Shown: in pieces, positions 1 to 64,000 of the stretch
Numbering within the stretch: position 1 is the first letter of the stretch
How the letters are laid out: each line of letters begins with the position of its first letter
Origin: Desulfobacteraceae bacterium
GTDB taxonomy: Bacteria; Desulfobacterota; Desulfobacteria; Desulfobacterales; Desulfosarcinaceae
NCBI GenBank assembly: GCA_003599575.1
Contig: QZKV01000065.1
Location: 1-64,000 of the forward strand
Length of the DNA: 64,000 nt
Direction of reading: 5' to 3'
Translations under genes and position numbers: made by a program
The notes under the pieces: model-generated
What the model was told of the DNA's origin: nothing
Databases searched by the model: none
Seen by the model: only the letters and a program-made list of their open reading frames with translations

Positions 1-78
1 TACGAGAGCATGTCCGGCCTCGTGATAAGCCGTGATTTCCTTGTCTTTGGCGGTCATGCGGCGGCTCTTGCGCTCGGG
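1..78 (-). pseudogene. ftsH: FtsH (AAA/M41 metalloprotease) fragment, 5' part missing
   Basis: Read on the minus strand, the first bases of the window encode a peptide containing PERKSR, then AKDKEITAYHEAGHALV. HEAGH is the zinc-binding motif of the M41 peptidase domain of the membrane protease FtsH, and the PERKSR lead-in and the TAYHEAGHALV context are both typical of that family. The gene would continue to the left of the window. To the right, FtsH similarity stops at about position 75-80, where the plus-strand frame of nrdJ begins, so roughly the first 400 FtsH codons are absent. This is either a real rearrangement or a chimeric join in the assembly. The identification rests on about 25 residues. 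Confidence 0.62.
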
Positions 79-1814
79 GCACCCGCCGCGGCGCCAACAT
101 GGGCATCCTGCGGGTGGATCATCCGGATATCCTGGAGTTCATCACCTGCAAGCAGCACGACAACGAGCTGAACAATTTCAACATCTCCGTGGGGGTAACC
201 GATGCCTTCATGCAGGCCGTGGCCTCGGGGGGCACCTACGACCTCATCGACCCGGCCCGCAAGCAGCGGGTCACATCCCTTGCTGCCGGGGAGGTCTATC
301 AGGCGCTGGTCCGGCAGGCCTGGAGCAACGGCGATCCCGGAATCATTTTTCTCGATCGCATGAACCGCGACAACCCCACGCCGTCGCTCGGCGCAATCGA
401 AAGCACCAATCCCTGTGGCGAGCAGCCCCTGCTGCCCATGGAGGCCTGCAACCTGGGCTCGATCAACCTGGCGCGTTTCGTGACCACCGCCAAGGAGAAA
501 GCCGCCATCGACTATGAAGAGCTGCGGCGGGTGGTGTGGCAGGCCGTGCACTTCCTGGACAACACCATCGATATGTCCCGCTATCCCCTGCCCGCGATCG
601 ACGCCACGGTCAAAGGCAACCGCAAGGTCGGTCTGGGCGTGATGGGCTTTGCCGACCTGCTTTTCCAGCTCGGGATTCCCTACAACTCCGAAGAGGCCTT
701 GAAAGCGGCCGATGAACTGATGCATTTCGTCCAGACCGAAGCACATGCCGCCTCCCGGGAGCTCGCCGCCCGGCGCGGATCTTTTCTGAATTTCCCGGGC
801 AGCATCTATTTTGAGAGGAAACAGGAGCCCTTGCGCAACGCCACCCTCACCACGATCGCACCCACGGGAACATTGAGCATCATCGCCAACTGCTCCAGCG
901 GCATCGAACCGCTGTTCGCGCTTAGCTTCATACGCAATGTGATGGACAACGACCGCCTGCCCGAAGTCAATCCCACCTTCGAAGCCGTTGCCCGGCAGCG
1001 CGGCTTTTATTCTCCCGAACTGATGGCGGCCATCGCCCGCAAGGGATCCATCCAGGCGATCGACGGCATTCCCGCAGATGTCAAAAAAGTCTTCGTCACC
1101 GCCCATGATGTCTGCCCCGAATGGCACGTGCGCATGCAGGCCGCTTTTCAGAAGCACACCGACAACGCCGTATCCAAAACCGTCAACCTGCCCCGCGACG
1201 CCACGGCCGAAGATGTGCGCAAGATTTACGATCTGGCCTACCGGCTCGGCTGCAAGGGCGTCACCATCTACCGCGACGGCAGCAAAGAGAACCAGGTGCT
1301 TTCCACCGGCGCAAGCGCTGGAGCCGGCGCGCCCTCCAAGGGCGTCCAGGCCGCTGTGCGCGAGCGGCCCGAGACCCTCGACGGCTTTACCACCAAAATC
1401 CGCACCGGCTACGGCCATCTGTATGTCACCGTCACCGAGTTCGACGGCCGCCCCTTCGAAGTTTTCGCCACCATCGGCAAATCGGGCCGCTCGACCACCG
1501 CAAAGACCGAAGCCATCGGCCGGTTGGTCTCGCTGGCCCTGCGTTCCGGGGTCGAGGTCAAGCAGATTGTGGATCAGCTCAAAGGCATCAGCGGCGAACA
1601 GCCCATTTTCCAGGAAGGCGGGTTGGTCCTCTCCATCCCCGACGCCATCGCCCGCGTCCTGGAACGGCGCTATCTTCTTAAAAACGGGATCAGCCCGCAA
1701 AACAGACAGGTCAACACCCTCATGGGCACGACCTGTCCCGAATGCAGTCAGACCGTCAGCTTCGAGGAGGGCTGCCAGGTGTGCCATTTCTGCGGATATA
1801 CCAAATGCGGGTAG
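78..1814 (+). CDS. nrdJ: Adenosylcobalamin-dependent (class II) ribonucleotide reductase, N-terminally truncated
   Basis: Reduces ribonucleotides to deoxyribonucleotides using a B12-derived radical, so it needs no oxygen. The frame is open from about 78 (GTRRGANMGILRVDHPDI); the first ATG at 99 is internal to the family alignment and is not a natural start. Visible motifs are NFNISVGVTDAFM, the active-site loop STNPCGEQPLLPMEACNLGS with its cysteine and radical-relay region, and TTIAPTGTLSIIANCSSGIEP. The C-terminus carries a cysteine-rich tail (CPEC, CQVCHFCGYTKCG) typical of NrdJ. About 578 codons remain of the usual 740-800, so some 150-200 N-terminal residues are missing at the junction with ftsH. 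If the join is real, the gene is inactive. Confidence 0.93.
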   Translation, partial: GTRRGANMGILRVDHPDILEFITCKQHDNELNNFNISVGVTDAFMQAVASGGTYDLIDPARKQRVTSLAAGEVYQALVRQAWSNGDPGIIFLDRMNRDNPTPSLGAIESTNPCGEQPLLPMEACNLGSINLARFVTTAKEKAAIDYEELRRVVWQAVHFLDNTIDMSRYPLPAIDATVKGNRKVGLGVMGFADLLFQLGIPYNSEEALKAADELMHFVQTEAHAASRELAARRGSFLNFPGSIYFERKQEPLRNATLTTIAPTGTLSIIANCSSGIEPLFALSFIRNVMDNDRLPEVNPTFEAVARQRGFYSPELMAAIARKGSIQAIDGIPADVKKVFVTAHDVCPEWHVRMQAAFQKHTDNAVSKTVNLPRDATAEDVRKIYDLAYRLGCKGVTIYRDGSKENQVLSTGASAGAGAPSKGVQAAVRERPETLDGFTTKIRTGYGHLYVTVTEFDGRPFEVFATIGKSGRSTTAKTEAIGRLVSLALRSGVEVKQIVDQLKGISGEQPIFQEGGLVLSIPDAIARVLERRYLLKNGISPQNRQVNTLMGTTCPECSQTVSFEEGCQVCHFCGYTKCG

Positions 1815-1945
1815 ACCCGTATCGAAAAGGGCTCTGCAGAACTCAGGCGGGGTACGGGAATCCTTCCCTGAGAGGCCCTGCTTCAAGGGATGATTGGCGC
1901 ACGGCCTGAATCTCGCAAACCTTCGCATGAATCGCATTGCCCCGG

Positions 1946-3202
1946 TCAGCGCACTGGCGCTTGCGGAAGCTTTTTCCTGCAGGTCCGGTCTGATCGCCCG
2001 GAAATCACCAGTGCGGCGAAGGCCGATCCGGCGATCATCAACACGAAGGCCGCAAACCAGGCCGGCCCGCGCGTGATGCCCCCGCCCAGATCCAATCCCC
2101 AACCGACGATCACCGGTCCGAGGCCGCCGCCCAGAAAGCCGAGAATGGAATGGACCGCCAGGGTCGCGCCCTGCTCTCCGGGCCGCGCGGCGGCGAAGGC
2201 CCCGGTGGTCAGCGCCCCCGAATCGGCAGTGACGAGGAAATTATAGATCAAAAGCACCGCCACGGCCGCGGCATACGAGAGATTGCCGGCCAGTCCGGCC
2301 ATAATTCCCGCTCCGCAGCCGGTCAGGGCGATCCAGCGGATCAGCCGCAGCCGGCCGCGCTGGGAGGCCACCTCGGCGCCGATGATGCTGGCCGGAACGC
2401 CGATCAGCACGATCAGCATGGACCACTGTGCCGGCGCCGCGCCCGGCGGCGCGTTGTACGACCGCTGCCAGGCGAACAGCAGATAGGCGGGCAGCCAAGC
2501 CCGCAGGGCGAACAATTCCCAGCAATGGCCGCAGTAAGCCAGGATATAGGCCAAGGCATCGCGGTTGCGGAAGGCCGGACGCAGGTCCAGGGGATGGCGC
2601 CGCGCGCCGGCAGCGGGCGCTTGCGCATCGGCCGGCCGGCCGGCCGTGGCCAGCGCCACCAGGAGCATCGCGGCGGCACAGCTGAAGCCGCTTACCGCAA
2701 AAGCGAAGCGCCAGTCGAAAAAGTGGGCCAGCCAGCCGCTGACCAGAAAAGACAGACTCACCCCGATGCCGAAACTGGCCGTATAGTATGGTACCACGCG
2801 CAGGCGCACAGGGCCGCCCAGGCGCTCGGTGAGGATGCGCAGCCCCGGCATATACGTGCCCGCCAGCGAAGCCCCGGCCAGTGCGCGCAAAAGCATGGCG
2901 CCGGCCATGCCGTCGGCCAGCCAGGCAAACCCCACCCCGCCGGCGACGCCCAAAAGCGATGCGAAATAGTAGATCCGGCGTGCATCGAACCGGTCGGTCA
3001 GACCCACCAGCAGCGGGACGGCCGCCACATAGCCGACGAAATAGGCGCCGCTGATCCAACCGGCGCGGGTGGAGTCAAGTCCCCAGGTGTGCGATAAATC
3101 AACCAGGCTCACAGCGAACGTCGAAAACCCGGCCATGCTGAAGATCTCGGCCAGGATCACGCCACCGATCAGCACCGCCATCCGTTTTGGATTATGGGCC
3201 AT
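1946..3202 (-). CDS. Major facilitator superfamily (MFS) transporter
   Basis: A 418-residue integral membrane protein with about 12 hydrophobic segments, arranged as two six-helix halves around a short hydrophilic loop near residues 190-210. The loop after helix 2 has the MFS motif-A pattern (LVGLTDRFDARR). The start at 3202 has a GGAG ribosome site 7 bases upstream. The substrate cannot be told from sequence. It converges on nrdJ and lies 29 bp downstream of the cyclophilin-like gene on the same strand, so the two are probably co-transcribed. A positively charged tail (TCRKKLPQAPVR) ends the protein. Confidence 0.85.
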   Translation of the reverse strand: MAHNPKRMAVLIGGVILAEIFSMAGFSTFAVSLVDLSHTWGLDSTRAGWISGAYFVGYVAAVPLLVGLTDRFDARRIYYFASLLGVAGGVGFAWLADGMAGAMLLRALAGASLAGTYMPGLRILTERLGGPVRLRVVPYYTASFGIGVSLSFLVSGWLAHFFDWRFAFAVSGFSCAAAMLLVALATAGRPADAQAPAAGARRHPLDLRPAFRNRDALAYILAYCGHCWELFALRAWLPAYLLFAWQRSYNAPPGAAPAQWSMLIVLIGVPASIIGAEVASQRGRLRLIRWIALTGCGAGIMAGLAGNLSYAAAVAVLLIYNFLVTADSGALTTGAFAAARPGEQGATLAVHSILGFLGGGLGPVIVGWGLDLGGGITRGPAWFAAFVLMIAGSAFAALVISGRSDRTCRKKLPQAPVR

Positions 3203-3231
3203 ACTCCGATCTTGGCGATCAACTGAACTGT

Positions 3232-3603
3232 TTACTGCATAAGCCTTATCCGCACCAACGCGCCGTCGGCAACTTGCTTCAGAACCCGGCAGTCAGCGTC
3301 GATCCGGCCAAAAACATTGACGGGGCTGTAGGCCGTGGGCCTTTCGCCGGTGCTGACCGGTGTCGGGCCGAAAAAGATGCACAGCGCCCTGCCCGCCGGC
3401 CAGTAGGCCATAGCGCCCACGTCTACTTCCGCGACGGCGTCATCGGCCAGGGCAATGTCAAGCGGGATTTCGAAATAGATCTCCTGGCCCCAGAGGTTGG
3501 CCGGGCCTTCGATGGGCAGGATGGCAGCGATTTGCCGTGCAGTGTTGTTTTCGTCAAGGGTGCCGGCCAGTACAATGTCATCGATTCTGATTTCGATCTT
3601 CAC
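3232..3603 (-). CDS. Cyclophilin-like fold protein (TM1367/DUF369-like)
   Basis: About 123 residues. The body reads as a small all-beta protein of the cyclophilin-like TM1367 family: an opening KIEIRIDDIVLAGTLDEN, then LPIEGPANLWGQEIYFEIP, then a glycine/tryptophan-rich centre (VGAMAYWPAGRALCIFFGPTP) and VNVFGRI near the end. I chose the GTG at 3603 because AAAGGA lies about 8 bases upstream and the fold begins right there; an ATG at 3642 would add 13 residues without such a site. Biochemical function in this family is not established. It lies just upstream of the MFS gene on the same strand. Confidence 0.7.
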   Translation of the reverse strand: MKIEIRIDDIVLAGTLDENNTARQIAAILPIEGPANLWGQEIYFEIPLDIALADDAVAEVDVGAMAYWPAGRALCIFFGPTPVSTGERPTAYSPVNVFGRIDADCRVLKQVADGALVRIRLMQ

Positions 3604-4034
3604 TGCTGGAATCCTTTTGGAGTGATGTATCGTGAAAGCCAAAACTTTTAGCTCGGAATCACTGGGAGGTCAACCTGTTGAAAAAGGATTTTGCCAAGGA
3701 CCCACGCCGACGCACGCGGACTAAAACCTGCCGGTTTTCTCCTTTCCCCTTGCGCGGCTCTGCGTGAACGATTTTCGATTTCAGGATGCGCTGTGTTGCC
3801 CGCCGGTAGATTTCTTGACACAGCCATCATTTGAAGGATAACTTAAACGGCAAAAAGATGCACGTTATACCGAATAGACCCAGAGCGCCAAACCGTTTAT
3901 CTTGATGCAACCCTCGATGCTGATGCTGCGTTTTCCCCCTGGCAGCACAGCAGCAATGCGGGCGCAAGCGGAACCGGGGGCAGTCCCTTCCTTGGTTCCG
4001 CGAACAACCAACCTTAATGCAAGGAGAAGGACGC
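3604..4034. other. Intergenic region between divergent cyclophilin-like and aapJ genes
   Basis: About 430 bp with no convincing gene; a 60-codon minus-strand frame (3648-3830) has no ribosome site or recognisable content. Around 3735-3775 there is a stretch resembling the 'cttgcgcggctctgcgtgaa' text-like intergenic repeats scattered in such genomes. A possible promoter is listed separately. Confidence 0.5.
3815..3844 (+). promoter_or_regulatory. Possible sigma-70 promoter of the aap operon
   Basis: TTGACA at 3815-3820 is a perfect -35 hexamer; TAACTT at 3839-3844 lies 18 bases on as a moderate -10. It points towards aapJ, about 190 bases upstream of its start. Inferred from consensus only. 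Confidence 0.35.
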
Positions 4035-5060
4035 ATGAAGCTTACAAAAACCGTGATAATCGTTCTGTTGGCTGCAATTTTCATGTCGCTGCCCCTGGTC
4101 GCCGGGGCCGGTGAGACGCTCGATGCCGTCAAGGCGCGGGGCTATCTGATCGTAGGGGTTCACAGCTCCCTTTTTGGTTTCGGCATGCCGGATGAAAAAG
4201 GCGTGTGGCGCGGCCTGGATGTGGACACCGGACGGGCCGTGGCAACGGCCGTCTTCGGCAATCCCGACAAGATCAAGTTCATCACCCTCACCACGCAAAC
4301 CCGTTTCACCGCCTTGCAATCCAAAGAAATCGATGTGCTGTGCCGCAACGCCACCCGCACCCTGACCCGCGAAACCGAGCTGGGCCTTACTTTCGTCGCC
4401 ACCAACTACTACGATGGTCAGGGGTTCATGGTGCCCAAGAAACTGGGCGTCAAGAGCGCCAAAGAACTGGACGGGGCCACTGTTTGCGTACTGCCGGGCA
4501 CCACCACCGAACAAAACGTATCGGATTATTTCCGCGCCAACAAGTTGTCCATGAAGCCGGTGGTGATCGAGCAGCCTACCGAGCTCAACAAGGCATTTTT
4601 TGCCGGCCGCTGTGACTGTCTCACCTCGGATGCATCCCAACTGGCGTCCGTGCGCGCCGTGGCCCCCAACCCGGACGACTATGTGATCCTGCCGGAAATC
4701 ATCTCCAAAGAACCGCTTTCTCCCGCGGTACGTCATGGCGACGATCAATGGCGCGACATTGTTGATTTTGCGGTGCTGGCGATGATCGCTGCGGAAGACC
4801 TGGGAATCAACTCGAAAAACGTCGATGACATGCTTAAAAGCAATGACCCCAACGTCATGCGCTTTTTGGGCGTCACTCCAGGCAACGGCAAGGCTTTGGG
4901 CCTGGATGAAAAGTGGGCTTACAACATTGTGAAACACGTAGGCAACTACGGCGAGGTCTTCGAACGCAATGTCGGCAAAAACACCACGTTGAAGCTTCCG
5001 CGCGGTCTTAATGCGCAATGGAAAGACGGCGGCTTGATGTACGCTCCGCCTTTCAAGTAA
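4035..5060 (+). CDS. aapJ: Periplasmic general L-amino acid-binding protein of an ABC transporter
   Basis: Binds amino acids in the periplasm and delivers them to the AapQM permease. The start at 4035 follows AAGGAGAAGGACGC; a further upstream ATG would contain that ribosome site inside the gene. A signal peptide is visible (KLTKTVIIVLLAAIFMSLPL, cleavage near AGA-GE). The mature protein has the SBP_bac_3 features seen in AapJ: TLDAVKARGYLIVGV, the GLDVDTGRAVATAVFG segment, LQSKEIDVLCRNATRTLTR, and a C-terminal region ending in GLNAQWKDGGLMYAPPFK. Length (341 residues) matches AapJ. It is the first gene of a four-gene transporter cluster. Expression-level control is not visible. Confidence 0.93.
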   Translation: MKLTKTVIIVLLAAIFMSLPLVAGAGETLDAVKARGYLIVGVHSSLFGFGMPDEKGVWRGLDVDTGRAVATAVFGNPDKIKFITLTTQTRFTALQSKEIDVLCRNATRTLTRETELGLTFVATNYYDGQGFMVPKKLGVKSAKELDGATVCVLPGTTTEQNVSDYFRANKLSMKPVVIEQPTELNKAFFAGRCDCLTSDASQLASVRAVAPNPDDYVILPEIISKEPLSPAVRHGDDQWRDIVDFAVLAMIAAEDLGINSKNVDDMLKSNDPNVMRFLGVTPGNGKALGLDEKWAYNIVKHVGNYGEVFERNVGKNTTLKLPRGLNAQWKDGGLMYAPPFK

Positions 5061-5165
5061 GTGGTTGACCGCAGATTTCTCCTTTCGCTAATGCTCTTTT
5101 TCGAAATGATGAAAGCGGACATTCGGACAGTATCTAAGTGGCTTGTACGGAAATGCGTCCCCGAT

Positions 5166-5197
5166 TGGAGTTGCCCCCTTTGAAAAAAGGGGGCCGG
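5166..5197. repeat. Inverted repeat upstream of aapQ
   Basis: Around 5174-5194 CCCCCTTT and AAAGGGGG flank a short A-rich loop. This type of palindrome is a frequent dispersed intergenic element in bacterial genomes; here it could also attenuate transcription between aapJ and aapQ, since aapJ-like genes are often expressed above the permease genes. Confidence 0.5.
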
Positions 5198-5222
5198 GGC
5201 GACAACTGTGGAGAAGGAAGGG

Positions 5223-6419
5223 ATGTCGGCTGCACAGAACCTAACAGGCGCGACGGAGATCTCGCAAGATGTTCCGTTCTGGCATGATCCCGGCAAGCGG
5301 GGCATCGTCTTTCAGGCGGTCATTCTTTGTCTGGTGGTCGCCGCCGGCTATTACATATTCGCCAACACTCAGGCCAACCTTCGCCGCCAGGCCATTTCCA
5401 CGGGGTTCGGGTTTTTGGGCCGCGAAGCCGGCTTTGGCATCGGCGAATCGTTAATCGATTACTCAGCGGCCAATTCCTACGCGCAAGCCTTGCTGGTCGG
5501 CGTGTTGAACACGTTAAAAGTGTCCTCCATCGGCATACTTCTCACGCTTCTTCTAGGCGTCGTGGTCGGCGTCGCCCGTCTTTCCAGCAACTGGCTGGTA
5601 TCCAAACTGGCGGCCGGCTACATCGAGGTTCTGCAAAACATTCCCGTACTTCTCCAGCTGTTTTTCTGGTATTCCATATTCAATGATTTGCTGCCTTCAC
5701 CGCGCCAGTCCTTGCATCCCCTGCCCGGCGTGTTCTTCAACAATCGCGGATTCTATCTTGCGGTGCCGGCTGCAAACATAGCCTATGGGTGGGCCGCTGC
5801 GGCCTTCGGCGCCGCCGTTTTGCTGAGCTGGCTGTTGCGCCGCTGGGCCCGGCGACGCCAGGAAAAAACGGGACAAATTTTTCCGTTCTGGCCGGCAGCG
5901 GGGATCCTGCTGATCGGCCTTCCGGTGCTCGCCTGGTTTCTGGCCGGCGCCCCCACGGCCATGAACGTTCCCTATCTCAAGGGCTTTAATTTTCTCGGAG
6001 GCATCTCGCTGAGCCCGGAATTCGGAGCGCTGCTGATCGGTCTGGTGTTGTACACCTCGGCCTTTGTGGCCGAGATCGTCCGGGCGGGTATCCAGGCCAT
6101 CTCCAAAGGCCAGAGCGAGGCGGCCATGAGTCTGGGCCTGAAATCCAATCTCGTGCTGTCATTGATCATCCTGCCCCAGGCCATGCGCATCATCATTCCG
6201 CCGCTCACCAGTCAGATGCTCAACCTGACCAAGAACAGCTCGCTGGCCGTCGCGATCGGCTACCCGGACCTTGTTTCGGTCGCCAATACCACCATCAATC
6301 AAACCGGCCAGGCCATCGAGGGGGTGCTGATCATCATGGCGGTCTACCTGATTCTCAGCCTGGTCACCTCTGCCTTCATGAACTGGTACAACAAAAAGAA
6401 GGCCTTGGTGGAGAGGTAA
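5223..6419 (+). CDS. aapQ: Amino acid ABC transporter permease, AapQ type
   Basis: Inner-membrane permease of the general amino acid ABC transporter. About 398 residues with multiple membrane helices; the start at 5223 follows GGAGAAGGAAGGG, while the frame opens slightly earlier at a GTG. The N-terminal half matches AapQ (ILLTLLLGVVVGVARLSSNW, LQNIPVLLQLFFWY) and the C-terminal half holds the EAA loop that docks to the ATPase (AISKGQSEAAMSLGLKSN... IILPQAMRIIIPP). The long spacer with two extra helices between those parts is typical of AapQ as opposed to shorter HisQ-type permeases. It is 4 bp upstream of aapM. Confidence 0.92.
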   Translation: MSAAQNLTGATEISQDVPFWHDPGKRGIVFQAVILCLVVAAGYYIFANTQANLRRQAISTGFGFLGREAGFGIGESLIDYSAANSYAQALLVGVLNTLKVSSIGILLTLLLGVVVGVARLSSNWLVSKLAAGYIEVLQNIPVLLQLFFWYSIFNDLLPSPRQSLHPLPGVFFNNRGFYLAVPAANIAYGWAAAAFGAAVLLSWLLRRWARRRQEKTGQIFPFWPAAGILLIGLPVLAWFLAGAPTAMNVPYLKGFNFLGGISLSPEFGALLIGLVLYTSAFVAEIVRAGIQAISKGQSEAAMSLGLKSNLVLSLIILPQAMRIIIPPLTSQMLNLTKNSSLAVAIGYPDLVSVANTTINQTGQAIEGVLIIMAVYLILSLVTSAFMNWYNKKKALVER

Positions 6420-6423
6420 CCAA

Positions 6424-7512
6424 ATGAGCCCTGCCGTTCAGACATCAGCAGTTCAAGATCTCAAGCCGCCCGTCACCTCGGTCGGCCCGCTGGGCTGGCT
6501 GCGTGCCAATCTGTTCAACGGGCCGTTCAATTCCTTGTTGACCCTGTTCATCCTGTTCTGTTTGTACAAGACGGTGCCACCGCTGATTCAATGGGCTTTC
6601 ATAGACAGCTTGTGGTTTTCCGATGCCGGCGCTTGTCGCGAAGCCGGCGGCGCCTGCTGGTCGATCGTCAGCAAGAACCTGCGTTTCATCCTGTTCGGCT
6701 TTTATCCGTACCATCTGCAGTGGCGGCCCGCCCTATCGGTCCTCATCCTGATCGGCCTGTTTTTTTACAGCCGCAACACCGGCCGCTGGAACCGCAAGCT
6801 TTTGGTCGTGTGGGCGGCCGGCTTACTGGTCATGGGACTCCTCATGCATGGCGGTGTACCGGGGCTGCCGGAGGTGGAAACCGACCAATGGGGCGGTATT
6901 TCGCTGACCCTGCTGCTTGCCCTGTTCGGGCTTACCGCCGCTTATCCGTTGGGCGTGCTCCTGGCTCTCGGACGCCGTTCCGAGTTGCCGGCCATCAAAA
7001 CAGTTTGTGTGATCTATATCGAGCTGATCCGCGGCGTTCCGTTGATCAGCATGCTTTTCATGGCTTCGGTCATGTTCCCGCTGTTTCTGCCGGAAGGCAT
7101 CACGATCAACAAAATACTGCGGGCGCAGGCCGCCATCATTCTGTTCACCGCCGCCTATATCGCCGAAGTGGTTCGCGGCGGGCTGCAGGCCATGCCGCGC
7201 GGTCAGTATGAGGCCGCCGAATCGCTCGGGCTGGACTATCCCAAGACCATGCGCCTGATCATCCTGCCGCAGGCGCTTAAGATCGTGATCCCGCCGACGG
7301 TCAGTATTTTGATTTCGGCTTTTAAGGACACCTCGCTGGTGGTGATCATCGGGCTGTTCGATCTGCTCAAGACCACTCAGGTGACGCTTTCCAATCCAGC
7401 CTGGATAAGGTTCAGCGCCGAAGCCTATATCTTCATCGCGGTGCTGTACTTCCTGGGTTGCTTTTCCATGTCCAATTTCAGCCGGCACCTTGAAAAAGAG
7501 CTCAAGACCTAA
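6424..7512 (+). CDS. aapM: Amino acid ABC transporter permease, AapM type
   Basis: Second permease subunit, pairing with AapQ. 362 residues. It begins with a cytosolic lead and the [20 protein letters not shown] segment typical of AapM, then membrane helices, the [20 protein letters not shown] signature and the EAA loop ([20 protein letters not shown]... [13 protein letters not shown]). The usual AapM cysteine pair in the periplasmic loop ([10 protein letters not shown]) is present. It begins 4 bp after aapQ and is followed 17 bp later by aapP, so the three are clearly co-transcribed. Confidence 0.93.
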
Positions 7513-7529
7513 AGAGAGGTTTTCCGGAT

Positions 7530-8306
7530 ATGAACGATCCGTCCCGTGAATTGCCCGCAACAGCGTCGGAGAGCGAGCCGATCATCAAAATGATCGGCGT
7601 GCACAAATGGTTCGGCGAGTTCCATGTTCTCAAGGATATCCATCTCAGTGTCCACCGCGGGGAGCGAATCGTCATCTGTGGGCCTTCGGGATCCGGAAAA
7701 TCGACATTGATCCGCTGCATCAATCGACTGGAGCAGCATCAGCGCGGCAAGATCATTGTCGATCAAACCGAGCTCACCAATGACATCAAAAAAATTGAAA
7801 AAATCAGAGCAGAAGTGGGCATGGTGTTCCAGCACTTCAATCTGTTTCCTCACCTGACGGTTTTGGAGAACCTCTCGCTGGGGCCGATCTGGGTTCGTAA
7901 AATACCGCGCCGGGAGGCGGAACAGACGGCCTTGTATTATCTGGAAAAGGTGCACATCGCTGAGCAGGCCCACAAATACCCCGGCCAGCTGTCCGGAGGG
8001 CAGCAGCAGCGCGTGGCCATCGCGCGCAGCTTGTGCATGAAGCCCAAGGTGATGCTTTTTGATGAACCGACCAGCGCCCTTGATCCCGAAATGGTCAAGG
8101 AGGTCCTCGATGCCATGATCGAACTCGCCCAGGAAGGCATGACCATGATCGTCGTGTCGCACGAGATGGGCTTTGCCAGAAGTGTGGCCCATCGCGTGCT
8201 GTTCATGGACAACGGCCAAATCCTGGAAGAAAATACGCCGGACGAGTTTTTCTTCAAACCTCAGCACGAACGCACGAAGCTGTTCCTGAGCCAAATCCTG
8301 CACTAG
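7530..8306 (+). CDS. aapP: Amino acid ABC transporter ATP-binding protein, AapP type
   Basis: Hydrolyses ATP to drive uptake through AapQM. 258 residues with all ABC motifs: Walker [10 protein letters not shown] (51-59), Q-loop ([15 protein letters not shown]), signature LSGGQQQR, Walker [15 protein letters not shown] and the switch histidine ([10 protein letters not shown]). AAAGAGGT lies 13-6 bases before the ATG. Last gene of the aapJQMP set; the set is complete, with all key residues intact. Confidence 0.95.
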
Positions 8307-8368
8307 GGGCGTGTCCCCCAAACTCTAACATCCAATTTGAATTTTCTTCTTTCACGGAGGGCCTGCTC

Positions 8369-9790
8369 ATGAGGCGCGGAATACAATACGGGATCGGCGG
8401 CGCGGCTCTCTTGCTGAGCCTGGTTCTTATTGCCGGGGGTGTGGTTTTGGTCAAAGCCATGCCCATAGGCACCGGCTATGTGGCCAAGTATATCTGTTCG
8501 AGTACCTTTATCTCGCAGCGAGATCCTAAGGACGTTTTCAAGGAGGATGTGGCGCCGGTCAATCCGCTTGCCCGGCTGGTCGCGTTCGATATCGACCGCG
8601 GCCAACGGTCCGTGCGCGCGACGTCGTTCGGTTTGTTCTCCCGAACAGCCATCTACCGGGAAGGCTGCGGCTGCGCGCTGGTGATCGGAACGACCGAAGC
8701 ACAGATGCGCGCGCAAAAGCTGGTACCCCCCGATTTCAGTCGCACGCGTCCCTCGCCAGGGCAAAATCTGCCCTGGCCGGAAGGCACCGCCGGTCCTGTC
8801 GATCCTGTCTCACTGGGGGTCGATGCAACCCGGCTCGAACAGGCCCTTACGGCTGCCTTTGCCGAAACCGGAACCGAAAGAAAAAGGAAGACCCGGGCCG
8901 TGCTGGTCGTCTACCGGGGGCGGTTGATCGGCGAGCGCTATGCCCCGGGATTTCACAAGGATATGCCTTTGCTCGGATGGTCGATGAGCAAAAGCGTAAC
9001 CAACGCCCTGGTCGGCATACTGGTCGGCGAGGGGAAATTGGACATCAAGCAGCCGGCGCCGGTACCGGAGTGGCGCCAGCCTGGCGATGCGCGTCAGGCA
9101 ATCACCCTGGATCAACTGTTGCGCATGAGCAGCGGTCTTTCGTTCGAAGAAGTGTATGCGCCCTTTTTCGACGCGACCCAGATGCTTTACGGCAGCCCCG
9201 ATTTTGCCGTTTTTGCGGCCGGGAAGCTTTTTGAAGCCAAGCCCGAAGCCCGCTGGAAATACTCCAGCGGTACGGCCAACATAGTGGCCCGCGTGATCCG
9301 GCAAACGGTTGCGCGGGATTATCCATATTACTACACCGCCTTTTATGAAAAGCTCTTCGACCGCATCGGCATGACCAGCGCGGTCCTCGAGCCGGACGCA
9401 TCGGGAACCTTCGTCGGATCTTCTTATGCATTCGCCACCCCCCGGGACTGGGCGCGCTTCGGCCTGCTCTATCTGCACGACGGTGTGTGGCAGGGGCGGC
9501 GAATTTTGCCCGCCGGCTGGGTGGACTACACGAAAACACCCACGCCCGCGGCACCCGAGGGAGCATACGGCGCCCTCTTCTGGCTCAATGCCGGTGCGGC
9601 CGATCATCCCGGTCACCGCCGCTGGCCCGATGTTCCCAAAGATGCTTATGCCGCCGAAGGTTTTCAGGAACAGAAAGTGATCGTCATACCATCCAAAGAT
9701 CTTGTCATGGTGCGGTTCGGCGCCACATCGGACCGCAAGGCCTGGAATACCAACCGGTTTATTCTGGATGTGCTGTCAGCGTTGCCTTAA
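8369..9790 (+). CDS. Beta-lactamase-family (class C-like) serine hydrolase, membrane anchored
   Basis: 473 residues. An N-terminal hydrophobic segment (residues 8-30) probably anchors it in the inner membrane or serves as an uncleaved signal. The catalytic fold is that of penicillin-binding proteins and class C beta-lactamases: nucleophile motif SMSK at 205-208, and YSS at 298-300 replacing YxN as in EstB-like esterases. The family includes 6-aminohexanoate-dimer hydrolase-like and esterase members; the substrate is unknown. ACGGAGG is a strong ribosome site. It follows aapP by 62 bp and may share its transcript, but a link to amino acid uptake is only positional. Confidence 0.85.
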   Translation: MRRGIQYGIGGAALLLSLVLIAGGVVLVKAMPIGTGYVAKYICSSTFISQRDPKDVFKEDVAPVNPLARLVAFDIDRGQRSVRATSFGLFSRTAIYREGCGCALVIGTTEAQMRAQKLVPPDFSRTRPSPGQNLPWPEGTAGPVDPVSLGVDATRLEQALTAAFAETGTERKRKTRAVLVVYRGRLIGERYAPGFHKDMPLLGWSMSKSVTNALVGILVGEGKLDIKQPAPVPEWRQPGDARQAITLDQLLRMSSGLSFEEVYAPFFDATQMLYGSPDFAVFAAGKLFEAKPEARWKYSSGTANIVARVIRQTVARDYPYYYTAFYEKLFDRIGMTSAVLEPDASGTFVGSSYAFATPRDWARFGLLYLHDGVWQGRRILPAGWVDYTKTPTPAAPEGAYGALFWLNAGAADHPGHRRWPDVPKDAYAAEGFQEQKVIVIPSKDLVMVRFGATSDRKAWNTNRFILDVLSALP

Positions 9791-9862
9791 AGCTGGCGCA
9801 AGACGCTTGGGATACCGGCGGTATGCCTTGGGGGACGGCAGAACGGTGATTTTAAGAAGAAC

Positions 9863-11523
9863 TCAAGGCGTATAGATGTCCTTGTACTTCTCCCGAATCA
9901 CTTTTTTGTTCATCTTGCCAACGCTGTTCTTGGGAATTTCATCGACGAAGAGGACTTTTTCCGGAAGCTGCCACTTGGCGAACTTGGCCGCCAGGTAGGT
10001 TCGGATATCTTCATCGGTCAGCTCGCCTTTGAAGCCCGCGCGCAGGATCACCAAAGCAATGGGGCGTTCTTCCCACTTGGGATGCGGCACACCGGTTACG
10101 GCGGCTTCGAGCACGGCCGGGTGGGCCATGATCTTGTTTTCCATGTCCACCGAGGAAATCCACTCCCCGCCGCTCTTGATGAGATCCTTGACCCGGTCGG
10201 TGATCTTGATATAGCCCTCCTCGTCCATGGTGCCGGCATCGCCGCTCTTCCAGTAGCCGTCCTCGGTGAACTGGGCCTGCGACTCGGGTGCGTTGTAGTA
10301 GCTGCCTGTAATCCATGGCCCGCGGATCAGGATCTCGCCCTGGCTTTTGCCGTCCTGGGGCAGCTCTTTGCCCATGGCGTCCACCACTTTGATGTCCAGG
10401 CCCACGACGGGGTATCCCTGTTTGCGCTTCAGGTCCCAGCTGGTCTTCGGAAAGCTCCTTTGCCAACCAAGGCTTCAATCGGTTGATGGTGGCCAGCGGC
10501 GTGGTCTCCGTGGCTCCGTACGCATGGACGATTTCCGCTCCGACCAGCTCGTGGTACTGCTTCATCAGGCTCAGGGAGGGTTCGGACGCGCCGGAGAGGA
10601 AGCGGGCACCGGAAAGGTCGGGCTTTTTATCCAGGCCCTTGAGGTATTCGAGCATGGGCATGAACAGGGCAGGGGCGCCGGCTGATACCGTCACCCCCTT
10701 GCTGACCAGAGGCTCGGCCAGGCTGCCGAGATCGGCGATGTTGTACATGCCGGGCAGGACGAACTTGGCCCCGACTAAAATGGCGGCATGCGGCATGCCC
10801 CATCCCATGGCGTGAAACATGGGAACGAGCTGATAGAAGCAGTCCCGGTAAGACACTTCAGCGTTGAGTCCGATGGCCATGGCGTGAAGGTAGACATCGC
10901 GGTGCGAGTAATACACCCCTTTGGGACGCCCGGTCGTGCCGGTCGTGTAGCACGCGCCGTAGGCGGATTTTTCATCGAGTACCGGCCACGTGATCCGTCG
11001 CATGCGTCGGCCAGCAGCCTTTCGTAGCTGTAGACCGGCGACAGCTTCGTCTTGACATCCGCAAGGTCCCGGTCGGTAAGGACGATGTACCCTTTGACGC
11101 CGGGACACTGCCCGGCCACCGCTTCCGCGAGCGGCAACAAGGTCTCATCGACCAAAACGTATTTGGTTTCCGCGTGGTTGATCACATAGACGAGGTCCAC
11201 GGGAGACAGCCGCAGGTTGAGCAGCAGCAGTACCGATCCGATGCCGGGAATACCGAAATAGCATTCGAAATGGCGGTGGGTGTTCCAGTCGAGCACACCG
11301 ATGCGATCGCCGACTTCGGCGCCGATTGCCTTGAGCGCATTGCCGAGCTTACGAACCCGCCGGTAAGAATCCCGGTAGGCGAAGCGGAGCCTCTGAGCGC
11401 CGCGGATGGAAACGATTTCCTGTCGTCCATAGCTTTTGGACGCTTGACGCAGGATGTTGATCACGTTGAGTTGATAGTGTCCTGGGACGTGGAAGGGAAT
11501 CCTTTAACAGGGTTGGTCTTCAT
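9863..11523 (-). pseudogene. Fatty-acid/AMP-forming acyl-CoA ligase, disrupted by three frameshifts
   Basis: Three overlapping frames add up to one acyl-CoA ligase of about 550 residues. The start is the ATG at 11523, preceded by AAAGGAG and reading MKTNPVKGFPSTSQD. Frame breaks occur near 11487 (before YQLNVINILRQAS), near 10998 (between LLADAC and ITWPVLDEKSAYG) and near 10435 (between AKELSEDQ and WDLKRKQGYPVVG). The AMP-binding P-loop YTTGTTGRPKG, the AYGATETTPL motif, YWKSGDAGTMDEEGY and the C-terminal catalytic-lysine region KNSVGKMNKK are otherwise well kept. Each break needs only a one- or two-base indel. A recent pseudogene is likely; sequencing error is possible, although neighbouring long genes are intact. 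Confidence 0.85.
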
Positions 11524-11555
11524 AGCCACTCCTTTCAAGGATCATAATGAGGGGT

Positions 11556-11762
11556 TTATAATGGTATAGCGAATGTAAACTCCGGAATTAAAGTCAACAT
11601 AAAAGGCAGATGAAGTTTTTGAAAATCCCCGCCGTGATACTTTTCCGGGCAGTTATGCTTGGCCCACTCTTCCATGAGAAACCACATATAGTTGAACCTG
11701 AACAGCAGCTCTCGCATAACGCTATGTACCCGCTCTTTACTCCAGTCTTCGATTTCGAGCAT
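11556..11762 (-). CDS. Hypothetical small protein, 68 residues
   Basis: Not recognised with confidence. The ATG at 11762 has AAAGGA 6 bases upstream. The first 50 residues look like real protein, acidic and aromatic (MLEIEDWSKERVHSVMRELL, FNYMWFLMEEWAKHNCPEKY), faintly reminiscent of DUF6125-type helical proteins. The last 20 residues are hydrophobic and less protein-like, so the gene may be 3'-truncated. It lies 33 bp upstream of the broken acyl-CoA ligase on the same strand. Confidence 0.45.
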   Translation of the reverse strand: MLEIEDWSKERVHSVMRELLFRFNYMWFLMEEWAKHNCPEKYHGGDFQKLHLPFMLTLIPEFTFAIPL

Positions 11763-12309
11763 CCGTTATCCTTTTTGTTGGAGGGTTTCAAAAGGCAGCC
11801 TTCTTTCTGATAACAGAGGCCGATAGGCAACAGCCTGAATGCGAATAAGTGTAAATCAAGTGGATGGAAAGGTAAGAGGCGGCAGCGTTAAAACCCTTTG
11901 AGCAGCGGGTGGCTTGCTTGATACGCATTTTCTTCCCCTCAAATGGGGGGAAAACCCTATTTACGTTCGGGGCGCCGTGCGACAACAGTGACTCTACTGG
12001 GTCAGCACAGGCACGACAACAATCTGGACATACTGATGTTCATCGCATTTCTTATTCTGGCACTCTTTTACCTGTGGCGGGTCGGCGCCCTTGATTTACA
12101 AGTGGCCGAGCATCGCCAGCTCACACACCGCAACAACAAACATTGATGAAAGGACGAAGGCTGAAAACAAAGGCGGTTAGTAGCCGACGACCCGCAAAGC
12201 CGGATGAATGAGAGGGGATGAGGTTCTACTGAACCATCGCCGTTTCCGATTCGAGGGGTCTTCGGTGCCCATCGGCAATAAACGCTTAGTTGGCGAAAGA
12301 GGGAGACGC
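11763..12309. other. Intergenic region with hairpin and possible NuoA relic
   Basis: About 546 bp without an intact gene. A hairpin at 11928-11954 (TTTTC..CCCC / GGGG..AAAA) could act as a transcription terminator or is a dispersed repeat. The stretch 12021-12146 is listed separately as a possible nuoA remnant. Nothing else recognised. Confidence 0.5.
12021..12146 (+). pseudogene. Possible relic of a second NuoA (C-terminal helix)
   Basis: The plus frame ending at the TGA 12144-12146 reads LDILMFIAFLILALFYLWRV then GALDLQVAEHR. A hydrophobic helix followed by Y-x-W-R-x-G-A-L-D is the usual C-terminal end of NuoA (compare AWIKKALEWV at the end of the intact NuoA starting 770 bp downstream). 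No upstream NuoA sequence precedes it in any frame. It may be the leftover of an older or second nuo locus. Short, so uncertain. Confidence 0.33.
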
Positions 12310-12744
12310 ATGCGATCGGTTACTGATATCCTGCGCCGGAAGGGGTCAGAGGTTTACTCCATCTCGGCGGGAGCCACTGTTTACGAGGCGCTTCAGCTTA
12401 TGGCGGATAAAAATGTGGGCGCGCTGATGGTAATGGATGGAACGGCGCCAGTTGGATTGATTTCCGAACGGGACTATGCCCGCAAGATTATCTTGAAAGG
12501 CAAATTTTCCAAGGATGTACCGGTGGCGGAGATTATGTCCCGGAATATGGTCCGCATCGGTCCCGAAGAGGATGTCGAAGGGTGCATGCAGCTGATGACC
12601 GACAAACGGGTAAGACACCTGCCGGTATTCGAGAACGATCGCCTCATCGGCATCGTTTCCATAGGCGACATTGTAAAGACCATCATCGAAAACAAAGAAG
12701 CGATCATCTTACAGCTGGAGGCCTACATCAAGGGCAAGCGCTGA
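12310..12744 (+). CDS. Tandem CBS-domain protein
   Basis: 144 residues made of two CBS motifs that together form one Bateman module, a ligand sensor that usually binds adenine nucleotides. CBS1 covers about residues 8-63 (VYSISAGATVYEALQLMADK... GLISERDYARKI) and CBS2 about 72-128 (RIGPEEDVEGCMQLMTDKRV... GIVSIGDIVKTII). The start at 12310 has GGAG 6 bases upstream; an upstream in-frame ATG at 12208 adds a non-conserved leader. Stand-alone CBS pairs of this type are common, and the target is unknown. It sits 175 bp before nuoA in the same orientation. Confidence 0.9.
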   Translation: MRSVTDILRRKGSEVYSISAGATVYEALQLMADKNVGALMVMDGTAPVGLISERDYARKIILKGKFSKDVPVAEIMSRNMVRIGPEEDVEGCMQLMTDKRVRHLPVFENDRLIGIVSIGDIVKTIIENKEAIILQLEAYIKGKR

Positions 12745-12919
12745 TTCGCTTCAATCTCGAATAACGGCCGGATCTTATTTCATACCATTAAAACTGGTCA
12801 GATTTAAGGTCAGGGTAACCCGACCCATCGAAACATCCCAACGCGGCATATACGTTGGGGCCGGGCTGCCGGATCCTGCTTAGAAGTGGTTTCAAAAATT
12901 CAATCGGGTAAAAAATCAT

Positions 12920-13285
12920 ATGCTTCTTGCTTATCTGCCCGTCCTGATTATGATCGCGTTCGTCTCCCTGGTGGCCTACGCGGTTCTTTTCATCAGTGCG
13001 CTTCTTCGTCCAAAAAACCCGTACCAGCGAAAACTGGAACCATGGGAATGCGGGTTGGAACCTATTGGAGAGGCGAGCAAAGGCCAGTTCAGAATTCATT
13101 TCTTTATCGTTGCCATACTTTTTATCATTTTTGATGTCGAGACGCTTTTTCTTTTTCCTTGGGCGGTAATCCTGGATGATAAGAGTATCGCCGGCTTCTT
13201 ATTGATCGAAATGTTTATTTTTATCGCCATTCTGGGCATTGGACTAATGTATGCCTGGATTAAGAAAGCGTTGGAGTGGGTATAA
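12920..13285 (+). CDS. nuoA: NADH-quinone oxidoreductase subunit A
   Basis: Membrane subunit of complex I near the quinone site. 121 residues, three transmembrane helices, with the characteristic loop PWECGLEPIGEASKGQFRI and FDVETLFLFPWA between helices 1 and 2. First gene of a nuoA-N operon that runs to 29.6 kb. The ribosome site is weak (GGGTAAAAAATCAT), and no clear promoter could be picked in the 175 bp upstream. Confidence 0.95.
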   Translation: MLLAYLPVLIMIAFVSLVAYAVLFISALLRPKNPYQRKLEPWECGLEPIGEASKGQFRIHFFIVAILFIIFDVETLFLFPWAVILDDKSIAGFLLIEMFIFIAILGIGLMYAWIKKALEWV

Positions 13286-13320
13286 GCAGAGGGACAAAGA
13301 GACAGAGGAACTGAGGGATT

Positions 13321-13890
13321 ATGACTTCACATGAAAACGTGCTGAACAATGCTTTCGGTTTTACTACGCTTGAAAGTATAGCGGATGCATTACGCAACAC
13401 GCCGCTGATGGAGAAAATCAGGGACGTCGCCGTTTTGAAGCGTCTTTTCAATTGGGGACGGTCATCATCGCTCTGGCCCATGAGTTTCGGGCTGGCTTGC
13501 TGTGCTCTTGAAATGATCGCCACCGCCTGCTCCCGCTACGATACGGACAGACTCGGAATCGTTTTCAGGCCATCGCCGCGCCAATCGGATGTGATGGTCA
13601 TTGCCGGGACAATGACCAAGAAGATGGCGCCGCTCGTAAAAAGACTTTACGACCAGATGCCCGAACCCAGATGGGTGATCGCCCATGGCGGGTGCGCATC
13701 ATGCGGCGGACCATATAATTCCTATGCGGTGGTCCAGGGCACCCATCTGGTCGTACCGGTAGACATCTATATCCCAGGATGTCCGCCAAGGCCGGAAGCC
13801 TTGATATTTGGTTTCTTGCAGCTCATGGAGAAGATAAAGCGCGAAAGCCCCTATGTACTTGAAGAAAGAAAGATAAGGACTTTGGAATGA
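13321..13890 (+). CDS. nuoB: NADH-quinone oxidoreductase subunit B (cluster N2)
   Basis: Carries the terminal 4Fe-4S cluster N2 that passes electrons to quinone. 189 residues. The four ligands are visible: adjacent cysteines C60-C61 (GLACCALEM), C125 (HGGCASCGG) and C154 ([10 protein letters not shown]). The start is GGGATT-proximal with a weak ribosome site. The gene ends in ATGA, overlapping the nuoC start by 4 bp. Peripheral arm subunit. Confidence 0.96.
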
Positions 13891-14399
13891 TTACGGCTGT
13901 AAAAGAAGCGTTGTTGTTGGACAAGGTTCAGAAGCGGTTCAAAGACGCCATTCTGGCGACCGGCCTCTTCCAGGACGAGGTTTGCCATCTGGTGGATAAA
14001 AAGGCATTGGTCGGCATCTGTGAATTCTTAAAAAACGATCCGGAACTGAATTTGAATTATCTGGTGGATGTGCTCGGCGTGGACTACACACCGGCATCGC
14101 CGCGCTTCGAGGTCGTTTACCACCTTTACTCCATATCGCAAAGGCACCGCTTGCGGCTAAAAGTAAAAGCAGATTCCGAAGAACCTATCCCGACCGTGAC
14201 GGGAATATGGCCGGCCGCGGAATGGCCCGAACGTGAAGTTTACGACATGTACGGTATAGTCTTCGAGGAACATCCAGATTTGAAACGCATTTACATGGCC
14301 CCTGACTGGCAGGGATTTCCAATGAGAAAGGACTATCCGCTGAAGGGCTACAAGGACGAGTATAACCCGTTCGGCGAAGAGGTCGAAGAAGATTTCTAG
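13887..14399 (+). CDS. nuoC: NADH-quinone oxidoreductase subunit C
   Basis: 170 residues; 30-kDa-type peripheral subunit packing against NuoD. Signature region [20 protein letters not shown] and [22 protein letters not shown] are intact. It is separate from nuoD, not fused as in enterobacteria. Translationally coupled to nuoB by a 4-bp overlap; nuoD starts 9 bp later. Confidence 0.96.
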
Positions 14400-14408
14400 G
14401 ACAAAAAA

Positions 14409-15599
14409 ATGACGGAGCACGAAGACTTTGTCGCCACCAAAAAGATCAACCTGCATCTGGGGCCGCAACACCCCTCCGCCCATGGTCTGCTCCATCTGGT
14501 CATTGAATTGCAGGGAGAAAAGGTCATCAACGTCGAAACTGAAATCGGTTATCTGCACCGTGGAACCGAGAAAATTGCGGAAAATCTGCTCTATCACCAA
14601 TTTGTGCCGTATACCGACAGGCTCGATTATCTATGCGCCATGAGCAACAACCTGGCCTACGTGATGGCGGTGGAAAAGCTTCTCGAGGTCCAAATCCCCG
14701 AAAGAACCCGATACATCCGAGTGGTCGCCGCTGAGTTGTCCAGGATTGCCGGGCATTTGCTTTGTGTGGGGGCCTGGGGCATGGATTTGGGCGCCATGAC
14801 AATTCTTTTATATGCCATGCGCGAAAGGGAGCTGATCCTCGACATTTTCGAGATGCTGTGCGGTGCGCGCATGACGTTGAGCTATATGCGCGTGGGCGGG
14901 GTAAGATATGACTTTACCGAGGCGTGTAAGGCAGCCTGCCTGAACCTGATAAAAATCATGCCCGCCCGAATCGATGAGTATGAAAAGATCCTGACCGGAA
15001 ACCGGGTCTGGCTCAAGCGGAACAAGGGGATCGGCATCATATCCGCCGATGACGCCGTGGCCATGGGGTTGAGCGGACCGGCCTTGAGAGCCAGCGGCGT
15101 GAATTGGGACATCCGCAAGCATGAACCTTATCTGATCTATGATCGCATCGATTTTGATGTGCCGACAGGCGCCCATGGCGACTGCTTCGATCGCTACATG
15201 GTTCGCATCGAAGAAATGCGCCAGGCCCTGCGTATCATCGAGCAGGCGGTCAAGGCCATGCCGGAAGGCCCCTTTAACGTGGATGACACGCAACTGGTTC
15301 CGCCGCCGCACGCCGAGACCTACGATAATATGGAGAACTTAATCCACCACTTCAAGTATGTCTCCCACGGGTTCAAGGTCCCCAAAGGAGAGACCTATGT
15401 CTCCATAGAATCCCCCAAGGGGGAACTGGGCGTCTACATTGTCAGCGATGGATCGGAAAAACCTTACCGGCTGAAGCTGAGAATGCCGACGTTCATGAAC
15501 CTGCAATCCATCAACCGCATGGCCAAAGGCGGCTATCTGGCGGATGTCATCGCGGTATTGTCCAGTTTGGATCCGGTGTTCGGCGAGTGCGATAAGTAA
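14409..15599 (+). CDS. nuoD: NADH-quinone oxidoreductase subunit D (quinone-binding)
   Basis: 396 residues, the 49-kDa-type subunit forming the quinone cavity with NuoB. It has LHLGPQHPSAHGLLH near the N-terminus and the family-ending motif PVFGECDK. The conserved EIGYLHRGTEK loop (R51) corresponds to the arginine of mitochondrial NDUFS2 that is dimethylated by NDUFAF7; a homologue of that enzyme lies just past the end of this operon. The 66-bp gap to nuoE contains text-like repeat sequence. Confidence 0.97.
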   Translation: MTEHEDFVATKKINLHLGPQHPSAHGLLHLVIELQGEKVINVETEIGYLHRGTEKIAENLLYHQFVPYTDRLDYLCAMSNNLAYVMAVEKLLEVQIPERTRYIRVVAAELSRIAGHLLCVGAWGMDLGAMTILLYAMRERELILDIFEMLCGARMTLSYMRVGGVRYDFTEACKAACLNLIKIMPARIDEYEKILTGNRVWLKRNKGIGIISADDAVAMGLSGPALRASGVNWDIRKHEPYLIYDRIDFDVPTGAHGDCFDRYMVRIEEMRQALRIIEQAVKAMPEGPFNVDDTQLVPPPHAETYDNMENLIHHFKYVSHGFKVPKGETYVSIESPKGELGVYIVSDGSEKPYRLKLRMPTFMNLQSINRMAKGGYLADVIAVLSSLDPVFGECDK

Positions 15600-15660
15600 A
15601 AAGAGACAATGGGCAAAAGGACATAAGCTTGTGCCTCGGTAACTTTGTGTCTTTGAAGGA
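15600..15660. repeat. Text-like 'ctttgtgtctttg' repeat between nuoD and nuoE
   Basis: The spacer reads as degenerate units such as acaatgggcaaaaggac and aactttgtgtctttgaagg, resembling the longer blocks at 20.27 kb and 13.29 kb. Non-coding. Confidence 0.5.
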
Positions 15661-15665
15661 AACCA

Positions 15666-16136
15666 ATGATAGACGAAAAGACGATGCAAAAAATCCGCGC
15701 GTTGGAAAGCATGTATCCGGACAAGCGATCTCTAGTTATGGGCGCCTTGTGGGTGGTGCAGCGCGATAAAGGCGGCACTTTGACCAAAGAGGATCTGGAA
15801 GTGATTGCCGGTATTCTTGAGATCAGTCCGGTGGAAGTTCAGGCGGCGGCGACCTTCTATACCATGTATAACATCGCCAAGCCGGTCGGAAAGTACCATA
15901 TCCAGGTCTGCGCGAATCTCTCCTGCTCCCTGCTCGGCGCCGAAAATCTGCGGGCTCATCTGGAAAAAAGCCTTGGTATAAAAACCGGAGAAACCACGCT
16001 GGACGGGAAATTTTCCCTGACCACGGTGGAGTGCCTGGGGTCTTGCGATACGGCGCCGATGATGCAGATCAATGACGATTATTATGAAAACCTGGACACA
16101 GAGAAAGTGAATGAGATTTTAAAACGTATGAGATAG
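15666..16136 (+). CDS. nuoE: NADH-quinone oxidoreductase subunit E (2Fe-2S)
   Basis: 156 residues, thioredoxin-like 24-kDa subunit with a 2Fe-2S cluster next to the NADH site. Ligands C82 and C87 (VCANLSCSLLG) and C123 and C127 (VECLGSCDTAP) are present. AAGGAAACCA precedes the ATG. With NuoF and NuoG it makes the NADH-oxidising module, so this is an NADH-type and not an F420H2- or ferredoxin-only complex I. Confidence 0.96.
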   Translation: MIDEKTMQKIRALESMYPDKRSLVMGALWVVQRDKGGTLTKEDLEVIAGILEISPVEVQAAATFYTMYNIAKPVGKYHIQVCANLSCSLLGAENLRAHLEKSLGIKTGETTLDGKFSLTTVECLGSCDTAPMMQINDDYYENLDTEKVNEILKRMR

Positions 16137-16144
16137 GCGGTCGG

Positions 16145-17425
16145 ATGGAAAGAATTCTGCTCAAAAACATCGATGCGGCCGATGCCGGCAAGGTGGCAAC
16201 CTACCTGCGGAACGGCGGATACAAGGGCCTGGACGCCGCGTTTAAAATGAGGCCCGAAGAGATCGTTCAGATCATGAAGGATTCGGGCTTGCGGGGCAGA
16301 GGGGGAGCGGGTTTTTCCACGGGGCTTAAATGGAGTTTTATCCCCAGCGACCCGTCCCTGCCCAAATATCTTCTGTGCAATGCGGATGAGAGCGAACCAG
16401 GGACCTTCAAGGACCGGCTGATCATCGAAAAAGCGCCCCACCTGCTGCTGGAAGGCATGATGATCGCCTGCTATGCCATCGGCGCGGCCACCGGGTATAT
16501 CTACATCAGGGGCGAGTATGAGTATGGAGCGCGCATCCTCGAAGATGCCATCGCCGAGGCGTCGTCGGCGGGTTATCTCGGACGCAATATCCGCGGATCG
16601 GGATTTTCCCTCCGGATTTACATTCATCGTGGCGCCGGCGCCTATATTTGCGGTGAGGAAACAGCCCTTCTGGAATCAATCCAGGGACTCCGCGGCCAGC
16701 CGCGATTAAGACCCCCCTTTCCGGCCATAGCCGGAGTTTACTACAAACCGAGCGTCATCAATAATGTCGAAACCCTGGCGTGCGTTCCTTCGATTTTAGA
16801 AAGGGGTCCGCGATGGTTTGCCGGCATCGGCCCGCGGAAAAGCCCGGGCCCCAAACTGTATGCGGTCAGCGGTCATGTTAAAAAACCCGGCGTTTATGAA
16901 CTTCCCATGGAGGTGACCCTCAATGAACTGATCTTTGAACACTGCGGCGGCATGCGCGGCGACAAGGCCGTCAAAGCCGTCATTCCGGGCGGCGCCAGCG
17001 CCCCGATGCTGGCCGGCGAAGATCTCGACTCGCCCATGGATTTCGAATCGTTGGCCCAAAGAGGGTCCATGCTCGGTTCGGCCGGGGTCGTGGTCATGGA
17101 GGAAGGCACCTGCATGGTGAAAACCGCTTATATCATCAACCGTTTTTTCAGCCACGAATCCTGCGGTAAATGCACCCCCTGCAGGGACGGCACGCCCTGG
17201 ATGACGCAGATATTGAAACGCATCGAAGACGGTAAAGGCCGCCCGGGCGACGTGGAACTGCTGGAAAGTCTATGCACCGGGATTTTCGGCCGCTGCTTTT
17301 GCGCGCTCGGCGAAGCGGCGGTGATGGCTCTGCGCGGCGCGCTCAAGTACTTTAAAGAAGAATTTTACGATCATATCGCGCAGAAGAAGTGTACGGTTTC
17401 GACAGATGGGCTGCACGGGTTTTAA
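16145..17425 (+). CDS. nuoF: NADH-quinone oxidoreductase subunit F (FMN, NADH binding)
   Basis: 426 residues. NADH/FMN site motifs GLRGRGGAGFSTGLKW and CNADESEPGTFKDR, and the N3 4Fe-4S ligands SCGKCTPCRDG plus the later cysteine in GRCFCALGEA, are all present. It begins 8 bp after nuoE. A 220-bp spacer with unusual repeats separates it from nuoG. Confidence 0.97.
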   Translation: MERILLKNIDAADAGKVATYLRNGGYKGLDAAFKMRPEEIVQIMKDSGLRGRGGAGFSTGLKWSFIPSDPSLPKYLLCNADESEPGTFKDRLIIEKAPHLLLEGMMIACYAIGAATGYIYIRGEYEYGARILEDAIAEASSAGYLGRNIRGSGFSLRIYIHRGAGAYICGEETALLESIQGLRGQPRLRPPFPAIAGVYYKPSVINNVETLACVPSILERGPRWFAGIGPRKSPGPKLYAVSGHVKKPGVYELPMEVTLNELIFEHCGGMRGDKAVKAVIPGGASAPMLAGEDLDSPMDFESLAQRGSMLGSAGVVVMEEGTCMVKTAYIINRFFSHESCGKCTPCRDGTPWMTQILKRIEDGKGRPGDVELLESLCTGIFGRCFCALGEAAVMALRGALKYFKEEFYDHIAQKKCTVSTDGLHGF

Positions 17426-17648
17426 GTTTTAGGTTTTAGGGTTTTAGGTGGAGGTATTCTGTCTGATTTTATAGGGGAACGCGGCAGTCAGGCCGAGACA
17501 CGCGGAGGCAGTACAGCTCCACGCCTGTGCCGGAGGCGTTCCCAAGCTGGAGCTTGGGAACGAGCAAATCGTACTCGTACTCGTTCTCGTACTCGTACTC
17601 GATTGGAACGAACGAGCGAGCAAGATACTGAAACGGGAAGAAGTGTAA
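17426..17648. repeat. Repeat block between nuoF and nuoG
   Basis: Three elements lie in one spacer inside the operon. At 17425-17452 there is a tandem of 'gttttag' units. At 17538-17561 there is a perfect 11-bp inverted repeat, GTTCCCAAGCT-gg-AGCTTGGGAAC. At 17570-17601 there is a run of hexamers 'cgtact' with one variant 'cgttct'. The inverted repeat recurs at 20.23 kb and the hexamer at 55.08 kb. No coding potential. RNA hairpins could affect message processing or stability within the nuo transcript. Confidence 0.75.
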
Positions 17649-20177
17649 ATGCCTACGGTCACCATAAACGGAAAAGAAATCACCGTCGAAGAAGGCACCC
17701 TGATCCTGGATGCCGCGCGCCGGGCGGGTTTTTATATCCCGACCTTCTGCTACCAGGCGGACCTGATCGGCATCGGCTCCTGCCGCATGTGCCTGGTCGA
17801 GGTGGTCGGCCAGCAAAAACTGATCGCCTCGTGCGTAACGCGGGTGATGGACGGCATGCAGGTGATTACCGAAAGCGAAACGGTCAATGCAGCCCGGGCG
17901 GCGATGCTGGAGTTCTTATTGGCCAACCATGGCCTGGATTGTCCGGTGTGCGACAAGGGCGGTGAATGCGAGCTGCAGGACCAGGTTTACACGTATGGTC
18001 CGCACCGGGGCCGATATGCCGAACAGAAATATCGCTGGCACGATAAAGACTATATTATCAGTCCGGTCATCATCAAGAACTCCAATCGCTGTGTCCAGTG
18101 CATGAAGTGCGTGCGGGTCTGCAAGGAAGTGGTGGGCCAGGATGTTCTAGACGGCATCGGCCGCGGCGAGCGCCAGGAAGAGACCACCTTTTTCAGGGGC
18201 ATGCTGGAGTGCGACCAGGACGGCAACTGCATCGAGGTTTGTCCGGTCGGTTGTTTCATGCGTCTGCCTTTCCGGTACAAGACCCGTCCCTGGGATCTGA
18301 AAGCGGCCCACACCATCTGCCCCTATTGCGCCACCGGCTGCCGCATGGTCATTGAAGAAAGAGCCGGCGAAGTCATTAGATCCAAGGCCCAACTCGGCGT
18401 GGGGATCAACAGCGAAACGCTCTGCGCACGCGGCCGGTTCGGATATGATATCGTCCATCACGGCGAGCGGCTCACCACGCCGCTGTTAAAACGCAACGGC
18501 AAACTCGAGCCGGCCTCCTGGCAAGAGGCCTTTGCCGTCATCAGGGAACGTCTGAAGCGGGCCGACCCCATGAAAATCGGCGGCATCGCCTCCGCGCGGC
18601 TGACCAACGAAGAGCTGTATCTTTTCCAAAAACTTTTCCGGAATGTTTTGAAAAGCCCCAACATCGACTCGAGCCTGCGCTGGCAACCAGCGGCCGTTAC
18701 GGGGTTTGTCGCGGCGACACGCATGAACCACGGCGGCGTGTCGGTGTTTGACGCCATGCAGGCCGACTGCGTCCTGATCATCGGAACCCATCTTTCCGAT
18801 GAAAACCCGGTAACCGATTACATGGTCCGGCGCATGGCGCGCGAGAACGGCACTGCGGTGATGATCGCCTCACCCCGGGCCATGAAGCTGGACCGTTCCG
18901 CCCGCTTGACCTTGCGCCATATCCCGGGCACGGGAAAAAAGCTCCTTGAGGCGTTGACGCTGCTCCTTGGGGAACAAAACGCCGAGCGCTTATCCACCCA
19001 TGCCGCTGTGACCGCGGTGAAGGATGTGGGCGCTCAACCCCTGCTGAGCGCAGCCGATGTGTCCTCCGAAAAGGCAGCGCAATTGGCCGCTTTGCTGAAC
19101 AATGCTTCGTCTGTCGGCATTATGGCCGGTACTGAATTCTTGAGATTCCCCCAGGGCCTGACCGCCTTGAAAACCTTTGGAGAAGTACTGCAGGCCCTTG
19201 GTAAAAAGCTCCTGATCGTGCCCATTCTGGATCGATGCAACCAGCGAGGCGCCTGGGAGATGGGCGTACACCCCGGGTTGCATCCGGATTTTCGCAAATC
19301 GCAACTGACAGGCCTGGGCCACGACGGCATGTTCCAAGCCGCTGAACGCGGCGAAATGCAATCCCTGTTCCTTATCCAGGAAGATCCATTGGCCGCCGCT
19401 GCCGACCCGGCCTTCATCAAAAGGGCGCTTGAAAGGGTCAATTTTCTTCTGGTTCAGGATATCTTTCTGACCGAAACGGCCAAATTGGCCGATTGCGTGC
19501 TGCCCGGCGCCTGTTTCGCCGAAAAAGAGGGCACGTTCACCAACCAGGAAGGCCGGGTCCAGTCCATCGCGCGCCTGATGCGGCCTCCCGGTCGATCCAT
19601 GCGGGACTTCAAGATCATAGCAGCCATTGGAAAGCTGTTCGATCCGTCGTTTGCCGAGGGAACAGAGAATGCTTCTTCCGTGTTTTCTGAAATCAGAAAA
19701 GCGGTTGGAATGTACACGCATGTCAGCCTTGTTTTTAACAATAAACGCAATGAAGACAATGACCTGGATAACAAATCGGCGCTGATCGAGGCTTCGGAAG
19801 CCGCGGCCGTGGATGTTGATGCCCTTGATGCAGCACTCTCCGCCGGCGACGGGGACCAAGAGCGCCCGTTTACCCTGATCACGGGCAACCACCTCTTTCA
19901 CTCGGGACGACTTTCGCGCAGGTCCAATATTCTCAACAGCTTGCTCAAGGAACCGGTAGCGGAGATCAGCGCGGAAGATGCGGCGGCACTGGGAATCTCA
20001 AGTGGCGAAAAAATCAGGGTGCAAGGCCGCCGCCATGAAGCCCTGCTTACGTTGAAGACAAAGCGCGGCTCCAAAAACGGGGTGGTCTTTATCGATGAAA
20101 ACTTCGAGAGCGTGGCCGTAAACCGGTTTTTTGAAAGAGGCCGGTTTATGGCCAAGGTGAACATCGTTAAAGAGTAA
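17649..20177 (+). CDS. nuoG: NADH-quinone oxidoreductase subunit G
   Basis: 842 residues. N-terminal 2Fe-2S domain (CYQAD... GSCRMCLVEV... ASC), the His-ligated cluster motif HGLDCPVCDKGGECELQ, a 4Fe-4S motif CVQCMKCVRVC with EVCPVG, and the extra N7-type motif ICPYCATGCR at the start of the molybdopterin-oxidoreductase-like domain, with a later cysteine in ETLCARGRFG. The C-terminal half keeps the molybdopterin-oxidoreductase fold found in NuoG as a structural relic. Long spacers before and after it are unusual inside a nuo operon. Confidence 0.95.
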   Translation: MPTVTINGKEITVEEGTLILDAARRAGFYIPTFCYQADLIGIGSCRMCLVEVVGQQKLIASCVTRVMDGMQVITESETVNAARAAMLEFLLANHGLDCPVCDKGGECELQDQVYTYGPHRGRYAEQKYRWHDKDYIISPVIIKNSNRCVQCMKCVRVCKEVVGQDVLDGIGRGERQEETTFFRGMLECDQDGNCIEVCPVGCFMRLPFRYKTRPWDLKAAHTICPYCATGCRMVIEERAGEVIRSKAQLGVGINSETLCARGRFGYDIVHHGERLTTPLLKRNGKLEPASWQEAFAVIRERLKRADPMKIGGIASARLTNEELYLFQKLFRNVLKSPNIDSSLRWQPAAVTGFVAATRMNHGGVSVFDAMQADCVLIIGTHLSDENPVTDYMVRRMARENGTAVMIASPRAMKLDRSARLTLRHIPGTGKKLLEALTLLLGEQNAERLSTHAAVTAVKDVGAQPLLSAADVSSEKAAQLAALLNNASSVGIMAGTEFLRFPQGLTALKTFGEVLQALGKKLLIVPILDRCNQRGAWEMGVHPGLHPDFRKSQLTGLGHDGMFQAAERGEMQSLFLIQEDPLAAAADPAFIKRALERVNFLLVQDIFLTETAKLADCVLPGACFAEKEGTFTNQEGRVQSIARLMRPPGRSMRDFKIIAAIGKLFDPSFAEGTENASSVFSEIRKAVGMYTHVSLVFNNKRNEDNDLDNKSALIEASEAAAVDVDALDAALSAGDGDQERPFTLITGNHLFHSGRLSRRSNILNSLLKEPVAEISAEDAAALGISSGEKIRVQGRRHEALLTLKTKRGSKNGVVFIDENFESVAVNRFFERGRFMAKVNIVKE

Positions 20178-20201
20178 GGAGGCGTAGGTGGATTAAGCGT
20201 A

Positions 20202-20249
20202 GGAAGCTGGAGCTTCCAACAACGGGGCTCCCAAGCTGGAGCTTGGGAA
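20202..20249. repeat. Two inverted repeats between nuoG and nuoH
   Basis: GGAAGCT-gg-AGCTTCC at 20202-20217 and TCCCAAGCT-gg-AGCTTGGGA at 20229-20248 share the centre AAGCTGGAGCTT with the palindrome at 17.54 kb. They are clearly members of one dispersed family. Confidence 0.75.
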
Positions 20250-20266
20250 CCAGCGCAAAACCAGCG

Positions 20267-20356
20267 CTAATAATCTTTGTGTCTCTGTCCCTTAGTCCCT
20301 TTGCGACTTCGTCCCTTTGTCCCTTTGCAACTTTGTGCCTTTGTCACTTTGGAACT
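20267..20356. repeat. Text-like pyrimidine repeat before nuoH
   Basis: About 85 bp of near-periodic units such as ctttgtgtctctgtccc, gtccctttgcgacttc and tttgtgcctttgtcacttt, roughly 9-10 bases each, immediately before the nuoH ribosome site. An open frame runs through it, but the periodicity and low complexity argue against coding. Confidence 0.65.
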
Positions 20357-20362
20357 AATAAA

Positions 20363-21391
20363 ATGCCCGACACAGCACCCATACTCGAAATCGCATTGAT
20401 CTCCATCAAGGTCGTCTTGATGACCCTGTTCCTGTTTATGCTTCCCATCCCCTTTACCTGGCTCGAGCGCAAGGTGGCCGGGCATATCCAGGCCAGGTTG
20501 GGACCATTTCGGGTAGGTCCGCACGGCGTGCTCCAGCCGGTCGCCGATCTGATAAAACTGCATATCAAAGAAGATATTGTGCCCGACAAAGCCGACAAGC
20601 TTCTTTTTAAACTGGCCCCGCTGTTTTCGTTGATTCCGGCGCTTGCAGTTTTCGTGGCCGTACCTTTCGGGGAGAAGATTTCCCTTCCGGTGATCAACAG
20701 GGAGGTGACCTTATACATTTCCGATATGAATGTGGGCGTGCTTTATGTGCTTTCCGTGGCCAGCCTGGGCGTCTACGGGATCATCATCGGCGGATGGGCC
20801 TCCAACAGCAAATACCCGCTGCTCGGCGGACTGCGCTCCACAGCCCAAATGATCAGCTATGAAGTGGCTTTGAGTTTTGCGGTGATCGGCGTGGTCATGA
20901 TGAGCAACTCGTTAAGTCTGGTGGATATCGTCAATCGCCAGGATGGTGGTCTGTGGAACTGGAACATCGCCTTTTTACCGGTGGGTCCGGTCTGGTTCGC
21001 CATATTCCTGATCGCCTCGATGGCCGAAGTCAACCGCATTCCCTTCGATCTGCCCGAGGATGAAGGCACGTTGGCGGCCGGCTACCATACCGAATACAGC
21101 GGGTTGAGATTCGCATTTTTCATGCTGGCCGAGTATGTGGCCATGTTTACTGTAGCCGTCCTGAACGTCATCCTCTTCTGGGGGGGCTGGCATGCGCCCT
21201 TTAAACTGCCGTTCGAAATTCCGGCCATAATCTGGTTCCTGGGCAAAGTGGCCGTGTTTGTTTATCTATTCATGTGGGTGAGGTTTACCCTGCCAAGATA
21301 CCGGTATGATCAACTGATGACTATCGGTTGGAAGATATTGATACCGGTGGCTTTGGCGAACATCATGCTGACAGGCTTTTTAAGGTTATGA
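20363..21391 (+). CDS. nuoH: NADH-quinone oxidoreductase subunit H
   Basis: 342 residues, eight-helix membrane subunit linking the quinone chamber to the proton pumps. Start at 20363 (MPDTAPILEI) matches family length; an upstream frame from 20243 only translates the text-like repeat. Motifs WLERKVAGHIQARLGPFRVG and MAEVNRIPFDLPEDEGTLAAGYHTEY are intact. Its stop overlaps the nuoI start (TTATGA). Confidence 0.96.
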   Translation: MPDTAPILEIALISIKVVLMTLFLFMLPIPFTWLERKVAGHIQARLGPFRVGPHGVLQPVADLIKLHIKEDIVPDKADKLLFKLAPLFSLIPALAVFVAVPFGEKISLPVINREVTLYISDMNVGVLYVLSVASLGVYGIIIGGWASNSKYPLLGGLRSTAQMISYEVALSFAVIGVVMMSNSLSLVDIVNRQDGGLWNWNIAFLPVGPVWFAIFLIASMAEVNRIPFDLPEDEGTLAAGYHTEYSGLRFAFFMLAEYVAMFTVAVLNVILFWGGWHAPFKLPFEIPAIIWFLGKVAVFVYLFMWVRFTLPRYRYDQLMTIGWKILIPVALANIMLTGFLRL

Positions 21392-21966
21392 AAAAGGAAG
21401 ACATCACCAAAAAAACAGTCGAGCTGATCAGGAAGATATTCTTCCTGGATTTTATCAAAGGGCTGCGCGTAACTTTGAGCTACAGTTTATCCCGGAGCGT
21501 CACGGAAAGATATCCTGATGAGGAGAAGTGGGTACCCTACCGGCGGTTCAGGGGGGTACACCGGCTGTGGCGGGACGAGCAGGGCAGGGAACTGTGCGTG
21601 GCCTGCGAATTGTGCTCGGGGATCTGTCCGACGGACTGTATTACGGTTATCCCTATGGAAGATGATACCGGCAGAGGCATAACGGACCGGGTGCCCAGGG
21701 TGTGGGACGTTGATCTGTCCCGCTGCCTCTTCTGCGGCTACTGTGAGGATGCCTGTCCGACGAGGGCTGTACGGCTCGGCCGGGAATACGAAGTCGCCAG
21801 CGAAGATCTGCAATCGGCCATACTGCATGTGGATGAACTGCTCGTACCCCAGCCGGTGCCCGAATCCCTTGAAGGCGGGGTTCTGGCAAAGTCCCGGTTT
21901 ATCAGGGATAACGGCGCGATCAGGGTGGCGGCCGATTTGAACAGAACCTGGAAGAGGAAACTGTAA
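21388..21966 (+). CDS. nuoI: NADH-quinone oxidoreductase subunit I (two 4Fe-4S)
   Basis: 192 residues, carrying clusters N6a and N6b. Ligands C70, C73, C76, C80 (CVACELCSGICP) and C113, C116, C119, C123 (CLFCGYCEDACP). Start at 21388 overlaps the nuoH stop by 4 bp, showing translational coupling; the longer frame from 21328 lies inside nuoH. The stop overlaps the nuoJ ATG by one base. Confidence 0.96.
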   Translation: MKKEDITKKTVELIRKIFFLDFIKGLRVTLSYSLSRSVTERYPDEEKWVPYRRFRGVHRLWRDEQGRELCVACELCSGICPTDCITVIPMEDDTGRGITDRVPRVWDVDLSRCLFCGYCEDACPTRAVRLGREYEVASEDLQSAILHVDELLVPQPVPESLEGGVLAKSRFIRDNGAIRVAADLNRTWKRKL

Positions 21967-22523
21967 TGGAATTGCTTTTCTTTTATCTATTTGCCGCCGT
22001 CGCCGTGACTTCCGCCCTGGGTGTCGTCACTTTGCGCAATCCGGTCCACAGCGCGGTCTGCCTGATCATCTGCCTCGTGCAGGTCGCGGCCCTGTATATT
22101 CTGTTGAGATCGCCTTTTCTGGCCGCCGTACAGATCTTTATCTACGTTGGCGCGGTGATGGTTCTTTTTCTCTTTGCCGTGATGACGCTCGATATCGGCA
22201 CGGAGGAGTTGAAGCAGCACGTCCACGGCCAGAGCACAATTGCGGTTCCGGCAGCCATTTTTCTGCTGGCGATGATCGGCTACCTGTTGTTCCAGGGCCA
22301 GCTGAGCGCACCCCCCGGCCCATACACGGAGGCAGTGCTGGCCAGGAATACGGAAGTATTGGGCAGGCTTCTTTATACAAAATATATTTTTCCGTTTGAG
22401 ATCGTTTCGGTTCTCTTGCTGGTGGCCCTGATCGGTGCGATCGTTCTGGTCATGCGGGAAAAAGATGCGGTTGAGATAAAAGAGATTCCGGTTGCCCGGA
22501 CAGCCGAGGTTAAGACCGACTGA
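21966..22523 (+). CDS. nuoJ: NADH-quinone oxidoreductase subunit J
   Basis: 185 residues with five membrane helices. The third helix, with its conserved glycine/tyrosine pattern (FLAAVQIFIYVGAVMVLFLF), is typical of NuoJ and contributes to the coupling element next to the quinone site. ATG overlaps the nuoI stop (TAATGG). Confidence 0.94.
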   Translation: MELLFFYLFAAVAVTSALGVVTLRNPVHSAVCLIICLVQVAALYILLRSPFLAAVQIFIYVGAVMVLFLFAVMTLDIGTEELKQHVHGQSTIAVPAAIFLLAMIGYLLFQGQLSAPPGPYTEAVLARNTEVLGRLLYTKYIFPFEIVSVLLLVALIGAIVLVMREKDAVEIKEIPVARTAEVKTD

Positions 22524-22549
22524 GCGCGGTGGCCGGAAAAGAGACGATC

Positions 22550-22852
22550 ATGCTGACCCTGACCCATTTTTTAATATTGAGTTTTATTCTTTTCTCCATC
22601 GGTGTGGTCGGCGTTCTTTCCAGGCGCAACATCATCATCGTGCTGATGTCCTTGGAACTGGTTTTCAACTCGGCCAACGTGAGCCTGGCGGCCTTTTCAT
22701 ACTATCTGCACTCCTTGAACGGAATGGTTTTCGTCATCTTCAGCATCACTATTGCCGCCGCCGAAGTCGCGGTCGGCCTGGCGATCCTGGTGGCGGTTTT
22801 CAGACGAAGGAAAACCGTCTATGTGGATGAATTGAATGAGATGAGAGGATAA
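22550..22852 (+). CDS. nuoK: NADH-quinone oxidoreductase subunit K
   Basis: Exactly 100 residues, the standard NuoK length, from the ATG at 22550 with GGAAAAGAG upstream; a GTG at 22529 would add seven residues. Three helices with the antiporter-like conserved glutamates (LMSLELVFNSAN and AAAEVAVGLAI) that are needed for proton translocation. Confidence 0.95.
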   Translation: MLTLTHFLILSFILFSIGVVGVLSRRNIIIVLMSLELVFNSANVSLAAFSYYLHSLNGMVFVIFSITIAAAEVAVGLAILVAVFRRRKTVYVDELNEMRG

Positions 22853-22861
22853 TCAACAGCC

Positions 22862-24898
22862 ATGATGGAATGGGTTTGGTTAATCCCCTTATCACCGCTG
22901 GCGGGGGCCATCGCCAACGGCCTGGCAGGGAAAAAGATCGGCAAACAGGCCGTGGGGATTATCGCCTGCAGTGCCGTTGCCCTCTCCTTTTTCATCTCTG
23001 TTATGGTTCTTTTCAGCCTGATCGCCTTACCTGCCGGTCAGCGTTCCCTGACCGTCACGGCCTTTCAGTGGATCGCCAGCGGTACTTTTCAGATCGATAT
23101 CGACGTGCTGATCGATCCGTTATCCACCGTGATGATCCTGGTCGTTACCGGTGTCGGGCTGCTGATCCATATTTATTCCATCGGCTACATGCACGGCGAT
23201 CAGGGGTATGGGCGCTATTTCAGTTTTCTGAACCTGTTTGTCTTTTTTATGCTGATGCTGGTGCTGAGTGCCAATTACTTCGTCATGTTCCTGGGCTGGG
23301 AGGGGGTCGGACTGTGTTCATATCTATTGATCGGGTTCTGGTACCAAAAAAAGACGGCCGCCGATGCCGGCAAAAAAGCGTTTATCGTCAACCGGGTCGG
23401 CGATTTCGGTTTTATCCTCGGTCTTTTGCTTCTTTTCTGGAGCCTCGCTGGTACAGGCGTCCAATCCCTGCGTTTCGAAGAAGTTTTCAGGCATATCCCC
23501 CGCCTGGATCCAGCCATCCTCACCGCTGTCACGGCCCTGCTTTTTGCCGGGGCCATCGGCAAATCGGCGCAGTTTCCCCTGCACGTATGGCTGCCCGATG
23601 CCATGGAAGGACCGACACCGGTCAGCGCGCTGATCCACGCCGCCACCATGGTTACCGCCGGCGTTTACATGGTGGCCCGCAACAGCGCGTTGTTTGCCCT
23701 GGCGCCGATGACCGCCGAGGTGGTGGCCGGCATCGGCATATTTACCGCCTTTTTCGCCGCGACCATCGGCCTGGTCCAAAACGACATCAAGCGGGTTCTG
23801 GCCTTTTCCACCATCAGTCAGCTGGGCTACATGTTTGCGGCTGTAGGACTCGGTGCTTATTCGGCCGGCATTTTTCATCTTGTAACCCATGCCTTCTTTA
23901 AGGGCCTTCTCTTTCTCTGCGCCGGCAGCGTTATTCACGCCCTTTCGGGCGTTCAGGATATGCGCCATATGGGCGGACTGCACCGCCCCATGAAAATTAC
24001 TTCGATCACCTTCATCATCGGGGCCATGGCCATCGCCGGCGTCCCGCCCTTCAGCGGCTTCTGGTCAAAGGACGAAATCCTCTGGGAAGCCTTCCTGCAC
24101 GGACATTACATCATATGGGCCGTGGGTCTGCTCACCGCTTTTTTAACCGCCTTCTATATGTTCCGTCAGGTTTTCATGGTGTTCAGCGGCAGGAATCGAG
24201 CCGCCGAAGGCACACAGACGCACATCCACGAAGCGCCAGGAATTATGACCACGCCCTTGATCCTGCTGGCGGCACTGGCCATCGCCGGGGGATGGATCGG
24301 CATCCCATTCTTTAAAGGCGGCAGCCCGCTGCATAACTTCTTAAGTCCTGTCTTCGGTCATGGTGAGGCAAGCGCGGCTTTCATCCAAACATCCGCCTCC
24401 GCGGCTGCCCATGGAATGATGGAATTCGTCCTCATGGGTGTGTCTGTTGCCGCGGGCGCCTTGGGCATGATGCTGTCTGCTTTGATGTATTTTGAACCGT
24501 TCAAACGGTACCGATCCGCTCTTCTTGATCCAGAGACATTATCGGCACGGTTTCAGGGGCTGCACCGGCTGCTTTACAACAAATACTACGTGGACGAAAT
24601 TTACGCGGCAGTGATCATCTATCCGCTTAAACGGAGCAGCCAATACTGTCTGAACTTTGATCTGGCGGTCATCGACGGACTGGTGAACGGCGCCGGCTGG
24701 ATCACCCGGCTGGTGGCCTGGCTGGCCCATAAAATCGATATCTATCTCGTGGATGGCATCCTCAATTCCCTTGCAACGCTGGTACGCTTTAACAGCGGCG
24801 CCTGGCGCAGGCTGCAGACCGGATATTTACAGAACTACGCATTGATCTTTGTTCTGGGGCTTATTGTATTCGTCGGTGTGCTTTGGAGGGATAGATAA
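22862..24898 (+). CDS. nuoL: NADH-quinone oxidoreductase subunit L with extended lateral helix
   Basis: 678 residues, the distal antiporter-like pump plus the long amphipathic helix that spans the membrane arm. Pump residues are present: glutamate in GWEGVGLCSYLLIGFW and lysine in GAIGKSAQFPLHVWLPDAM. The lateral-helix region shows an internal tandem duplication with period 26: residues about 600-625 (DLAVIDGLVNGAGWITRLVA...) and 626-651 (DIYLVDGILNSLATLVRF...), followed by the normal end RRLQTGYLQNYA. A longer helix is what would be needed to reach over a second NuoM. It ends 12 bp before the first nuoM. Confidence 0.95.
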   Translation: MMEWVWLIPLSPLAGAIANGLAGKKIGKQAVGIIACSAVALSFFISVMVLFSLIALPAGQRSLTVTAFQWIASGTFQIDIDVLIDPLSTVMILVVTGVGLLIHIYSIGYMHGDQGYGRYFSFLNLFVFFMLMLVLSANYFVMFLGWEGVGLCSYLLIGFWYQKKTAADAGKKAFIVNRVGDFGFILGLLLLFWSLAGTGVQSLRFEEVFRHIPRLDPAILTAVTALLFAGAIGKSAQFPLHVWLPDAMEGPTPVSALIHAATMVTAGVYMVARNSALFALAPMTAEVVAGIGIFTAFFAATIGLVQNDIKRVLAFSTISQLGYMFAAVGLGAYSAGIFHLVTHAFFKGLLFLCAGSVIHALSGVQDMRHMGGLHRPMKITSITFIIGAMAIAGVPPFSGFWSKDEILWEAFLHGHYIIWAVGLLTAFLTAFYMFRQVFMVFSGRNRAAEGTQTHIHEAPGIMTTPLILLAALAIAGGWIGIPFFKGGSPLHNFLSPVFGHGEASAAFIQTSASAAAHGMMEFVLMGVSVAAGALGMMLSALMYFEPFKRYRSALLDPETLSARFQGLHRLLYNKYYVDEIYAAVIIYPLKRSSQYCLNFDLAVIDGLVNGAGWITRLVAWLAHKIDIYLVDGILNSLATLVRFNSGAWRRLQTGYLQNYALIFVLGLIVFVGVLWRDR

Positions 24899-24910
24899 AG
24901 GCACAAAGTA

Positions 24911-26488
24911 ATGGATATACCCATTCTCAGTCTACTCTTGTTCATTCCGCTGGCCGGTGTGGTTCTGCTGGCCTTTATGGACGGGAATAACAAAAGGGCG
25001 ATCCGCATGACGACGCTGGCCGTTGCGGGGCTCGAATTTCTGACCTCGTCGGTCCTGTTGATCGGTTTTGATGCCGGCACACATCACATGCAATGGGTCG
25101 AAAACATGCCATGGATACCCGAAATCGGTGTCTCCTACTTTTTGGCCGTGGACGGCATGAGCCTGCTCCTTGTACTTCTGACCACGTTCATTGCCCTGCT
25201 CGGTGTTCTATGCTCCTGGTCGGCCGTGCAGGAGCGGGTCAAGGGCTACATGGCCTGCCTGCTCATTATGGAGACGGGCATGATCGGCGTTTTTGTGTCC
25301 CTGGACCTGGTGCTCTTCTTTCTTTTCTGGGAAATCAGCCTGGTCCCCATGTACTTCCTGATCGGGATCTGGGGTGGCGAACGCAAACTTTACGCCACCA
25401 TCAAGTTCTTCCTCTATACGCTGTTCGGCAGCGTCTTTATGCTGGTCGGCATCCTGGCGCTCTATTTTGCCCATGGCAACATCAGCGGGGAGTATACCTT
25501 CAACCTGCTCAAACTCTACCAGGCGACCTACCCCTATAACTTGCAATGGTGGGTTTTCCTGGCTTTTTTCCTGGGCTTTGCCATCAAGGTACCGGTCTTT
25601 CCTTTTCATACCTGGCTTCCGGATGCCCATGTGGAGGCACCCACCGCCGGCAGCGTCATCCTGGCCGGTGTGCTTTTAAAAATGGGCACCTATGCGTTTT
25701 TGAGGTTTAACCTTCCGCTGCTGCCCGACGCCAGCGCCGCGTTTACGCCGTTTATCATGGTCCTTGCGGTCATCGGCATCATTTATGGCGCGCTGCTGGC
25801 CTTGGCTCAGAAGGATTTAAAGAAACTGGTGGCCTATTCCAGCATCAGCCACCTGGGCTTTGTCATGGCCGGAATTTTCGCCATGAACCAGCAGGGTATT
25901 GACGGCGGCATTCTCCAGATGGTCAATCATGGGCTGTCCACGGGCGCGCTCTTTTTGATCGTCGGCATGATTTACGATAGAAGACATTCCCGCTTGATGG
26001 ACGATTTCGGAGGGCTCGCCCGGGTCATGCCGGTTTTTGCTGTTTTCGTCATGATCGTCGTCTTTTCTTCCATCGGCCTGCCGGGCACCAATGGATTTAT
26101 CGGCGAGATTTTGATCCTGCTGGGCATTTTCAAGATCAGCGCAGCAGCTGCGGTACTGGCGGCCACCGGCATCGTTCTCGGGGCGGTGTATATGCTCTGG
26201 ATGTACCAGCGGGTTCTTTTCGGTCCTGTGACCCATCCGGCCAACAAAGATCTTAAAGACCTGAACCCAAGGGAAATCTTAACCTTGATCCCGATTATCC
26301 TGCTGATCTTCTGGATCGGTATTTATCCACGACCATTCCTGAAATTGTCTGCCGCCGGCACCACCCATCTTGTGGAGATGGCTCAATCCAGGCAGGCCTT
26401 ATACATGAACGACAAGCCTATCGCGACATACGCTCTGAAAAAATCGACAAACACATCAACGTTTGTGCCGCCCGGAGAATGTCGATGA
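24911..26488 (+). CDS. nuoM: NADH-quinone oxidoreductase subunit M, first copy
   Basis: 525 residues, antiporter-like proton-pumping subunit. The essential glutamate (LFWEISLVPMYFLIG) and lysines (FAIKVPVFPFHTWLPDAH, GVLLKMGTYAF) are present, so it should pump. It is followed directly, with a 10-bp overlap, by a second nuoM. The two proteins are clearly related but differ throughout (for instance WEISLVPMYF versus WEVVLIPMVF), so this is an old paralogue pair and not a recent or artefactual duplication. Confidence 0.95.
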   Translation: MDIPILSLLLFIPLAGVVLLAFMDGNNKRAIRMTTLAVAGLEFLTSSVLLIGFDAGTHHMQWVENMPWIPEIGVSYFLAVDGMSLLLVLLTTFIALLGVLCSWSAVQERVKGYMACLLIMETGMIGVFVSLDLVLFFLFWEISLVPMYFLIGIWGGERKLYATIKFFLYTLFGSVFMLVGILALYFAHGNISGEYTFNLLKLYQATYPYNLQWWVFLAFFLGFAIKVPVFPFHTWLPDAHVEAPTAGSVILAGVLLKMGTYAFLRFNLPLLPDASAAFTPFIMVLAVIGIIYGALLALAQKDLKKLVAYSSISHLGFVMAGIFAMNQQGIDGGILQMVNHGLSTGALFLIVGMIYDRRHSRLMDDFGGLARVMPVFAVFVMIVVFSSIGLPGTNGFIGEILILLGIFKISAAAAVLAATGIVLGAVYMLWMYQRVLFGPVTHPANKDLKDLNPREILTLIPIILLIFWIGIYPRPFLKLSAAGTTHLVEMAQSRQALYMNDKPIATYALKKSTNTSTFVPPGECR

Positions 26489-28101
26489 CCGCTATGGATA
26501 ATCCTGTTTTCGCCAGCTTTCCCATTCTGTCGTTCATTACGTTCTTACCGAGCCTGGGAGCGGCCTTCCTCATTTTATTCATCAAAAAGGAATGGCACAA
26601 CGGCATTAAATGGACCGCCCTTTTGGTATCGCTTTTGACCTTGCTACTTTCCCTCTATCTGCCCATGGCGTTTGACACCCAAACGAGCGCATTGCAGTGG
26701 GTGGAAAAAAAAGTCTGGATCGATCGGTTCGGCATTCATTATTTCCTTGGAGTGGATGGGATCAGCCTGCTGCTAATTATACTTACCACCTTGATAGCGG
26801 TGATCTGCATACTGGCCTCCTGGACGGAAATAACCCTCCGGCTGAAAGCCTATATGGCGCTCTTTCTATTCATCGAAACCGGCTGCCTGGGGGTATTTTT
26901 GGCGATGGACCTTTTCCTGTTTTATGTCTTCTGGGAAGTGGTCCTGATCCCCATGGTCTTCATAATCGGCATCTGGGGCAGCACGCGCAGGCTTTATTCT
27001 TCGATTAAATTTTTTCTTTTTACGTTCACCGGCAGTCTGTTTATGCTCCTGGGCATCCTGGCGCTTTATTTCTACCACGGCGAACTGACCGGAGTATATA
27101 CCTTTGATGCGACAGTCCTTTTCGGAAATCCGGTTCCAGCGGACATACAGATATGGATATTCCTGGCCTTGTTTTTGGGTTTTGCGGTCAAGGTGCCCAT
27201 GTTTCCATTGCACACCTGGCTTCCGGATGCCCACACCGAGGCGCCTACGGCCGGCAGCATCCTGTTGGCGGCGGTGCTGCTGAAACTGGGAACTTACGGG
27301 TTTATCCGCTTCAGCTTGCCGCTGCTGCCCAATGCCAGCATTCAATTGGCCCCGCTGATGATCGCGCTGGCTTTATTCGCCATCCTCTATGGTGCCTATG
27401 TCACCATTGCCCAGAAAGATCTGAAGAAGCTGGTGGCCTATTCCAGCATCAGCCATATGGGATTCGTCATGCTGGGGATCTTTGTTTTCAATATCGAAGG
27501 ACTTAAGGGCGGCTTGCTGCAGATGATCAATCACGGCATCAGTACGGGTGCGCTCTTCCTGCTGGTCGGCATGCTTTATGAGCGCACCCATCAGCGCATG
27601 ATTGACGACTATGGGGGGCTCATCAAAACGCTTCCGGTTTATGGGATATTATTTCTGGCCGTTCTGCTCTCTTCCATGGGCATGCCGGTCACCAATGGCT
27701 TCATCGGCGAGCTCTTTGTACTCATCGGCGCCTATAAAGCCGGATGGTTTTATGCGCTGCCGGTGGTGATCGGTATTCTCTTAGGGGCGGTCTACCTGTT
27801 GTGGATGTTTCAGCGCGTCTTTTTGGGAGATTCGGCCCATCAAGGGCCGATCGGCCTCAGAGATATGGGGTTCAGGGAAAAAATCGCCATGATCCCCATT
27901 ATTTTCATGATCTTCTGGATCGGCCTGTATCCGCAGCCTTTGTTAAGGGTGACCGATGCCTCGCTGAATCACCTGGCCCGCGTGGTGGCGGAGAATTCGA
28001 AAAAGAGCACAGTTGCTGATGCGAACCTGGCGGATTCAACTGAAAAACCGGCCATGCCAAGTACACACATTCGCAAGTATGATGACAGGAAGCTCAAATA
28101 A
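26479..28101 (+). CDS. NADH-quinone oxidoreductase subunit M, second copy (NuoM2)
   Basis: 540 residues. It retains the pump glutamate (FYVFWEVVLIPMVFIIG) and lysines (FAVKVPMFPLHTWLPDAH, AVLLKLGTYGF). A second NuoM in the same operon together with an elongated NuoL lateral helix defines the '2M' class of complex I, previously noted in groups such as Nitrospira, and predicted to move one more proton per NADH. Here the start overlaps the end of the first nuoM; its stop is followed one base later by the nuoN ATG. The last 40 residues are hydrophilic and probably not conserved. Confidence 0.93.
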   Translation: MSMTAMDNPVFASFPILSFITFLPSLGAAFLILFIKKEWHNGIKWTALLVSLLTLLLSLYLPMAFDTQTSALQWVEKKVWIDRFGIHYFLGVDGISLLLIILTTLIAVICILASWTEITLRLKAYMALFLFIETGCLGVFLAMDLFLFYVFWEVVLIPMVFIIGIWGSTRRLYSSIKFFLFTFTGSLFMLLGILALYFYHGELTGVYTFDATVLFGNPVPADIQIWIFLALFLGFAVKVPMFPLHTWLPDAHTEAPTAGSILLAAVLLKLGTYGFIRFSLPLLPNASIQLAPLMIALALFAILYGAYVTIAQKDLKKLVAYSSISHMGFVMLGIFVFNIEGLKGGLLQMINHGISTGALFLLVGMLYERTHQRMIDDYGGLIKTLPVYGILFLAVLLSSMGMPVTNGFIGELFVLIGAYKAGWFYALPVVIGILLGAVYLLWMFQRVFLGDSAHQGPIGLRDMGFREKIAMIPIIFMIFWIGLYPQPLLRVTDASLNHLARVVAENSKKSTVADANLADSTEKPAMPSTHIRKYDDRKLK

Positions 28102-28102
28102 T

Positions 28103-29554
28103 ATGCCGTTTGAAAGTCTAAACATCAGCTTTACGGCGGTGATGCCGGAAATTCTACTGACCGGCCTCGCCTTGGTTGTCCTTGTCACTGATTTCTTCAT
28201 CAGCCAGCAGCACAAGGTCGTATTGGGCTACCTGAGTGTTTCCGGCTTGGTGATCCTTTTGCCCGCAGCCGTGATGAGCGTCGACCCGGTGCCCTCTTTC
28301 GGAGGTACGGTCACCGCCGACGCCTTTTCCGCTTTCTTTAAAGCCATTTTCATCATTGCCGGCATTCTGACGCTTTCCGTTTCCACGGACTATTTGAAAA
28401 AAAGCAGCATTCACAGGGGCGAGTACTATTACCTTGTTCTTTTCGCCATCCTGGGCATGATGGTTTTGGCCTCTGCCAACGACCTCTTGAATTTCTATGT
28501 CGGCTTGGAGCTCATGGCGCTCTCATTTTATATATTGGTCGCTTTGGGGGCCAGACGAACCCTTTCAGTGGAAGGGGCGCTCAAATATTTTATTTTAGGA
28601 GCGCTTTCATCCGGAATCCTGCTGTATGGCATATCGTGTGCCTATGGATTCGGAGGCACCACCAACCTGGTGGAGATTGCGCGCCAGGCTGTTCAGACCC
28701 CGGAGCGCAATCCGTTTTTACTTCTGGCGATTGTTCTGATCATGGCCGGTTTTGCATTCAAAGTGGCCCTGTTTCCTTTTCACTTATGGGCTCCGGATGC
28801 CTACCAGGGGGCGCCCGTTCCCATCACGGCCCTGCTATCGGTAGGGTCCAAAGCCGCCGCTTTCGCCGTCTTTTTAAGAATCTTTTTAGTCGCTTTGCCT
28901 GCATTTCAACTTCAATGGTCAGAATTGCTGTGGCTGCTTTCGGTCGGCACGATGATCTTCGGCAGTGTCGTGGCGATTTCCCAGAAAAGCATTATCCGAA
29001 TGATGGCCTACAGCAGCATCGCCCATGCCGGCATTATCGTCATCGGCCTGCTGGTTCGTAATCGGACCGGGATTGCAGGAATTTTGTATTACTTAATGGT
29101 ATACACGTTCATGAACATCGGGGTTTTCACCGTTATAACGATGGTGTTGAAGAGGGATCGCAGCGGTGAAGATCTGTATGAATATAAGGGCCTGGCCGCC
29201 CGCCATCCCGCACTCGCCTTTTTAATGGCGCTCTACCTGCTGGCGTTGGCCGGAGTGCCGCCCACAGGCGGTTTTACGGCCAAATTTTTTATCCTGGCGG
29301 CCGCCGTCGACGCGGGCTACTATTGGCTCGCCGTCATCGGGGTTATCGCCACCGCCATCGCCCTGTTTTTTTACGCCAAGGTCATCTACTACATGTACAT
29401 GAAAGAGCCGGAAAGGATCTTTATGGATTCCCCTCCGGGGCCGGCCAGCCGGATGGTGCTTGGGGTCACCGCCGCCGGCACCGTAATCCCGGGGGTGTAT
29501 CCGGCGCCTTTTGTGGAAATGGCGCAAAAAGCGATTGAACCCTTTTTAATGTGA
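28103..29554 (+). CDS. nuoN: NADH-quinone oxidoreductase subunit N
   Basis: 483 residues. Antiporter-like subunit with glutamate (FYVGLELMALSFYILVALG) and lysine (GFAFKVALFPFHLWAPDAY) in place. The start at 28103 follows the nuoM2 stop by one base; the longer frame from 28013 merely reads nuoM2 sequence. Last conserved gene of the operon. Confidence 0.95.
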   Translation: MPFESLNISFTAVMPEILLTGLALVVLVTDFFISQQHKVVLGYLSVSGLVILLPAAVMSVDPVPSFGGTVTADAFSAFFKAIFIIAGILTLSVSTDYLKKSSIHRGEYYYLVLFAILGMMVLASANDLLNFYVGLELMALSFYILVALGARRTLSVEGALKYFILGALSSGILLYGISCAYGFGGTTNLVEIARQAVQTPERNPFLLLAIVLIMAGFAFKVALFPFHLWAPDAYQGAPVPITALLSVGSKAAAFAVFLRIFLVALPAFQLQWSELLWLLSVGTMIFGSVVAISQKSIIRMMAYSSIAHAGIIVIGLLVRNRTGIAGILYYLMVYTFMNIGVFTVITMVLKRDRSGEDLYEYKGLAARHPALAFLMALYLLALAGVPPTGGFTAKFFILAAAVDAGYYWLAVIGVIATAIALFFYAKVIYYMYMKEPERIFMDSPPGPASRMVLGVTAAGTVIPGVYPAPFVEMAQKAIEPFLM

Positions 29555-29564
29555 CGGAACAGGC

Positions 29565-29735
29565 ATGGATGATCCGAAAGACATTTTTCCGGCTGATGAT
29601 AGAGCGTCCAGACACAATTGGCGGGATCTGCCCTTTGACGCCGTCACAAATTTCTCCCTGCTCGGCTGGATCCTGGGCAAAATAAGAAGAGATATAAAAT
29701 CGGAAGAAAAGATCGATCTGACGCTGGAAGAATAA
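29565..29735 (+). CDS. Small conserved-looking protein after nuoN, 56 residues
   Basis: Unrecognised. It starts at the ATG at 29565 (GGAACAGGC upstream), 10 bp after nuoN, and ends at TAA 29733-29735. The peptide (MDDPKDIFPADDRASRHNWR..., then FDAVTNFSLLGWILGKIRRD) has an acidic N-terminus, a short amphipathic/hydrophobic centre and a charged tail. Position and spacing make it the last gene of the nuo transcript. A role with complex I, for example as a small accessory subunit, is only a guess from position. Confidence 0.6.
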   Translation: MDDPKDIFPADDRASRHNWRDLPFDAVTNFSLLGWILGKIRRDIKSEEKIDLTLEE

Positions 29736-29740
29736 ACACA

Positions 29741-30871
29741 CTATAATCGATTGATCCGGTTGCTCAGACTGAGTCCCCTCAAACTCTCTAAACCTTTCCT
29801 GCCTTTATACTGAAGCATGACTTGGTGGGAATCGCCCATGCCGAACAGGAGCCCCTTGATTTTCAGCAGCTCACTTTGAAAGGTCTTGTCGCGTTCCAAC
29901 TCTCTTGCGACGAGCCGATCGATCCCCAGGGACGCCAGAAATGCTCCCTGGGAACAGTATCCGATTGTTTTCAGTCCTGATTTCTCACCCCAGTCGCTGA
30001 GGGCGGTGAAGTTTATGTGGGCCGTGATGTCCTGATTGCCTACATTCGCCAAAGGATTTTCATTGACCCTGTGGTTTGAATAAGCAAGCAGGGTGCCTTT
30101 GCGCCTTTGAGGAGAATAGTATTCGTGCGCGCAATACCCGTAATCTATGGTGATAATAAATCCTTCGGCGAGGATATGATTCAAATTCGCAAGAAAGTTT
30201 TCGACTCTTAGATTCGCCTCGGTCCGGTAGCCGCTTATTTTCGGCAATCGATACCGTTTGATATACGCCTCCAAATCGCTTGTGCTGAGGTCGCCATCAA
30301 TTTCTTTAAACGCTTTGTCATTCGACCCGACGTAGATTTCCCGCGGGACGGCCTGTTCATTCATGCGCAGAAGGTGGACCGGAAAAGCGTCCAACAGCTC
30401 GTTTGAAACGACACAGCCGCAGAACCGATCAACTTGGTCAAGAGATGATTTCCATTCCAGCAAATCCCCATAGCGGCCTAGGATTCTCTTCTGAACCTCA
30501 ACGGCGGACGGGTTTTTCTCGACGATGACATAGCGCCAGCCGTGCTTCCAGGACAGCTCATCCATGACGTAGCTGATAATTCCTTCGGCAAGGAATCCTT
30601 TACCGGCGCCGACTTCAACAATGGCAAAACGCTCCGGGTCGCCGATGATGCGTTTCATTTCATCCAACTGCACCGCGAGAAGCCAACCGAAAATCGGGTG
30701 CAAATGCGGCCCCGTGTAAAAATCTCCTCCAGGACCGATCCTCACGGCATCCGACATGTAATACCCGCCCTGTGGATGATAAAGGGCCATCTCCATGAAG
30801 GTTTCAAATGTGACGGGACCTTCCCTTTCGATTTTCTTCATGATGATCTGCTCAAGTCGGTTTTCGAGCAT
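29741..30871 (-). CDS. MidA/NDUFAF7-family SAM-dependent methyltransferase
   Basis: 376 residues. Family features are the N-terminal EGPVTFETFMEMALYHPQGGYY and DFYTGPHLHPIFGWLLA, the SAM-binding FAIVEVGAGKGFLAEGI, the acidic/asparagine motif VVSNELLDAFPVHLLR, and IITIDYGYCAHEYYSPQR with NPLANVGNQDITAHINFTAL. In mitochondria NDUFAF7 dimethylates an arginine of NDUFS2 and is required for complex I assembly. The gene converges on the nuo operon with 5 bp between the ends, and the target arginine is retained in NuoD (R51). NuoD methylation is therefore a plausible, testable role. It is probably co-transcribed with the upstream hydrolase. Confidence 0.9.
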   Translation of the reverse strand: MLENRLEQIIMKKIEREGPVTFETFMEMALYHPQGGYYMSDAVRIGPGGDFYTGPHLHPIFGWLLAVQLDEMKRIIGDPERFAIVEVGAGKGFLAEGIISYVMDELSWKHGWRYVIVEKNPSAVEVQKRILGRYGDLLEWKSSLDQVDRFCGCVVSNELLDAFPVHLLRMNEQAVPREIYVGSNDKAFKEIDGDLSTSDLEAYIKRYRLPKISGYRTEANLRVENFLANLNHILAEGFIITIDYGYCAHEYYSPQRRKGTLLAYSNHRVNENPLANVGNQDITAHINFTALSDWGEKSGLKTIGYCSQGAFLASLGIDRLVARELERDKTFQSELLKIKGLLFGMGDSHQVMLQYKGRKGLESLRGLSLSNRINRL

Positions 30872-30927
30872 AATGCGTTTATCCTCGGCGGCAATTCTTT
30901 TCTTCTTTTTTGTCCGGGTTGCGATCC

Positions 30928-31713
30928 TCAGGAAGTCGAACGTAGAAAACCGGTGATGGCTTCGACGGTTTGCTCCTGTGCATCCGCATGGAGCCAGTGG
31001 CCGGCCCCGTCTATAATGACGATGCGGGCGTTTGGGTAATATCGCCGAATGAGGCCGGTATCTTCTTCGGTAATGTATTCCGACTCGCTGCCGCTGATGA
31101 ACAACGCAAAGTTCGGGTACTGGTTTTTTAACTGTGGCCCCTGGCTCAACTCGTCAAGATGTGGATAGATCGCGGCGAGGTTGATTTTCCACCGGTACCG
31201 TCCATCGGCCCCGCGCACCAGGTTTTTGAGCAAAAACTGCCGGGTGGCCAGCGCAGGGATCGACCCCGCCAGTGCATCTAGCGCTTCCTTGCGGCTCTTC
31301 ATGCGGCTTAAATCCAGATCGATCATGGCCTTGAGGATCTCCCGGTGACCGCCTGGATAGGGTCTGGGTGCGATGTCCAAAATGATGAGGCGTTCGGCTT
31401 TTTCCGGAAACCGGTCGGCAAAGGCCATGACGATCTTGCCTCCCAGGGAGTGTCCCAAAAGGATTGCTTTTTCGATGTGCTGCTGCTCCATGAATCCTTG
31501 CAGGTCTTGGACCAGCGCGTCATAGCTGAAATCCGCGCTGGAGGGGGAATCCCCGTGGTTGCGCAGGTCGAGTGCAAAAACGGTCCAATCCTGCGAAAGC
31601 CGCAGGCCGATGGACTGCCAGTTCACTGCGGACCCGAAAAGGCCGTGGACGACGATCAGCGGTTTTCCGGATCCCCAGCGGCGATAGTTCAAGTTCAAAG
31701 GATCAGCGTTCAT
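30928..31713 (-). CDS. Alpha/beta-hydrolase (YbfF-like esterase)
   Basis: 261 residues from the ATG at 31713, which has GAGG 7 bases upstream. The open frame continues far upstream only because a frameshifted antiporter gene reads through into it. Family features are the oxyanion loop VVHGLFGSAVNW, LDLRNHGDSP, the nucleophile elbow GHSLGGK and the late catalytic histidine GAGHWLHADAQEQ. It resembles the YbfF/Imo32 group of acyl esterases. Substrate unknown. Gap to the methyltransferase gene is 56 bp. Confidence 0.9.
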   Translation of the reverse strand: MNADPLNLNYRRWGSGKPLIVVHGLFGSAVNWQSIGLRLSQDWTVFALDLRNHGDSPSSADFSYDALVQDLQGFMEQQHIEKAILLGHSLGGKIVMAFADRFPEKAERLIILDIAPRPYPGGHREILKAMIDLDLSRMKSRKEALDALAGSIPALATRQFLLKNLVRGADGRYRWKINLAAIYPHLDELSQGPQLKNQYPNFALFISGSESEYITEEDTGLIRRYYPNARIVIIDGAGHWLHADAQEQTVEAITGFLRSTS

Positions 31714-31861
31714 TTTTGCCTCTTTACGATCTTTTTGATTTTGAATGGTTTGCCAATTGCGTGCCCTATTTCGAACTTCAGTAATTGAGAACTGGATTGT
31801 CAGTACAGATGGCAGCCGCAATTTTTGCGGACTTGTGTTTTCCGGATATCCAAAATCCGGG

Positions 31862-32826
31862 TCAAACCGTATCACCCTTGGACATTTCGATCTTATCCAT
31901 GGCCGGCTTGGCGGTGATCCCGTGCAAGAAAATGGATAGGACCACCACGAAACTGACGGTTGACCAAAGCATATCCATTTCGTCGAATTTCGCATGATTG
32001 GCTGCATATGCCAGATAGTATAACGATCCGAAACCTCTGATTCCAAAAAACCGTAGCCGCGAATCATTTCTGTCAGGGAATAAGAGGTGAGCGTGGCAGC
32101 AATGGCCACAAGGCCTTCCCCGGCGGTAACGGCATTTTGGCCCGCTTTGGCGCTGAAAATGAAACGAGCCAGTAAATACCCGATTATTGCGCCTGACAGA
32201 ATCCCCACACCGACTTTATAGAAAAGATCATGCCAAAGCCATTCATAGAACCAGCCTGCATAGCCAGGCCGTGCCGCCGCCAATGCCAAGGCAAGACCGG
32301 TGAACGGGAAGGCCAGCCCGTCGTTGAACCCTGCCTCGGATGTCAAAGCAAAGCGCACTTCGCTTTTCTCGTTTGTAAGAGGTGGTAAACTCTGAACCTC
32401 GGAGGCAAGCACCGGGTCGGTGGGAGCTAAAACCGCCCCTAAGAGAATCGCGGCTTCCGGGGAAAAGCCAAGTATCCACCACGAGAGGAAGGCAAGCATG
32501 GCGATGCCGGCGATCATGGTAAAGCTGAGCAATTTCCAAGTGGACAGCCATCCCCTGAAACTCAGCGGTTGGTCAATTTTTAGTCCCACGCCCATGAGCG
32601 AGATGATCACAAGCAATTCGGTTACTCGCTCGGTAACGACCATGTGGGCCTGTGGCTGGGGAAATTCTCCGCCTTTAAAGAACCAGGCGATAACAACCCC
32701 CATGGCTATATAAATCATCGGAAACGAGATCGGTCTGCTTTTGAGCAGATGGGGCAAAAGAGCCGAGCCAAGGCAGGCGGCTCCTATGATAAGGAGCCAA
32801 AGAGTGTAGTCGATCCCTGATTCCAC
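31862..32826 (-). pseudogene. Na+(K+)/H+ antiporter (CPA1/NhaP-like), internal deletion and frameshift
   Basis: The start is probably the GTG at 32826 with AAGGAG 10 bases upstream. The first part is a good cation/proton antiporter: GAVLAPTDPVLASEVQSLPP, FALTSEAGFNDGLAFPFTGL. At about 32045-32052, in a run of six T, the frame changes: LTEMIRGYGF is followed in a different frame by GIRGFGSLYYLAYAANHAKF... and a stop at 31862-31864. In relatives about 90-100 residues with several helices separate those two segments, so there is both a deletion and a frameshift, as if recombination had occurred between two T-rich stretches. The product should be non-functional. Confidence 0.75.
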
Positions 32827-33043
32827 AAAAACTCTACTCCTTTTATAAACTGCGTCCAGGTTGGCCTTGGTCGATTGCACCGGAAGGGCTGCTGAATCGG
32901 GCCGTGGATAGCCGAGAAATTGAAAGAGCTTACTATCAGGAGATGCTGTGGCAGGTTATGGGGTATTGCTCGTATTCAATGCCCTTATTATATGAAGCGA
33001 AAAGATTCGATGCCGTTATCGAGCCGGGCAGGGCAAACATGTG

Positions 33044-35314
33044 TCAAGGCGCGATTGGGCGATCCGCAGGAAGCGCTTCGATCACCAGACCGGAAACCCG
33101 CTGAAAGCCCCTGGGCAGTTTTTTACCGCGTTTGCCGCGTTCGCCTGAAAACTCCCCAACCATATTGAAGGTCATCGAGAAGCTGCGTTTGCCTGCGTTG
33201 ACGATCAGTTTCTGGCGGCTGGAAACCAGCGCGAGATGATCCAAGCCATCTTCGCCGGACTTCAGGTCCTTGGAAGGTATCTGGATCATCTTGTTGCCTT
33301 TGCCGCGGGGCAATTGTGGCAGTACGTGGATGGGAAAAGCCAGCATGCGTCCCTGGCGGGTCACGGCCACGACCAGCTGCTCCGGGACGGTATCGTCGAT
33401 GGGCATGGGGTGCAGCGGCAAAGCCCCTGCAGGCAGGTTCAAAAAGGCTTTGCCTTTGGTGTTGCGTGTGATCATCTCCTGGAACACCGTGATAAACCCA
33501 TATCCCGCCGTGCTGGCGGCGAGCAGTTTTTGCTCAGGCTCTCCCATCAGGACGGCCACAAAGCGCGATTGCGGGGCGATTGACAAGAAGCCGGTCAGCG
33601 GCACGCCGTAGCTGCGCGCCGAGGGAAAGCTGTTGGGGTCGGCCGCATAGGTGCGGCCGTTGGAATCCATGAATATGGCCGCTTGATTGCTGCGGCCCAG
33701 GGCGGTGGACAGGTACCCGTCTCCGGCTTTGTAAATGAGCTCCAGCGGATCGATGTCATGGCCTTTGGCGGTCCGCACCCACCCCATCTGGGACACGATC
33801 ACCGTTATCGGCTCGACCGGGGCGAGCTCGGTTTTGGATATGGCCCGCGATTCGGTGCGCCGCACGATGCGCGTGCGCCGCGCATCACCGAATTGCGCGG
33901 CATCCTCGGTCAACTCTTTTTTGATCAGGTTGATCAGACGCCGCGGAGATGAGAGCACTTTTTCAATGGCGCTTTTTTCATCGGCGAGTTCTTTCTGCTC
34001 GGCCTTGAGCTTTTGTTCTTCCAGCCGCGCGAGCTGGCGCAAACGGATCTGCAGGATCGCCTCGGCCTGGCGTTCGCTGATGGAAAAGGCTTTGACCAGA
34101 TCGGGTTTGGGGTCGTCGCTGTTGCGGATGATCTTGATAATCAGGTCCAGGTTCAAAAAGGCGATCATCAAGCCTTCGAGCACGTGCAGGCGGTCCAAAA
34201 GCTGGTCGAGACGATGCTGCAGGCGCCGCTGGACGATCTGTTTGCGGAAGTCCAGCCATTCGGAAAGCAGCGCAAGCAGCCCCTTGACCTGGGGCTTGCG
34301 CTCACTGCCGATCATGTTGAGATTGACCTTGTAGGTATTTTCAAGATCGGTCGTGGCGCACAGGTGCGACATCAGCTCCTCGGCATCCACGCGGTTGGAG
34401 CGCGGGGTGATGACGATGCGCACCGGGGCTTCGCTGTCGCCTTCGTCACGGATGTCGGCCACCATGGGCAGCTTCTTCTGCTGCATCTGGGCGGCGATCT
34501 GCTCGATCACCTTGGTCGGCGAAACCTGATAGGGCAGCGCGGTCACGACGATATCGCCGTTTTCGGGCTGCCACACGGCGCGCATGCGGATGGTGCCTGA
34601 GCCGCTGCGGTAGATCTCGATGATTTCCGGTGCAGGAGTGATGATCTCGGCCTCGGTGGGATAGTCCGGCCCCAGAACATACCGGCATATCTCTTCCAGC
34701 GGTGCCTTGGGGTTGTCCAGCAGGTGCAGGCAGGCCTGCACCACTTCGCTCATGTTGTGCGGAGGGATATTGGTGGCCATGCCCACGGCAATGCCGCTGG
34801 CGCCGTTGAGAAGTATGTTGGGCAGGCGCGCCGGCAGGAACAAGGGCTCTTCGAGGGTGCCGTCGAAGTTGGGACCCCAGGGCACAGTGCCCATGCCCAG
34901 CTCGGAGAGCAGCAGCTCGGCATAGGGCGACAAGCGCGCCTCGGTATAGCGCATGGCGGCAAAAGACTTGGGATCGTCGACCGTGCCCCAGTTGCCCTGA
35001 CCCTCCACCAGCGGATAACGATAGGAAAACGGTTGCGCCATCAGCACCATGGCATCGTAGCAGGCCGTGTCGCCATGCGGGTGGTACTTGCCCAGCACAT
35101 CACCGATGGTGCGGGCGGCTTTTTTGGGTTTGGCCGGTGCGCTCAACCCCAGCTCGGACATGGCATACAGGATGCGCCGGTGCACCGGCTTGAGGCCGTC
35201 ACCGATAAACGGCAGGGCCCGGTCCATGATGACGTACATGGCATAGTTCAGATAGGATTGTTCACTGAATACATGAATCGGAATCGATTCGGCGGAGGTG
35301 TTATTCTCTACCAT
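33044..35314 (-). CDS. parC: DNA topoisomerase IV subunit A
   Basis: 756 residues, matching ParC rather than the longer GyrA. It cuts and rejoins DNA during decatenation. The catalytic tyrosine region ([21 protein letters not shown]) and QRDR ([23 protein letters not shown]) are present, as is [17 protein letters not shown]. The C-terminal domain is a short beta-pinwheel. It lies 59 bp downstream of parE and is surely co-transcribed with it. Confidence 0.93.
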
Positions 35315-35373
35315 TTGCAGACTCGCTTATATCATTGAATCCCGCGGGCCACGGTCTAACGGCCTAACGCCCC

Positions 35374-37356
<1,983 letters not shown>

Positions 37357-37377
37357 TCAGCAAACCGACCTTATCAT

Positions 37378-37405
37378 GGACGGCAGAGGATAAAAAGAGC
37401 CGTCC
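37378..37405. repeat. Hairpin in the parE-nth divergent spacer
   Basis: GGACGGC (37378-37384) and GCCGTCC (37399-37405) form a 7-bp stem with a 14-base loop between divergent genes. It may be an operator or 5'-leader hairpin; no further evidence. Confidence 0.3.
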
Positions 37406-37575
37406 TTCAATCGCTTTCAGGCGCTTGAGCCCAGCCCTAAACGGCGCATGGTGAAGGTGGTGAATCGGATGGCTGCAATCTTCATTTTCGGTCCTATCTT
37501 ATCGGTCGTGCCGGCCGCATCCCGGAAGCGGTGTGGCCGGACCGCGGCGATAAACTCAAAAGAAAGGCGGAAAAG

Positions 37576-38247
37576 ATGCCCAAGCCAAGCCGAGTCGCCA
37601 AAGACAACGGCCGCCGGCAAAGAGTCCTGGCCGTCGCGCAAGAGTTGGAACGCCTGTTTCCGGACGCCAAGATCGCGCTCAACTATTCGAACCATTGGGA
37701 ACTTCTGGTGGCGGTGGTGCTTTCGGCGCAGTGCACCGATAAAAAAGTCAACGAGGTGACCGCCCGGTTGTTTAAAAAGTACCCAACGCTCGCGGATTAC
37801 CTGGCGGCGGATCGGACAGAATTTGAAGAGGATATCCGCCAAACCGGCTTTTTCCGCAATAAAGCCAAAAACGTTTTGGCCAGCGCCGAGATGGTCCGAT
37901 CAAAATTCGACGGCCGCGTTCCGCAGAAAATGGAGGACTTGCTGAGCCTTCCAGGGGTTGCTCGCAAAACGGCCAACATCGTGCAGGGCAACGCTTTCGG
38001 TATCGTGGAGGGAATCGCGGTAGATACCCATGTGCGCCGGTTGTCCCTGAAGCTGGGTCTGACCGAATACGACGATCCCAACAAAATCGAAAAAGAACTG
38101 ATGCAGCTGCTTCCCCGCGAGCAGTGGTTCAAATTCACTTATCGGATGATCGACTATGGGCGCAACATCTGCCCCGCCCGCAAACACGGGTGCCAGGACC
38201 ACCCCCTGACCCGCTTGTATCCCGACGCAGCGCAACGCTGGCCTTGA
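37576..38247 (+). CDS. nth: Endonuclease III with degenerate 4Fe-4S motif
   Basis: DNA glycosylase/AP lyase removing oxidised pyrimidines. 223 residues from the ATG at 37576 (AAAGGCGG upstream). The helix-hairpin-helix (LSLPGVARKTANIV) with catalytic lysine K131 and the catalytic aspartate D150 (AVDTHVRRLS) are intact. The C-terminal cluster should read C-x6-C-x2-C-x5-C; here only C199 and C206 remain, with H209 and Y215 in the other two places (NICPARKHGCQDH... RLY). Enzymatic activity is expected, but a classical cluster is not. Confidence 0.93.
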   Translation: MPKPSRVAKDNGRRQRVLAVAQELERLFPDAKIALNYSNHWELLVAVVLSAQCTDKKVNEVTARLFKKYPTLADYLAADRTEFEEDIRQTGFFRNKAKNVLASAEMVRSKFDGRVPQKMEDLLSLPGVARKTANIVQGNAFGIVEGIAVDTHVRRLSLKLGLTEYDDPNKIEKELMQLLPREQWFKFTYRMIDYGRNICPARKHGCQDHPLTRLYPDAAQRWP

Positions 38248-38282
38248 GAAGTGGCGCGCATCCACTTGCTTTCAGGGCCGGC

Positions 38283-38299
38283 TTGGCATTCGATGCCAA
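38283..38299. repeat. Short perfect inverted repeat upstream of the dioxygenase
   Basis: TTGGCAT-tcg-ATGCCAA, 7-bp arms, about 160 bp before the ring-cleaving dioxygenase start. It could be an operator; MhqO/MhqA-type dioxygenases are often repressor-controlled, but no regulator gene is adjacent. Confidence 0.3.
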
Positions 38300-38461
38300 T
38301 CACCCGGCACTGTGCGTTCAAGCCCCTGGACTTGAATTTGCCCAGGCAATCCACATGCGGCCGGAGACCCTGCCATGCAGTGCGCGGAGGCGATGCGGCT
38401 GATTTTGACAATGCGATGATCCGCCATTAGCCTTCGGGATCAAAAATTCAGGAGCCTGGGC

Positions 38462-39442
38462 ATGCAAGATACACTCAAAATAAAAGGCATTCACCATATT
38501 ACGGCCATTGCTGGATCGGCCGCCGGCAACTTGGCGTTTTACACCCAAGTGCTGGGGCTGCGCCTTGTGAAAAAAACCGTCAATTTCGACGACCCGTATA
38601 CCTATCACCTGTATTACGGCGATGCCGCCGGAACTCCCGGAACGATTCTGACCTTTTTCCCTTGGGAGCACCTGCCGCAAGGCCGGCCGGGTCCAGGCAT
38701 GGTAACGGCGATGGCTTTTGCGATTGCCAAAGAGGCCGTCGATTTCTGGTTGAACCGGCTGAGGGATTACAAAGTGGAGGTGCAACGATCCGAGCGGTTC
38801 GGTGAACCGGTGGTGCGCTTGAACGATCCCGACGGTCTTGGGCTTGAGTTGATCGGCATTCCCGGACCGGTCGCGACATCGGCCTGGGAAAGCGGTCCCG
38901 TGCCGGCCGCCGAGGCGATCAAGGGGTTTCATTCCGCAACCCAGGTGGTCCGGAACATCGATCACACCCAAGCGCTTCTGGCCGAGACCATGGGCATGCG
39001 GCCCGAGGGTGTCGAGGGCAAACGCCACCGTTTTCGGATGTCGCAGGGACTCTCGCCCGGAGGGCTTTACGATCTGGTGGTGGATGCGGGCGCAGCCGGA
39101 GGTTTGCAGGGCGCCGGATCGGTACACCACATCGCCTTTCGTACCCCCAGCGATGCGGCGCAGGCGGCCTGGCAGAGCCTGCTCAGACAAAAGGGCCTGC
39201 ACGTTACCCCCATTCGCGACCGGGCCTATTTCCGGTCGATCTATTTTCACGAGCCCGGCGGGGTTTTGTTTGAAATCGCCACCGAGGCTCCCGGATTCGC
39301 AATTGACGAAAGGCCTGAACATCTCGGCCGGGCATTGAAGCTGCCGCCCCAATATGAACTTATGCGCGGGGAGATCGAGCGCCACCTGAAACCCTTGGAC
39401 GCAAGCGGTCCGGCGGATCGCCCCATGGCAGTCCATCCTTAA
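38462..39442 (+). CDS. Ring-cleaving dioxygenase (glyoxalase/VOC superfamily, MhqO/PcpA-like)
   Basis: 326 residues built of two vicinal-oxygen-chelate modules. N-terminal IKGIHHITAIAG with the first metal histidine, LGLRLVKKTVNFDDP, and the second module with GSVHHIAFRTPSD and the glutamate ligand in HEPGGVLFEIATEAPGF give the His/His/Glu metal site of Fe(II) hydroquinone dioxygenases. Probable substrates are (chloro)hydroquinones or similar catechols; the precise one is unknown. CAGGAGCCTGGGC is the ribosome site. Oxygen-dependent, thus relevant to oxic exposure or quinone detoxification. Confidence 0.9.
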   Translation: MQDTLKIKGIHHITAIAGSAAGNLAFYTQVLGLRLVKKTVNFDDPYTYHLYYGDAAGTPGTILTFFPWEHLPQGRPGPGMVTAMAFAIAKEAVDFWLNRLRDYKVEVQRSERFGEPVVRLNDPDGLGLELIGIPGPVATSAWESGPVPAAEAIKGFHSATQVVRNIDHTQALLAETMGMRPEGVEGKRHRFRMSQGLSPGGLYDLVVDAGAAGGLQGAGSVHHIAFRTPSDAAQAAWQSLLRQKGLHVTPIRDRAYFRSIYFHEPGGVLFEIATEAPGFAIDERPEHLGRALKLPPQYELMRGEIERHLKPLDASGPADRPMAVHP

Positions 39443-39584
39443 GCGCACGCAACCAAGTGCTTTTTCCTACCCGACGGGTCCGCTTGGATGGCTTTAGATC
39501 TACAAGTTGGCCGCCGGGTTTTGTTGCGTCCGCGGGGCATGATCGGATCGGTCCTGCTGGCCAATGTCAGAATGCAACTGGAAT

Positions 39585-39760
39585 TGCGCCTTCGAAGAGT
39601 TGTCCAACGCAATCCAAACCGTGCAGCGCAAGCAGACCTATTTGAACCCCAAAATCTCCAATATCGTTAGAGAAAAATCTGTCAGACCGATGAACAGGGC
39701 GAGGCGGGTGCTGCCGAATGGCTCTCGGACAAGGAGCGCGAGGTGTTGCAACTGATTTGA
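39585..39760 (+). pseudogene. Relic of a LuxR/NarL-type response regulator
   Basis: In one frame 39585 onward reads CAFEELSNAIQTVQRKQTYL NPKISNIV, the linker seen after receiver domains of NarL-type regulators. After a one-base frame change near 39685 the sequence continues QTDEQGEAGAAEWLSDKERE VLQLI and hits TGA at 39758. LS-x-K/R-E-R-E-V-L-Q-L-I is the first helix of the LuxR DNA-binding domain. Receiver and most of the HTH are gone. The rest of the 340-bp gap (39443-39584) holds nothing I recognise. Confidence 0.6.
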
Positions 39761-39783
39761 CGTCCATTGAATAAAGAAGAACG

Positions 39784-40290
39784 TTATTGATCAATAAGCA
39801 AATACCCGTCTTCATCGCGTTCGACTTTGGTGATGCCGGGGTACTTTCGTTCCAGTTGTTTCAAAATGGTATCCCGGCTGACGATCTTGCGCAGCAAGCG
39901 GTCGCGTTCATGCACCAGATCCAGCGATTCCAGGGCCCTTCGCAAAGTGATCCGTAAATCATCATCATTCCAGGGCTTGAGGATGAATTTGTAAACCCCG
40001 GCCTCATTAATCGCCTGAATGGCCACATCCATTTCCGCCTGTCCGGTCAGCATGATGGAAAGCATATGCGGATAGGCCTCCTTGACCTGTTGGAGAAATT
40101 CCAGTCCATTGACATAGGGCATGTTGTAATCGGATATCACGATGCTGACGTCCCGCGCGGAAAGCAGTTTGAGCCCTTCCTCGGCATCCCGGGCCGTCAG
40201 CGTGGCATACGGTTCCTTGCGCAAGGCGCGTTCCAGCGCACTGAGCACATTTTTTTCATCATCGACGATAAGAACGGCATGGGATGGCAT
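39784..40290 (-). CDS. Response regulator, receiver domain with short C-terminal helix
   Basis: 168 residues from the ATG at 40290 (AAAGGA 9 bases upstream). Receiver domain 3-120 with acidic pocket VDDEKNV, phospho-acceptor in VISDYNMPYVNG, LTGQAEMDVAI and the RpfG-type NEAGVYKFILKPWNDDDLR. After a linker helix there is only a 30-residue tail, ending DEDGYLLIDQ, so it has no output domain and may shuttle phosphate or bind a partner. Last gene of the eight-gene signalling operon, 91 bp after the receiver-ATPase gene. Confidence 0.88.
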   Translation of the reverse strand: MPSHAVLIVDDEKNVLSALERALRKEPYATLTARDAEEGLKLLSARDVSIVISDYNMPYVNGLEFLQQVKEAYPHMLSIMLTGQAEMDVAIQAINEAGVYKFILKPWNDDDLRITLRRALESLDLVHERDRLLRKIVSRDTILKQLERKYPGITKVERDEDGYLLIDQ

Positions 40291-40381
40291 AAATATTTCC
40301 TTTCCAAACGGGCAAACGTTACCGCCTGAAGCGGGAGCTGTGTAAAAATGCCGAAAGCGGCTCCGAAAACATCTCCTTGTC

Positions 40382-42817
40382 TCACTGCAAACCGCCGACT
40401 GGCGGGTCGGTTTGCTCTGCAAGACTGCGACCGCAACTTGGACAATGGCCCCAATCTTTGGCCAGCAACTGGTGGCATCGGCCGCAAGTCCGCACGATCT
40501 CTTTGCCGCAATAGGGACAAAATGGATAGCGCTGTTCCATTAAGGCACTGCAATGCGGGCAGGTGATTTCAAGAGTGTTTTGCGGACCGAACACGCGCAG
40601 CACTTCTTCGCAACTGGTTAAACCTCCTTTAATTTTAGCCACGGCATCATCCAGCAGCGTGGTCATGCCGGTCAGTTGGGCTGCATGCAGCAGTTCCGGT
40701 TCCGTGGCATCCCGGTGGATCATACGTTTGACCTCCGCATCCACCTGGAAAATTTCATATACACCGATTCTTCCTTTATACCCCGTTTTGTTGCATTTGC
40801 TGCAGCCCGCGCCCTTATAAAAGGTAAAATCAGGCGAGACGATCTTCAGGGCGCCGAGCATATCGCGGTCCGGCAAATCCTCCACGCGGCAATGCGGACA
40901 AATGCGGCGTACCAGGCGCTGGGCCACCACACCCATCAGCGCATCGGCGATAACGAAAGAGGCCAAACCCATGTCGCGCAGGCGGGTGATGGAGGCGATG
41001 CTGGAGTTGGTGTGCAGCGTACTCAGCACCAGGTGCCCGGTCAGGGCCGCGTGAAAGGCTACTTCGGCGGTTTCGCGGTCGCGGATTTCGCCCAGCATAA
41101 TCACGTTGGGATCCTGCCGCAGAATCGAGCGCAGCACGTTGGAGAAAGAGAGGCCAATTTTTTCGCGGATATTCACCTGCTCGGCCATGGACATGAAATA
41201 TTCGACCGGATCTTCGATGGTGGTGAAGTTCTTGGTGACCTTGGCCCCCTTGCGCAGCAGACCGTACAAGGTGGTTGTTTTGCCGCTGCCGGTGGGACCT
41301 GTGGTCAGTATCAGGCCCTGCGGCCGTTCAATGAATTTGGAGATGATGGAGAGATCCCTGTCCGAAAAGCCCAGTTCTTCAATCTGCTTGCTGGCGGCGT
41401 TTTTGTCCAGGATCCTGAGCACGATCTTTTCGCCGTTGATCGTGGGCAGGGTGGAGATGCGCATATCCACCATGCGCGTGGAGGTTTTGACGGTGATGCG
41501 GCCGTCCTGGGGGCGCCGTCGTTCGGCGATATCCAGTTCGCTCATGACCTTGATCCGCGACACCATGGCCATATGCATGTTCAAGGGAATGTGCAGTTTG
41601 TCCACCAGCAGATCGTCGATGCGGTAGCGAACCATGATGTATTTGGTTTTGGGTTCGATATGCACATCGGAAGCCCCGTGTCGCAGCGCATCGGAGATGA
41701 TGGCATTGACGATCCGGATGGCCGGCGGCCTGTCTTTGGCCCGCAGGAGTTCTTCAAGGTCGGTAACCTCATCTTCCTGTTCCAAGACAATCTCGATCTG
41801 CTCGGTCGGATCCGACACTTCGAACTCGGACAGGGCGGAGGCCAGGCTTTCTCCGTCGTGGGGGTAAATTTCCTTTATCTTTTCCAGGATCTCACTGGGG
41901 GTGGCGACCAACGGCAGTATGGGCATGCCCACGATGAAGGTCAGATCATCGATTTTGGGATAGTCGGTCGGATCGGCCATGGCCACCATGAGCTTCTGAT
42001 CGCTGCGCTTGAGCGGCACCAGGAGATTCTTTTCGCAGATTTCCTGCGGTATCAGGGCGGCCAATGCTTCGGAAACTTCGAATTCGGCGGGATAAACGCG
42101 TTTGGTGTTGGTTCTGTGCTGAATCAGATCGACGATGATCTTCTCGCCGACCGCTTCGATCTGAATCAAAATTTTGGGAAGGACCTGGTTCGTCTTGGCC
42201 TGAATTGAAAGCGCCTTGTCCAGATGCGACTGCTGGATCAGATTGTCCGTGAGCAGCAGTTTGCCCAATTGGCTGCGATGGGTATTGATGAACCGACTCA
42301 ACCTTTTGATATCGTTTTTTTGGTGCGCGTTTTTTTTCCTCAGCGAACTGTTTTCGTTGATCAGATCATATTGCTCCAAGGCCAGACCCACGGTCAGCCG
42401 CAGGTCGTGATCGTTCCAGGGCTTGGTGATAAACTTGTAAACGGCGCCCTCGTTAACCGCCCCCATGACGGCATCCACATCGGCATAGCCTGTCAACATG
42501 ATCCGGATGGTTTGCGGGTATTTGGTCTTAATCTGCTTTAACAACTCCGCACCGGTCGTACCGGGCATGCGGTGGTCCGAAATCACCACCTGCACGGGCT
42601 GTTCGCATTCAAGCACGGCCAGGGCCTCCGTTGCGGATTCGGCCGTAAACAGCTCGTAATTTTCCTGCCGGAAGATCCGCCGCATGGACTTAAGGACATT
42701 GGCCTCATCATCGACAAACAGGATCTTGTAGGTCTTGGGCGGATCGCTTTTATCGGGCGGCGGTCCGGCCGGTTTGGAAGAATCATCATTGAGGAAAAGT
42801 GAAGCCAGTCTGGACAT
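40382..42817 (-). CDS. Receiver domain fused to GspE/PilB-type secretion ATPase with C-terminal double zinc ribbon
   Basis: 811 residues from the ATG at 42817; an ATG at 42853 is an alternative. Order: receiver 31-145 (phospho-site D81 in VVISDHRMPG, KPWND 133-137); linker helix; MshEN/T2SSE-N-type domain about 183-315; ATPase 360-735 with Walker A GPTGSGKTT (507-515), Asp box IEDPVEYF, Walker B NVIMLGEIRD, His box GHLVLSTLHTN and the tetracysteine C640/C643/C672/C675 typical of GspE and PilB; then a ribbon pair with CxxC at 753/756, 767/770, 778/781, 792/795. All catalytic elements look intact. The architecture suggests phosphorylation-controlled power for a type IV pilus or type II secretion machine. 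Adjacent kinases are likely phosphodonors. Confidence 0.93.
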   Translation of the reverse strand: MSRLASLFLNDDSSKPAGPPPDKSDPPKTYKILFVDDEANVLKSMRRIFRQENYELFTAESATEALAVLECEQPVQVVISDHRMPGTTGAELLKQIKTKYPQTIRIMLTGYADVDAVMGAVNEGAVYKFITKPWNDHDLRLTVGLALEQYDLINENSSLRKKNAHQKNDIKRLSRFINTHRSQLGKLLLTDNLIQQSHLDKALSIQAKTNQVLPKILIQIEAVGEKIIVDLIQHRTNTKRVYPAEFEVSEALAALIPQEICEKNLLVPLKRSDQKLMVAMADPTDYPKIDDLTFIVGMPILPLVATPSEILEKIKEIYPHDGESLASALSEFEVSDPTEQIEIVLEQEDEVTDLEELLRAKDRPPAIRIVNAIISDALRHGASDVHIEPKTKYIMVRYRIDDLLVDKLHIPLNMHMAMVSRIKVMSELDIAERRRPQDGRITVKTSTRMVDMRISTLPTINGEKIVLRILDKNAASKQIEELGFSDRDLSIISKFIERPQGLILTTGPTGSGKTTTLYGLLRKGAKVTKNFTTIEDPVEYFMSMAEQVNIREKIGLSFSNVLRSILRQDPNVIMLGEIRDRETAEVAFHAALTGHLVLSTLHTNSSIASITRLRDMGLASFVIADALMGVVAQRLVRRICPHCRVEDLPDRDMLGALKIVSPDFTFYKGAGCSKCNKTGYKGRIGVYEIFQVDAEVKRMIHRDATEPELLHAAQLTGMTTLLDDAVAKIKGGLTSCEEVLRVFGPQNTLEITCPHCSALMEQRYPFCPYCGKEIVRTCGRCHQLLAKDWGHCPSCGRSLAEQTDPPVGGLQ

Positions 42818-42863
42818 CGATTTACCTGTCCGGCCGTGCCGGTTTACCGGCATCGGGCCATTA

Positions 42864-44249
42864 TCAAGCGTTTTGCACCGGCAGGCTGACGATCATCACG
42901 GTGCCTCGGCCAACAGTGCTTTCCACTGAAATGCGGCCGTGATGCGTTTGGACAATATTGTAGGCCAGGTTGAGCCCCAAACCGGTTCCCTGGCCCACCT
43001 CGCGGGTGGTGAAAAACGGCTCGAAAAGCCTGGCGCGATGGTCCGGCCGGATGCCCGGCCCGCTGTCGCTGATACGGATGTCAATCATTTCTTGGACTGC
43101 ACGGGTCATGATGCCGATATCCCCCTTCTCGCCGACGGCCTGCAGTGCGTTGAGCAGGATCTGGAAAAAAACCTGGCTAAGCTCTCTGGGACGGCCGACC
43201 ACGGCGGGCAGCGGACAGTAATCCTTGATAATCCTGACCCCGGGCTTGATTTGACTTTTCAGGACGGCCAGCGCATTGTCCAGGCAGGCATTGATATCCA
43301 CGCATTCCTTGGCTTCCACGCCGGGATGGGAAAAATCCCTCAGGTTCTGGACAATGGCCTGGATCCGGCGGGCACCTTCCAGCGATTCATCGATCAGCTG
43401 CCCGGTGTCTTCGAGAACAAAATCGATATCCATTGTTGTCCTCACCTGATCTATGGCGGCCATCCCCTGGCGCAAGAGGACGGCCGAATGCTTTGGATCG
43501 GCCGGGTCACCGAGCAGCCCCAACAATCCTTGGTATTGGCGGATCAAATCGGCCAAGGCCGAAGAGGAGTGCTTCAAAGTGTTCAGGTTGCTGATGACGA
43601 AGCCGATTGGATTGTTGATCTCATGCGCCATACCGGCTGCGAGTTGGCCGATCGAGGCCAGTTTTTCCTGCTGCAGCATCCTCAATTGAGCTTCCTGGAT
43701 GTCACGGGTTTTGCGTTCGACCTCCTGTTCGAGATTTTCGGCCAGCCGGCGGTATTTTTCCTCCGATACCTGAAGCCGGGCGGCCCTGTCTTTCAACTGA
43801 TTGTAGGATTCCGTCACCACCTGGACATGCAGCCCGGCGGTCATCTTGTTCTGATAGGTGATGAATATTATTCTGTTGAGCGCATTGGCCATGAACCTGC
43901 CCATTGGCAAAAGGCAGTGCGCATCGCAATGCCGCGGCGGCTGAAAGCAAAGATATCCGATCTGATCCAGCTCGTGCAGCAGGGGGAAAAAGAACGCGTT
44001 TGCCTCGCCGGCGTTCACCATTATGAAGTTGCGGGGCTCCTTGCGAAGCATTTGCATGGCTTCATCGACCGATTCAGGCAAAACGGCCCCCCCGGCATAG
44101 TGAACTTCTCCGGCGGGCGAAAGAATACAAACCGGGAGCCAGGCCGCAATCTCTTCCATCAGCCCGGCAATCATCGATTCCGGAAGCAGATCGGAAAGAC
44201 CGTATTCACGATCGAACTGCTCTGCGGGGATATACTCTTCTTCTTCCAT
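42864..44249 (-). CDS. Soluble histidine kinase
   Basis: 461 residues without membrane helices, so cytosolic. N-terminal 140 residues form an unrecognised, possibly GAF-like sensor with several cysteines (PPRHCDAHC). A coiled coil (150-195) leads to the HisKA box GQLAAGMAHEINNPIGF with H209, followed by HATPase motifs (QVFFQILLNALQAVGE, DSGPGIRPDHRARLFEPFF, GTGLGLNLAYNIV). The kinase core is close to that of the larger kinase at 48.1-50.2 kb, pointing to a duplication. It is 35 bp after the GTPase gene and 46 bp before the receiver-ATPase gene. Confidence 0.92.
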   Translation of the reverse strand: MEEEEYIPAEQFDREYGLSDLLPESMIAGLMEEIAAWLPVCILSPAGEVHYAGGAVLPESVDEAMQMLRKEPRNFIMVNAGEANAFFFPLLHELDQIGYLCFQPPRHCDAHCLLPMGRFMANALNRIIFITYQNKMTAGLHVQVVTESYNQLKDRAARLQVSEEKYRRLAENLEQEVERKTRDIQEAQLRMLQQEKLASIGQLAAGMAHEINNPIGFVISNLNTLKHSSSALADLIRQYQGLLGLLGDPADPKHSAVLLRQGMAAIDQVRTTMDIDFVLEDTGQLIDESLEGARRIQAIVQNLRDFSHPGVEAKECVDINACLDNALAVLKSQIKPGVRIIKDYCPLPAVVGRPRELSQVFFQILLNALQAVGEKGDIGIMTRAVQEMIDIRISDSGPGIRPDHRARLFEPFFTTREVGQGTGLGLNLAYNIVQTHHGRISVESTVGRGTVMIVSLPVQNA

Positions 44250-44284
44250 AGCGCTTGCATCCTGAATAGGTTAACCCAACCAAC

Positions 44285-44926
44285 TCAACACAACACCTGC
44301 ATGAAATGCGCTGGTTCGAGCCCGTACGTTTCGCGCAACCGATGCCGTTCATCCAGGCAGCGATAGGTTTCGGAAAGCAGGCGCTGGAAGGTTTCCCGCA
44401 CGCCCCGGCCTTGTAATGCGGCGCCGAATGTAATGGGAAGCCCGCTGGGGGACCAGCGGTTCAGAATCTCCTGCTCGGCGACGATATCGGGCAGGTCGCG
44501 CTTGTTGAATTGAACCACCAGCGGCATGTGATCGAAATCGAGTCCCACCCGGTTGGCATTTTTTTCCAAGTTGTCGAAGCTTTCAAAATTGCTCACCGCC
44601 TGGGTGCTCTGCGAGTCGGCCACGAACACGACCCCATCGGCTCTTGAAAGTACGGCTTTACGGGTGGCATCATGGGCCACCTGGCCGGGCACGGTGAAGA
44701 GTTTGAACTTCAGCGTGAATCCGCTGTCCAGCCGCACTGCCAGCGGCAGCAAATCAAAAAACAGCGTCCGGTCTCCTTTGGTTTCAAGACTCATCAGCTC
44801 GCCACACTGACGGCCGGCCAGAAAATCGTGCAGCCGCATCAGATTGGTGGTCTTGCCGCTCAAGGCGGGTCCATAATAGACGAGCTTGATGACGATTTTC
44901 TTACCCTCTTGATTGAACTCGACCAT
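44285..44926 (-). CDS. MglA-like small Ras-type GTPase
   Basis: 213 residues. P-loop GPALSGKTTN (19-28), switch region with LETKGDRTLFFDLLPL, the MglA-specific TVPGQ in place of DxxGQ, and NKRDLPD for guanine specificity. The family includes MglA of Myxococcus, which sets cell polarity and controls type IV pili and gliding; many uncharacterised relatives sit in signalling operons. No MglB (roadblock) partner gene is present nearby. Start has AGGAATACGCC upstream. It lies between response regulator and kinase genes. Confidence 0.9.
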   Translation of the reverse strand: MVEFNQEGKKIVIKLVYYGPALSGKTTNLMRLHDFLAGRQCGELMSLETKGDRTLFFDLLPLAVRLDSGFTLKFKLFTVPGQVAHDATRKAVLSRADGVVFVADSQSTQAVSNFESFDNLEKNANRVGLDFDHMPLVVQFNKRDLPDIVAEQEILNRWSPSGLPITFGAALQGRGVRETFQRLLSETYRCLDERHRLRETYGLEPAHFMQVLC

Positions 44927-44983
44927 GGCGTATTCCTGGTCCGTGGTTGTACTCTGCGGACCGGTTTGCCTCCGACCGGTGCA

Positions 44984-45814
44984 TCAGCCTGCTTGAGGCA
45001 GCATCGTGATGATGACGCCGCTGTTGCTGAACCGGCCGGTCAGCGGAATCAACTGCAGATGGTACGCTTGAGCGCTGCGTTTGCCTTGAACGCGTATCTG
45101 CCGTTTTTCCAAAGAAGTAATGGTTTGTTGAAGTTCGTCCGCACTCAATCCGTCGAAGTATTCAATGATCGAGCTTCCGAAGTCGATCGTCTGCTCCGCG
45201 TGGAATTGCTTCTGAGCCGCCCGGTTGGCGAAAACAATCATCATTTCGGAACTGACGCCCACGATGGGCGAAGGCAGGTCTTCCAGCATGGCTTGGGAAA
45301 GCTGCAGGGCCCGATTTTGCATTTCCAGCACCTGGGTGCGCTCCTCCACAATGCTTTCCAGCTTTTCATTGATCGCTTTTAATTCTTCATTGGTCTGAAG
45401 CGCCATTTCATAAAGCCGCTTGTTGTCCTGAATCAGGTCATACTGCTCCAAGGCCTGGCGGATTTCCAAAGTCAGATGCTGATCGTTCCACGGCTTGAGG
45501 AAGAACTTATAGATATGCCCCTCGTTGATGGAGTTGGTGATCGTGTCGACATCCGTATAGCCGGTGAGGATGATGCGCAGGATATGCGGATAGAGCACCT
45601 TGATCTGGCTGAATAACTCCGTGCCGTTCATTTCGGGCATGCGCTGATCGGAGATGACCACATGGACGTCGTTTTCAGCCAAAACGGTCAAGGCTTCCTG
45701 CCCGCTGGTGCAGGTCAGCAGTCGATAAGCTTCTTTGCGCAAGAGGCGTTTTAAGGCATTTAAAATATTTTTCTCATCATCGACGCACAGCACTGTATGT
45801 GTGAGAGCCTGCAT
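44984..45814 (-). CDS. Response regulator with C-terminal PAS-like domain
   Basis: 276 residues. Receiver 5-122 with VDDEKNI, D56 in VISDQRMPEMNG, LTGYTDVDTI and FFLKPWNDQHL. A coiled coil (about 135-175, ELKAINEKLESIVEERTQVL) connects to a PAS-like domain (175-270) reading LPSPIVGVSSEMMIVFANRA and ending HLQLIPLTGRFSNSGVIITM. No catalytic output. AAAGGA precedes the ATG. It follows the HDOD gene by 4 bp. Confidence 0.88.
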   Translation of the reverse strand: MQALTHTVLCVDDEKNILNALKRLLRKEAYRLLTCTSGQEALTVLAENDVHVVISDQRMPEMNGTELFSQIKVLYPHILRIILTGYTDVDTITNSINEGHIYKFFLKPWNDQHLTLEIRQALEQYDLIQDNKRLYEMALQTNEELKAINEKLESIVEERTQVLEMQNRALQLSQAMLEDLPSPIVGVSSEMMIVFANRAAQKQFHAEQTIDFGSSIIEYFDGLSADELQQTITSLEKRQIRVQGKRSAQAYHLQLIPLTGRFSNSGVIITMLPQAG

Positions 45815-45818
45815 ATGC

Positions 45819-46673
45819 CTATCCTTTATTCAAGAACGACCATACTGCATCTACTTCTTTTTTAACCTCCGAGTACCAGTTGACCCCGCTTTTCAGAGCC
45901 TCCGCTATTACCGCGCGTATTACTTCGGGCTTGCGATCCAACTGGAGCTGATAGCCTTTTTCTCCGTTCATCATATGCGCCAGATTGTTGGCGGTGTTCA
46001 CAACCACCACCAGAGACGAGCGGGAGGCCTGCTCGGAGGCGCTGTGATGGTATTGAATCGCCTGGTTCAGAGTTTCCGGCAGCATCCATTGCTGGGCCAG
46101 ATAGGCACCGATCAGGTTGTGCGGACAACTGCACAATTTGAGTTCGGCATCGTAAAAAGCCAGACCGTCCTGTCCGGCGGCCCGCAAAATAGCGATCAAC
46201 TCCGCGGGAAAAAAATCGGCCAGCACGACCTTGCCGATATCGTGCAGCAGACCGGCCGTGAAGGCATCCTCCGGCAAAGCCAAGCGGGTCTTGACCCCCA
46301 GATAGCGGCTCAATACGGCCACTTGGATGGCATGCTTCCAGAAAGCCTCGATTTTGAATTCGGGCAGCTCTTTTTTCAGCGCCAGCGTATCGATCACCGT
46401 CACAGTAATGACCGCATTGCGTACGGTATTGTACCCCAGCAAGGTGACGGCATGCCCTACACTTTTGACCTTGCTTTTGAAGCCGTAAAAGGAAGAGTTC
46501 ACCAGCCGCAGTATTTTCAACACCAGGCTCTGATCCTTGGACAGCAGGTCGACCAACTGCTCCAGAGGCGAATCGAAATCCTGAAGCAGCCGGTTGACTT
46601 CCAGCGCAATGATCGGAAGGGTGGGCAGATTGTTGATGGAACGCATTTTTTTTAGAACTTGGTCACGATTCAT
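45819..46673 (-). CDS. HDOD-domain signalling protein
   Basis: 284 residues consisting mainly of one HDOD domain: INNLPTLPIIALEVNRLLQD at the start, LSKDQSLVLKILRLVNSSFY, SVGHAVTLLGYNTVRNAV, then the degenerate HD site AGLLHDIGKVVLADFFP and YHHSASEQAS. HDOD proteins are regulators without proven enzyme activity in most cases; here the HD pair (HDIGK) is retained. Its ATG overlaps the end of the HD-GYP gene by 4 bp (ATGA), so the two are translationally coupled. Confidence 0.9.
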   Translation of the reverse strand: MNRDQVLKKMRSINNLPTLPIIALEVNRLLQDFDSPLEQLVDLLSKDQSLVLKILRLVNSSFYGFKSKVKSVGHAVTLLGYNTVRNAVITVTVIDTLALKKELPEFKIEAFWKHAIQVAVLSRYLGVKTRLALPEDAFTAGLLHDIGKVVLADFFPAELIAILRAAGQDGLAFYDAELKLCSCPHNLIGAYLAQQWMLPETLNQAIQYHHSASEQASRSSLVVVVNTANNLAHMMNGEKGYQLQLDRKPEVIRAVIAEALKSGVNWYSEVKKEVDAVWSFLNKG

Positions 46674-48073
46674 GCGACCTCCCCAGTATCGATCGCATGG
46701 GGATTGGGTTCGGAAACTTCAATCGTGCCTTTGAGCAGTTCACGTTCTCCCATGCTTCGGATGCTCTGCACGCAACGTTCGTTGAGCAAGGTCCCCCGGC
46801 CCAGCAGCAAGCGCCCGTTGTCGAGTCTCAAATCCTGCATCAGCAGCATGCCTTCCTTGAGCGCTTGTACCGGAAGACGCATCACCTCCTGGTGCGGGCG
46901 TTGGCCTGCCAATCTTTTCAAAAGAAGGTTGGCCATGGCGAGATCGTAGCGCTGTTGAATGCCGGCTTCGATGATCCGCTCCGCCACCACCTTGCGCAGG
47001 GCCTCGTCATTGACGTCCAGTGCGGCGATGCTCGCCGCGTCCAGGTAGCGGCGCGCCTGGGCGAGAAAACGCTGAACGTTTTGCGGCCATAAATGAATGA
47101 TCTTCTGATAATCCGCGGCCAAGGCGAGTATTTTAGCCCCGATCGGCATCCCCTCGGCCCTCAGTCCGCGTGGAAAACCGCTGCCGTCGACGTTTTCATG
47201 ATGTGCGAGCACGATTTCGCCAACTTCCTTGAGCCGCTCTACCGAGGAGAGCGAGACGAAGGCGATCGTGGGGTGCTGGCGAAACGTTTCCATCTCCTCA
47301 GCCGTCATGACCTTGGGGTCTTTTTCAATAAAACTCTCGGCCATGCCCAGCAGACCGATATCGTGCACCAACCCGGCCATTTCTATTTTATTACCTTCGG
47401 ATTCATCCAGTTCGGCATCGTTGGCCAGTGCGCGCGCCAGGCGGGCGACGGCCTGCGTATAGCGGCCCAATTTCGGGTTGCTGGATTCCACCAGCGCCAG
47501 CAGCAAACGGATGGTATCCATCAGGCTTTTTTCAAGCCCCTGGTTTGCGGCTTGTAGAATTTTATTCTGGTACTGCAGCGCCCATGTGCGTTTCGAGACG
47601 GTCTCTTCCAGGGTTTTGTTGAGCTCCATGAGTTGGGCGTTCTGCCGCTCGGTCAACTCGCTCAGCCTTATGTTCTCAAGGCGCAGTTCCACCTGAGACA
47701 GGGCCGAACGCACCTGCGCGAGGATATCCTCATCATTCCAGGGTTTGGAGATATAGCGGTGAATCCTGCCCTTGTTGACCGCGTCGACCACGGCATCCAG
47801 ATCCGCATAGCCGGTCAGCACGAATCGCATGGCATTCGGCGAAAGGACGCGGGCCTTCTCGAGAAACTCGGCGCCATTCATCTTCGGCATGCGCTGGTCG
47901 GAAATGATCAGGGAGACGGACTCGGCGGCCTGAGCAAGTTTTTCCAAAGCCTCGTGGCCGCTTCCGGCCGTAATGATCGTATACGGTTCTTTGCGAAAAA
48001 GCCGCGACAAAGACTTGAGGATCGAGGCCTCATCATCAACCAGCAGCAAGGTGTGAGGGTGTTTTAATTCCAT
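46670..48073 (-). CDS. Response regulator with HD-GYP-like phosphodiesterase domain
   Basis: About 467 residues from the ATG at 48073; a TTG at 48088 is an alternative start. Receiver with D59 (LIISDQRMPKMNG) and HRYISKPWNDEDI, a coiled coil, then an HD domain (GLVHDIGLLGM) and HHENVDGSGFPRG. The canonical HD-GYP sequence is HHExxDGxGYP; here tyrosine is phenylalanine and the protein carries about 110 extra residues after the domain, so cyclic-di-GMP hydrolysis is likely but not certain. Preceded by the large kinase gene (gap 33 bp). Confidence 0.88.
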   Translation of the reverse strand: MELKHPHTLLLVDDEASILKSLSRLFRKEPYTIITAGSGHEALEKLAQAAESVSLIISDQRMPKMNGAEFLEKARVLSPNAMRFVLTGYADLDAVVDAVNKGRIHRYISKPWNDEDILAQVRSALSQVELRLENIRLSELTERQNAQLMELNKTLEETVSKRTWALQYQNKILQAANQGLEKSLMDTIRLLLALVESSNPKLGRYTQAVARLARALANDAELDESEGNKIEMAGLVHDIGLLGMAESFIEKDPKVMTAEEMETFRQHPTIAFVSLSSVERLKEVGEIVLAHHENVDGSGFPRGLRAEGMPIGAKILALAADYQKIIHLWPQNVQRFLAQARRYLDAASIAALDVNDEALRKVVAERIIEAGIQQRYDLAMANLLLKRLAGQRPHQEVMRLPVQALKEGMLLMQDLRLDNGRLLLGRGTLLNERCVQSIRSMGERELLKGTIEVSEPNPHAIDTGEVA

Positions 48074-48106
48074 GATCTGTTGAAGCAATTCCCCCCGGTC
48101 TCATCT

Positions 48107-50212
48107 TCAGGCGTCCTCATGCGCTTCATCCTGAATTTGATCCACGGGTAAACGGATGGTAAATTGTGTTCCTTGGCCGACTTGGCTTTGTACTTTGATA
48201 TCGCCGCCATGTTTTTTGATGATATTGTAGGCGATATTCATTCCCAGACCGGTGCCTTTGCCGACCTCCTTGGTGGTGAAGAACGGCTCGAATATCCGTT
48301 GCAGATGATGATCGGGAATACCGCATCCCGTATCACTGATGTGGATCTGGACACAATCATCCAGGTGTTGGGTCTTGATGCGGATTTCGCCTCTGCTTTC
48401 GATGGCTTGCGCGGCATTGACCAGGATGTTGGCAAAGACCTGATTCAGCTGCTGGGGATTGGCCGATATGATCGGCAGCTCGCCGAACTCCTTTATGACC
48501 ACCGCTTTGTATTTCAACTCGTTGTTGACAATATTCAGGGTAGAATTCAGTCCCTTGTTGATATCCGTATCCTGCACCTTGTCCTGGCCGGGATGGGCGA
48601 AATACTTCATATCTTCGACAATTCTTTTGATGCGCTCGGTGCCTTCCATGCTTTCCGCGAGCAATTCTTTCAGATCGTTGCGCACGTAGTCGATATCGAT
48701 TTCATCCTCCAGCGATTCGATATCGCCGATCACCCGCCCCACATCGGCGCAGCCGCTAACGGCCGGCAGCTCTTTTACAGCCTGCCTGAGCTTTTGATAC
48801 GCCTCGATGAGTCTGTTGAGGTCTTTTTGATAATCGTCCAGAGTTTTCAGGTTGCTGCTCACAAATCCGGTGGGATTGTTGATCTCATGGGCCACGCCCG
48901 CCGCAAGCTGACCGATGGAGGCCATTTTCTGGGATTGCATCAGCTCCCGCTCCATGTTGAGCTTGCCGGTAATATCCTCAAGCATCATAATGGCGCCGGC
49001 GACATTTCCGTTGCGGTCGTAAAGGGGTGAGGTCACGACGCGGAAATCGCACCATCGATCGGGGCGATAGAGTTTGGTCGTTGTTTCCTGGCACCTGCGG
49101 GAACGCATGGCCTCCATGGTTGGACAGAATTCGCACGGGCCGCTCCTGGCGGGAGAGTGAAATATTTCGTAACACCTGGGAGATCGTTCGATCGGAGTTT
49201 GGGGAAACCACGCGTTCATCTGGCGGTTCATCTCCAGCAGCTTTAAGTCCGGATCGATGAGCACCACGCCGATATTGATGTTGTCGATGAGACGGCGGAT
49301 CTTCTCTTCCGAGGCCTGCAGGGCCGCCTCGCTGCGCTTGCGCTCGGTGATATCCATGATGATGCCGACGATACCGGCGGGTTGGCCCATCGCATCCTTA
49401 TAGAACGCCTTGGTGATAACAACATCGTGATCGATCCGATCGGCACCCCGGATCTGTGCATCATAGGATATCTTGGCCTCTCGCTGCAAAAGCGCCGCGT
49501 CGGTTTGTTTGGCCGTTTGAATGATTTCAGCCGAAGCGAGCGCGGTAAGATTGCGGCCGATGAGTTGCTTTTTCTCAAGTTTTATGAATTGAGCGAAAGC
49601 ATCGTTGCACCCCAGAAAAAAACCTTCCAGATCCCTGTAGAAAACCGGATGGGGGATGGCATCAAGCAAGGTTTGCAGAAGCAATACCTGCTCATGCAGG
49701 ATCGTATGGGAAACGTTGAGCTCGGAGCGCACCTTGCCGACTTCATAGGTGACTTGCTTGAGATGGCTTGTTTTTTCGAACACCTCTCTTTCCAGCCGGC
49801 GGCGCGACTCAGCCTCGCGCATTTCAAACGCTTGCCGACGCAACGCGTTGTCCACCGTAATCAGCACCTGCTGGCGATCGAAAGGTTTGAGAATATAACC
49901 GTAAAGCCCGATATCGAGTGCGGCCTTGGCCGATTCGGGGTCGGAGATGACAGTCACCAGCACGATACCGGTTTGGGGATAGTCCCTTTTGATGAACCGG
50001 GACAGATCGATCCCGGACTCGCCCGGCATTTGAATGTCGGACAAGACCAAATGCATGCTGTGGCCTGAGAGCTGTTCGCGAGCCTGCTCGGCATTTTCGG
50101 CCATGAACAGCCTGTACGACGGTTCGCTTCGCAGAATGTGCATGAGCAGCTCACGGACATCCGGATCATCGTCCACCAGCAGGATGTTTTTTACAGGACC
50201 GGCCTGTCCCAT
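48107..50212 (-). CDS. Hybrid: receiver - PAS - PAS - histidine kinase
   Basis: 701 residues, soluble. Receiver 7-125 (D59 in LVLSDIQMPGESG), coiled coil to 180, PAS 1 about 180-293 (LLDAIPHPVFYRDLEGFFLG, ending IMDITERKR), PAS 2 about 300-415 with a cysteine cluster (C347, C360, C363, C374) that might bind metal or sense redox, HisKA GQLAAGVAHEINNPTGF with H442, and HATPase (VFANILVNAAQAIE, ISDTGCGIPDHHLQ, GTGLGMNIAYNII). The receiver at the N-terminus makes it a target as well as a source of phosphate. AAGGGGAACT precedes the ATG. First gene of the operon. Confidence 0.92.
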   Translation of the reverse strand: MGQAGPVKNILLVDDDPDVRELLMHILRSEPSYRLFMAENAEQAREQLSGHSMHLVLSDIQMPGESGIDLSRFIKRDYPQTGIVLVTVISDPESAKAALDIGLYGYILKPFDRQQVLITVDNALRRQAFEMREAESRRRLEREVFEKTSHLKQVTYEVGKVRSELNVSHTILHEQVLLLQTLLDAIPHPVFYRDLEGFFLGCNDAFAQFIKLEKKQLIGRNLTALASAEIIQTAKQTDAALLQREAKISYDAQIRGADRIDHDVVITKAFYKDAMGQPAGIVGIIMDITERKRSEAALQASEEKIRRLIDNINIGVVLIDPDLKLLEMNRQMNAWFPQTPIERSPRCYEIFHSPARSGPCEFCPTMEAMRSRRCQETTTKLYRPDRWCDFRVVTSPLYDRNGNVAGAIMMLEDITGKLNMERELMQSQKMASIGQLAAGVAHEINNPTGFVSSNLKTLDDYQKDLNRLIEAYQKLRQAVKELPAVSGCADVGRVIGDIESLEDEIDIDYVRNDLKELLAESMEGTERIKRIVEDMKYFAHPGQDKVQDTDINKGLNSTLNIVNNELKYKAVVIKEFGELPIISANPQQLNQVFANILVNAAQAIESRGEIRIKTQHLDDCVQIHISDTGCGIPDHHLQRIFEPFFTTKEVGKGTGLGMNIAYNIIKKHGGDIKVQSQVGQGTQFTIRLPVDQIQDEAHEDA

Positions 50213-50288
50213 AGTTCCCCTTCCCCCTTCTCAATGCACATTGCGGTGCAGCGCTGCGCGCATGTCGCAACTCCGCATAAGTGGATGT

Positions 50289-50303
50289 TGCAAAACTGCG
50301 CCC
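50289..50303 (-). promoter_or_regulatory. Possible sigma-54 promoter of the signalling operon
   Basis: On the minus strand GG-N10-GC in the context GGGCGCAGTTTTGCA gives the -24/-12 spacing and a good TTTTGCA -12 element, but the -24 side departs from TGGCAC. It lies about 77 bp upstream of the first gene. Consensus match only. Confidence 0.28.
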
Positions 50304-50433
50304 GCAGGCATAGGGCAATTTACCCCCTGCCGTTCAGGGTTCATTGAATTCAAATGAAGCCGCGCATCTTCATGTGGTGCTCCCAACCCAACCTGATGAA
50401 AATATCGGCTTTTACAACGGAAGCTTGAGGCGC

Positions 50434-50466
50434 AAAAAAGCCCGCTTACTCGGTGCGCGGGCTTTT
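50434..50466 (-). terminator. Rho-independent terminator after the YkgJ-type gene
   Basis: Minus strand: AAAAGCCCGC, an 11-base loop, GCGGGCTTTTTT. It separates the gene ending at 50504 from the signalling operon starting at 50212 and is also symmetric enough to work from the other side. Confidence 0.8.
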
Positions 50467-50503
50467 CGAGGTTGCAAAGCGGCGCAGGGCCGCTGGGGAG
50501 ATC

Positions 50504-51298
50504 CTATCGGGGAGTAGTTAAGGATTCCTGTTTCAGGGGATCGTTTTGTTTGAATAGAATATCTTGGAGCCAGTTGACACCGAATTTGAGCAGCGCCACA
50601 TCATCGCTTCTCAGTTGGTGCCGAACGGCCTCATCCACCGGCATGCGTTTCAGGAAGCTGCTTTCGAATACAAACTGCCGGAAGTGGTCGATATTGTAAC
50701 TCAGCATGAAAAACATCTGCCTGGCCTTTGCGGTCAATTGAATGCTGGGCGGAAAGGAGCGCTTGCGCACCACCAGATCGGTCCATTCGGCATTGACCTG
50801 ATCGCGCAAATCGACTTGCTGGTCCTGGCGCCATTCGGCAACCGTCCATTCGCGGTTTTCCTCGACACCTTTACAGTGCGGTTCATGGATGAAGAAAAAG
50901 AATCCGTCATCGTCGGCGCCTTCCTTATGCTGCAGCGAGGCGACCCCCAGAGGATAATAACGACAGGCCGTGGGGCGATCCGAATAAACGAGGCAGCCTT
51001 CATCCCGCACAAAGGGGCATGAAGATTGTTCGTCATCCATTGCCTTGAGCGTCACCATGGGCAAACCGGTTTTTTCCAGAAGATGGGGTTCGGTATAGAT
51101 GGCCAGAAATTGGTCCGACGGCAACTCCAGCCGCTTTTTCAGGCGGATCACATCAAACGGTGTGAGAATGATTTTAATCCCCCGACAACACTGGGTAAAG
51201 CAGGAAACATCGGGGTGGCATCTGAATTGAAAGCGACTGTTATAACCAAGTCTAGTCGGTTCGATACGAGCGCCGGTTTGCGGGTTGGCAGCCTTCAT
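50504..51298 (-). CDS. YkgJ-family cysteine cluster protein
   Basis: 264 residues. The family's cysteine pattern is present: RCHPDVSCFTQCCRG near the N-terminus, then SSCPFVRDEGCLVYSDRPTA C RYYPLG and EPHCKG. It probably binds a metal or Fe-S centre; some homologues have been suggested to act in metal handling or maturation, but the function is unsettled. AAGGATA precedes the ATG. It is followed by a strong terminator and so is likely monocistronic. Confidence 0.88.
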   Translation of the reverse strand: MKAANPQTGARIEPTRLGYNSRFQFRCHPDVSCFTQCCRGIKIILTPFDVIRLKKRLELPSDQFLAIYTEPHLLEKTGLPMVTLKAMDDEQSSCPFVRDEGCLVYSDRPTACRYYPLGVASLQHKEGADDDGFFFFIHEPHCKGVEENREWTVAEWRQDQQVDLRDQVNAEWTDLVVRKRSFPPSIQLTAKARQMFFMLSYNIDHFRQFVFESSFLKRMPVDEAVRHQLRSDDVALLKFGVNWLQDILFKQNDPLKQESLTTPR

Positions 51299-51461
51299 TA
51301 TCCTTATTCCTCTCTGCAGGTGCGCTCAGGGCACCTGGGACTATTTAAAAAAAAGCAACCATACCCGAGGCACAAACGGATGTCCAGTTGTTCTTGAGCG
51401 TGGCTTTATTGAGTTGAATTGACCTCGCCGCCGAAATCGGGATCGAAGTGAATGGGTGACG

Positions 51462-51749
51462 TTATCGGGGGTTTAACGCCGTCCTTTTCCGCACGAGCGC
51501 ATGGACGCGGTCCAATTCAGCCAGCGTCAGCCCATCGATGGGAATCGGAGGCCTTAAAAAAGCCGAAGGCCCCATGAATTTCATCATCATAGCGGCAAAA
51601 TGATCGTTGTCCTCGAAATCGGTGCGCGGATAGTCTTTCAAGCGCTTGCATTTGCCTTTGCGGGTGTATTGAAAAAAAACGTAGGCCTCGTTATCGATCA
51701 GGCAGCCGCGATAGCCGGCCGCATACGCCCGCAAAGCGAAAATCTCCAT
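51462..51749 (-). CDS. Hypothetical protein coupled to nhaD, 95 residues
   Basis: Not recognised. The ATG at 51749 directly abuts the nhaD stop (TAAATG), so translation is probably coupled. The protein is soluble, with a basic first half (YTRKGKCKRLKDYPRTDFED) and a C-terminal helix pair (DGLTLAELDRVHALVRKR). It may be a cytosolic partner of the PAS-containing antiporter; that is inference from position only. Confidence 0.7.
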   Translation of the reverse strand: MEIFALRAYAAGYRGCLIDNEAYVFFQYTRKGKCKRLKDYPRTDFEDNDHFAAMMMKFMGPSAFLRPPIPIDGLTLAELDRVHALVRKRTALNPR

Positions 51750-53600
51750 TTACATGTGCCCGGCCTGTATCCAGAGATGGATCAGAATACTGGCGATATA
51801 ACCCGCCAGAATCGCGGGCGTCCATTTCAGATGGGCGCCGAAAGTGTACTTGCCCCTGGCGGTGCCCATCAATGCGACGCCGGCGGCCGAACCGATCGAC
51901 AGCAAGCTCCCGCCCACCCCGGCGGTCAAGGTCACCAGCAGCCATTGGGCATGGGACATTTCGGGGGACATGGTCAACACCGCGAACATCACCGGGATAT
52001 TGTCCACGATGGCCGACAACACGCCCACCAGGACATTGGCCATGGTGGCTCCCAGATCGAGGTACATCAAATTGGAAATGGCGGCCAGATAACCGAATTG
52101 GGACAATCCGCCCACGCAAAGAATGACACCGTAGAAAAAGAGCAGGGTATCCCACTCGGCTTGGGCAATGCGTTTCATGATATCAAAATGGGCCGCGGAC
52201 TTTTTCTGGGATGTAAAATCCTGGAGCACTTCCACGGCGCCGATCACCCTGCCGGCGCGGTCTTTAAGGGGCAGAGCCGAAAAAGTGACCCACTTGCCCG
52301 ATTCACCCAGGTTGGGGAAAAAGCCGCTGGAGTCATAAGTGTCTTCTGCGTGGGGGTTCTTGCGGTAGCCTTGTTTATAATGCTCAGCGATGACTTCTTC
52401 GGGCTGGTAATCGATGATCAGATCGGCCATGGAGGGCCGCCTGCTGGGGTAGAAGGGTTTCCACTGGTTGCGCGTCCCGATCATCTCCTTGGCAGGGATG
52501 CCGGTCAGCTCTTCACAGGCTTTGTTCCAGTGGGTGATGACATGGTTTTTGTCTATGGCGAAAGTGGGTTCGGGAATATGGTCGATGACTGCGTCCAGGC
52601 TTCTTTTGCGCTCGAGCAGACGCTTGAGCGGCGTATAGCACAAATCGCTCTGGGCGCCCAGTATGCCGTCATAAGATTCGCTGCGGCCTTCATGGCGCTT
52701 GATATAATAGGAAAAGGCGCCCAAATAACCCATGCCCAGCATCATGCCGGCCGCGGGCGGCAAGTGTAAGAAGTTGTGAAATGACACGGCGGTGACGATG
52801 GTCAGCAAAAAAAGGCCGATGATCACGAAACCGCCGAATTTCACCAGCACTTTTTCATCCACCTTCTTGGGTTGGCCATTTCCGATGGCCAGGCTCATCA
52901 AAACCGCCGGCACCAGCCAATTGACCACCGATGGAATGAAGAGCGCGAAAAATTCAGAAAACTGGACCTTGCCTTTTTGCCAGACCATCAGGGTGGTGAT
53001 ATCGCCGAAAGGTGAAAAGGCCCCGCCCGCATTGGCCGCGACCACAACGTTGATGCAGGCCAGGGCCACGAACTTGATATTGTCGCCGGCCACCGCCATC
53101 ACCACGGCGCCCATGAGCAGGGCCGTGGTGAGGTTGTCCGCCACGGGCGAAATGAAGAAGGCCAGCACCCCGGTTACCCAGAAAATCAGTCGCAGGGAAA
53201 AGCCCCGGGTGACCAGCCAGGCCCGCAGAGACTGGAACACGTTACGCTCTTCCATAGAGTTGATGTAGGTCATGGCGGCCAGCAAAAAAAGGAAAAGTTC
53301 GGCATATTCGAGCAAATTGCTTTTTATGGCTTCATGAGCGCTGTGCGTGTCGCCGATTTGCTTATAAGCAACCGCCAGCAGGATCCAAATGATGCCTGCA
53401 GCTATCAGTACCGGTTTGCTCTTGCGCAGGTGGATCTTGTTTTCCATCGGCACCAGGGTGTAAGCCGCTATAAATAACAAAACCCCCAAATAGCCGTAAA
53501 TGGTATTGGTCATGTCTGCCGGCGCGGCGCCATGCCCCCCCTGCGCCAAGGCAATTGCCGGCATCAATGCGATCCCCAATATCATTCCAAGTTGTTTCAT
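51750..53600 (-). CDS. nhaD: NhaD-type Na+/H+ antiporter with inserted PAS domain
   Basis: 616 residues from the ATG at 53600 (GGGAAGGG upstream). A signal-like first helix is followed by the NhaD membrane core: EYAELFLFLLAAMTYINSME, FFISPVADNLTTALLMGAV, NAGGAFSPFGDITTLMVWQKG, and after the insert AEWDTLLFFYGVILCVGGL and SAIVDNIPVMFAVL. Between residues about 304 and 470, in the cytoplasmic loop that normally joins YYIKRHE to FDIMKRIAQAEWD, sits a full PAS domain (VIDHIPEPTFAIDKNHVITH to GAVEVLQDFTSQKK). All antiporter motifs are intact. Sensing by the PAS domain may gate transport. Confidence 0.92.
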   Translation of the reverse strand: MKQLGMILGIALMPAIALAQGGHGAAPADMTNTIYGYLGVLLFIAAYTLVPMENKIHLRKSKPVLIAAGIIWILLAVAYKQIGDTHSAHEAIKSNLLEYAELFLFLLAAMTYINSMEERNVFQSLRAWLVTRGFSLRLIFWVTGVLAFFISPVADNLTTALLMGAVVMAVAGDNIKFVALACINVVVAANAGGAFSPFGDITTLMVWQKGKVQFSEFFALFIPSVVNWLVPAVLMSLAIGNGQPKKVDEKVLVKFGGFVIIGLFLLTIVTAVSFHNFLHLPPAAGMMLGMGYLGAFSYYIKRHEGRSESYDGILGAQSDLCYTPLKRLLERKRSLDAVIDHIPEPTFAIDKNHVITHWNKACEELTGIPAKEMIGTRNQWKPFYPSRRPSMADLIIDYQPEEVIAEHYKQGYRKNPHAEDTYDSSGFFPNLGESGKWVTFSALPLKDRAGRVIGAVEVLQDFTSQKKSAAHFDIMKRIAQAEWDTLLFFYGVILCVGGLSQFGYLAAISNLMYLDLGATMANVLVGVLSAIVDNIPVMFAVLTMSPEMSHAQWLLVTLTAGVGGSLLSIGSAAGVALMGTARGKYTFGAHLKWTPAILAGYIASILIHLWIQAGHM

Positions 53601-53787
53601 TGCATTTCCCTTCCCTGATCCGTACAGATTCATGCCAGGAGAATGTCCGCGGACTTCACGAGGCTGGTACCGAATTCACCCTGCTTGTAAAAAGAGGTCA
53701 ACCTATTTGCAAAAATGAATCGGGTCAATAAAAAAATGGGAGCCCGATAGTGAAGTGCATCCAGCGTCCTTGGTGCGGGCATTTAAA

Positions 53788-53820
53788 GAAAACCGTCCTG
53801 CCCCAGGGCGGACGGTTTTT
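53788..53820 (-). terminator. Terminator after the lytic transglycosylase
   Basis: AAAACCGTCCtGCCC-ca-GGGCGGACGGTTTTT on the plus strand; on the minus strand the hairpin follows the gene ending at 53844 and ends in a run of T after the stem. Confidence 0.75.
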
Positions 53821-53843
53821 GGGGAATACAAATTACGGGGGCG

Positions 53844-54545
53844 TTAAACGGCCGGCTCAAGGGTTACGCCGACAGCCATTTCACTTTGAAATTTCTTTTG
53901 ATAATGCAACACCTTTTTGATGTAGTGGTGGGTGGCACGAAACGGGGGAACGCCGCCGTATTGGCGTACATACCGGCTGCCGGCGTTATATGCGGCCAGC
54001 GCCAGACTGACATCGCCTTCAAACCGGTCCAGCAGACGCCGGAAATAGCGCACCCCCCCGTCTATATTCAGGGCTGGATCGAAACTGTCTATGACCCCGA
54101 GGGATTTGGCGGTGGTGGGCATCAGTTGCATGAGCCCCTGAGCGCCGCGCTTGGAAACCGCCTGGGGATTGAAACCTGATTCGGCTACAATGATGGCTCG
54201 GATGAGCGCAGGGTCCACATCGTAGCTTTGGGCCGCCTGCATGATATGGTCATAATAAGGAGGATCATCCTGCAGCAACATGTTGCCGTCGTTTGCGGGC
54301 AACTCTTGAATTCCGGCCGTGAATTCCGTGCTCCGAGGCTCTTGAAGGACCTCCGCAAGGCTGGGCTGCTGAATTTGCACCTTGCCGAATATGATTTTGC
54401 TTGAGACAGGATAGGCCGGCACGCGGTGCTGTTGGCTGCAAAGAGCGGAAGGTACCGTCAGCATGGCCAACATCGCGTAGAATATGAGCCCTTGCCGGAC
54501 GGTCCTGTGCAGCTCGCTTTGTACAGGATATTGATTTCGATGCAT
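53844..54545 (-). CDS. Lytic transglycosylase (SLT domain)
   Basis: 233 residues from the ATG at 54545 with GGAG 7 bases upstream; the ATG at 54557 overlaps that site. A hydrophobic N-terminal segment (GLIFYAMLAMLTVPSALC) indicates export, possibly as a lipoprotein-like or periplasmic protein. The SLT catalytic glutamate lies in IVAESGFNPQAVSKRGAQGL, followed by MQLMPTTAKSLGV, NIDGGVRYFRRLLDRF and LALAAYNAGS. It cleaves peptidoglycan; such enzymes often serve secretion or pilus machinery, but nothing here ties it to one. Confidence 0.92.
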   Translation of the reverse strand: MHRNQYPVQSELHRTVRQGLIFYAMLAMLTVPSALCSQQHRVPAYPVSSKIIFGKVQIQQPSLAEVLQEPRSTEFTAGIQELPANDGNMLLQDDPPYYDHIMQAAQSYDVDPALIRAIIVAESGFNPQAVSKRGAQGLMQLMPTTAKSLGVIDSFDPALNIDGGVRYFRRLLDRFEGDVSLALAAYNAGSRYVRQYGGVPPFRATHHYIKKVLHYQKKFQSEMAVGVTLEPAV

Positions 54546-54557
54546 ATTAATCTCCAT

Positions 54558-55180
54558 CCGCTGTGTTATTCATTCTCTTGTCCTTCTTTCATCAACAAAC
54601 GTGCCAAAGCGTATAATGCTGAAATCATGTGGCATAACAGTTAGTTATTGAAAAACCGCCCAATACTCTCTGTGGCCTTCCGGTAATGATTGTTGGGAAA
54701 TGATAGGTAATTATGTGGATCTGAATTCATAATTCCTCACCGACAAGGCTGCCTTCTTATTGAGCAATGGCCGTACCAGCAGGATTGTGGTGAGCTGCAG
54801 AACCCGGTAACTGCCTGTGGGATTTAGCGGAATTGAACCAGTTTGGAAGAAGCGGGGGACATTCCGGGTCGTGCGCGCCTATCAAAATGACCGTGGAAAG
54901 GGAGAAAACCACAAGAGGGCGCTTTCAATCTGAGAGCGGAGAAGCGAAACAGATCAGTGCGGCACGGTAGACTCGCCCGGTACGGCTGTCTTGCTTTGGT
55001 TTCATCCCGGCACGGCCCGCATCGGTGCCGAACCGATTGGCGCGGGTACTAGTGTACGGGTCCCCAGCAAAGCGGTACATGTACTCGTACTCGGATCACG
55101 TGCGCGATAGCTGGAATTTCGAGTGGCTGTATGAAAACGGTTTTTTTCTCAAGCACGGCTGACGGTACCCTGGCGATGAA
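54558..55180. other. Gene-poor region
   Basis: About 620 bp. I see no convincing gene. A short frame at 55079-55162 (MYSYSDHVRDSWNFEWLYEN, then GFFLKHG and stop) starts inside 'gtactcgtactcgg' hexamer repeats like those at 17.57 kb; it reads as coding-like and might be the tail of a decayed gene. No ribosome site. Confidence 0.4.
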
Positions 55181-55789
55181 CTAGCGGGCGTATCGTCCCG
55201 GCACGGCATGGTCGCCTTCTTCGAAATCGAAGTCGACATCATCGATGCCGGGCAGGGAAGTCAGTGTGTACGTGACCGCCTGGATGTATCCTGTAGCCCC
55301 CGCGGAGCCCATTTGCTGAGTAAGCTGCCAGTCGTCGCTGATCTGAACATGAGCCGTATTGCCGTTGGTTTTGATGAGGGTGATTTGCGGCAGTCGTGAT
55401 TGTCTGAAAAGAGCGTTCAATTCGCTGATCAATAGATCAGGGGACGCATTTGGAATCGATTTGTAGGGCAATGGTCTTTCATTCTTGCTGTAATACCAGA
55501 CGCCGGGGCCGAAACGTTCCGCCACTTGCAGGGACCATTGGGCCAGTTCCGTTTCTTTGGCCTTCAGGTCGTCGTACTCGGATTGCAGTTCGGCGCAATC
55601 GGTCCTCAATTGACTGATTTGCTCCATCAAGCTGTTTTTTTCCGCATTGAGCATCTGGAAAGAACGCTTCCCATCCTCAACGTCGGTGGCCCGTTGGGCG
55701 GCCTTCTCATCGCCGCATCCTGCACTCACAAGAAGGGCCATGGATATTAAAGTCCATCGGCAGATCGCCCTGGCCATGGGACCGCCCAT
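55181..55789 (-). CDS. Lipoprotein with coiled coil and GerMN-like domain
   Basis: 202 residues from the ATG at 55789 with GGAGG 6 bases upstream. Signal peptide with lipobox LLVSAGC gives a lipid-anchored protein. A coiled coil follows (NAEKNSLMEQISQLRTDCAE...), then a C-terminal domain resembling GerMN: HVQISDDWQLTQQMGSAGA and AVTYTLTSLPGIDDVDF. GerMN domains are found in envelope and spore lipoproteins of unclear role. It follows the TPR gene by 36 bp on the same strand. Confidence 0.75.
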   Translation of the reverse strand: MGGPMARAICRWTLISMALLVSAGCGDEKAAQRATDVEDGKRSFQMLNAEKNSLMEQISQLRTDCAELQSEYDDLKAKETELAQWSLQVAERFGPGVWYYSKNERPLPYKSIPNASPDLLISELNALFRQSRLPQITLIKTNGNTAHVQISDDWQLTQQMGSAGATGYIQAVTYTLTSLPGIDDVDFDFEEGDHAVPGRYAR

Positions 55790-55825
55790 TGAGCCCTCCA
55801 TACAGAATCGCTGCACGGACCGGTC

Positions 55826-56296
55826 TTACCGGCCGGAACCTTGGTGTTGTATGTAATTACGGGCTTCAGTACTGCCCAGTTCGGCCGCTTTCAACAATTC
55901 AGGCCGAGCCTCATCGGGCCGCCCGGACAGCAGCAAGAGCCAGCCGCGGCCGTAACGGTACCGGCCTTCATCCGGACGCAACGCAATCGCCTTGTCAATT
56001 TTGCCCCGGGCCTTGGTGAAATCGCCCATTTCACAGAGTGCCAGCCCCATGTTGAAATGGGCTTCGGCGTTGTCTGGACTCAAACCCAGTGCTTTTTCGT
56101 AGGCACGAACGGCTGCTTTGAAATTCCCGTAGGTACAGAAAAACCCGCCTTGATCCATCCAGTAGGCGAACGTTTCCCTATCCGGCAAGGCGGGATTGGT
56201 ATACTCGGCCTGCACGCTTGGGACCAGCGCCAAAAGCATCAAACACCCAATCGCCATGCACGCGCCTGTTTTGATGAATGCCTGGAATCGGTGCAT
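55826..56296 (-). CDS. Exported tetratricopeptide (TPR) protein
   Basis: 156 residues from the ATG at 56296 with AAAGGAG upstream. Signal peptide (GACMAIGCLMLLALVPSVQA). About two and a half TPR units: GNFKAAVRAYEKALGLSPDN, AEAHFNMGLALCEMGDFTKA, RGKIDKAIALRPDEGRYRYG and GRPDEARPELLKAAELGSTE. A periplasmic scaffold, partner unknown; probably co-transcribed with the lipoprotein. Confidence 0.85.
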   Translation of the reverse strand: MHRFQAFIKTGACMAIGCLMLLALVPSVQAEYTNPALPDRETFAYWMDQGGFFCTYGNFKAAVRAYEKALGLSPDNAEAHFNMGLALCEMGDFTKARGKIDKAIALRPDEGRYRYGRGWLLLLSGRPDEARPELLKAAELGSTEARNYIQHQGSGR

Positions 56297-56531
56297 ATCG
56301 AGCTCCTTTGTATGCTGTTCAAAACACATCGGCAGTCTGGCTGAATCGGTTCCGGTGGGCTGCAGATCGGCTTTCGCTGGAAATGGCCATCGAGGCTGCC
56401 GGCCGGCTACCCACCGATATCATCGGCACTATTTCATCACAGGATGAGGACCCTTGACAATATCAATCGAGCGGAGCGGTGCTGAAGGAAGTGTACAGGC
56501 GAAAAAGTGAGGCGTGCGCCCCTGCTTGCTC

Positions 56532-56696
56532 CTATTTCAGGGCAAGGCTGGGGGAACGAAACCAGTTCAGACATCGTTTAAGAAAGCCTGCCAGGGCGAA
56601 GGCAATGCCTATGGTGACAAAGGACAGGCTGAAAAATACCACAAACATCAGCGCCAGATAAAGCACGGCCGCAATAATGAAGTCAATCATACTCAT
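56532..56696 (-). CDS. Small single-span membrane protein, 54 residues
   Basis: Start ATG at 56696 (MSMIDFIIAAVLYLALMFVV), preceded by AAAGGATGGT, and stop TAG at 56532-56534. One or two hydrophobic helices (FFSLSFVTIGIAFALAGF) end in a basic tail (LKRCLNWFRS). Well-formed ribosome site and membrane-protein composition support it. No family recognised. Confidence 0.65.
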   Translation of the reverse strand: MSMIDFIIAAVLYLALMFVVFFSLSFVTIGIAFALAGFLKRCLNWFRSPSLALK

Positions 56697-56890
56697 ACCA
56701 TCCTTTTTTTGTCGGAGTTATGCACTATGTGAGCAAATTGCTTGCCAAGCCTCTTCTGCTTAGCCTAAAAATATGCAACCATTCGATTTAAAAAATATTT
56801 GTTCTTCCTTCAGCATGGGCCAAGCAGCCAGAAAAAGGTCCGAAGCCTTCCATATTGAGAGAGAAATTCAATAGAATGGGGTAAACGATT

Positions 56891-57442
56891 TCACATTGAG
56901 AGGCGTGTTCCGTACCGACGCAAAGTTTCGTAAAGGGCTATGCCGACGGCAGTGGAGAGGTTTAGACTGCGGATCTCGTCGAGAATGGGTATACGATAAG
57001 TATGCTCGTAAAACTTTTCAAGAACAGAGGCTGGTAAACCTCGCGTTTCGGAGCCGAAAACAAGGAACGCCCGCTGCTGAACGGGCATCTGCCAATACGA
57101 TTTCGATGCGTGCCTGGTCAGCAACGCGATTTCATCTCCGCGCGGCTGCATCTGGGCCAGAAAGCTTTCAAAATCTTCCCAAAGCCTCAAACGCACCCTG
57201 GACCAATAATCCAGGCCGGCGCGTTTGACCTGCCGGCTGTCAAGAGAGAAGCCCAGGGGTCGTATCAGATGCAATGTTGCCCCGGCGCCCAAGCAGGTAC
57301 GGCCGATATTGCCCGTATTCCAATGCACTTCAGGCGCCACCAGCACCACATGCGGTTCAAACCCGTTGGTAAAGGACGGATCGGGCGTGTGCACATCCGG
57401 TTCACAGTCGTTGTCCGCAGTGGGGACAATAGGTGTATTCAT
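56891..57442 (-). CDS. trmL: tRNA (cytidine/uridine-2'-O-)-methyltransferase TrmL
   Basis: SPOUT-class enzyme modifying the wobble base of tRNA-Leu. About 183 residues from the ATG at 57442. Signature elements: VVLVAPEVHWNTGNIGRTCL, LHLIRPLGFSLDSRQVKRAG LDYW, LVFGSETRGLPASVL and IPILDEIRSLNLSTAVGIAL YE, forming the SAM knot. The N-terminal 25 residues are not conserved. The start lies 41 bp inside the preceding zinc-ribbon gene, with GGAGG 11 bases upstream. Confidence 0.93.
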   Translation of the reverse strand: MNTPIVPTADNDCEPDVHTPDPSFTNGFEPHVVLVAPEVHWNTGNIGRTCLGAGATLHLIRPLGFSLDSRQVKRAGLDYWSRVRLRLWEDFESFLAQMQPRGDEIALLTRHASKSYWQMPVQQRAFLVFGSETRGLPASVLEKFYEHTYRIPILDEIRSLNLSTAVGIALYETLRRYGTRLSM

Positions 57443-57707
57443 GTTTAAGATCGCCTCCGCAACGGCTGCATTGGGTCCGCCAGACAGTCCCATCACCTTG
57501 TGGAAAATGCCCTACCGGCTTTTGACAGTGGCGGCAGAATAAGTATGCGTCTCCGGTCTTGACACGGATCAGTGGAACGAAAAACAAACTCAGATAATGA
57601 TCCACACGTTGCCGGTACGCCTGGTGCAAACCACACCGGGGGCAGCGCTGCGGGCCATCTTCGAGGGTTCGAATTTTTGGTTGCACGCCGGCGATCAGAA
57701 AAAACAT
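57402..57707 (-). CDS. Zinc-ribbon protein
   Basis: 101 residues; four CxxC knuckles (CPRC, CRHC, CSRC, CPHC) form two zinc ribbons: a family in which the first ribbon is followed by HYLSLFFVPLIRVKTGDAYL. Role unknown. GGAGG 7 bases before the ATG at 57707. It overlaps trmL by 41 bp in another frame. Confidence 0.78.
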   Translation of the reverse strand: MFFLIAGVQPKIRTLEDGPQRCPRCGLHQAYRQRVDHYLSLFFVPLIRVKTGDAYLFCRHCQKPVGHFPQGDGTVWRTQCSRCGGDLKHEYTYCPHCGQRL

Positions 57708-57898
57708 ACCCGATGCCTCCGAGTAACTCGGGTTTGCAAGGATTTCGTGAATTCACAAGTCAATCGGCAAAATATTCTTTCAAATTGGATCTTGAGTCAA
57801 TAGCAGGCGCTGTTCGACATTAAATTGGCCCTTGCGGCCGGATTACATAGCTGCCGAGGCAGGTAAGTGCATCGGATATGAGATGGGAAGATAAAATT

Positions 57899-57925
57899 TA
57901 AAGGCTTGACGATATCTGCCGATAG
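57899..57925 (+). promoter_or_regulatory. Sigma-28 (FliA) promoter
   Basis: TAAAGGCT, 11 bases, GCCGATAG: near-perfect for the flagellar consensus TAAAGTTT-N11-GCCGATAA. It lies 36 bp upstream of the small YjfB-like gene, correctly oriented. Confidence 0.75.
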
Positions 57926-57961
57926 AATTGGTAGTGTCCGTCATGAGAAAGGAGATCCCCA

Positions 57962-58129
57962 ATGGAAATAGCTCCCGTCAGCTCCAGTCAGGCTATGATC
58001 GCAGTGGTGCGTCAAACGCAATCGGGGTTGCAGGCTGAAATGCTGAAACAGATCTCCGAGGGCCTGGAACAAATGGCCGATATGCTCTATTCGCAGGGCG
58101 TGGGAGGCAATGTGGATATCAAAGCCTGA
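57962..58129 (+). CDS. YjfB-like putative motility protein, 55 residues
   Basis: Start ATG at 57962 with AAAGGAG 8 bases upstream, stop at 58127-58129. The peptide MEIAPVSSSQAMIAVVRQTQ followed by SGLQAEMLKQISEGLEQMAD resembles the YjfB family of small proteins ('putative motility protein') found with flagellar genes. The sigma-28 promoter directly upstream supports a motility role. Too short for a firm family call. Confidence 0.65.
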   Translation: MEIAPVSSSQAMIAVVRQTQSGLQAEMLKQISEGLEQMADMLYSQGVGGNVDIKA

Positions 58130-58231
58130 TCCGAAACCTTGCCGTCCACTCATTCTCATATCCGTGTTGAATCCTTAAACTACTCAAGGTCCCTGCCTTC
58201 TTCCGTCCATTATCAGCCCAGGCTGCCGTAT

Positions 58232-58260
58232 TTGCCTTATCCTTTTGGAATACCTATCAT
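58232..58260 (+). promoter_or_regulatory. Possible sigma-70 promoter of the ferritin gene
   Basis: TTGCCT (58232-58237), 17 bases, TATCAT (58255-58260), about 50 bp before the ferritin start. No Fur-box palindrome was evident. Confidence 0.4.
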
Positions 58261-58308
58261 TGGCATCAATGGGGTACACTCAAAATCCAACCCCATTAGG
58301 AGCTTACG

Positions 58309-58842
58309 ATGATCCCGCAACGATTGGCCAAAGCGCTCAATGAACAGATTAAAAATGAGCTGGAGTCAGCCTATCTATATTTATCCGCCGCCGCCTATTT
58401 CCATTCCCTCAGCCTGGACGGTATGGCCCACTGGATGCGCTGCCAGGCCCACGAAGAGACGATTCACGCCATGAAGTTCATGGATCACTTGACCGACCGC
58501 AACTCACCGGTCACCTTGCTGGACATGATCCAACACAAAACCCGATGGATATCACCTCTGGAGCTATGGCAGGATGCCTATGCCCACGAACAATTCATCA
58601 CTTCCAAAATCAATGAGTTGGTCACCATAGCAAGAGACGAAAAGGATTATCAATCCGAGCCTCTGCTGGCCTGGTTTATCTCCGAGCAAATCGAAGAGGA
58701 AGCCACCGCCGCCAAAATCTCCGGGGAAATCGATATGGTGGGCGACAGCAAAAGCGCGCTGCTCATGTTGGATCGTGAATTGGGCGGCAGAGCTTTTCCC
58801 CCCGGATCACCTTTTGATCCGTTGGCATATGCTCAGGCTTGA
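58309..58842 (+). CDS. Ferritin
   Basis: 177 residues, iron-storage four-helix protein. The ferroxidase-type ligands are visible in NELESAYLYLSAAAYFHSL, CQAHEETIHAMKFMDHL and SEQIEEEATAAKISGEI. The start is ATG 58309 with TTAGGAGCTTACG upstream. Resembles bacterial FtnA, non-haem. Single gene between motility-linked genes. Confidence 0.94.
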   Translation: MIPQRLAKALNEQIKNELESAYLYLSAAAYFHSLSLDGMAHWMRCQAHEETIHAMKFMDHLTDRNSPVTLLDMIQHKTRWISPLELWQDAYAHEQFITSKINELVTIARDEKDYQSEPLLAWFISEQIEEEATAAKISGEIDMVGDSKSALLMLDRELGGRAFPPGSPFDPLAYAQA

Positions 58843-58879
58843 AAAGGGCTTCATCCCCGGCTTACCTGCCGCAAATCGC

Positions 58880-58906
58880 TAAAGTTTCAGGCTTTCCTGT
58901 CGATAG
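58880..58906 (+). promoter_or_regulatory. Sigma-28 (FliA) promoter of the FapA-like gene
   Basis: TAAAGTTT, 11 bases, GTCGATAG: all eight bases of the -35 consensus and six of eight of the -10. It ends 31 bp before the start codon at 58938. Confidence 0.75.
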
Positions 58907-58937
58907 TACCGATAAGCCCATTTAGCTGAGGATGCCC

Positions 58938-60779
58938 ATGTCTGAGACCACCCGCCAAGATGAACTCTTCGGCGAAATCGCCGTCGCCAGGCAACTGGTC
59001 GCCCGGGACAAGCTCGAACGCGCCCTGGTGGTCCAGCGCTGCATCATCAATCGAACCCGAGTCGATATGCCGATAGGTACGGTGATGCAAAAAATGGGCT
59101 TGCTCACCCAGGAACAAGTCGAGCAGATACTGCAGGCGCAAAGTGAGCCCACACCGGCCGAGCCTGTTCAGAATCCGCCCGAAGGCGAGCCTGATCCAGC
59201 CGTTGAGGTTAATTCATCCGGAGACATCGACCTGGTCATTTCTTCTGACAAGCTGACGGCCACCATTGCGCCCCTGAAGGAGGGTCAGAAAGCGCCTTCG
59301 CTGGAGGTGGTCAAGCAAATGCTGCTTGAAAACGGAATTGCCTATGGCATTGTCAGCGATCAACTACTGGCCTCCCACTTGGAAAAAAAGCCGATGCCAC
59401 CGGATCCTTTCGTGGTCGCCCGAGGCATGCCGCCCCAACCGGGGCACCCGCCGGAAATACGCTGCTATTTCGATACCGACCCCATGCGAATCGGAACACT
59501 GCTCGAGGACGGCAGCATGGATTGGAAAAACCGCGGCGAAATCCCACAGGTGATGGCCGGAGACCTGCTGGCCGAAAAAGTGGGCGGGGACCCTGGAAAG
59601 CCGGGGACCAATGTGTTGGGCCAGGAAATTGCGCCGCCCCGTATCAAGGATGCTGCGCTCAAGTGCGGCAAGGGTGCCGAACGATCGGAAGACGCCCAGC
59701 GCATTCTGGCCAAAATCAGCGGCACCCCCAAGCTGGAACCGGATGGACGCGTCAGCGTCTTTTCCATTCTGCCCTTTCAGAGCGACATCGGCATTGAAAC
59801 GGGCAATATCGATTTTGACGGTCACATTGAAGTCGATGGCGGCATCTCCAGCGGCTACTCGGTGAGGGGAAAAAGCTTGAACACGCGCGAGATTCAAAAT
59901 GCCACCATTGAGACGAGTGAGGATGTGGTCTGCTTTGGCGGCGTGTACGGCTCTACCGTCAAAGCGGGCGGACATTTGAAAGTGAGCCACATTCACAACA
60001 GTACGGTCGAAGTCATCGGAGATCTGGTGGTCGAAAAGGAGATTTTCGGTTGCATGATCGAGGTGAACGGGCGCTGCCTGATCGATGAGGGCAAAATCAT
60101 AGCGTCGAAGATTGCCGCCAAAAAAGGCATCCAGGTCAAAGATGTGGGTACCCAGGCGGCCCGGCCCAGCGAACTGACTGTGGGCGTTGATTTTAAAAAT
60201 GAAAGGGAGCTGAAAGCCTGCCGGGAAGAATTGGCCGATCTGGAACGCCGCAAGAAGGAGGCTGCGGATGCCATTGTTGCTCAGAAGACTTTGATCGATC
60301 AGCTGGAGACCGAACTGGGTAAAGTCGCCCAGGACCAAGACGGCTGCATGGTGCAAAAACGCCAATTGGAGGAAAAGCTTAGAAGCCCTGCCATTTCAAA
60401 GAATCCGGAAAAAAGCAGCCTCCTGGAGGAACTGATTGATGACCTGGCCACCAAATACGATGCCCTGGACAAGCGTGTTCAGGCCATCATGGCCAGGGAT
60501 GATCGCACCCGCAATCAAATCACCCAGCTATATGCCGATTTGAAAAAATTTGATCAGCAAATCACCGAGACGAATGAAAAAATGAGTATTCTGGAAGAAG
60601 CGGCCAAACTCGATCCCGGTATTCCCGTGGTGAAGGCCAGCGGCGTGGTCTATAACAAAACGGTGGTGATCGGGCCTCATAAAAAGATCATCATCTCCCA
60701 GGAGATGCAAGGCGTCCGCATCGCTGAATTCCAGGAAGATCCCAAACAGTATCAGATGAAGATCACCAGCCTGCGATAG
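58938..60779 (+). CDS. DUF342 / FapA-family protein
   Basis: 613 residues from the second ATG (58938), which has GAGG 7 bases upstream. Residues 1-60 form a small helical domain (LFGEIAVARQLVARDKLERA..., like the N-terminal domain of GspE-family proteins); the middle, about 90-415, is the FapA beta-helix with GHIEVDGGISSGYSVRG and SKIAAKKGIQVKDVGT; a coiled coil of about 110 residues follows (430-550), and the end reads GVVYNKTVVIGPHKKIIISQ. FapA of Vibrio influences flagellar function. The sigma-28 promoter immediately upstream fits that. Confidence 0.9.
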   Translation: MSETTRQDELFGEIAVARQLVARDKLERALVVQRCIINRTRVDMPIGTVMQKMGLLTQEQVEQILQAQSEPTPAEPVQNPPEGEPDPAVEVNSSGDIDLVISSDKLTATIAPLKEGQKAPSLEVVKQMLLENGIAYGIVSDQLLASHLEKKPMPPDPFVVARGMPPQPGHPPEIRCYFDTDPMRIGTLLEDGSMDWKNRGEIPQVMAGDLLAEKVGGDPGKPGTNVLGQEIAPPRIKDAALKCGKGAERSEDAQRILAKISGTPKLEPDGRVSVFSILPFQSDIGIETGNIDFDGHIEVDGGISSGYSVRGKSLNTREIQNATIETSEDVVCFGGVYGSTVKAGGHLKVSHIHNSTVEVIGDLVVEKEIFGCMIEVNGRCLIDEGKIIASKIAAKKGIQVKDVGTQAARPSELTVGVDFKNERELKACREELADLERRKKEAADAIVAQKTLIDQLETELGKVAQDQDGCMVQKRQLEEKLRSPAISKNPEKSSLLEELIDDLATKYDALDKRVQAIMARDDRTRNQITQLYADLKKFDQQITETNEKMSILEEAAKLDPGIPVVKASGVVYNKTVVIGPHKKIIISQEMQGVRIAEFQEDPKQYQMKITSLR

Positions 60780-61081
60780 AGCAAATAGGTGCTGATTTAG
60801 CCGGTCTTGTGACCTGCAAGAACAACCCTTCCGTGAGATTCAGCCTTTAATGACCGTTTATGTGGGTTTCGAACGCAAGCACCGGCGTGCACGTGCATAC
60901 CGGTGCTTTGGGTCATGGAGAGCTTCTGATTTCCCGTTGAGCATTGTTTGGTATGGTTTGGATTAACTCTGCTTGACACTTGCCGGGCACATGGGCAAAC
61001 TCTGTGAGTGAATTTTTGCCGGCGGTGCGGTCTTTTCAGGGTTATCGATTCTTTTGGATTCATATAGGAAAAGGAGTGATC
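60780..61081. other. Spacer with terminator-like hairpin after the FapA-like gene
   Basis: At 60879-60910, AGCACCGG and CCGGTGCT flank a 14-base segment containing the palindrome TGCACGTGCA, followed by TTTGGG; the T-run is poor. Otherwise nothing seen in this 302-bp gap. Confidence 0.45.
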
Positions 61082-62332
61082 ATGAAGGAAGTCGTTATCG
61101 TTTCAGCCTGCCGAACAGCAATCGGAACTTTTGGAGGCGCATTGCGCGACAGCCATGCTGCCTTTATTGCCTTTGCAACCATGAAGGCAGCGGTCGACAG
61201 AGCCGGTATCGACCCGGCCGCCATTGAAGATGTGCGCTTCGGCTGCTGTATGGAGCCGGCCGACGCGCTGAACGTAACCCGTGTGGCGGCGCTTTTGGCC
61301 GGTATTCCGGAAAGCGTGCCGGCCGTGACCGTCAACCGGGTGTGCATCTCGGGAATGGAAGCGGTGGTTTCGGGCATGGCCATGGTCCAGGCCGGCATGG
61401 CCGATGTCATCCTGGCCGGCGGGGTCGAGCACATGTCGGGGGTGGCCTACCAGGTGCCGGCGGCGCGCTGGGGCTGCCGCTTGCAGGATCAAGCCTTCGT
61501 GGACGCCCTCATTCAACGCCTGTACTGCGGTTCGCACATCATCCCCCACCCCGAAACCGGACCGGTGGATGCCGATCTGCCTCCGCTGAATTTGTTCAAA
61601 GGCAAACCCTATATCATGGGGCACACGGCCGAATTCATCGCCCAGCACATGCATATTTCGCGCGAGGAGATGGATGAAGTGGCCCTGCGCAGCCACAACA
61701 ACACCGAGCGCGCCACCCGCGAGGGCGATTTCAAGGACGAAATCATCCCATTGGAAATACCGCGCAAAAAGAAAGCAGCCTTGATTTTCGACAAGGACGA
61801 ACATTTCAGGCCCGGACTGACCATGGCCGACCTCAAAAAGCTGTCGCCGGCCTTTGTTCCCGATATCGGCAAAGTAACCGCCGGCAACAGCAGCGGCATC
61901 AACGACGGTTCGGCCGCCATGCTGATCATGTCGGCGGAGCGGGCCAAAGCCCTTAACCTGCAACCGTTGGCGCGCATCCGCGCCGTAGGCCGGGGGGCTT
62001 GCCATCCAGCGGTCATGGGCCTGTCGCCGGTGCCGGCGGTCCGCGATTTGCTGGCCAGAAGCGGATTGAAGATAGGCGATTTCGACCTGATTGAAGTCAA
62101 TGAAGCCTTTGCCGCTCAATACATCGGCTGCGAACGGGAACTGGGGCTCGACCGCGAAATCACCAACATCAACGGATCGGGCATCGGCCTGGGGCACCCG
62201 GTCGGCGCCACCGGCTGCCGCATCATGGTCACCCTGATCCATGCCATGCGCCGACACGGCAAGCAGTTGGGGCTGGCGACTTTATGCGGCGGGGGCGGGG
62301 TTTCGATGGCATGTGCCCTGGAGGTCATTTAA
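61082..62332 (+). CDS. Acetyl-CoA C-acyltransferase (thiolase)
   Basis: 416 residues from the ATG at 61082 with AAAGGAG upstream. The nucleophile cysteine is C88 (VTVNRVCISGMEAV); the second catalytic pair is H372 (GLGHPVGATG) and C402 (LATLCGGGGVS); NEAFAAQ is present. Degradative or biosynthetic use (beta-oxidation or acetoacetyl-CoA formation) cannot be decided. Compared with classical thiolases, the first segment after C88 and the loop around YCGSHIIPHPETGP are somewhat divergent. A strong terminator follows, so it is probably monocistronic. Confidence 0.92.
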   Translation: MKEVVIVSACRTAIGTFGGALRDSHAAFIAFATMKAAVDRAGIDPAAIEDVRFGCCMEPADALNVTRVAALLAGIPESVPAVTVNRVCISGMEAVVSGMAMVQAGMADVILAGGVEHMSGVAYQVPAARWGCRLQDQAFVDALIQRLYCGSHIIPHPETGPVDADLPPLNLFKGKPYIMGHTAEFIAQHMHISREEMDEVALRSHNNTERATREGDFKDEIIPLEIPRKKKAALIFDKDEHFRPGLTMADLKKLSPAFVPDIGKVTAGNSSGINDGSAAMLIMSAERAKALNLQPLARIRAVGRGACHPAVMGLSPVPAVRDLLARSGLKIGDFDLIEVNEAFAAQYIGCERELGLDREITNINGSGIGLGHPVGATGCRIMVTLIHAMRRHGKQLGLATLCGGGGVSMACALEVI

Positions 62333-62393
62333 GGGCCGGCATACCCACTCGGCGCTATGGCCGCCAGTGCTCATGGTTCCGAGCGATTTCGAA

Positions 62394-62436
62394 GCGCAGC
62401 CCGCGGCTGCATGGCCGCGGCTGCGCATCATTTTTC
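62394..62436 (+). terminator. Rho-independent terminator after the thiolase
   Basis: Long GC-rich hairpin, GCGCAGCC(c)GCGGC-tgcatg-GCCGCGGCTGCGC, followed by ATCATTTTTC. Confidence 0.85.
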
Positions 62437-62530
62437 AAGCTCATACTGAAGTGTAAACTAAAATGGGTTAACGAGCAGTTGACGCGAATGCGCGAACAGG
62501 CTATGTCTGGCGAACTTTTTGTGAGAGATC

Positions 62531-62956
62531 ATGAAGCACCTTGCTAATAAATCCATTGCCTTGATCGTCGGCATTCTCGCGCTGCTTTTAAGCGGACAGA
62601 GCCTGGGCGCAAGTTACGTTCTATGCGTCGGTGAAAGCGGGAATACGGCCTTCGAGAAAGCCGTCATCGGCAAATGCGCGCCGGCTCAACCTGCATGTCC
62701 CGCCGAAAACGAGTATGCCTGCGCGCATGATTATGCCGGCATCTGCCATGATTATTCCACTTCTGCGTTTTCTCTGCGCAGCCGCTACCGCGGCGATCAA
62801 AATCATCTGACCGCATGGGTTGTCCCAGTCATCACCGCCGCACCCTCTCCCCGGTTCATGATCGTCCGTGACCTGGCTCCAGCGATTCCACCTGAGCCCA
62901 TCTCCTGGCCCAATGCCTCCCTTGTCGCCCTCGGCACCATCGTTCTCCTGAATTGA
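62531..62956 (+). CDS. Small exported cysteine protein of a metal-efflux locus
   Basis: 141 residues. Signal peptide (KSIALIVGILALLLSGQSLG). The mature part has a cysteine pattern (VLCVGESG, GKCAPAQPACPAENEYACAH, GICHDYS) common in short secreted proteins placed directly before czcC-type genes; a metal-binding role is plausible but unproven. It precedes the outer-membrane efflux gene by 91 bp. Confidence 0.7.
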   Translation: MKHLANKSIALIVGILALLLSGQSLGASYVLCVGESGNTAFEKAVIGKCAPAQPACPAENEYACAHDYAGICHDYSTSAFSLRSRYRGDQNHLTAWVVPVITAAPSPRFMIVRDLAPAIPPEPISWPNASLVALGTIVLLN

Positions 62957-63047
62957 AGCTTTAGCCTGCCCCTAGGTTCCCCCCGTTTCCACGGCCAAGT
63001 CCGTTGGAACACACCATCTTTCGTGTTTCGTGATTTGGAGGTTCTGC

Positions 63048-64000
63048 ATGCCGCTCTTTTGTCCATTCCGGGGAGCTTTCCTCGGAACCTTGCTCCTGTC
63101 TGCTCTTGTCCTCGTTTCCCCGGCTTATTCGAAAGCCGGCGCGAATGAATCAGGGGCGACGTTGTCTTTTCAGGATGCTCTCGCCCAAACCCTGATGCAC
63201 AACTCTGAACTTGCGGTATTTTCCGAAGAGATTCGCGCCCGCGAAGCCGAAGCCCTGCAGGCTGGATTGAGGCCAAACCCGCTGCTCTCATTCGAGGTTG
63301 AGAATTTCCTCGGCAGCGGCGGGTTTTCCGGCATCAACGCAACCGAGACAACGGTAACACTGAGACAGGCTATCGAACTCGGCAAAAAACGCTCCCGCCG
63401 GCATGAGCTGGCCGAGGCGGAAACCATGCTGGCGCAAAGCGATTACCTCCTGACCAGGACCGAGGTCCTCGCTCGCACGGCGGATGCCTTTATCACTGCC
63501 TTGGCCGCCCAGGAGCGCATGCAGCTGGTGGAAGAAACAACCGGATTGGCCAAACAAGTTCTGGTTCACGTTGAGGAGCGGATCGCTGCAGGTAAGGCCG
63601 CCGCTACCGAAAGCATCCGTGCCCGCATTCACTGGCGCGAACTGGAGATCGACCGGAACAGGGCTCGCCGGGATCTGGTTGCCGCCCAGCGCGCCCTGGC
63701 TGCCCGGATGGGGCTGGAGATAGCGGGTTTTGAGAGCGTGGCCGGGAACCTGTCGCGGGCAACCGATCTCCCCGACCCGGCCGAGCTGGAACGATCCATC
63801 GGAAAGAGTCCCCAAATCGCCCGCCGGGTCGCCGAAACCGAACGTCGTCGCCGTGCCGTGGACCTGGAGAGTGCCAGAAGATTTCCCGACCTGGAGGTGT
63901 CCCTGGGCAGCCGCTACCTGCGCGAAAGCGACGACACAGCTATGGTTGCCGGAATTTCCGTTCCCTTGCCGCTGTTCAACAGCAACCAGGGAGCGAATGC
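63048..64000 (+). CDS. CzcC-like TolC-family outer-membrane efflux protein (3' end outside window)
   Basis: 317 residues visible, cut by the window edge. GGAGG 6 bases before the ATG at 63048; signal peptide (GAFLGTLLLSALVLVSPAYS). TolC-family coiled-coil features: LSFQDALAQTLMHNSELAVF, ALQAGLRPNPLLSFEVENF and SVPLPLFNSNQGANA. This subgroup (CzcC/CusC) forms the outer-membrane channel of RND heavy-metal pumps; the membrane-fusion and pump genes probably lie to the right. Confidence 0.9.
   Translation, partial: MPLFCPFRGAFLGTLLLSALVLVSPAYSKAGANESGATLSFQDALAQTLMHNSELAVFSEEIRAREAEALQAGLRPNPLLSFEVENFLGSGGFSGINATETTVTLRQAIELGKKRSRRHELAEAETMLAQSDYLLTRTEVLARTADAFITALAAQERMQLVEETTGLAKQVLVHVEERIAAGKAAATESIRARIHWRELEIDRNRARRDLVAAQRALAARMGLEIAGFESVAGNLSRATDLPDPAELERSIGKSPQIARRVAETERRRRAVDLESARRFPDLEVSLGSRYLRESDDTAMVAGISVPLPLFNSNQGAN

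Follow-up and report, generated by a model that had tools for sequence, protein, structure and literature searches.

We suggest, at a probability of roughly 55%, that a cluster of eight genes in a bacterium of the Desulfobacteraceae forms a self-contained system controlling a second, dedicated motor that extends type IV pili, with phosphorylation and an MglB-independent small GTPase as its gates. The constant core of the cluster is an MglA-type GTPase, a histidine kinase (HKb) and a PilB-type ATPase fused to a receiver domain (REC-PilB), while the other five genes vary. The gene set, the invariant residues, the tight co-inheritance and the separate clades of these proteins are established here.

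Gene layout and genomic context

The window, by which we mean the whole 64,000-nt stretch of DNA that was analysed, carries all eight genes on its minus strand, in the 40-50 kb part. Gene number, strand, coordinates and the seven intergenic gaps of the first-pass annotation agreed exactly with a recount; in transcription order the gaps are 33, -4, 4, 57, 35, 46 and 91 bp, using ATG starts at 42817 (P0007), 48073 (P0002) and 40290 (P0008). For P0007 this start is preferred from homologue alignments and gives 811 aa, compared to 823 aa from 42853. The open reading frames of P0002 and P0008 have alternative TTG openings at 48088 and 40422, respectively.

48107..50212, minus strand: P0001, hybrid kinase REC-PAS-PAS-HisKA-HATPase (Pfam), 701 aa; accessory
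46670..48073, minus strand: P0002, REC-HD_5 response regulator of the NosR family, resembling HD-GYP but changed at some positions; accessory
45819..46673, minus strand: P0003, HDOD protein, 284 aa, HDIGK retained; accessory
44984..45814, minus strand: P0004, REC-PAS response regulator, 276 aa; accessory
44285..44926, minus strand: P0005, MglA-type small GTPase, 213 aa; core
42864..44249, minus strand: P0006 (HKb), histidine kinase HisKA-HATPase, 461 aa; core
43836..44204, minus strand: P0006 residues 16-138, N-terminal domain with a predicted roadblock/GAF-like fold
40382..42817, minus strand: P0007, REC-MshEN-T2SSE-double zinc ribbon, receiver-fused PilB/GspE-type ATPase; core
42395..42724, minus strand: P0007 receiver domain (Pfam)
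42113..42271, minus strand: P0007 residues 195-247, aligning with the two MshEN c-di-GMP motifs, degenerate
41852..42091, minus strand: P0007 residues 255-334, Pfam MshEN match, immediately downstream of the motif region
40595..41740, minus strand: P0007 T2SSE ATPase domain, motor motifs intact
40430..40561, minus strand: P0007 C-terminal double zinc ribbon (Pfam)
39784..40290, minus strand: P0008, lone receiver protein with a KPWND end

Pfam recognised no pilin, PilC or stator gene in the cluster. Promoter-like sites number 8, against 6.7 expected by chance, and terminator-like sites 23, against 14.4 (sd 4.5), the latter spread over both strands. The host genome groups with Desulfatitalea and is rich in receivers, with 106 matches to P0007; the contamination score of its bin is 6.9%.

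A conserved three-gene core

The gene arrangement is beyond chance, recurring in other families and classes. A contig scan with the GTPase gave 577 confirmed stretches, of which the best 80 were used; all locus counts below refer to these best 80 of 577. A single GTPase clade makes up 46 of the 80 loci, from Desulfobacterota and from Beta- and Gammaproteobacteria. In 44 of the 46 a kinase follows the GTPase within 2.5 kb, and receiver-PilB, whole or truncated where the contig ends, is present in 44, the remaining two contigs ending before it. In 39 loci the kinase is followed by a PilB ATPase core, and in another five the sequence left before the contig stops holds a receiver or part of PilB. 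By contrast, none of the 34 more distant MglA loci has a receiver-PilB (four of them with less than 2.5 kb of downstream DNA). In 18 of the 34, MglA is followed by a kinase but no PilB, an indication that the link of GTPase and kinase predates the motor.

In a survey of the 291 genomes of the order, receiver-PilB occurs in 25, the GTPase in 25 and both in 23, on one contig in 22 of these 23 (Fisher p 1e-29 for co-occurrence, a statistic that ignores relatedness). The module is patchy in its distribution, at 25 of 291 genomes. In the class of Sulfuricella (G064), REC-PilB is found in 6 of 274 genomes and the GTPase adjoins it in all six; no MglA match to P0005 (E 0.001) was obtained in 14 other genomes of this class that were checked, nor in G498. 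One genome, G104, has REC-PilB and a kinase without an MglA match, so that the GTPase may be dispensable. Several of the core loci come from surveyed genomes (L057 is from G002, L056 from G004, L053 from G026 and L066 from G046, among others), and the counts of loci and genomes are not additive.

The first-pass annotation took the eight genes as one unit. Its adjacency in relatives held up, with a conserved unit wherever an orthologue of the GTPase or the motor is present (the 46 loci and the 291 genomes), but only for the MglA-kinase-REC-PilB core. HDOD, REC-HD, REC-PAS and a second kinase often accompany this core: a further kinase core beside HKb is found in 33 of the 46 loci, HD_5 in 32, HDOD in 28 and REC-PAS in 33. 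A receiver, as in P0008, follows PilB in the close relatives L039-L042 and is absent from that position in most other loci.

Trees of the GTPase, HKb and PilB from the 37 loci with all three genes share the same main split, and in each of them the delta-type loci L074 and L075 sit among the beta/gamma copies; several of the trees are quick ones without a mixture model, and the PilB tree calls for caution over long branches. One of the 14 genomes that we call beta/gamma-type, G072 (L078), is recorded as Acidobacteriota (Polarisedimenticolaceae), and its genes group with the beta/gamma copies. We find it hardly credible that the signalling genes have piled up loosely and share no function: the receiver-rich host genome, with its 106 matches to P0007, and the shuffling of accessory genes among loci would fit it, but the core triad is adjacent in separate lineages, co-occurs nearly one-to-one across genomes and shares its tree split. 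This contradicts the pile-up for the core; it could still apply to P0008 and some accessory genes.

Clustering of 303 unassigned proteins from 48 loci yielded no additional family in more than six loci, and none of the recurrent neighbour families, inspected by eye and not by profile, resembled a pilus part. A pair resembling PilT/PilU at L044 (the same contig as L066) is a T2SSE pair; it was set aside because TetR, NUDIX and DUF6812-like genes lie between it and REC-PilB and it was found in one lineage only. The one plasmid match to P0005, at 44.5% identity, is from Deinococcus ficus.

The receiver-fused motor

PilT/VirB11-like motor ATPases (T2SSE) are marked by a Walker A motif, an Asp box, a Walker B motif, a His box and a tetracysteine, all of which P0007 carries. 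REC-PilB forms its own clade (44 rows, SH-aLRT 100 in a quick tree). In 42 aligned copies, comprising 38 of the 46 loci, the window and L039, L043 and L045, the Walker A and B motifs, the His box and the four zinc cysteines are invariant, as are Asp48, Asp49, Asp93, Thr121 and Lys144 of the receiver; Asp548 of the Asp box is present in 40. The cysteines of the C-terminal double zinc ribbon are found in 16 of the 42, most of the others being gapped here.

Against the curated families, P0007 scored under the cut-off for PilB (TIGR02538, 565.8 bits, cut-off 675.65), GspE (TIGR02533, 550.3 bits, cut-off 630.25) and TfpB (NF053534, 446.9 bits, cut-off 850). TfpB of Acinetobacter baylyi is an additional, phylogenetically distinct PilB-type extension motor beside canonical PilB (PMC8213720), and REC-PilB is likewise an extra PilB-type ATPase alongside canonical PilB. 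Unlike TfpB, it has a receiver and a GTPase-kinase operon, and proteins that do exceed the TfpB cut-off (L134, L138) fall in another clade.

The closeness of the GspE and PilB scores (550 and 566 bits) could also suggest that the motor serves type II secretion, the other target named in the first-pass annotation. We consider this improbable. The nearest NCBI family of both kinases is T2SS_HK, at scores below its cut-off, and GspE exceeds its cut-off in 10 of the 14 beta/gamma-type module genomes; in the other four (G413, G544, G067, G069) it does not, although these drafts may be incomplete or the genes split, while canonical PilB is present in all 14. The choice is thereby narrowed towards the pilus, which we infer from these profile matches, even if PilB in 14 of 14 is weak evidence because it is common anyway (over cut-off in 191 of the 274 genomes of the class of G064).

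It is very improbable that REC-PilB no longer drives a filament and has become an output switch that reports motor or nucleotide state to other response regulators. No pilus gene was recognised near the cluster, either by Pfam or among the neighbours by eye, and M. xanthus PilB reportedly acts in exopolysaccharide regulation (PMC5544727); against this, the invariant motor residues are those of a working motor.

Some other motors, MshE and PilB proteins among them, are controlled through MshEN, a c-di-GMP receptor with two RLGxx...LxxxLxxQ motifs, for which perfect motif conservation is possibly not needed (PMC5013675). REC-PilB resembles these in being a PilB-type ATPase with an MshEN match, but differs in the motifs themselves: of the 42 copies, the Arg is kept in 1 and 0 (motifs I and II, respectively), the first Gly in 16 and 0, and the final Gln in 39 and 1. 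The two-motif signature is thus absent, and by its sequence the c-di-GMP motif of this region appears degraded and largely lost. Some chance of c-di-GMP binding may remain, with the motif I Gln kept in 39 of 42.

The MglA-type GTPase

The nearest solved relatives of P0005 are MglA of Myxococcus and Thermus (E 1e-43 to 1.5e-44). A P-loop and an NKxD motif mark the MglA family. Group 1 members also have a TVPGQ G3 motif and an intrinsic Arg adjoining the G2 Thr (PMC4316618). All four features are found in P0005, its P-loop, Arg53 and Gln82 being intact, and G24, K25, T26, R53, T78-Q82, N141, K142 and D144 are kept in all 47 clade copies. The intrinsic Arg, the Gln and the TVPGQ motif are what it shares with the Myxococcus GTPases MglA and SofG. 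Unlike these, it belongs to a clade of its own (support 99 in a tree including 34 more distant relatives), in which Asp86, Ser94 and Arg95 after the G3 motif are present in 47 of 47 copies vs 4, 1 and 0 of the 34, and it is clustered with a kinase and receiver-PilB.

In Group 1 MglA, GTP hydrolysis is assisted by MglB acting as a dimer. A further difference from Myxococcus is that no roadblock (PF03259) match was found in 13 of the 14 beta/gamma-type module genomes. In the host genome the single match over the cut-off adjoins another MglA. The best reading of these profile searches is that the GTPase of the module would act independently of MglB. MglA and SgmX of Myxococcus stimulate pilus formation (PMC7519303); a role of the module in cell polarity would likewise be by analogy with Myxococcus.

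The kinases and the N-terminal domain of HKb

The phospho-acceptor His209 of HKb is present in 41 of 41 copies; 40 of the 46 loci could be used, six being broken, cut or missed by tblastn. The cores of HKb and P0001 are 44% identical over 268 residues, and neither protein contains a hydrophobic segment. A phosphorelay had also been proposed; Pfam found no Hpt domain in the cluster, and two kinases with several receivers do not amount to a demonstrated relay.

The N-terminal domain of HKb has no Pfam match in the window copy. Among 36 members none matched Robl_LC7 at E 1, and one gave a weak GAF_2 match (E 0.03). Alignment by hhalign with 11 MglB-type proteins gave probabilities of 0.2 and 0.4%; with the controls, 19 GAF and 3 PAS domains, the values ranged from 0.1 to 1.1%, so that sequence does not choose between roadblock and GAF/PAS. 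In an AlphaFold2 model of residues 16-138 (mean pLDDT 89.4), the best structure match was M. xanthus MglB (6hjm, Z 10.8, rmsd 3.4, 114 aligned), tied with GAF (4g3k, Z 10.4). The model of the shorter beta/gamma domain (pLDDT 92.7) had no Foldseek match under 0.001 and placed a GAF-type fold first (Z 6.6, vs 5.8 for Ragulator and 5.5 for MglB), which weakens the roadblock reading.

We tentatively speculate, with the odds against it, that this region is a concealed roadblock domain of the MglB type, able to bind the GTP form of the adjacent MglA; the switch would then directly turn the kinase on or off, and phosphate would pass to the receiver of the pilus motor. If true, this would be a complete pathway from small GTPase through two-component signalling to motor, in which the kinase itself carries the GAP/effector and no free MglB is needed. 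Actinobacterial conservons also combine a histidine kinase-like protein, an MglA-family GTPase and a roadblock partner in an operon (PMC13343842, PMC4316618), as four separate genes CvnA-D (PMC13343842), in which the roadblock protein and CvnC are encoded separately and there is no response regulator (PMC4316618). Here the Pfam matches of the cluster include no roadblock protein encoded on its own; unlike conservons, the module has several receivers, one of them motor-fused, and a roadblock-like domain, if there is one, would be part of the kinase itself.

Alternatively, the GTPase might bind REC-PilB or a pole anchor directly and set the place of the motor, with HKb an ordinary GAF/PAS-type sensor kinase setting its activity independently. 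In Myxococcus, PilB and PilT are positioned by SofG, a GTPase that MglB does not serve (PMC4316618), and the GAF matches to both versions of the HKb domain fit as well; but the HKb gene sits between those of the GTPase and the motor nearly everywhere, and 18 of the 34 distant loci pair a kinase with MglA without any PilB. We judge this alternative to be rather unlikely.

Receivers and cyclic-di-GMP

Four of the five receivers share the KPWND end, as first described, with 42-52% identity among them; the receiver of P0001 is the exception, ending in KPFDR and showing 29-36% identity to the other four. HD-GYP phosphodiesterases are marked by a metal-binding His/Asp set, a Lys after HDxG, and GYP. 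The HD domain of P0002 keeps HD, HH and Asp326, with Tyr210 for the His, Leu246 for the Lys and GFP for GYP; 35 HD-domain copies are mixed at these positions, most relatives having His and Lys where P0002 has Tyr and Leu. The c-di-GMP phosphodiesterase step of the first-pass annotation is therefore doubtful in the window copy, because of these replacements and the large loss of the MshEN motif in the motor. P0002 belongs to the NosR family by profile (NF053512, 414.2 bits, cut-off 400). NosR, a response regulator that carries an HD-GYP domain, receives its phosphate from NosK (PMC12570481). Unlike the NosP-NosK-NosR system, the cluster has no FIST-type NO sensor among its Pfam matches.

Proposed mechanism and significance

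Returning to the controller of a second extension motor, what we infer comprises all phosphotransfer steps, the pilus as target, the contact made by the GTPase and any localisation. The apparently soluble HKb, encoded just upstream, would phosphorylate the N-terminal receiver of REC-PilB, probably joined in this by the hybrid kinase P0001, which resembles it. Phosphate on Asp93 would then gate or dock the motor, and receiver phosphorylation may replace the c-di-GMP control given by MshEN in some other PilB proteins. Together with HKb and REC-PilB, the GTPase might serve as an on/off or place marker in the manner of SofG or MglA, without MglB, its partner most likely being the N-terminal domain of HKb. 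The receivers of the REC-PAS, REC-HD and lone REC proteins, being of the same type, could be competing phosphate acceptors or further outputs.

Ras-like GTPase and two-component routes to the type IV pilus motor are still under study. In a 2024 review of PilB control, MglA is absent from the main text and a REC passage concerns FimX (PMC11656802), and our literature search returned no title or abstract opening describing an operon of receiver-PilB, MglA and kinase. The GTPase-kinase-motor set suggests an undescribed way of controlling type IV pili. Since the three genes are clustered and kept together across Desulfobacterota, Beta- and Gammaproteobacteria, the link between them is testable with three purified proteins. 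The module may explain the MglA genes in beta/gamma genomes without MglB, and REC-PilB would count as a further class of extension motor, next to PilB, MshE and TfpB.

The gene cluster and its surroundings

The eight genes all lie on the minus strand, from 50212 down to 39784 of the window, and have the following Pfam domains:

P0001, minus strand, REC-PAS-PAS-kinase
P0002, minus strand, REC-HD_5
P0003, minus strand, HDOD
P0004, minus strand, REC-PAS
P0005, minus strand, small GTPase
P0006, minus strand, second kinase (HKb)
P0007, minus strand, REC-MshEN-T2SSE-zinc ribbon (REC-PilB)
P0008, minus strand, lone REC

With ATG starts (backed by homologue alignments for P0007), the gaps between them are 33, -4, 4, 57, 35, 46 and 91 bp, the same seven figures as in the first-pass annotation. 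Its report that four of five receivers end in KPWND was also confirmed; these four are 42-52% identical to each other, and the P0001 receiver is the odd one out. The host genome groups with Desulfatitalea; at 6.45 Mb in 197 contigs, it is scored 98.7% complete and 6.9% contaminated.

A CxxCxxCC zinc/iron-chelating protein is encoded 291 bp upstream of the cluster (50504-51298, minus strand); no copy of it was called among the module loci. At 51750-53633 (minus strand), an NhaD-type Na+/H+ antiporter match is split in two by a PAS match (residues about 341-411), and we read this protein from its domains as a transporter carrying a sensor.

A three-gene core with frequent companions

In a first survey of 60 genomes including the host, MglA was matched at least once in 56, mostly by copies ~40% identical. 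Besides the host, seven genomes held a close P0005 orthologue (61-74% identity); the surrounding gene set was present in all seven, reordered and with some genes lost or cut by contig ends. Named genomes were scanned with aligned GTPases and the best 80 loci taken; these split sharply into 46 nearest and 34 more distant loci. The nearest (GTPase identity 52-70%) come, by record title, from Desulfobacterota or Deltaproteobacteria, Beta- and Gammaproteobacteria, and one Acidobacteriota. Among these 46 of the best 80, tblastn places a kinase core within 2.5 kb downstream of the GTPase in 44, and a kinase gene was called also in the remaining two; the kinase is followed by a PilB ATPase core in 39 and by a receiver or partial PilB running to the contig end in five, while two more contigs stop earlier. 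No PilB ATPase core lies downstream in any locus of the more distant set of 34, most of them from Myxococcota and other deltas; four of the 34 have less than 2.5 kb of DNA downstream. In 18 of these 34 (L098-L131, mainly Myxococcota) a kinase lies within 2.5 kb downstream of MglA, without PilB; the GTPase-kinase pairing is perhaps of older date.

The other genes are less constant in the 46 nearest loci (HD_5 in 32, HDOD in 28, REC-PAS and a further kinase in 33 each), as in the 21 full-length loci (15, 12 and 14 for the first three). From these counts, the module core is three genes—GTPase, kinase and REC-PilB—and the others are frequent companions; the eight-gene unit proposed earlier thus holds for the adjacency of the core, but not for its variable remainder. 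At one Desulfosarcina cetonica locus (L053, on the same contig as L040 of G026), REC-PilB is read in three pieces and HDOD was not called whole, by decay or assembly error.

The same association is seen genome by genome. In the order survey of 291 genomes (REC-PilB at E < 1e-150, GTPase at E < 1e-55), REC-PilB was found in 25, the GTPase in 25 and both in 23, on a single contig in 22 of the 23. The four exceptions are G014, where a GTPase fragment adjoining REC-PilB runs off the contig; G280, where the GTPase is positioned as in the short contig L060, which stops within REC-PilB; G137, 74% complete, whose contig stops in the kinase; and G104, with REC-PilB and kinase and no GTPase match, whose contig stops within REC-PilB. 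In the class of Sulfuricella sp. T08 (274 genomes), REC-PilB occurs in six, each with an adjoining GTPase of ~60% identity. A seventh match lacks the receiver; neither its genome (G498) nor 14 others checked in this class gave an MglA match to P0005 at E 0.001. This ATPase (L197, G498:C48) is 42% identical to REC-PilB (437 bits), possibly a near receiver-less relative.

In a quick tree that drew long-branch warnings, REC-PilB groups in a single clade of 44 rows (SH-aLRT 100; two pairs of rows are identical), separate from reference ATPases of the same genomes; ten of these references were typed by NCBI cut-offs, PilB, GspE and TfpB among them. The module GTPases, 47 rows, likewise group together with support 99. 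Over 37 loci, the GTPase, kinase and motor trees all divide into a Desulfobacterota-type half and a beta/gamma-type half. The two delta-type loci L074 and L075 sit on the beta/gamma side of all three, and tree distances correlate at r 0.86 to 0.94, uncorrected for relatedness. It looks as though the module moved or evolved as one piece.

Motor, GTPase and kinase

In 42 of 42 REC-PilB copies the receiver residues Asp48, Asp49, Asp93, Thr121 and Lys144 are invariant, as are the motor residues (Walker A Lys, catalytic Glu, His-box residues, four cysteines); the cysteines of the C-terminal zinc ribbon are found in 16. The region aligned to the MshEN c-di-GMP motifs, as set out in PMC5013675, is degenerate in these 42 copies: motif I keeps the Arg in one copy, the first Gly in 16 and the final Gln in 39; for motif II the counts are none, none and one. 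We infer that phosphorylation replaced c-di-GMP as the input, though binding may persist weakly. Another PilB-like ATPase of the host (770 aa; G000:C103, L051:10704-13016) has an in-frame GAF match (C103:21458-21898); judged by sequence, it marks a second class of sensor-fused motor, with relatives in the PilB tree.

The P-loop, Arg53, Gln82 and NKxD are invariant in all 47 module GTPases, as are Asp86, Ser94 and Arg95, shortly past the G3 motif; 34 distant relatives have these three in four, one and none. The three lie in switch II, at which small GTPases contact their partners, so the clade likely has its own specific partner. Among 14 beta/gamma-type module genomes, 13 gave no roadblock match, and there the module GTPase tends to be the sole MglA of its kind, without MglB.

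The absence of free MglB makes it attractive to suppose that HKb bears its own MglB-like domain. HKb opens with a conserved FDR stretch, keeps the phospho-acceptor His209 in 41 of 41 copies and shows no hydrophobic segment in a simple hydropathy scan. Its N-terminal domain in the window has no Pfam match, and single members give stray weak matches, one to GAF_2. An AlphaFold2 model from 36 sequences is confident (pLDDT 89.4) and predicts a helix, two strands, a helix, three strands and a long final helix. When VIA-align was run over Foldseek's best thousand PDB chains, M. xanthus MglB came top (Z 10.8, rmsd 3.4, 114 aligned) and 33 of 50 rows were, by manual count, roadblock or Ragulator-type; a GAF domain ties with MglB at Z 10.4, matches of the reduced beta/gamma domain lean to GAF with no clear winner, and profile comparison gave no support for an MglB-like identity.

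Companion genes and phosphorylation

At 414 bits, P0002 clears the NCBI cut-off of 400 for NosR-type regulators. Its HD site retains HD, HH and a later Asp, but GFP replaces GYP, and Tyr210 and Leu246 stand where His and Lys are found in 25 and 23 of 35 copies, making the c-di-GMP phosphodiesterase activity suggested earlier doubtful in the window copy. The window's HDOD protein retains HDIGK. The kinase cores of P0001 and P0006 are alike, as the first-pass annotation had it, and so are the four KPWND receivers; under the general rules of kinase-receiver specificity, they are likely to share phosphorylation. The term phosphorelay is unsupported, since Pfam finds no Hpt domain in the cluster.

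The filament served and known systems

Neither the cluster nor the recurrent neighbours of module loci include any gene recognised as a pilus part. Of the two proposed targets, the type IV pilus fits the canonical PilB found above cut-off in 14 of 14 beta/gamma-type module genomes, a weak association because 191 of 274 genomes of the Sulfuricella class have PilB anyway; type II secretion as a general target is argued against by GspE reaching cut-off in only 10 of the 14, draft quality permitting.

A search of titles and abstract starts found no paper describing an MglA-kinase-REC-PilB operon. According to a 2014 census of prokaryotic small GTPases (PMC4316618), there is wide variation in the gene neighbourhoods of MglA from Groups 1, 4 and 5. 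The parts of the module come from known families; their combination is akin to pilus control by MglA/SofG, to conservons and to TfpB, short of the full definition of each. Given the precedent of A. baylyi TfpB, described in PMC8213720 as a second extension motor, it is reasonable by analogy to see REC-PilB as an added extension motor.
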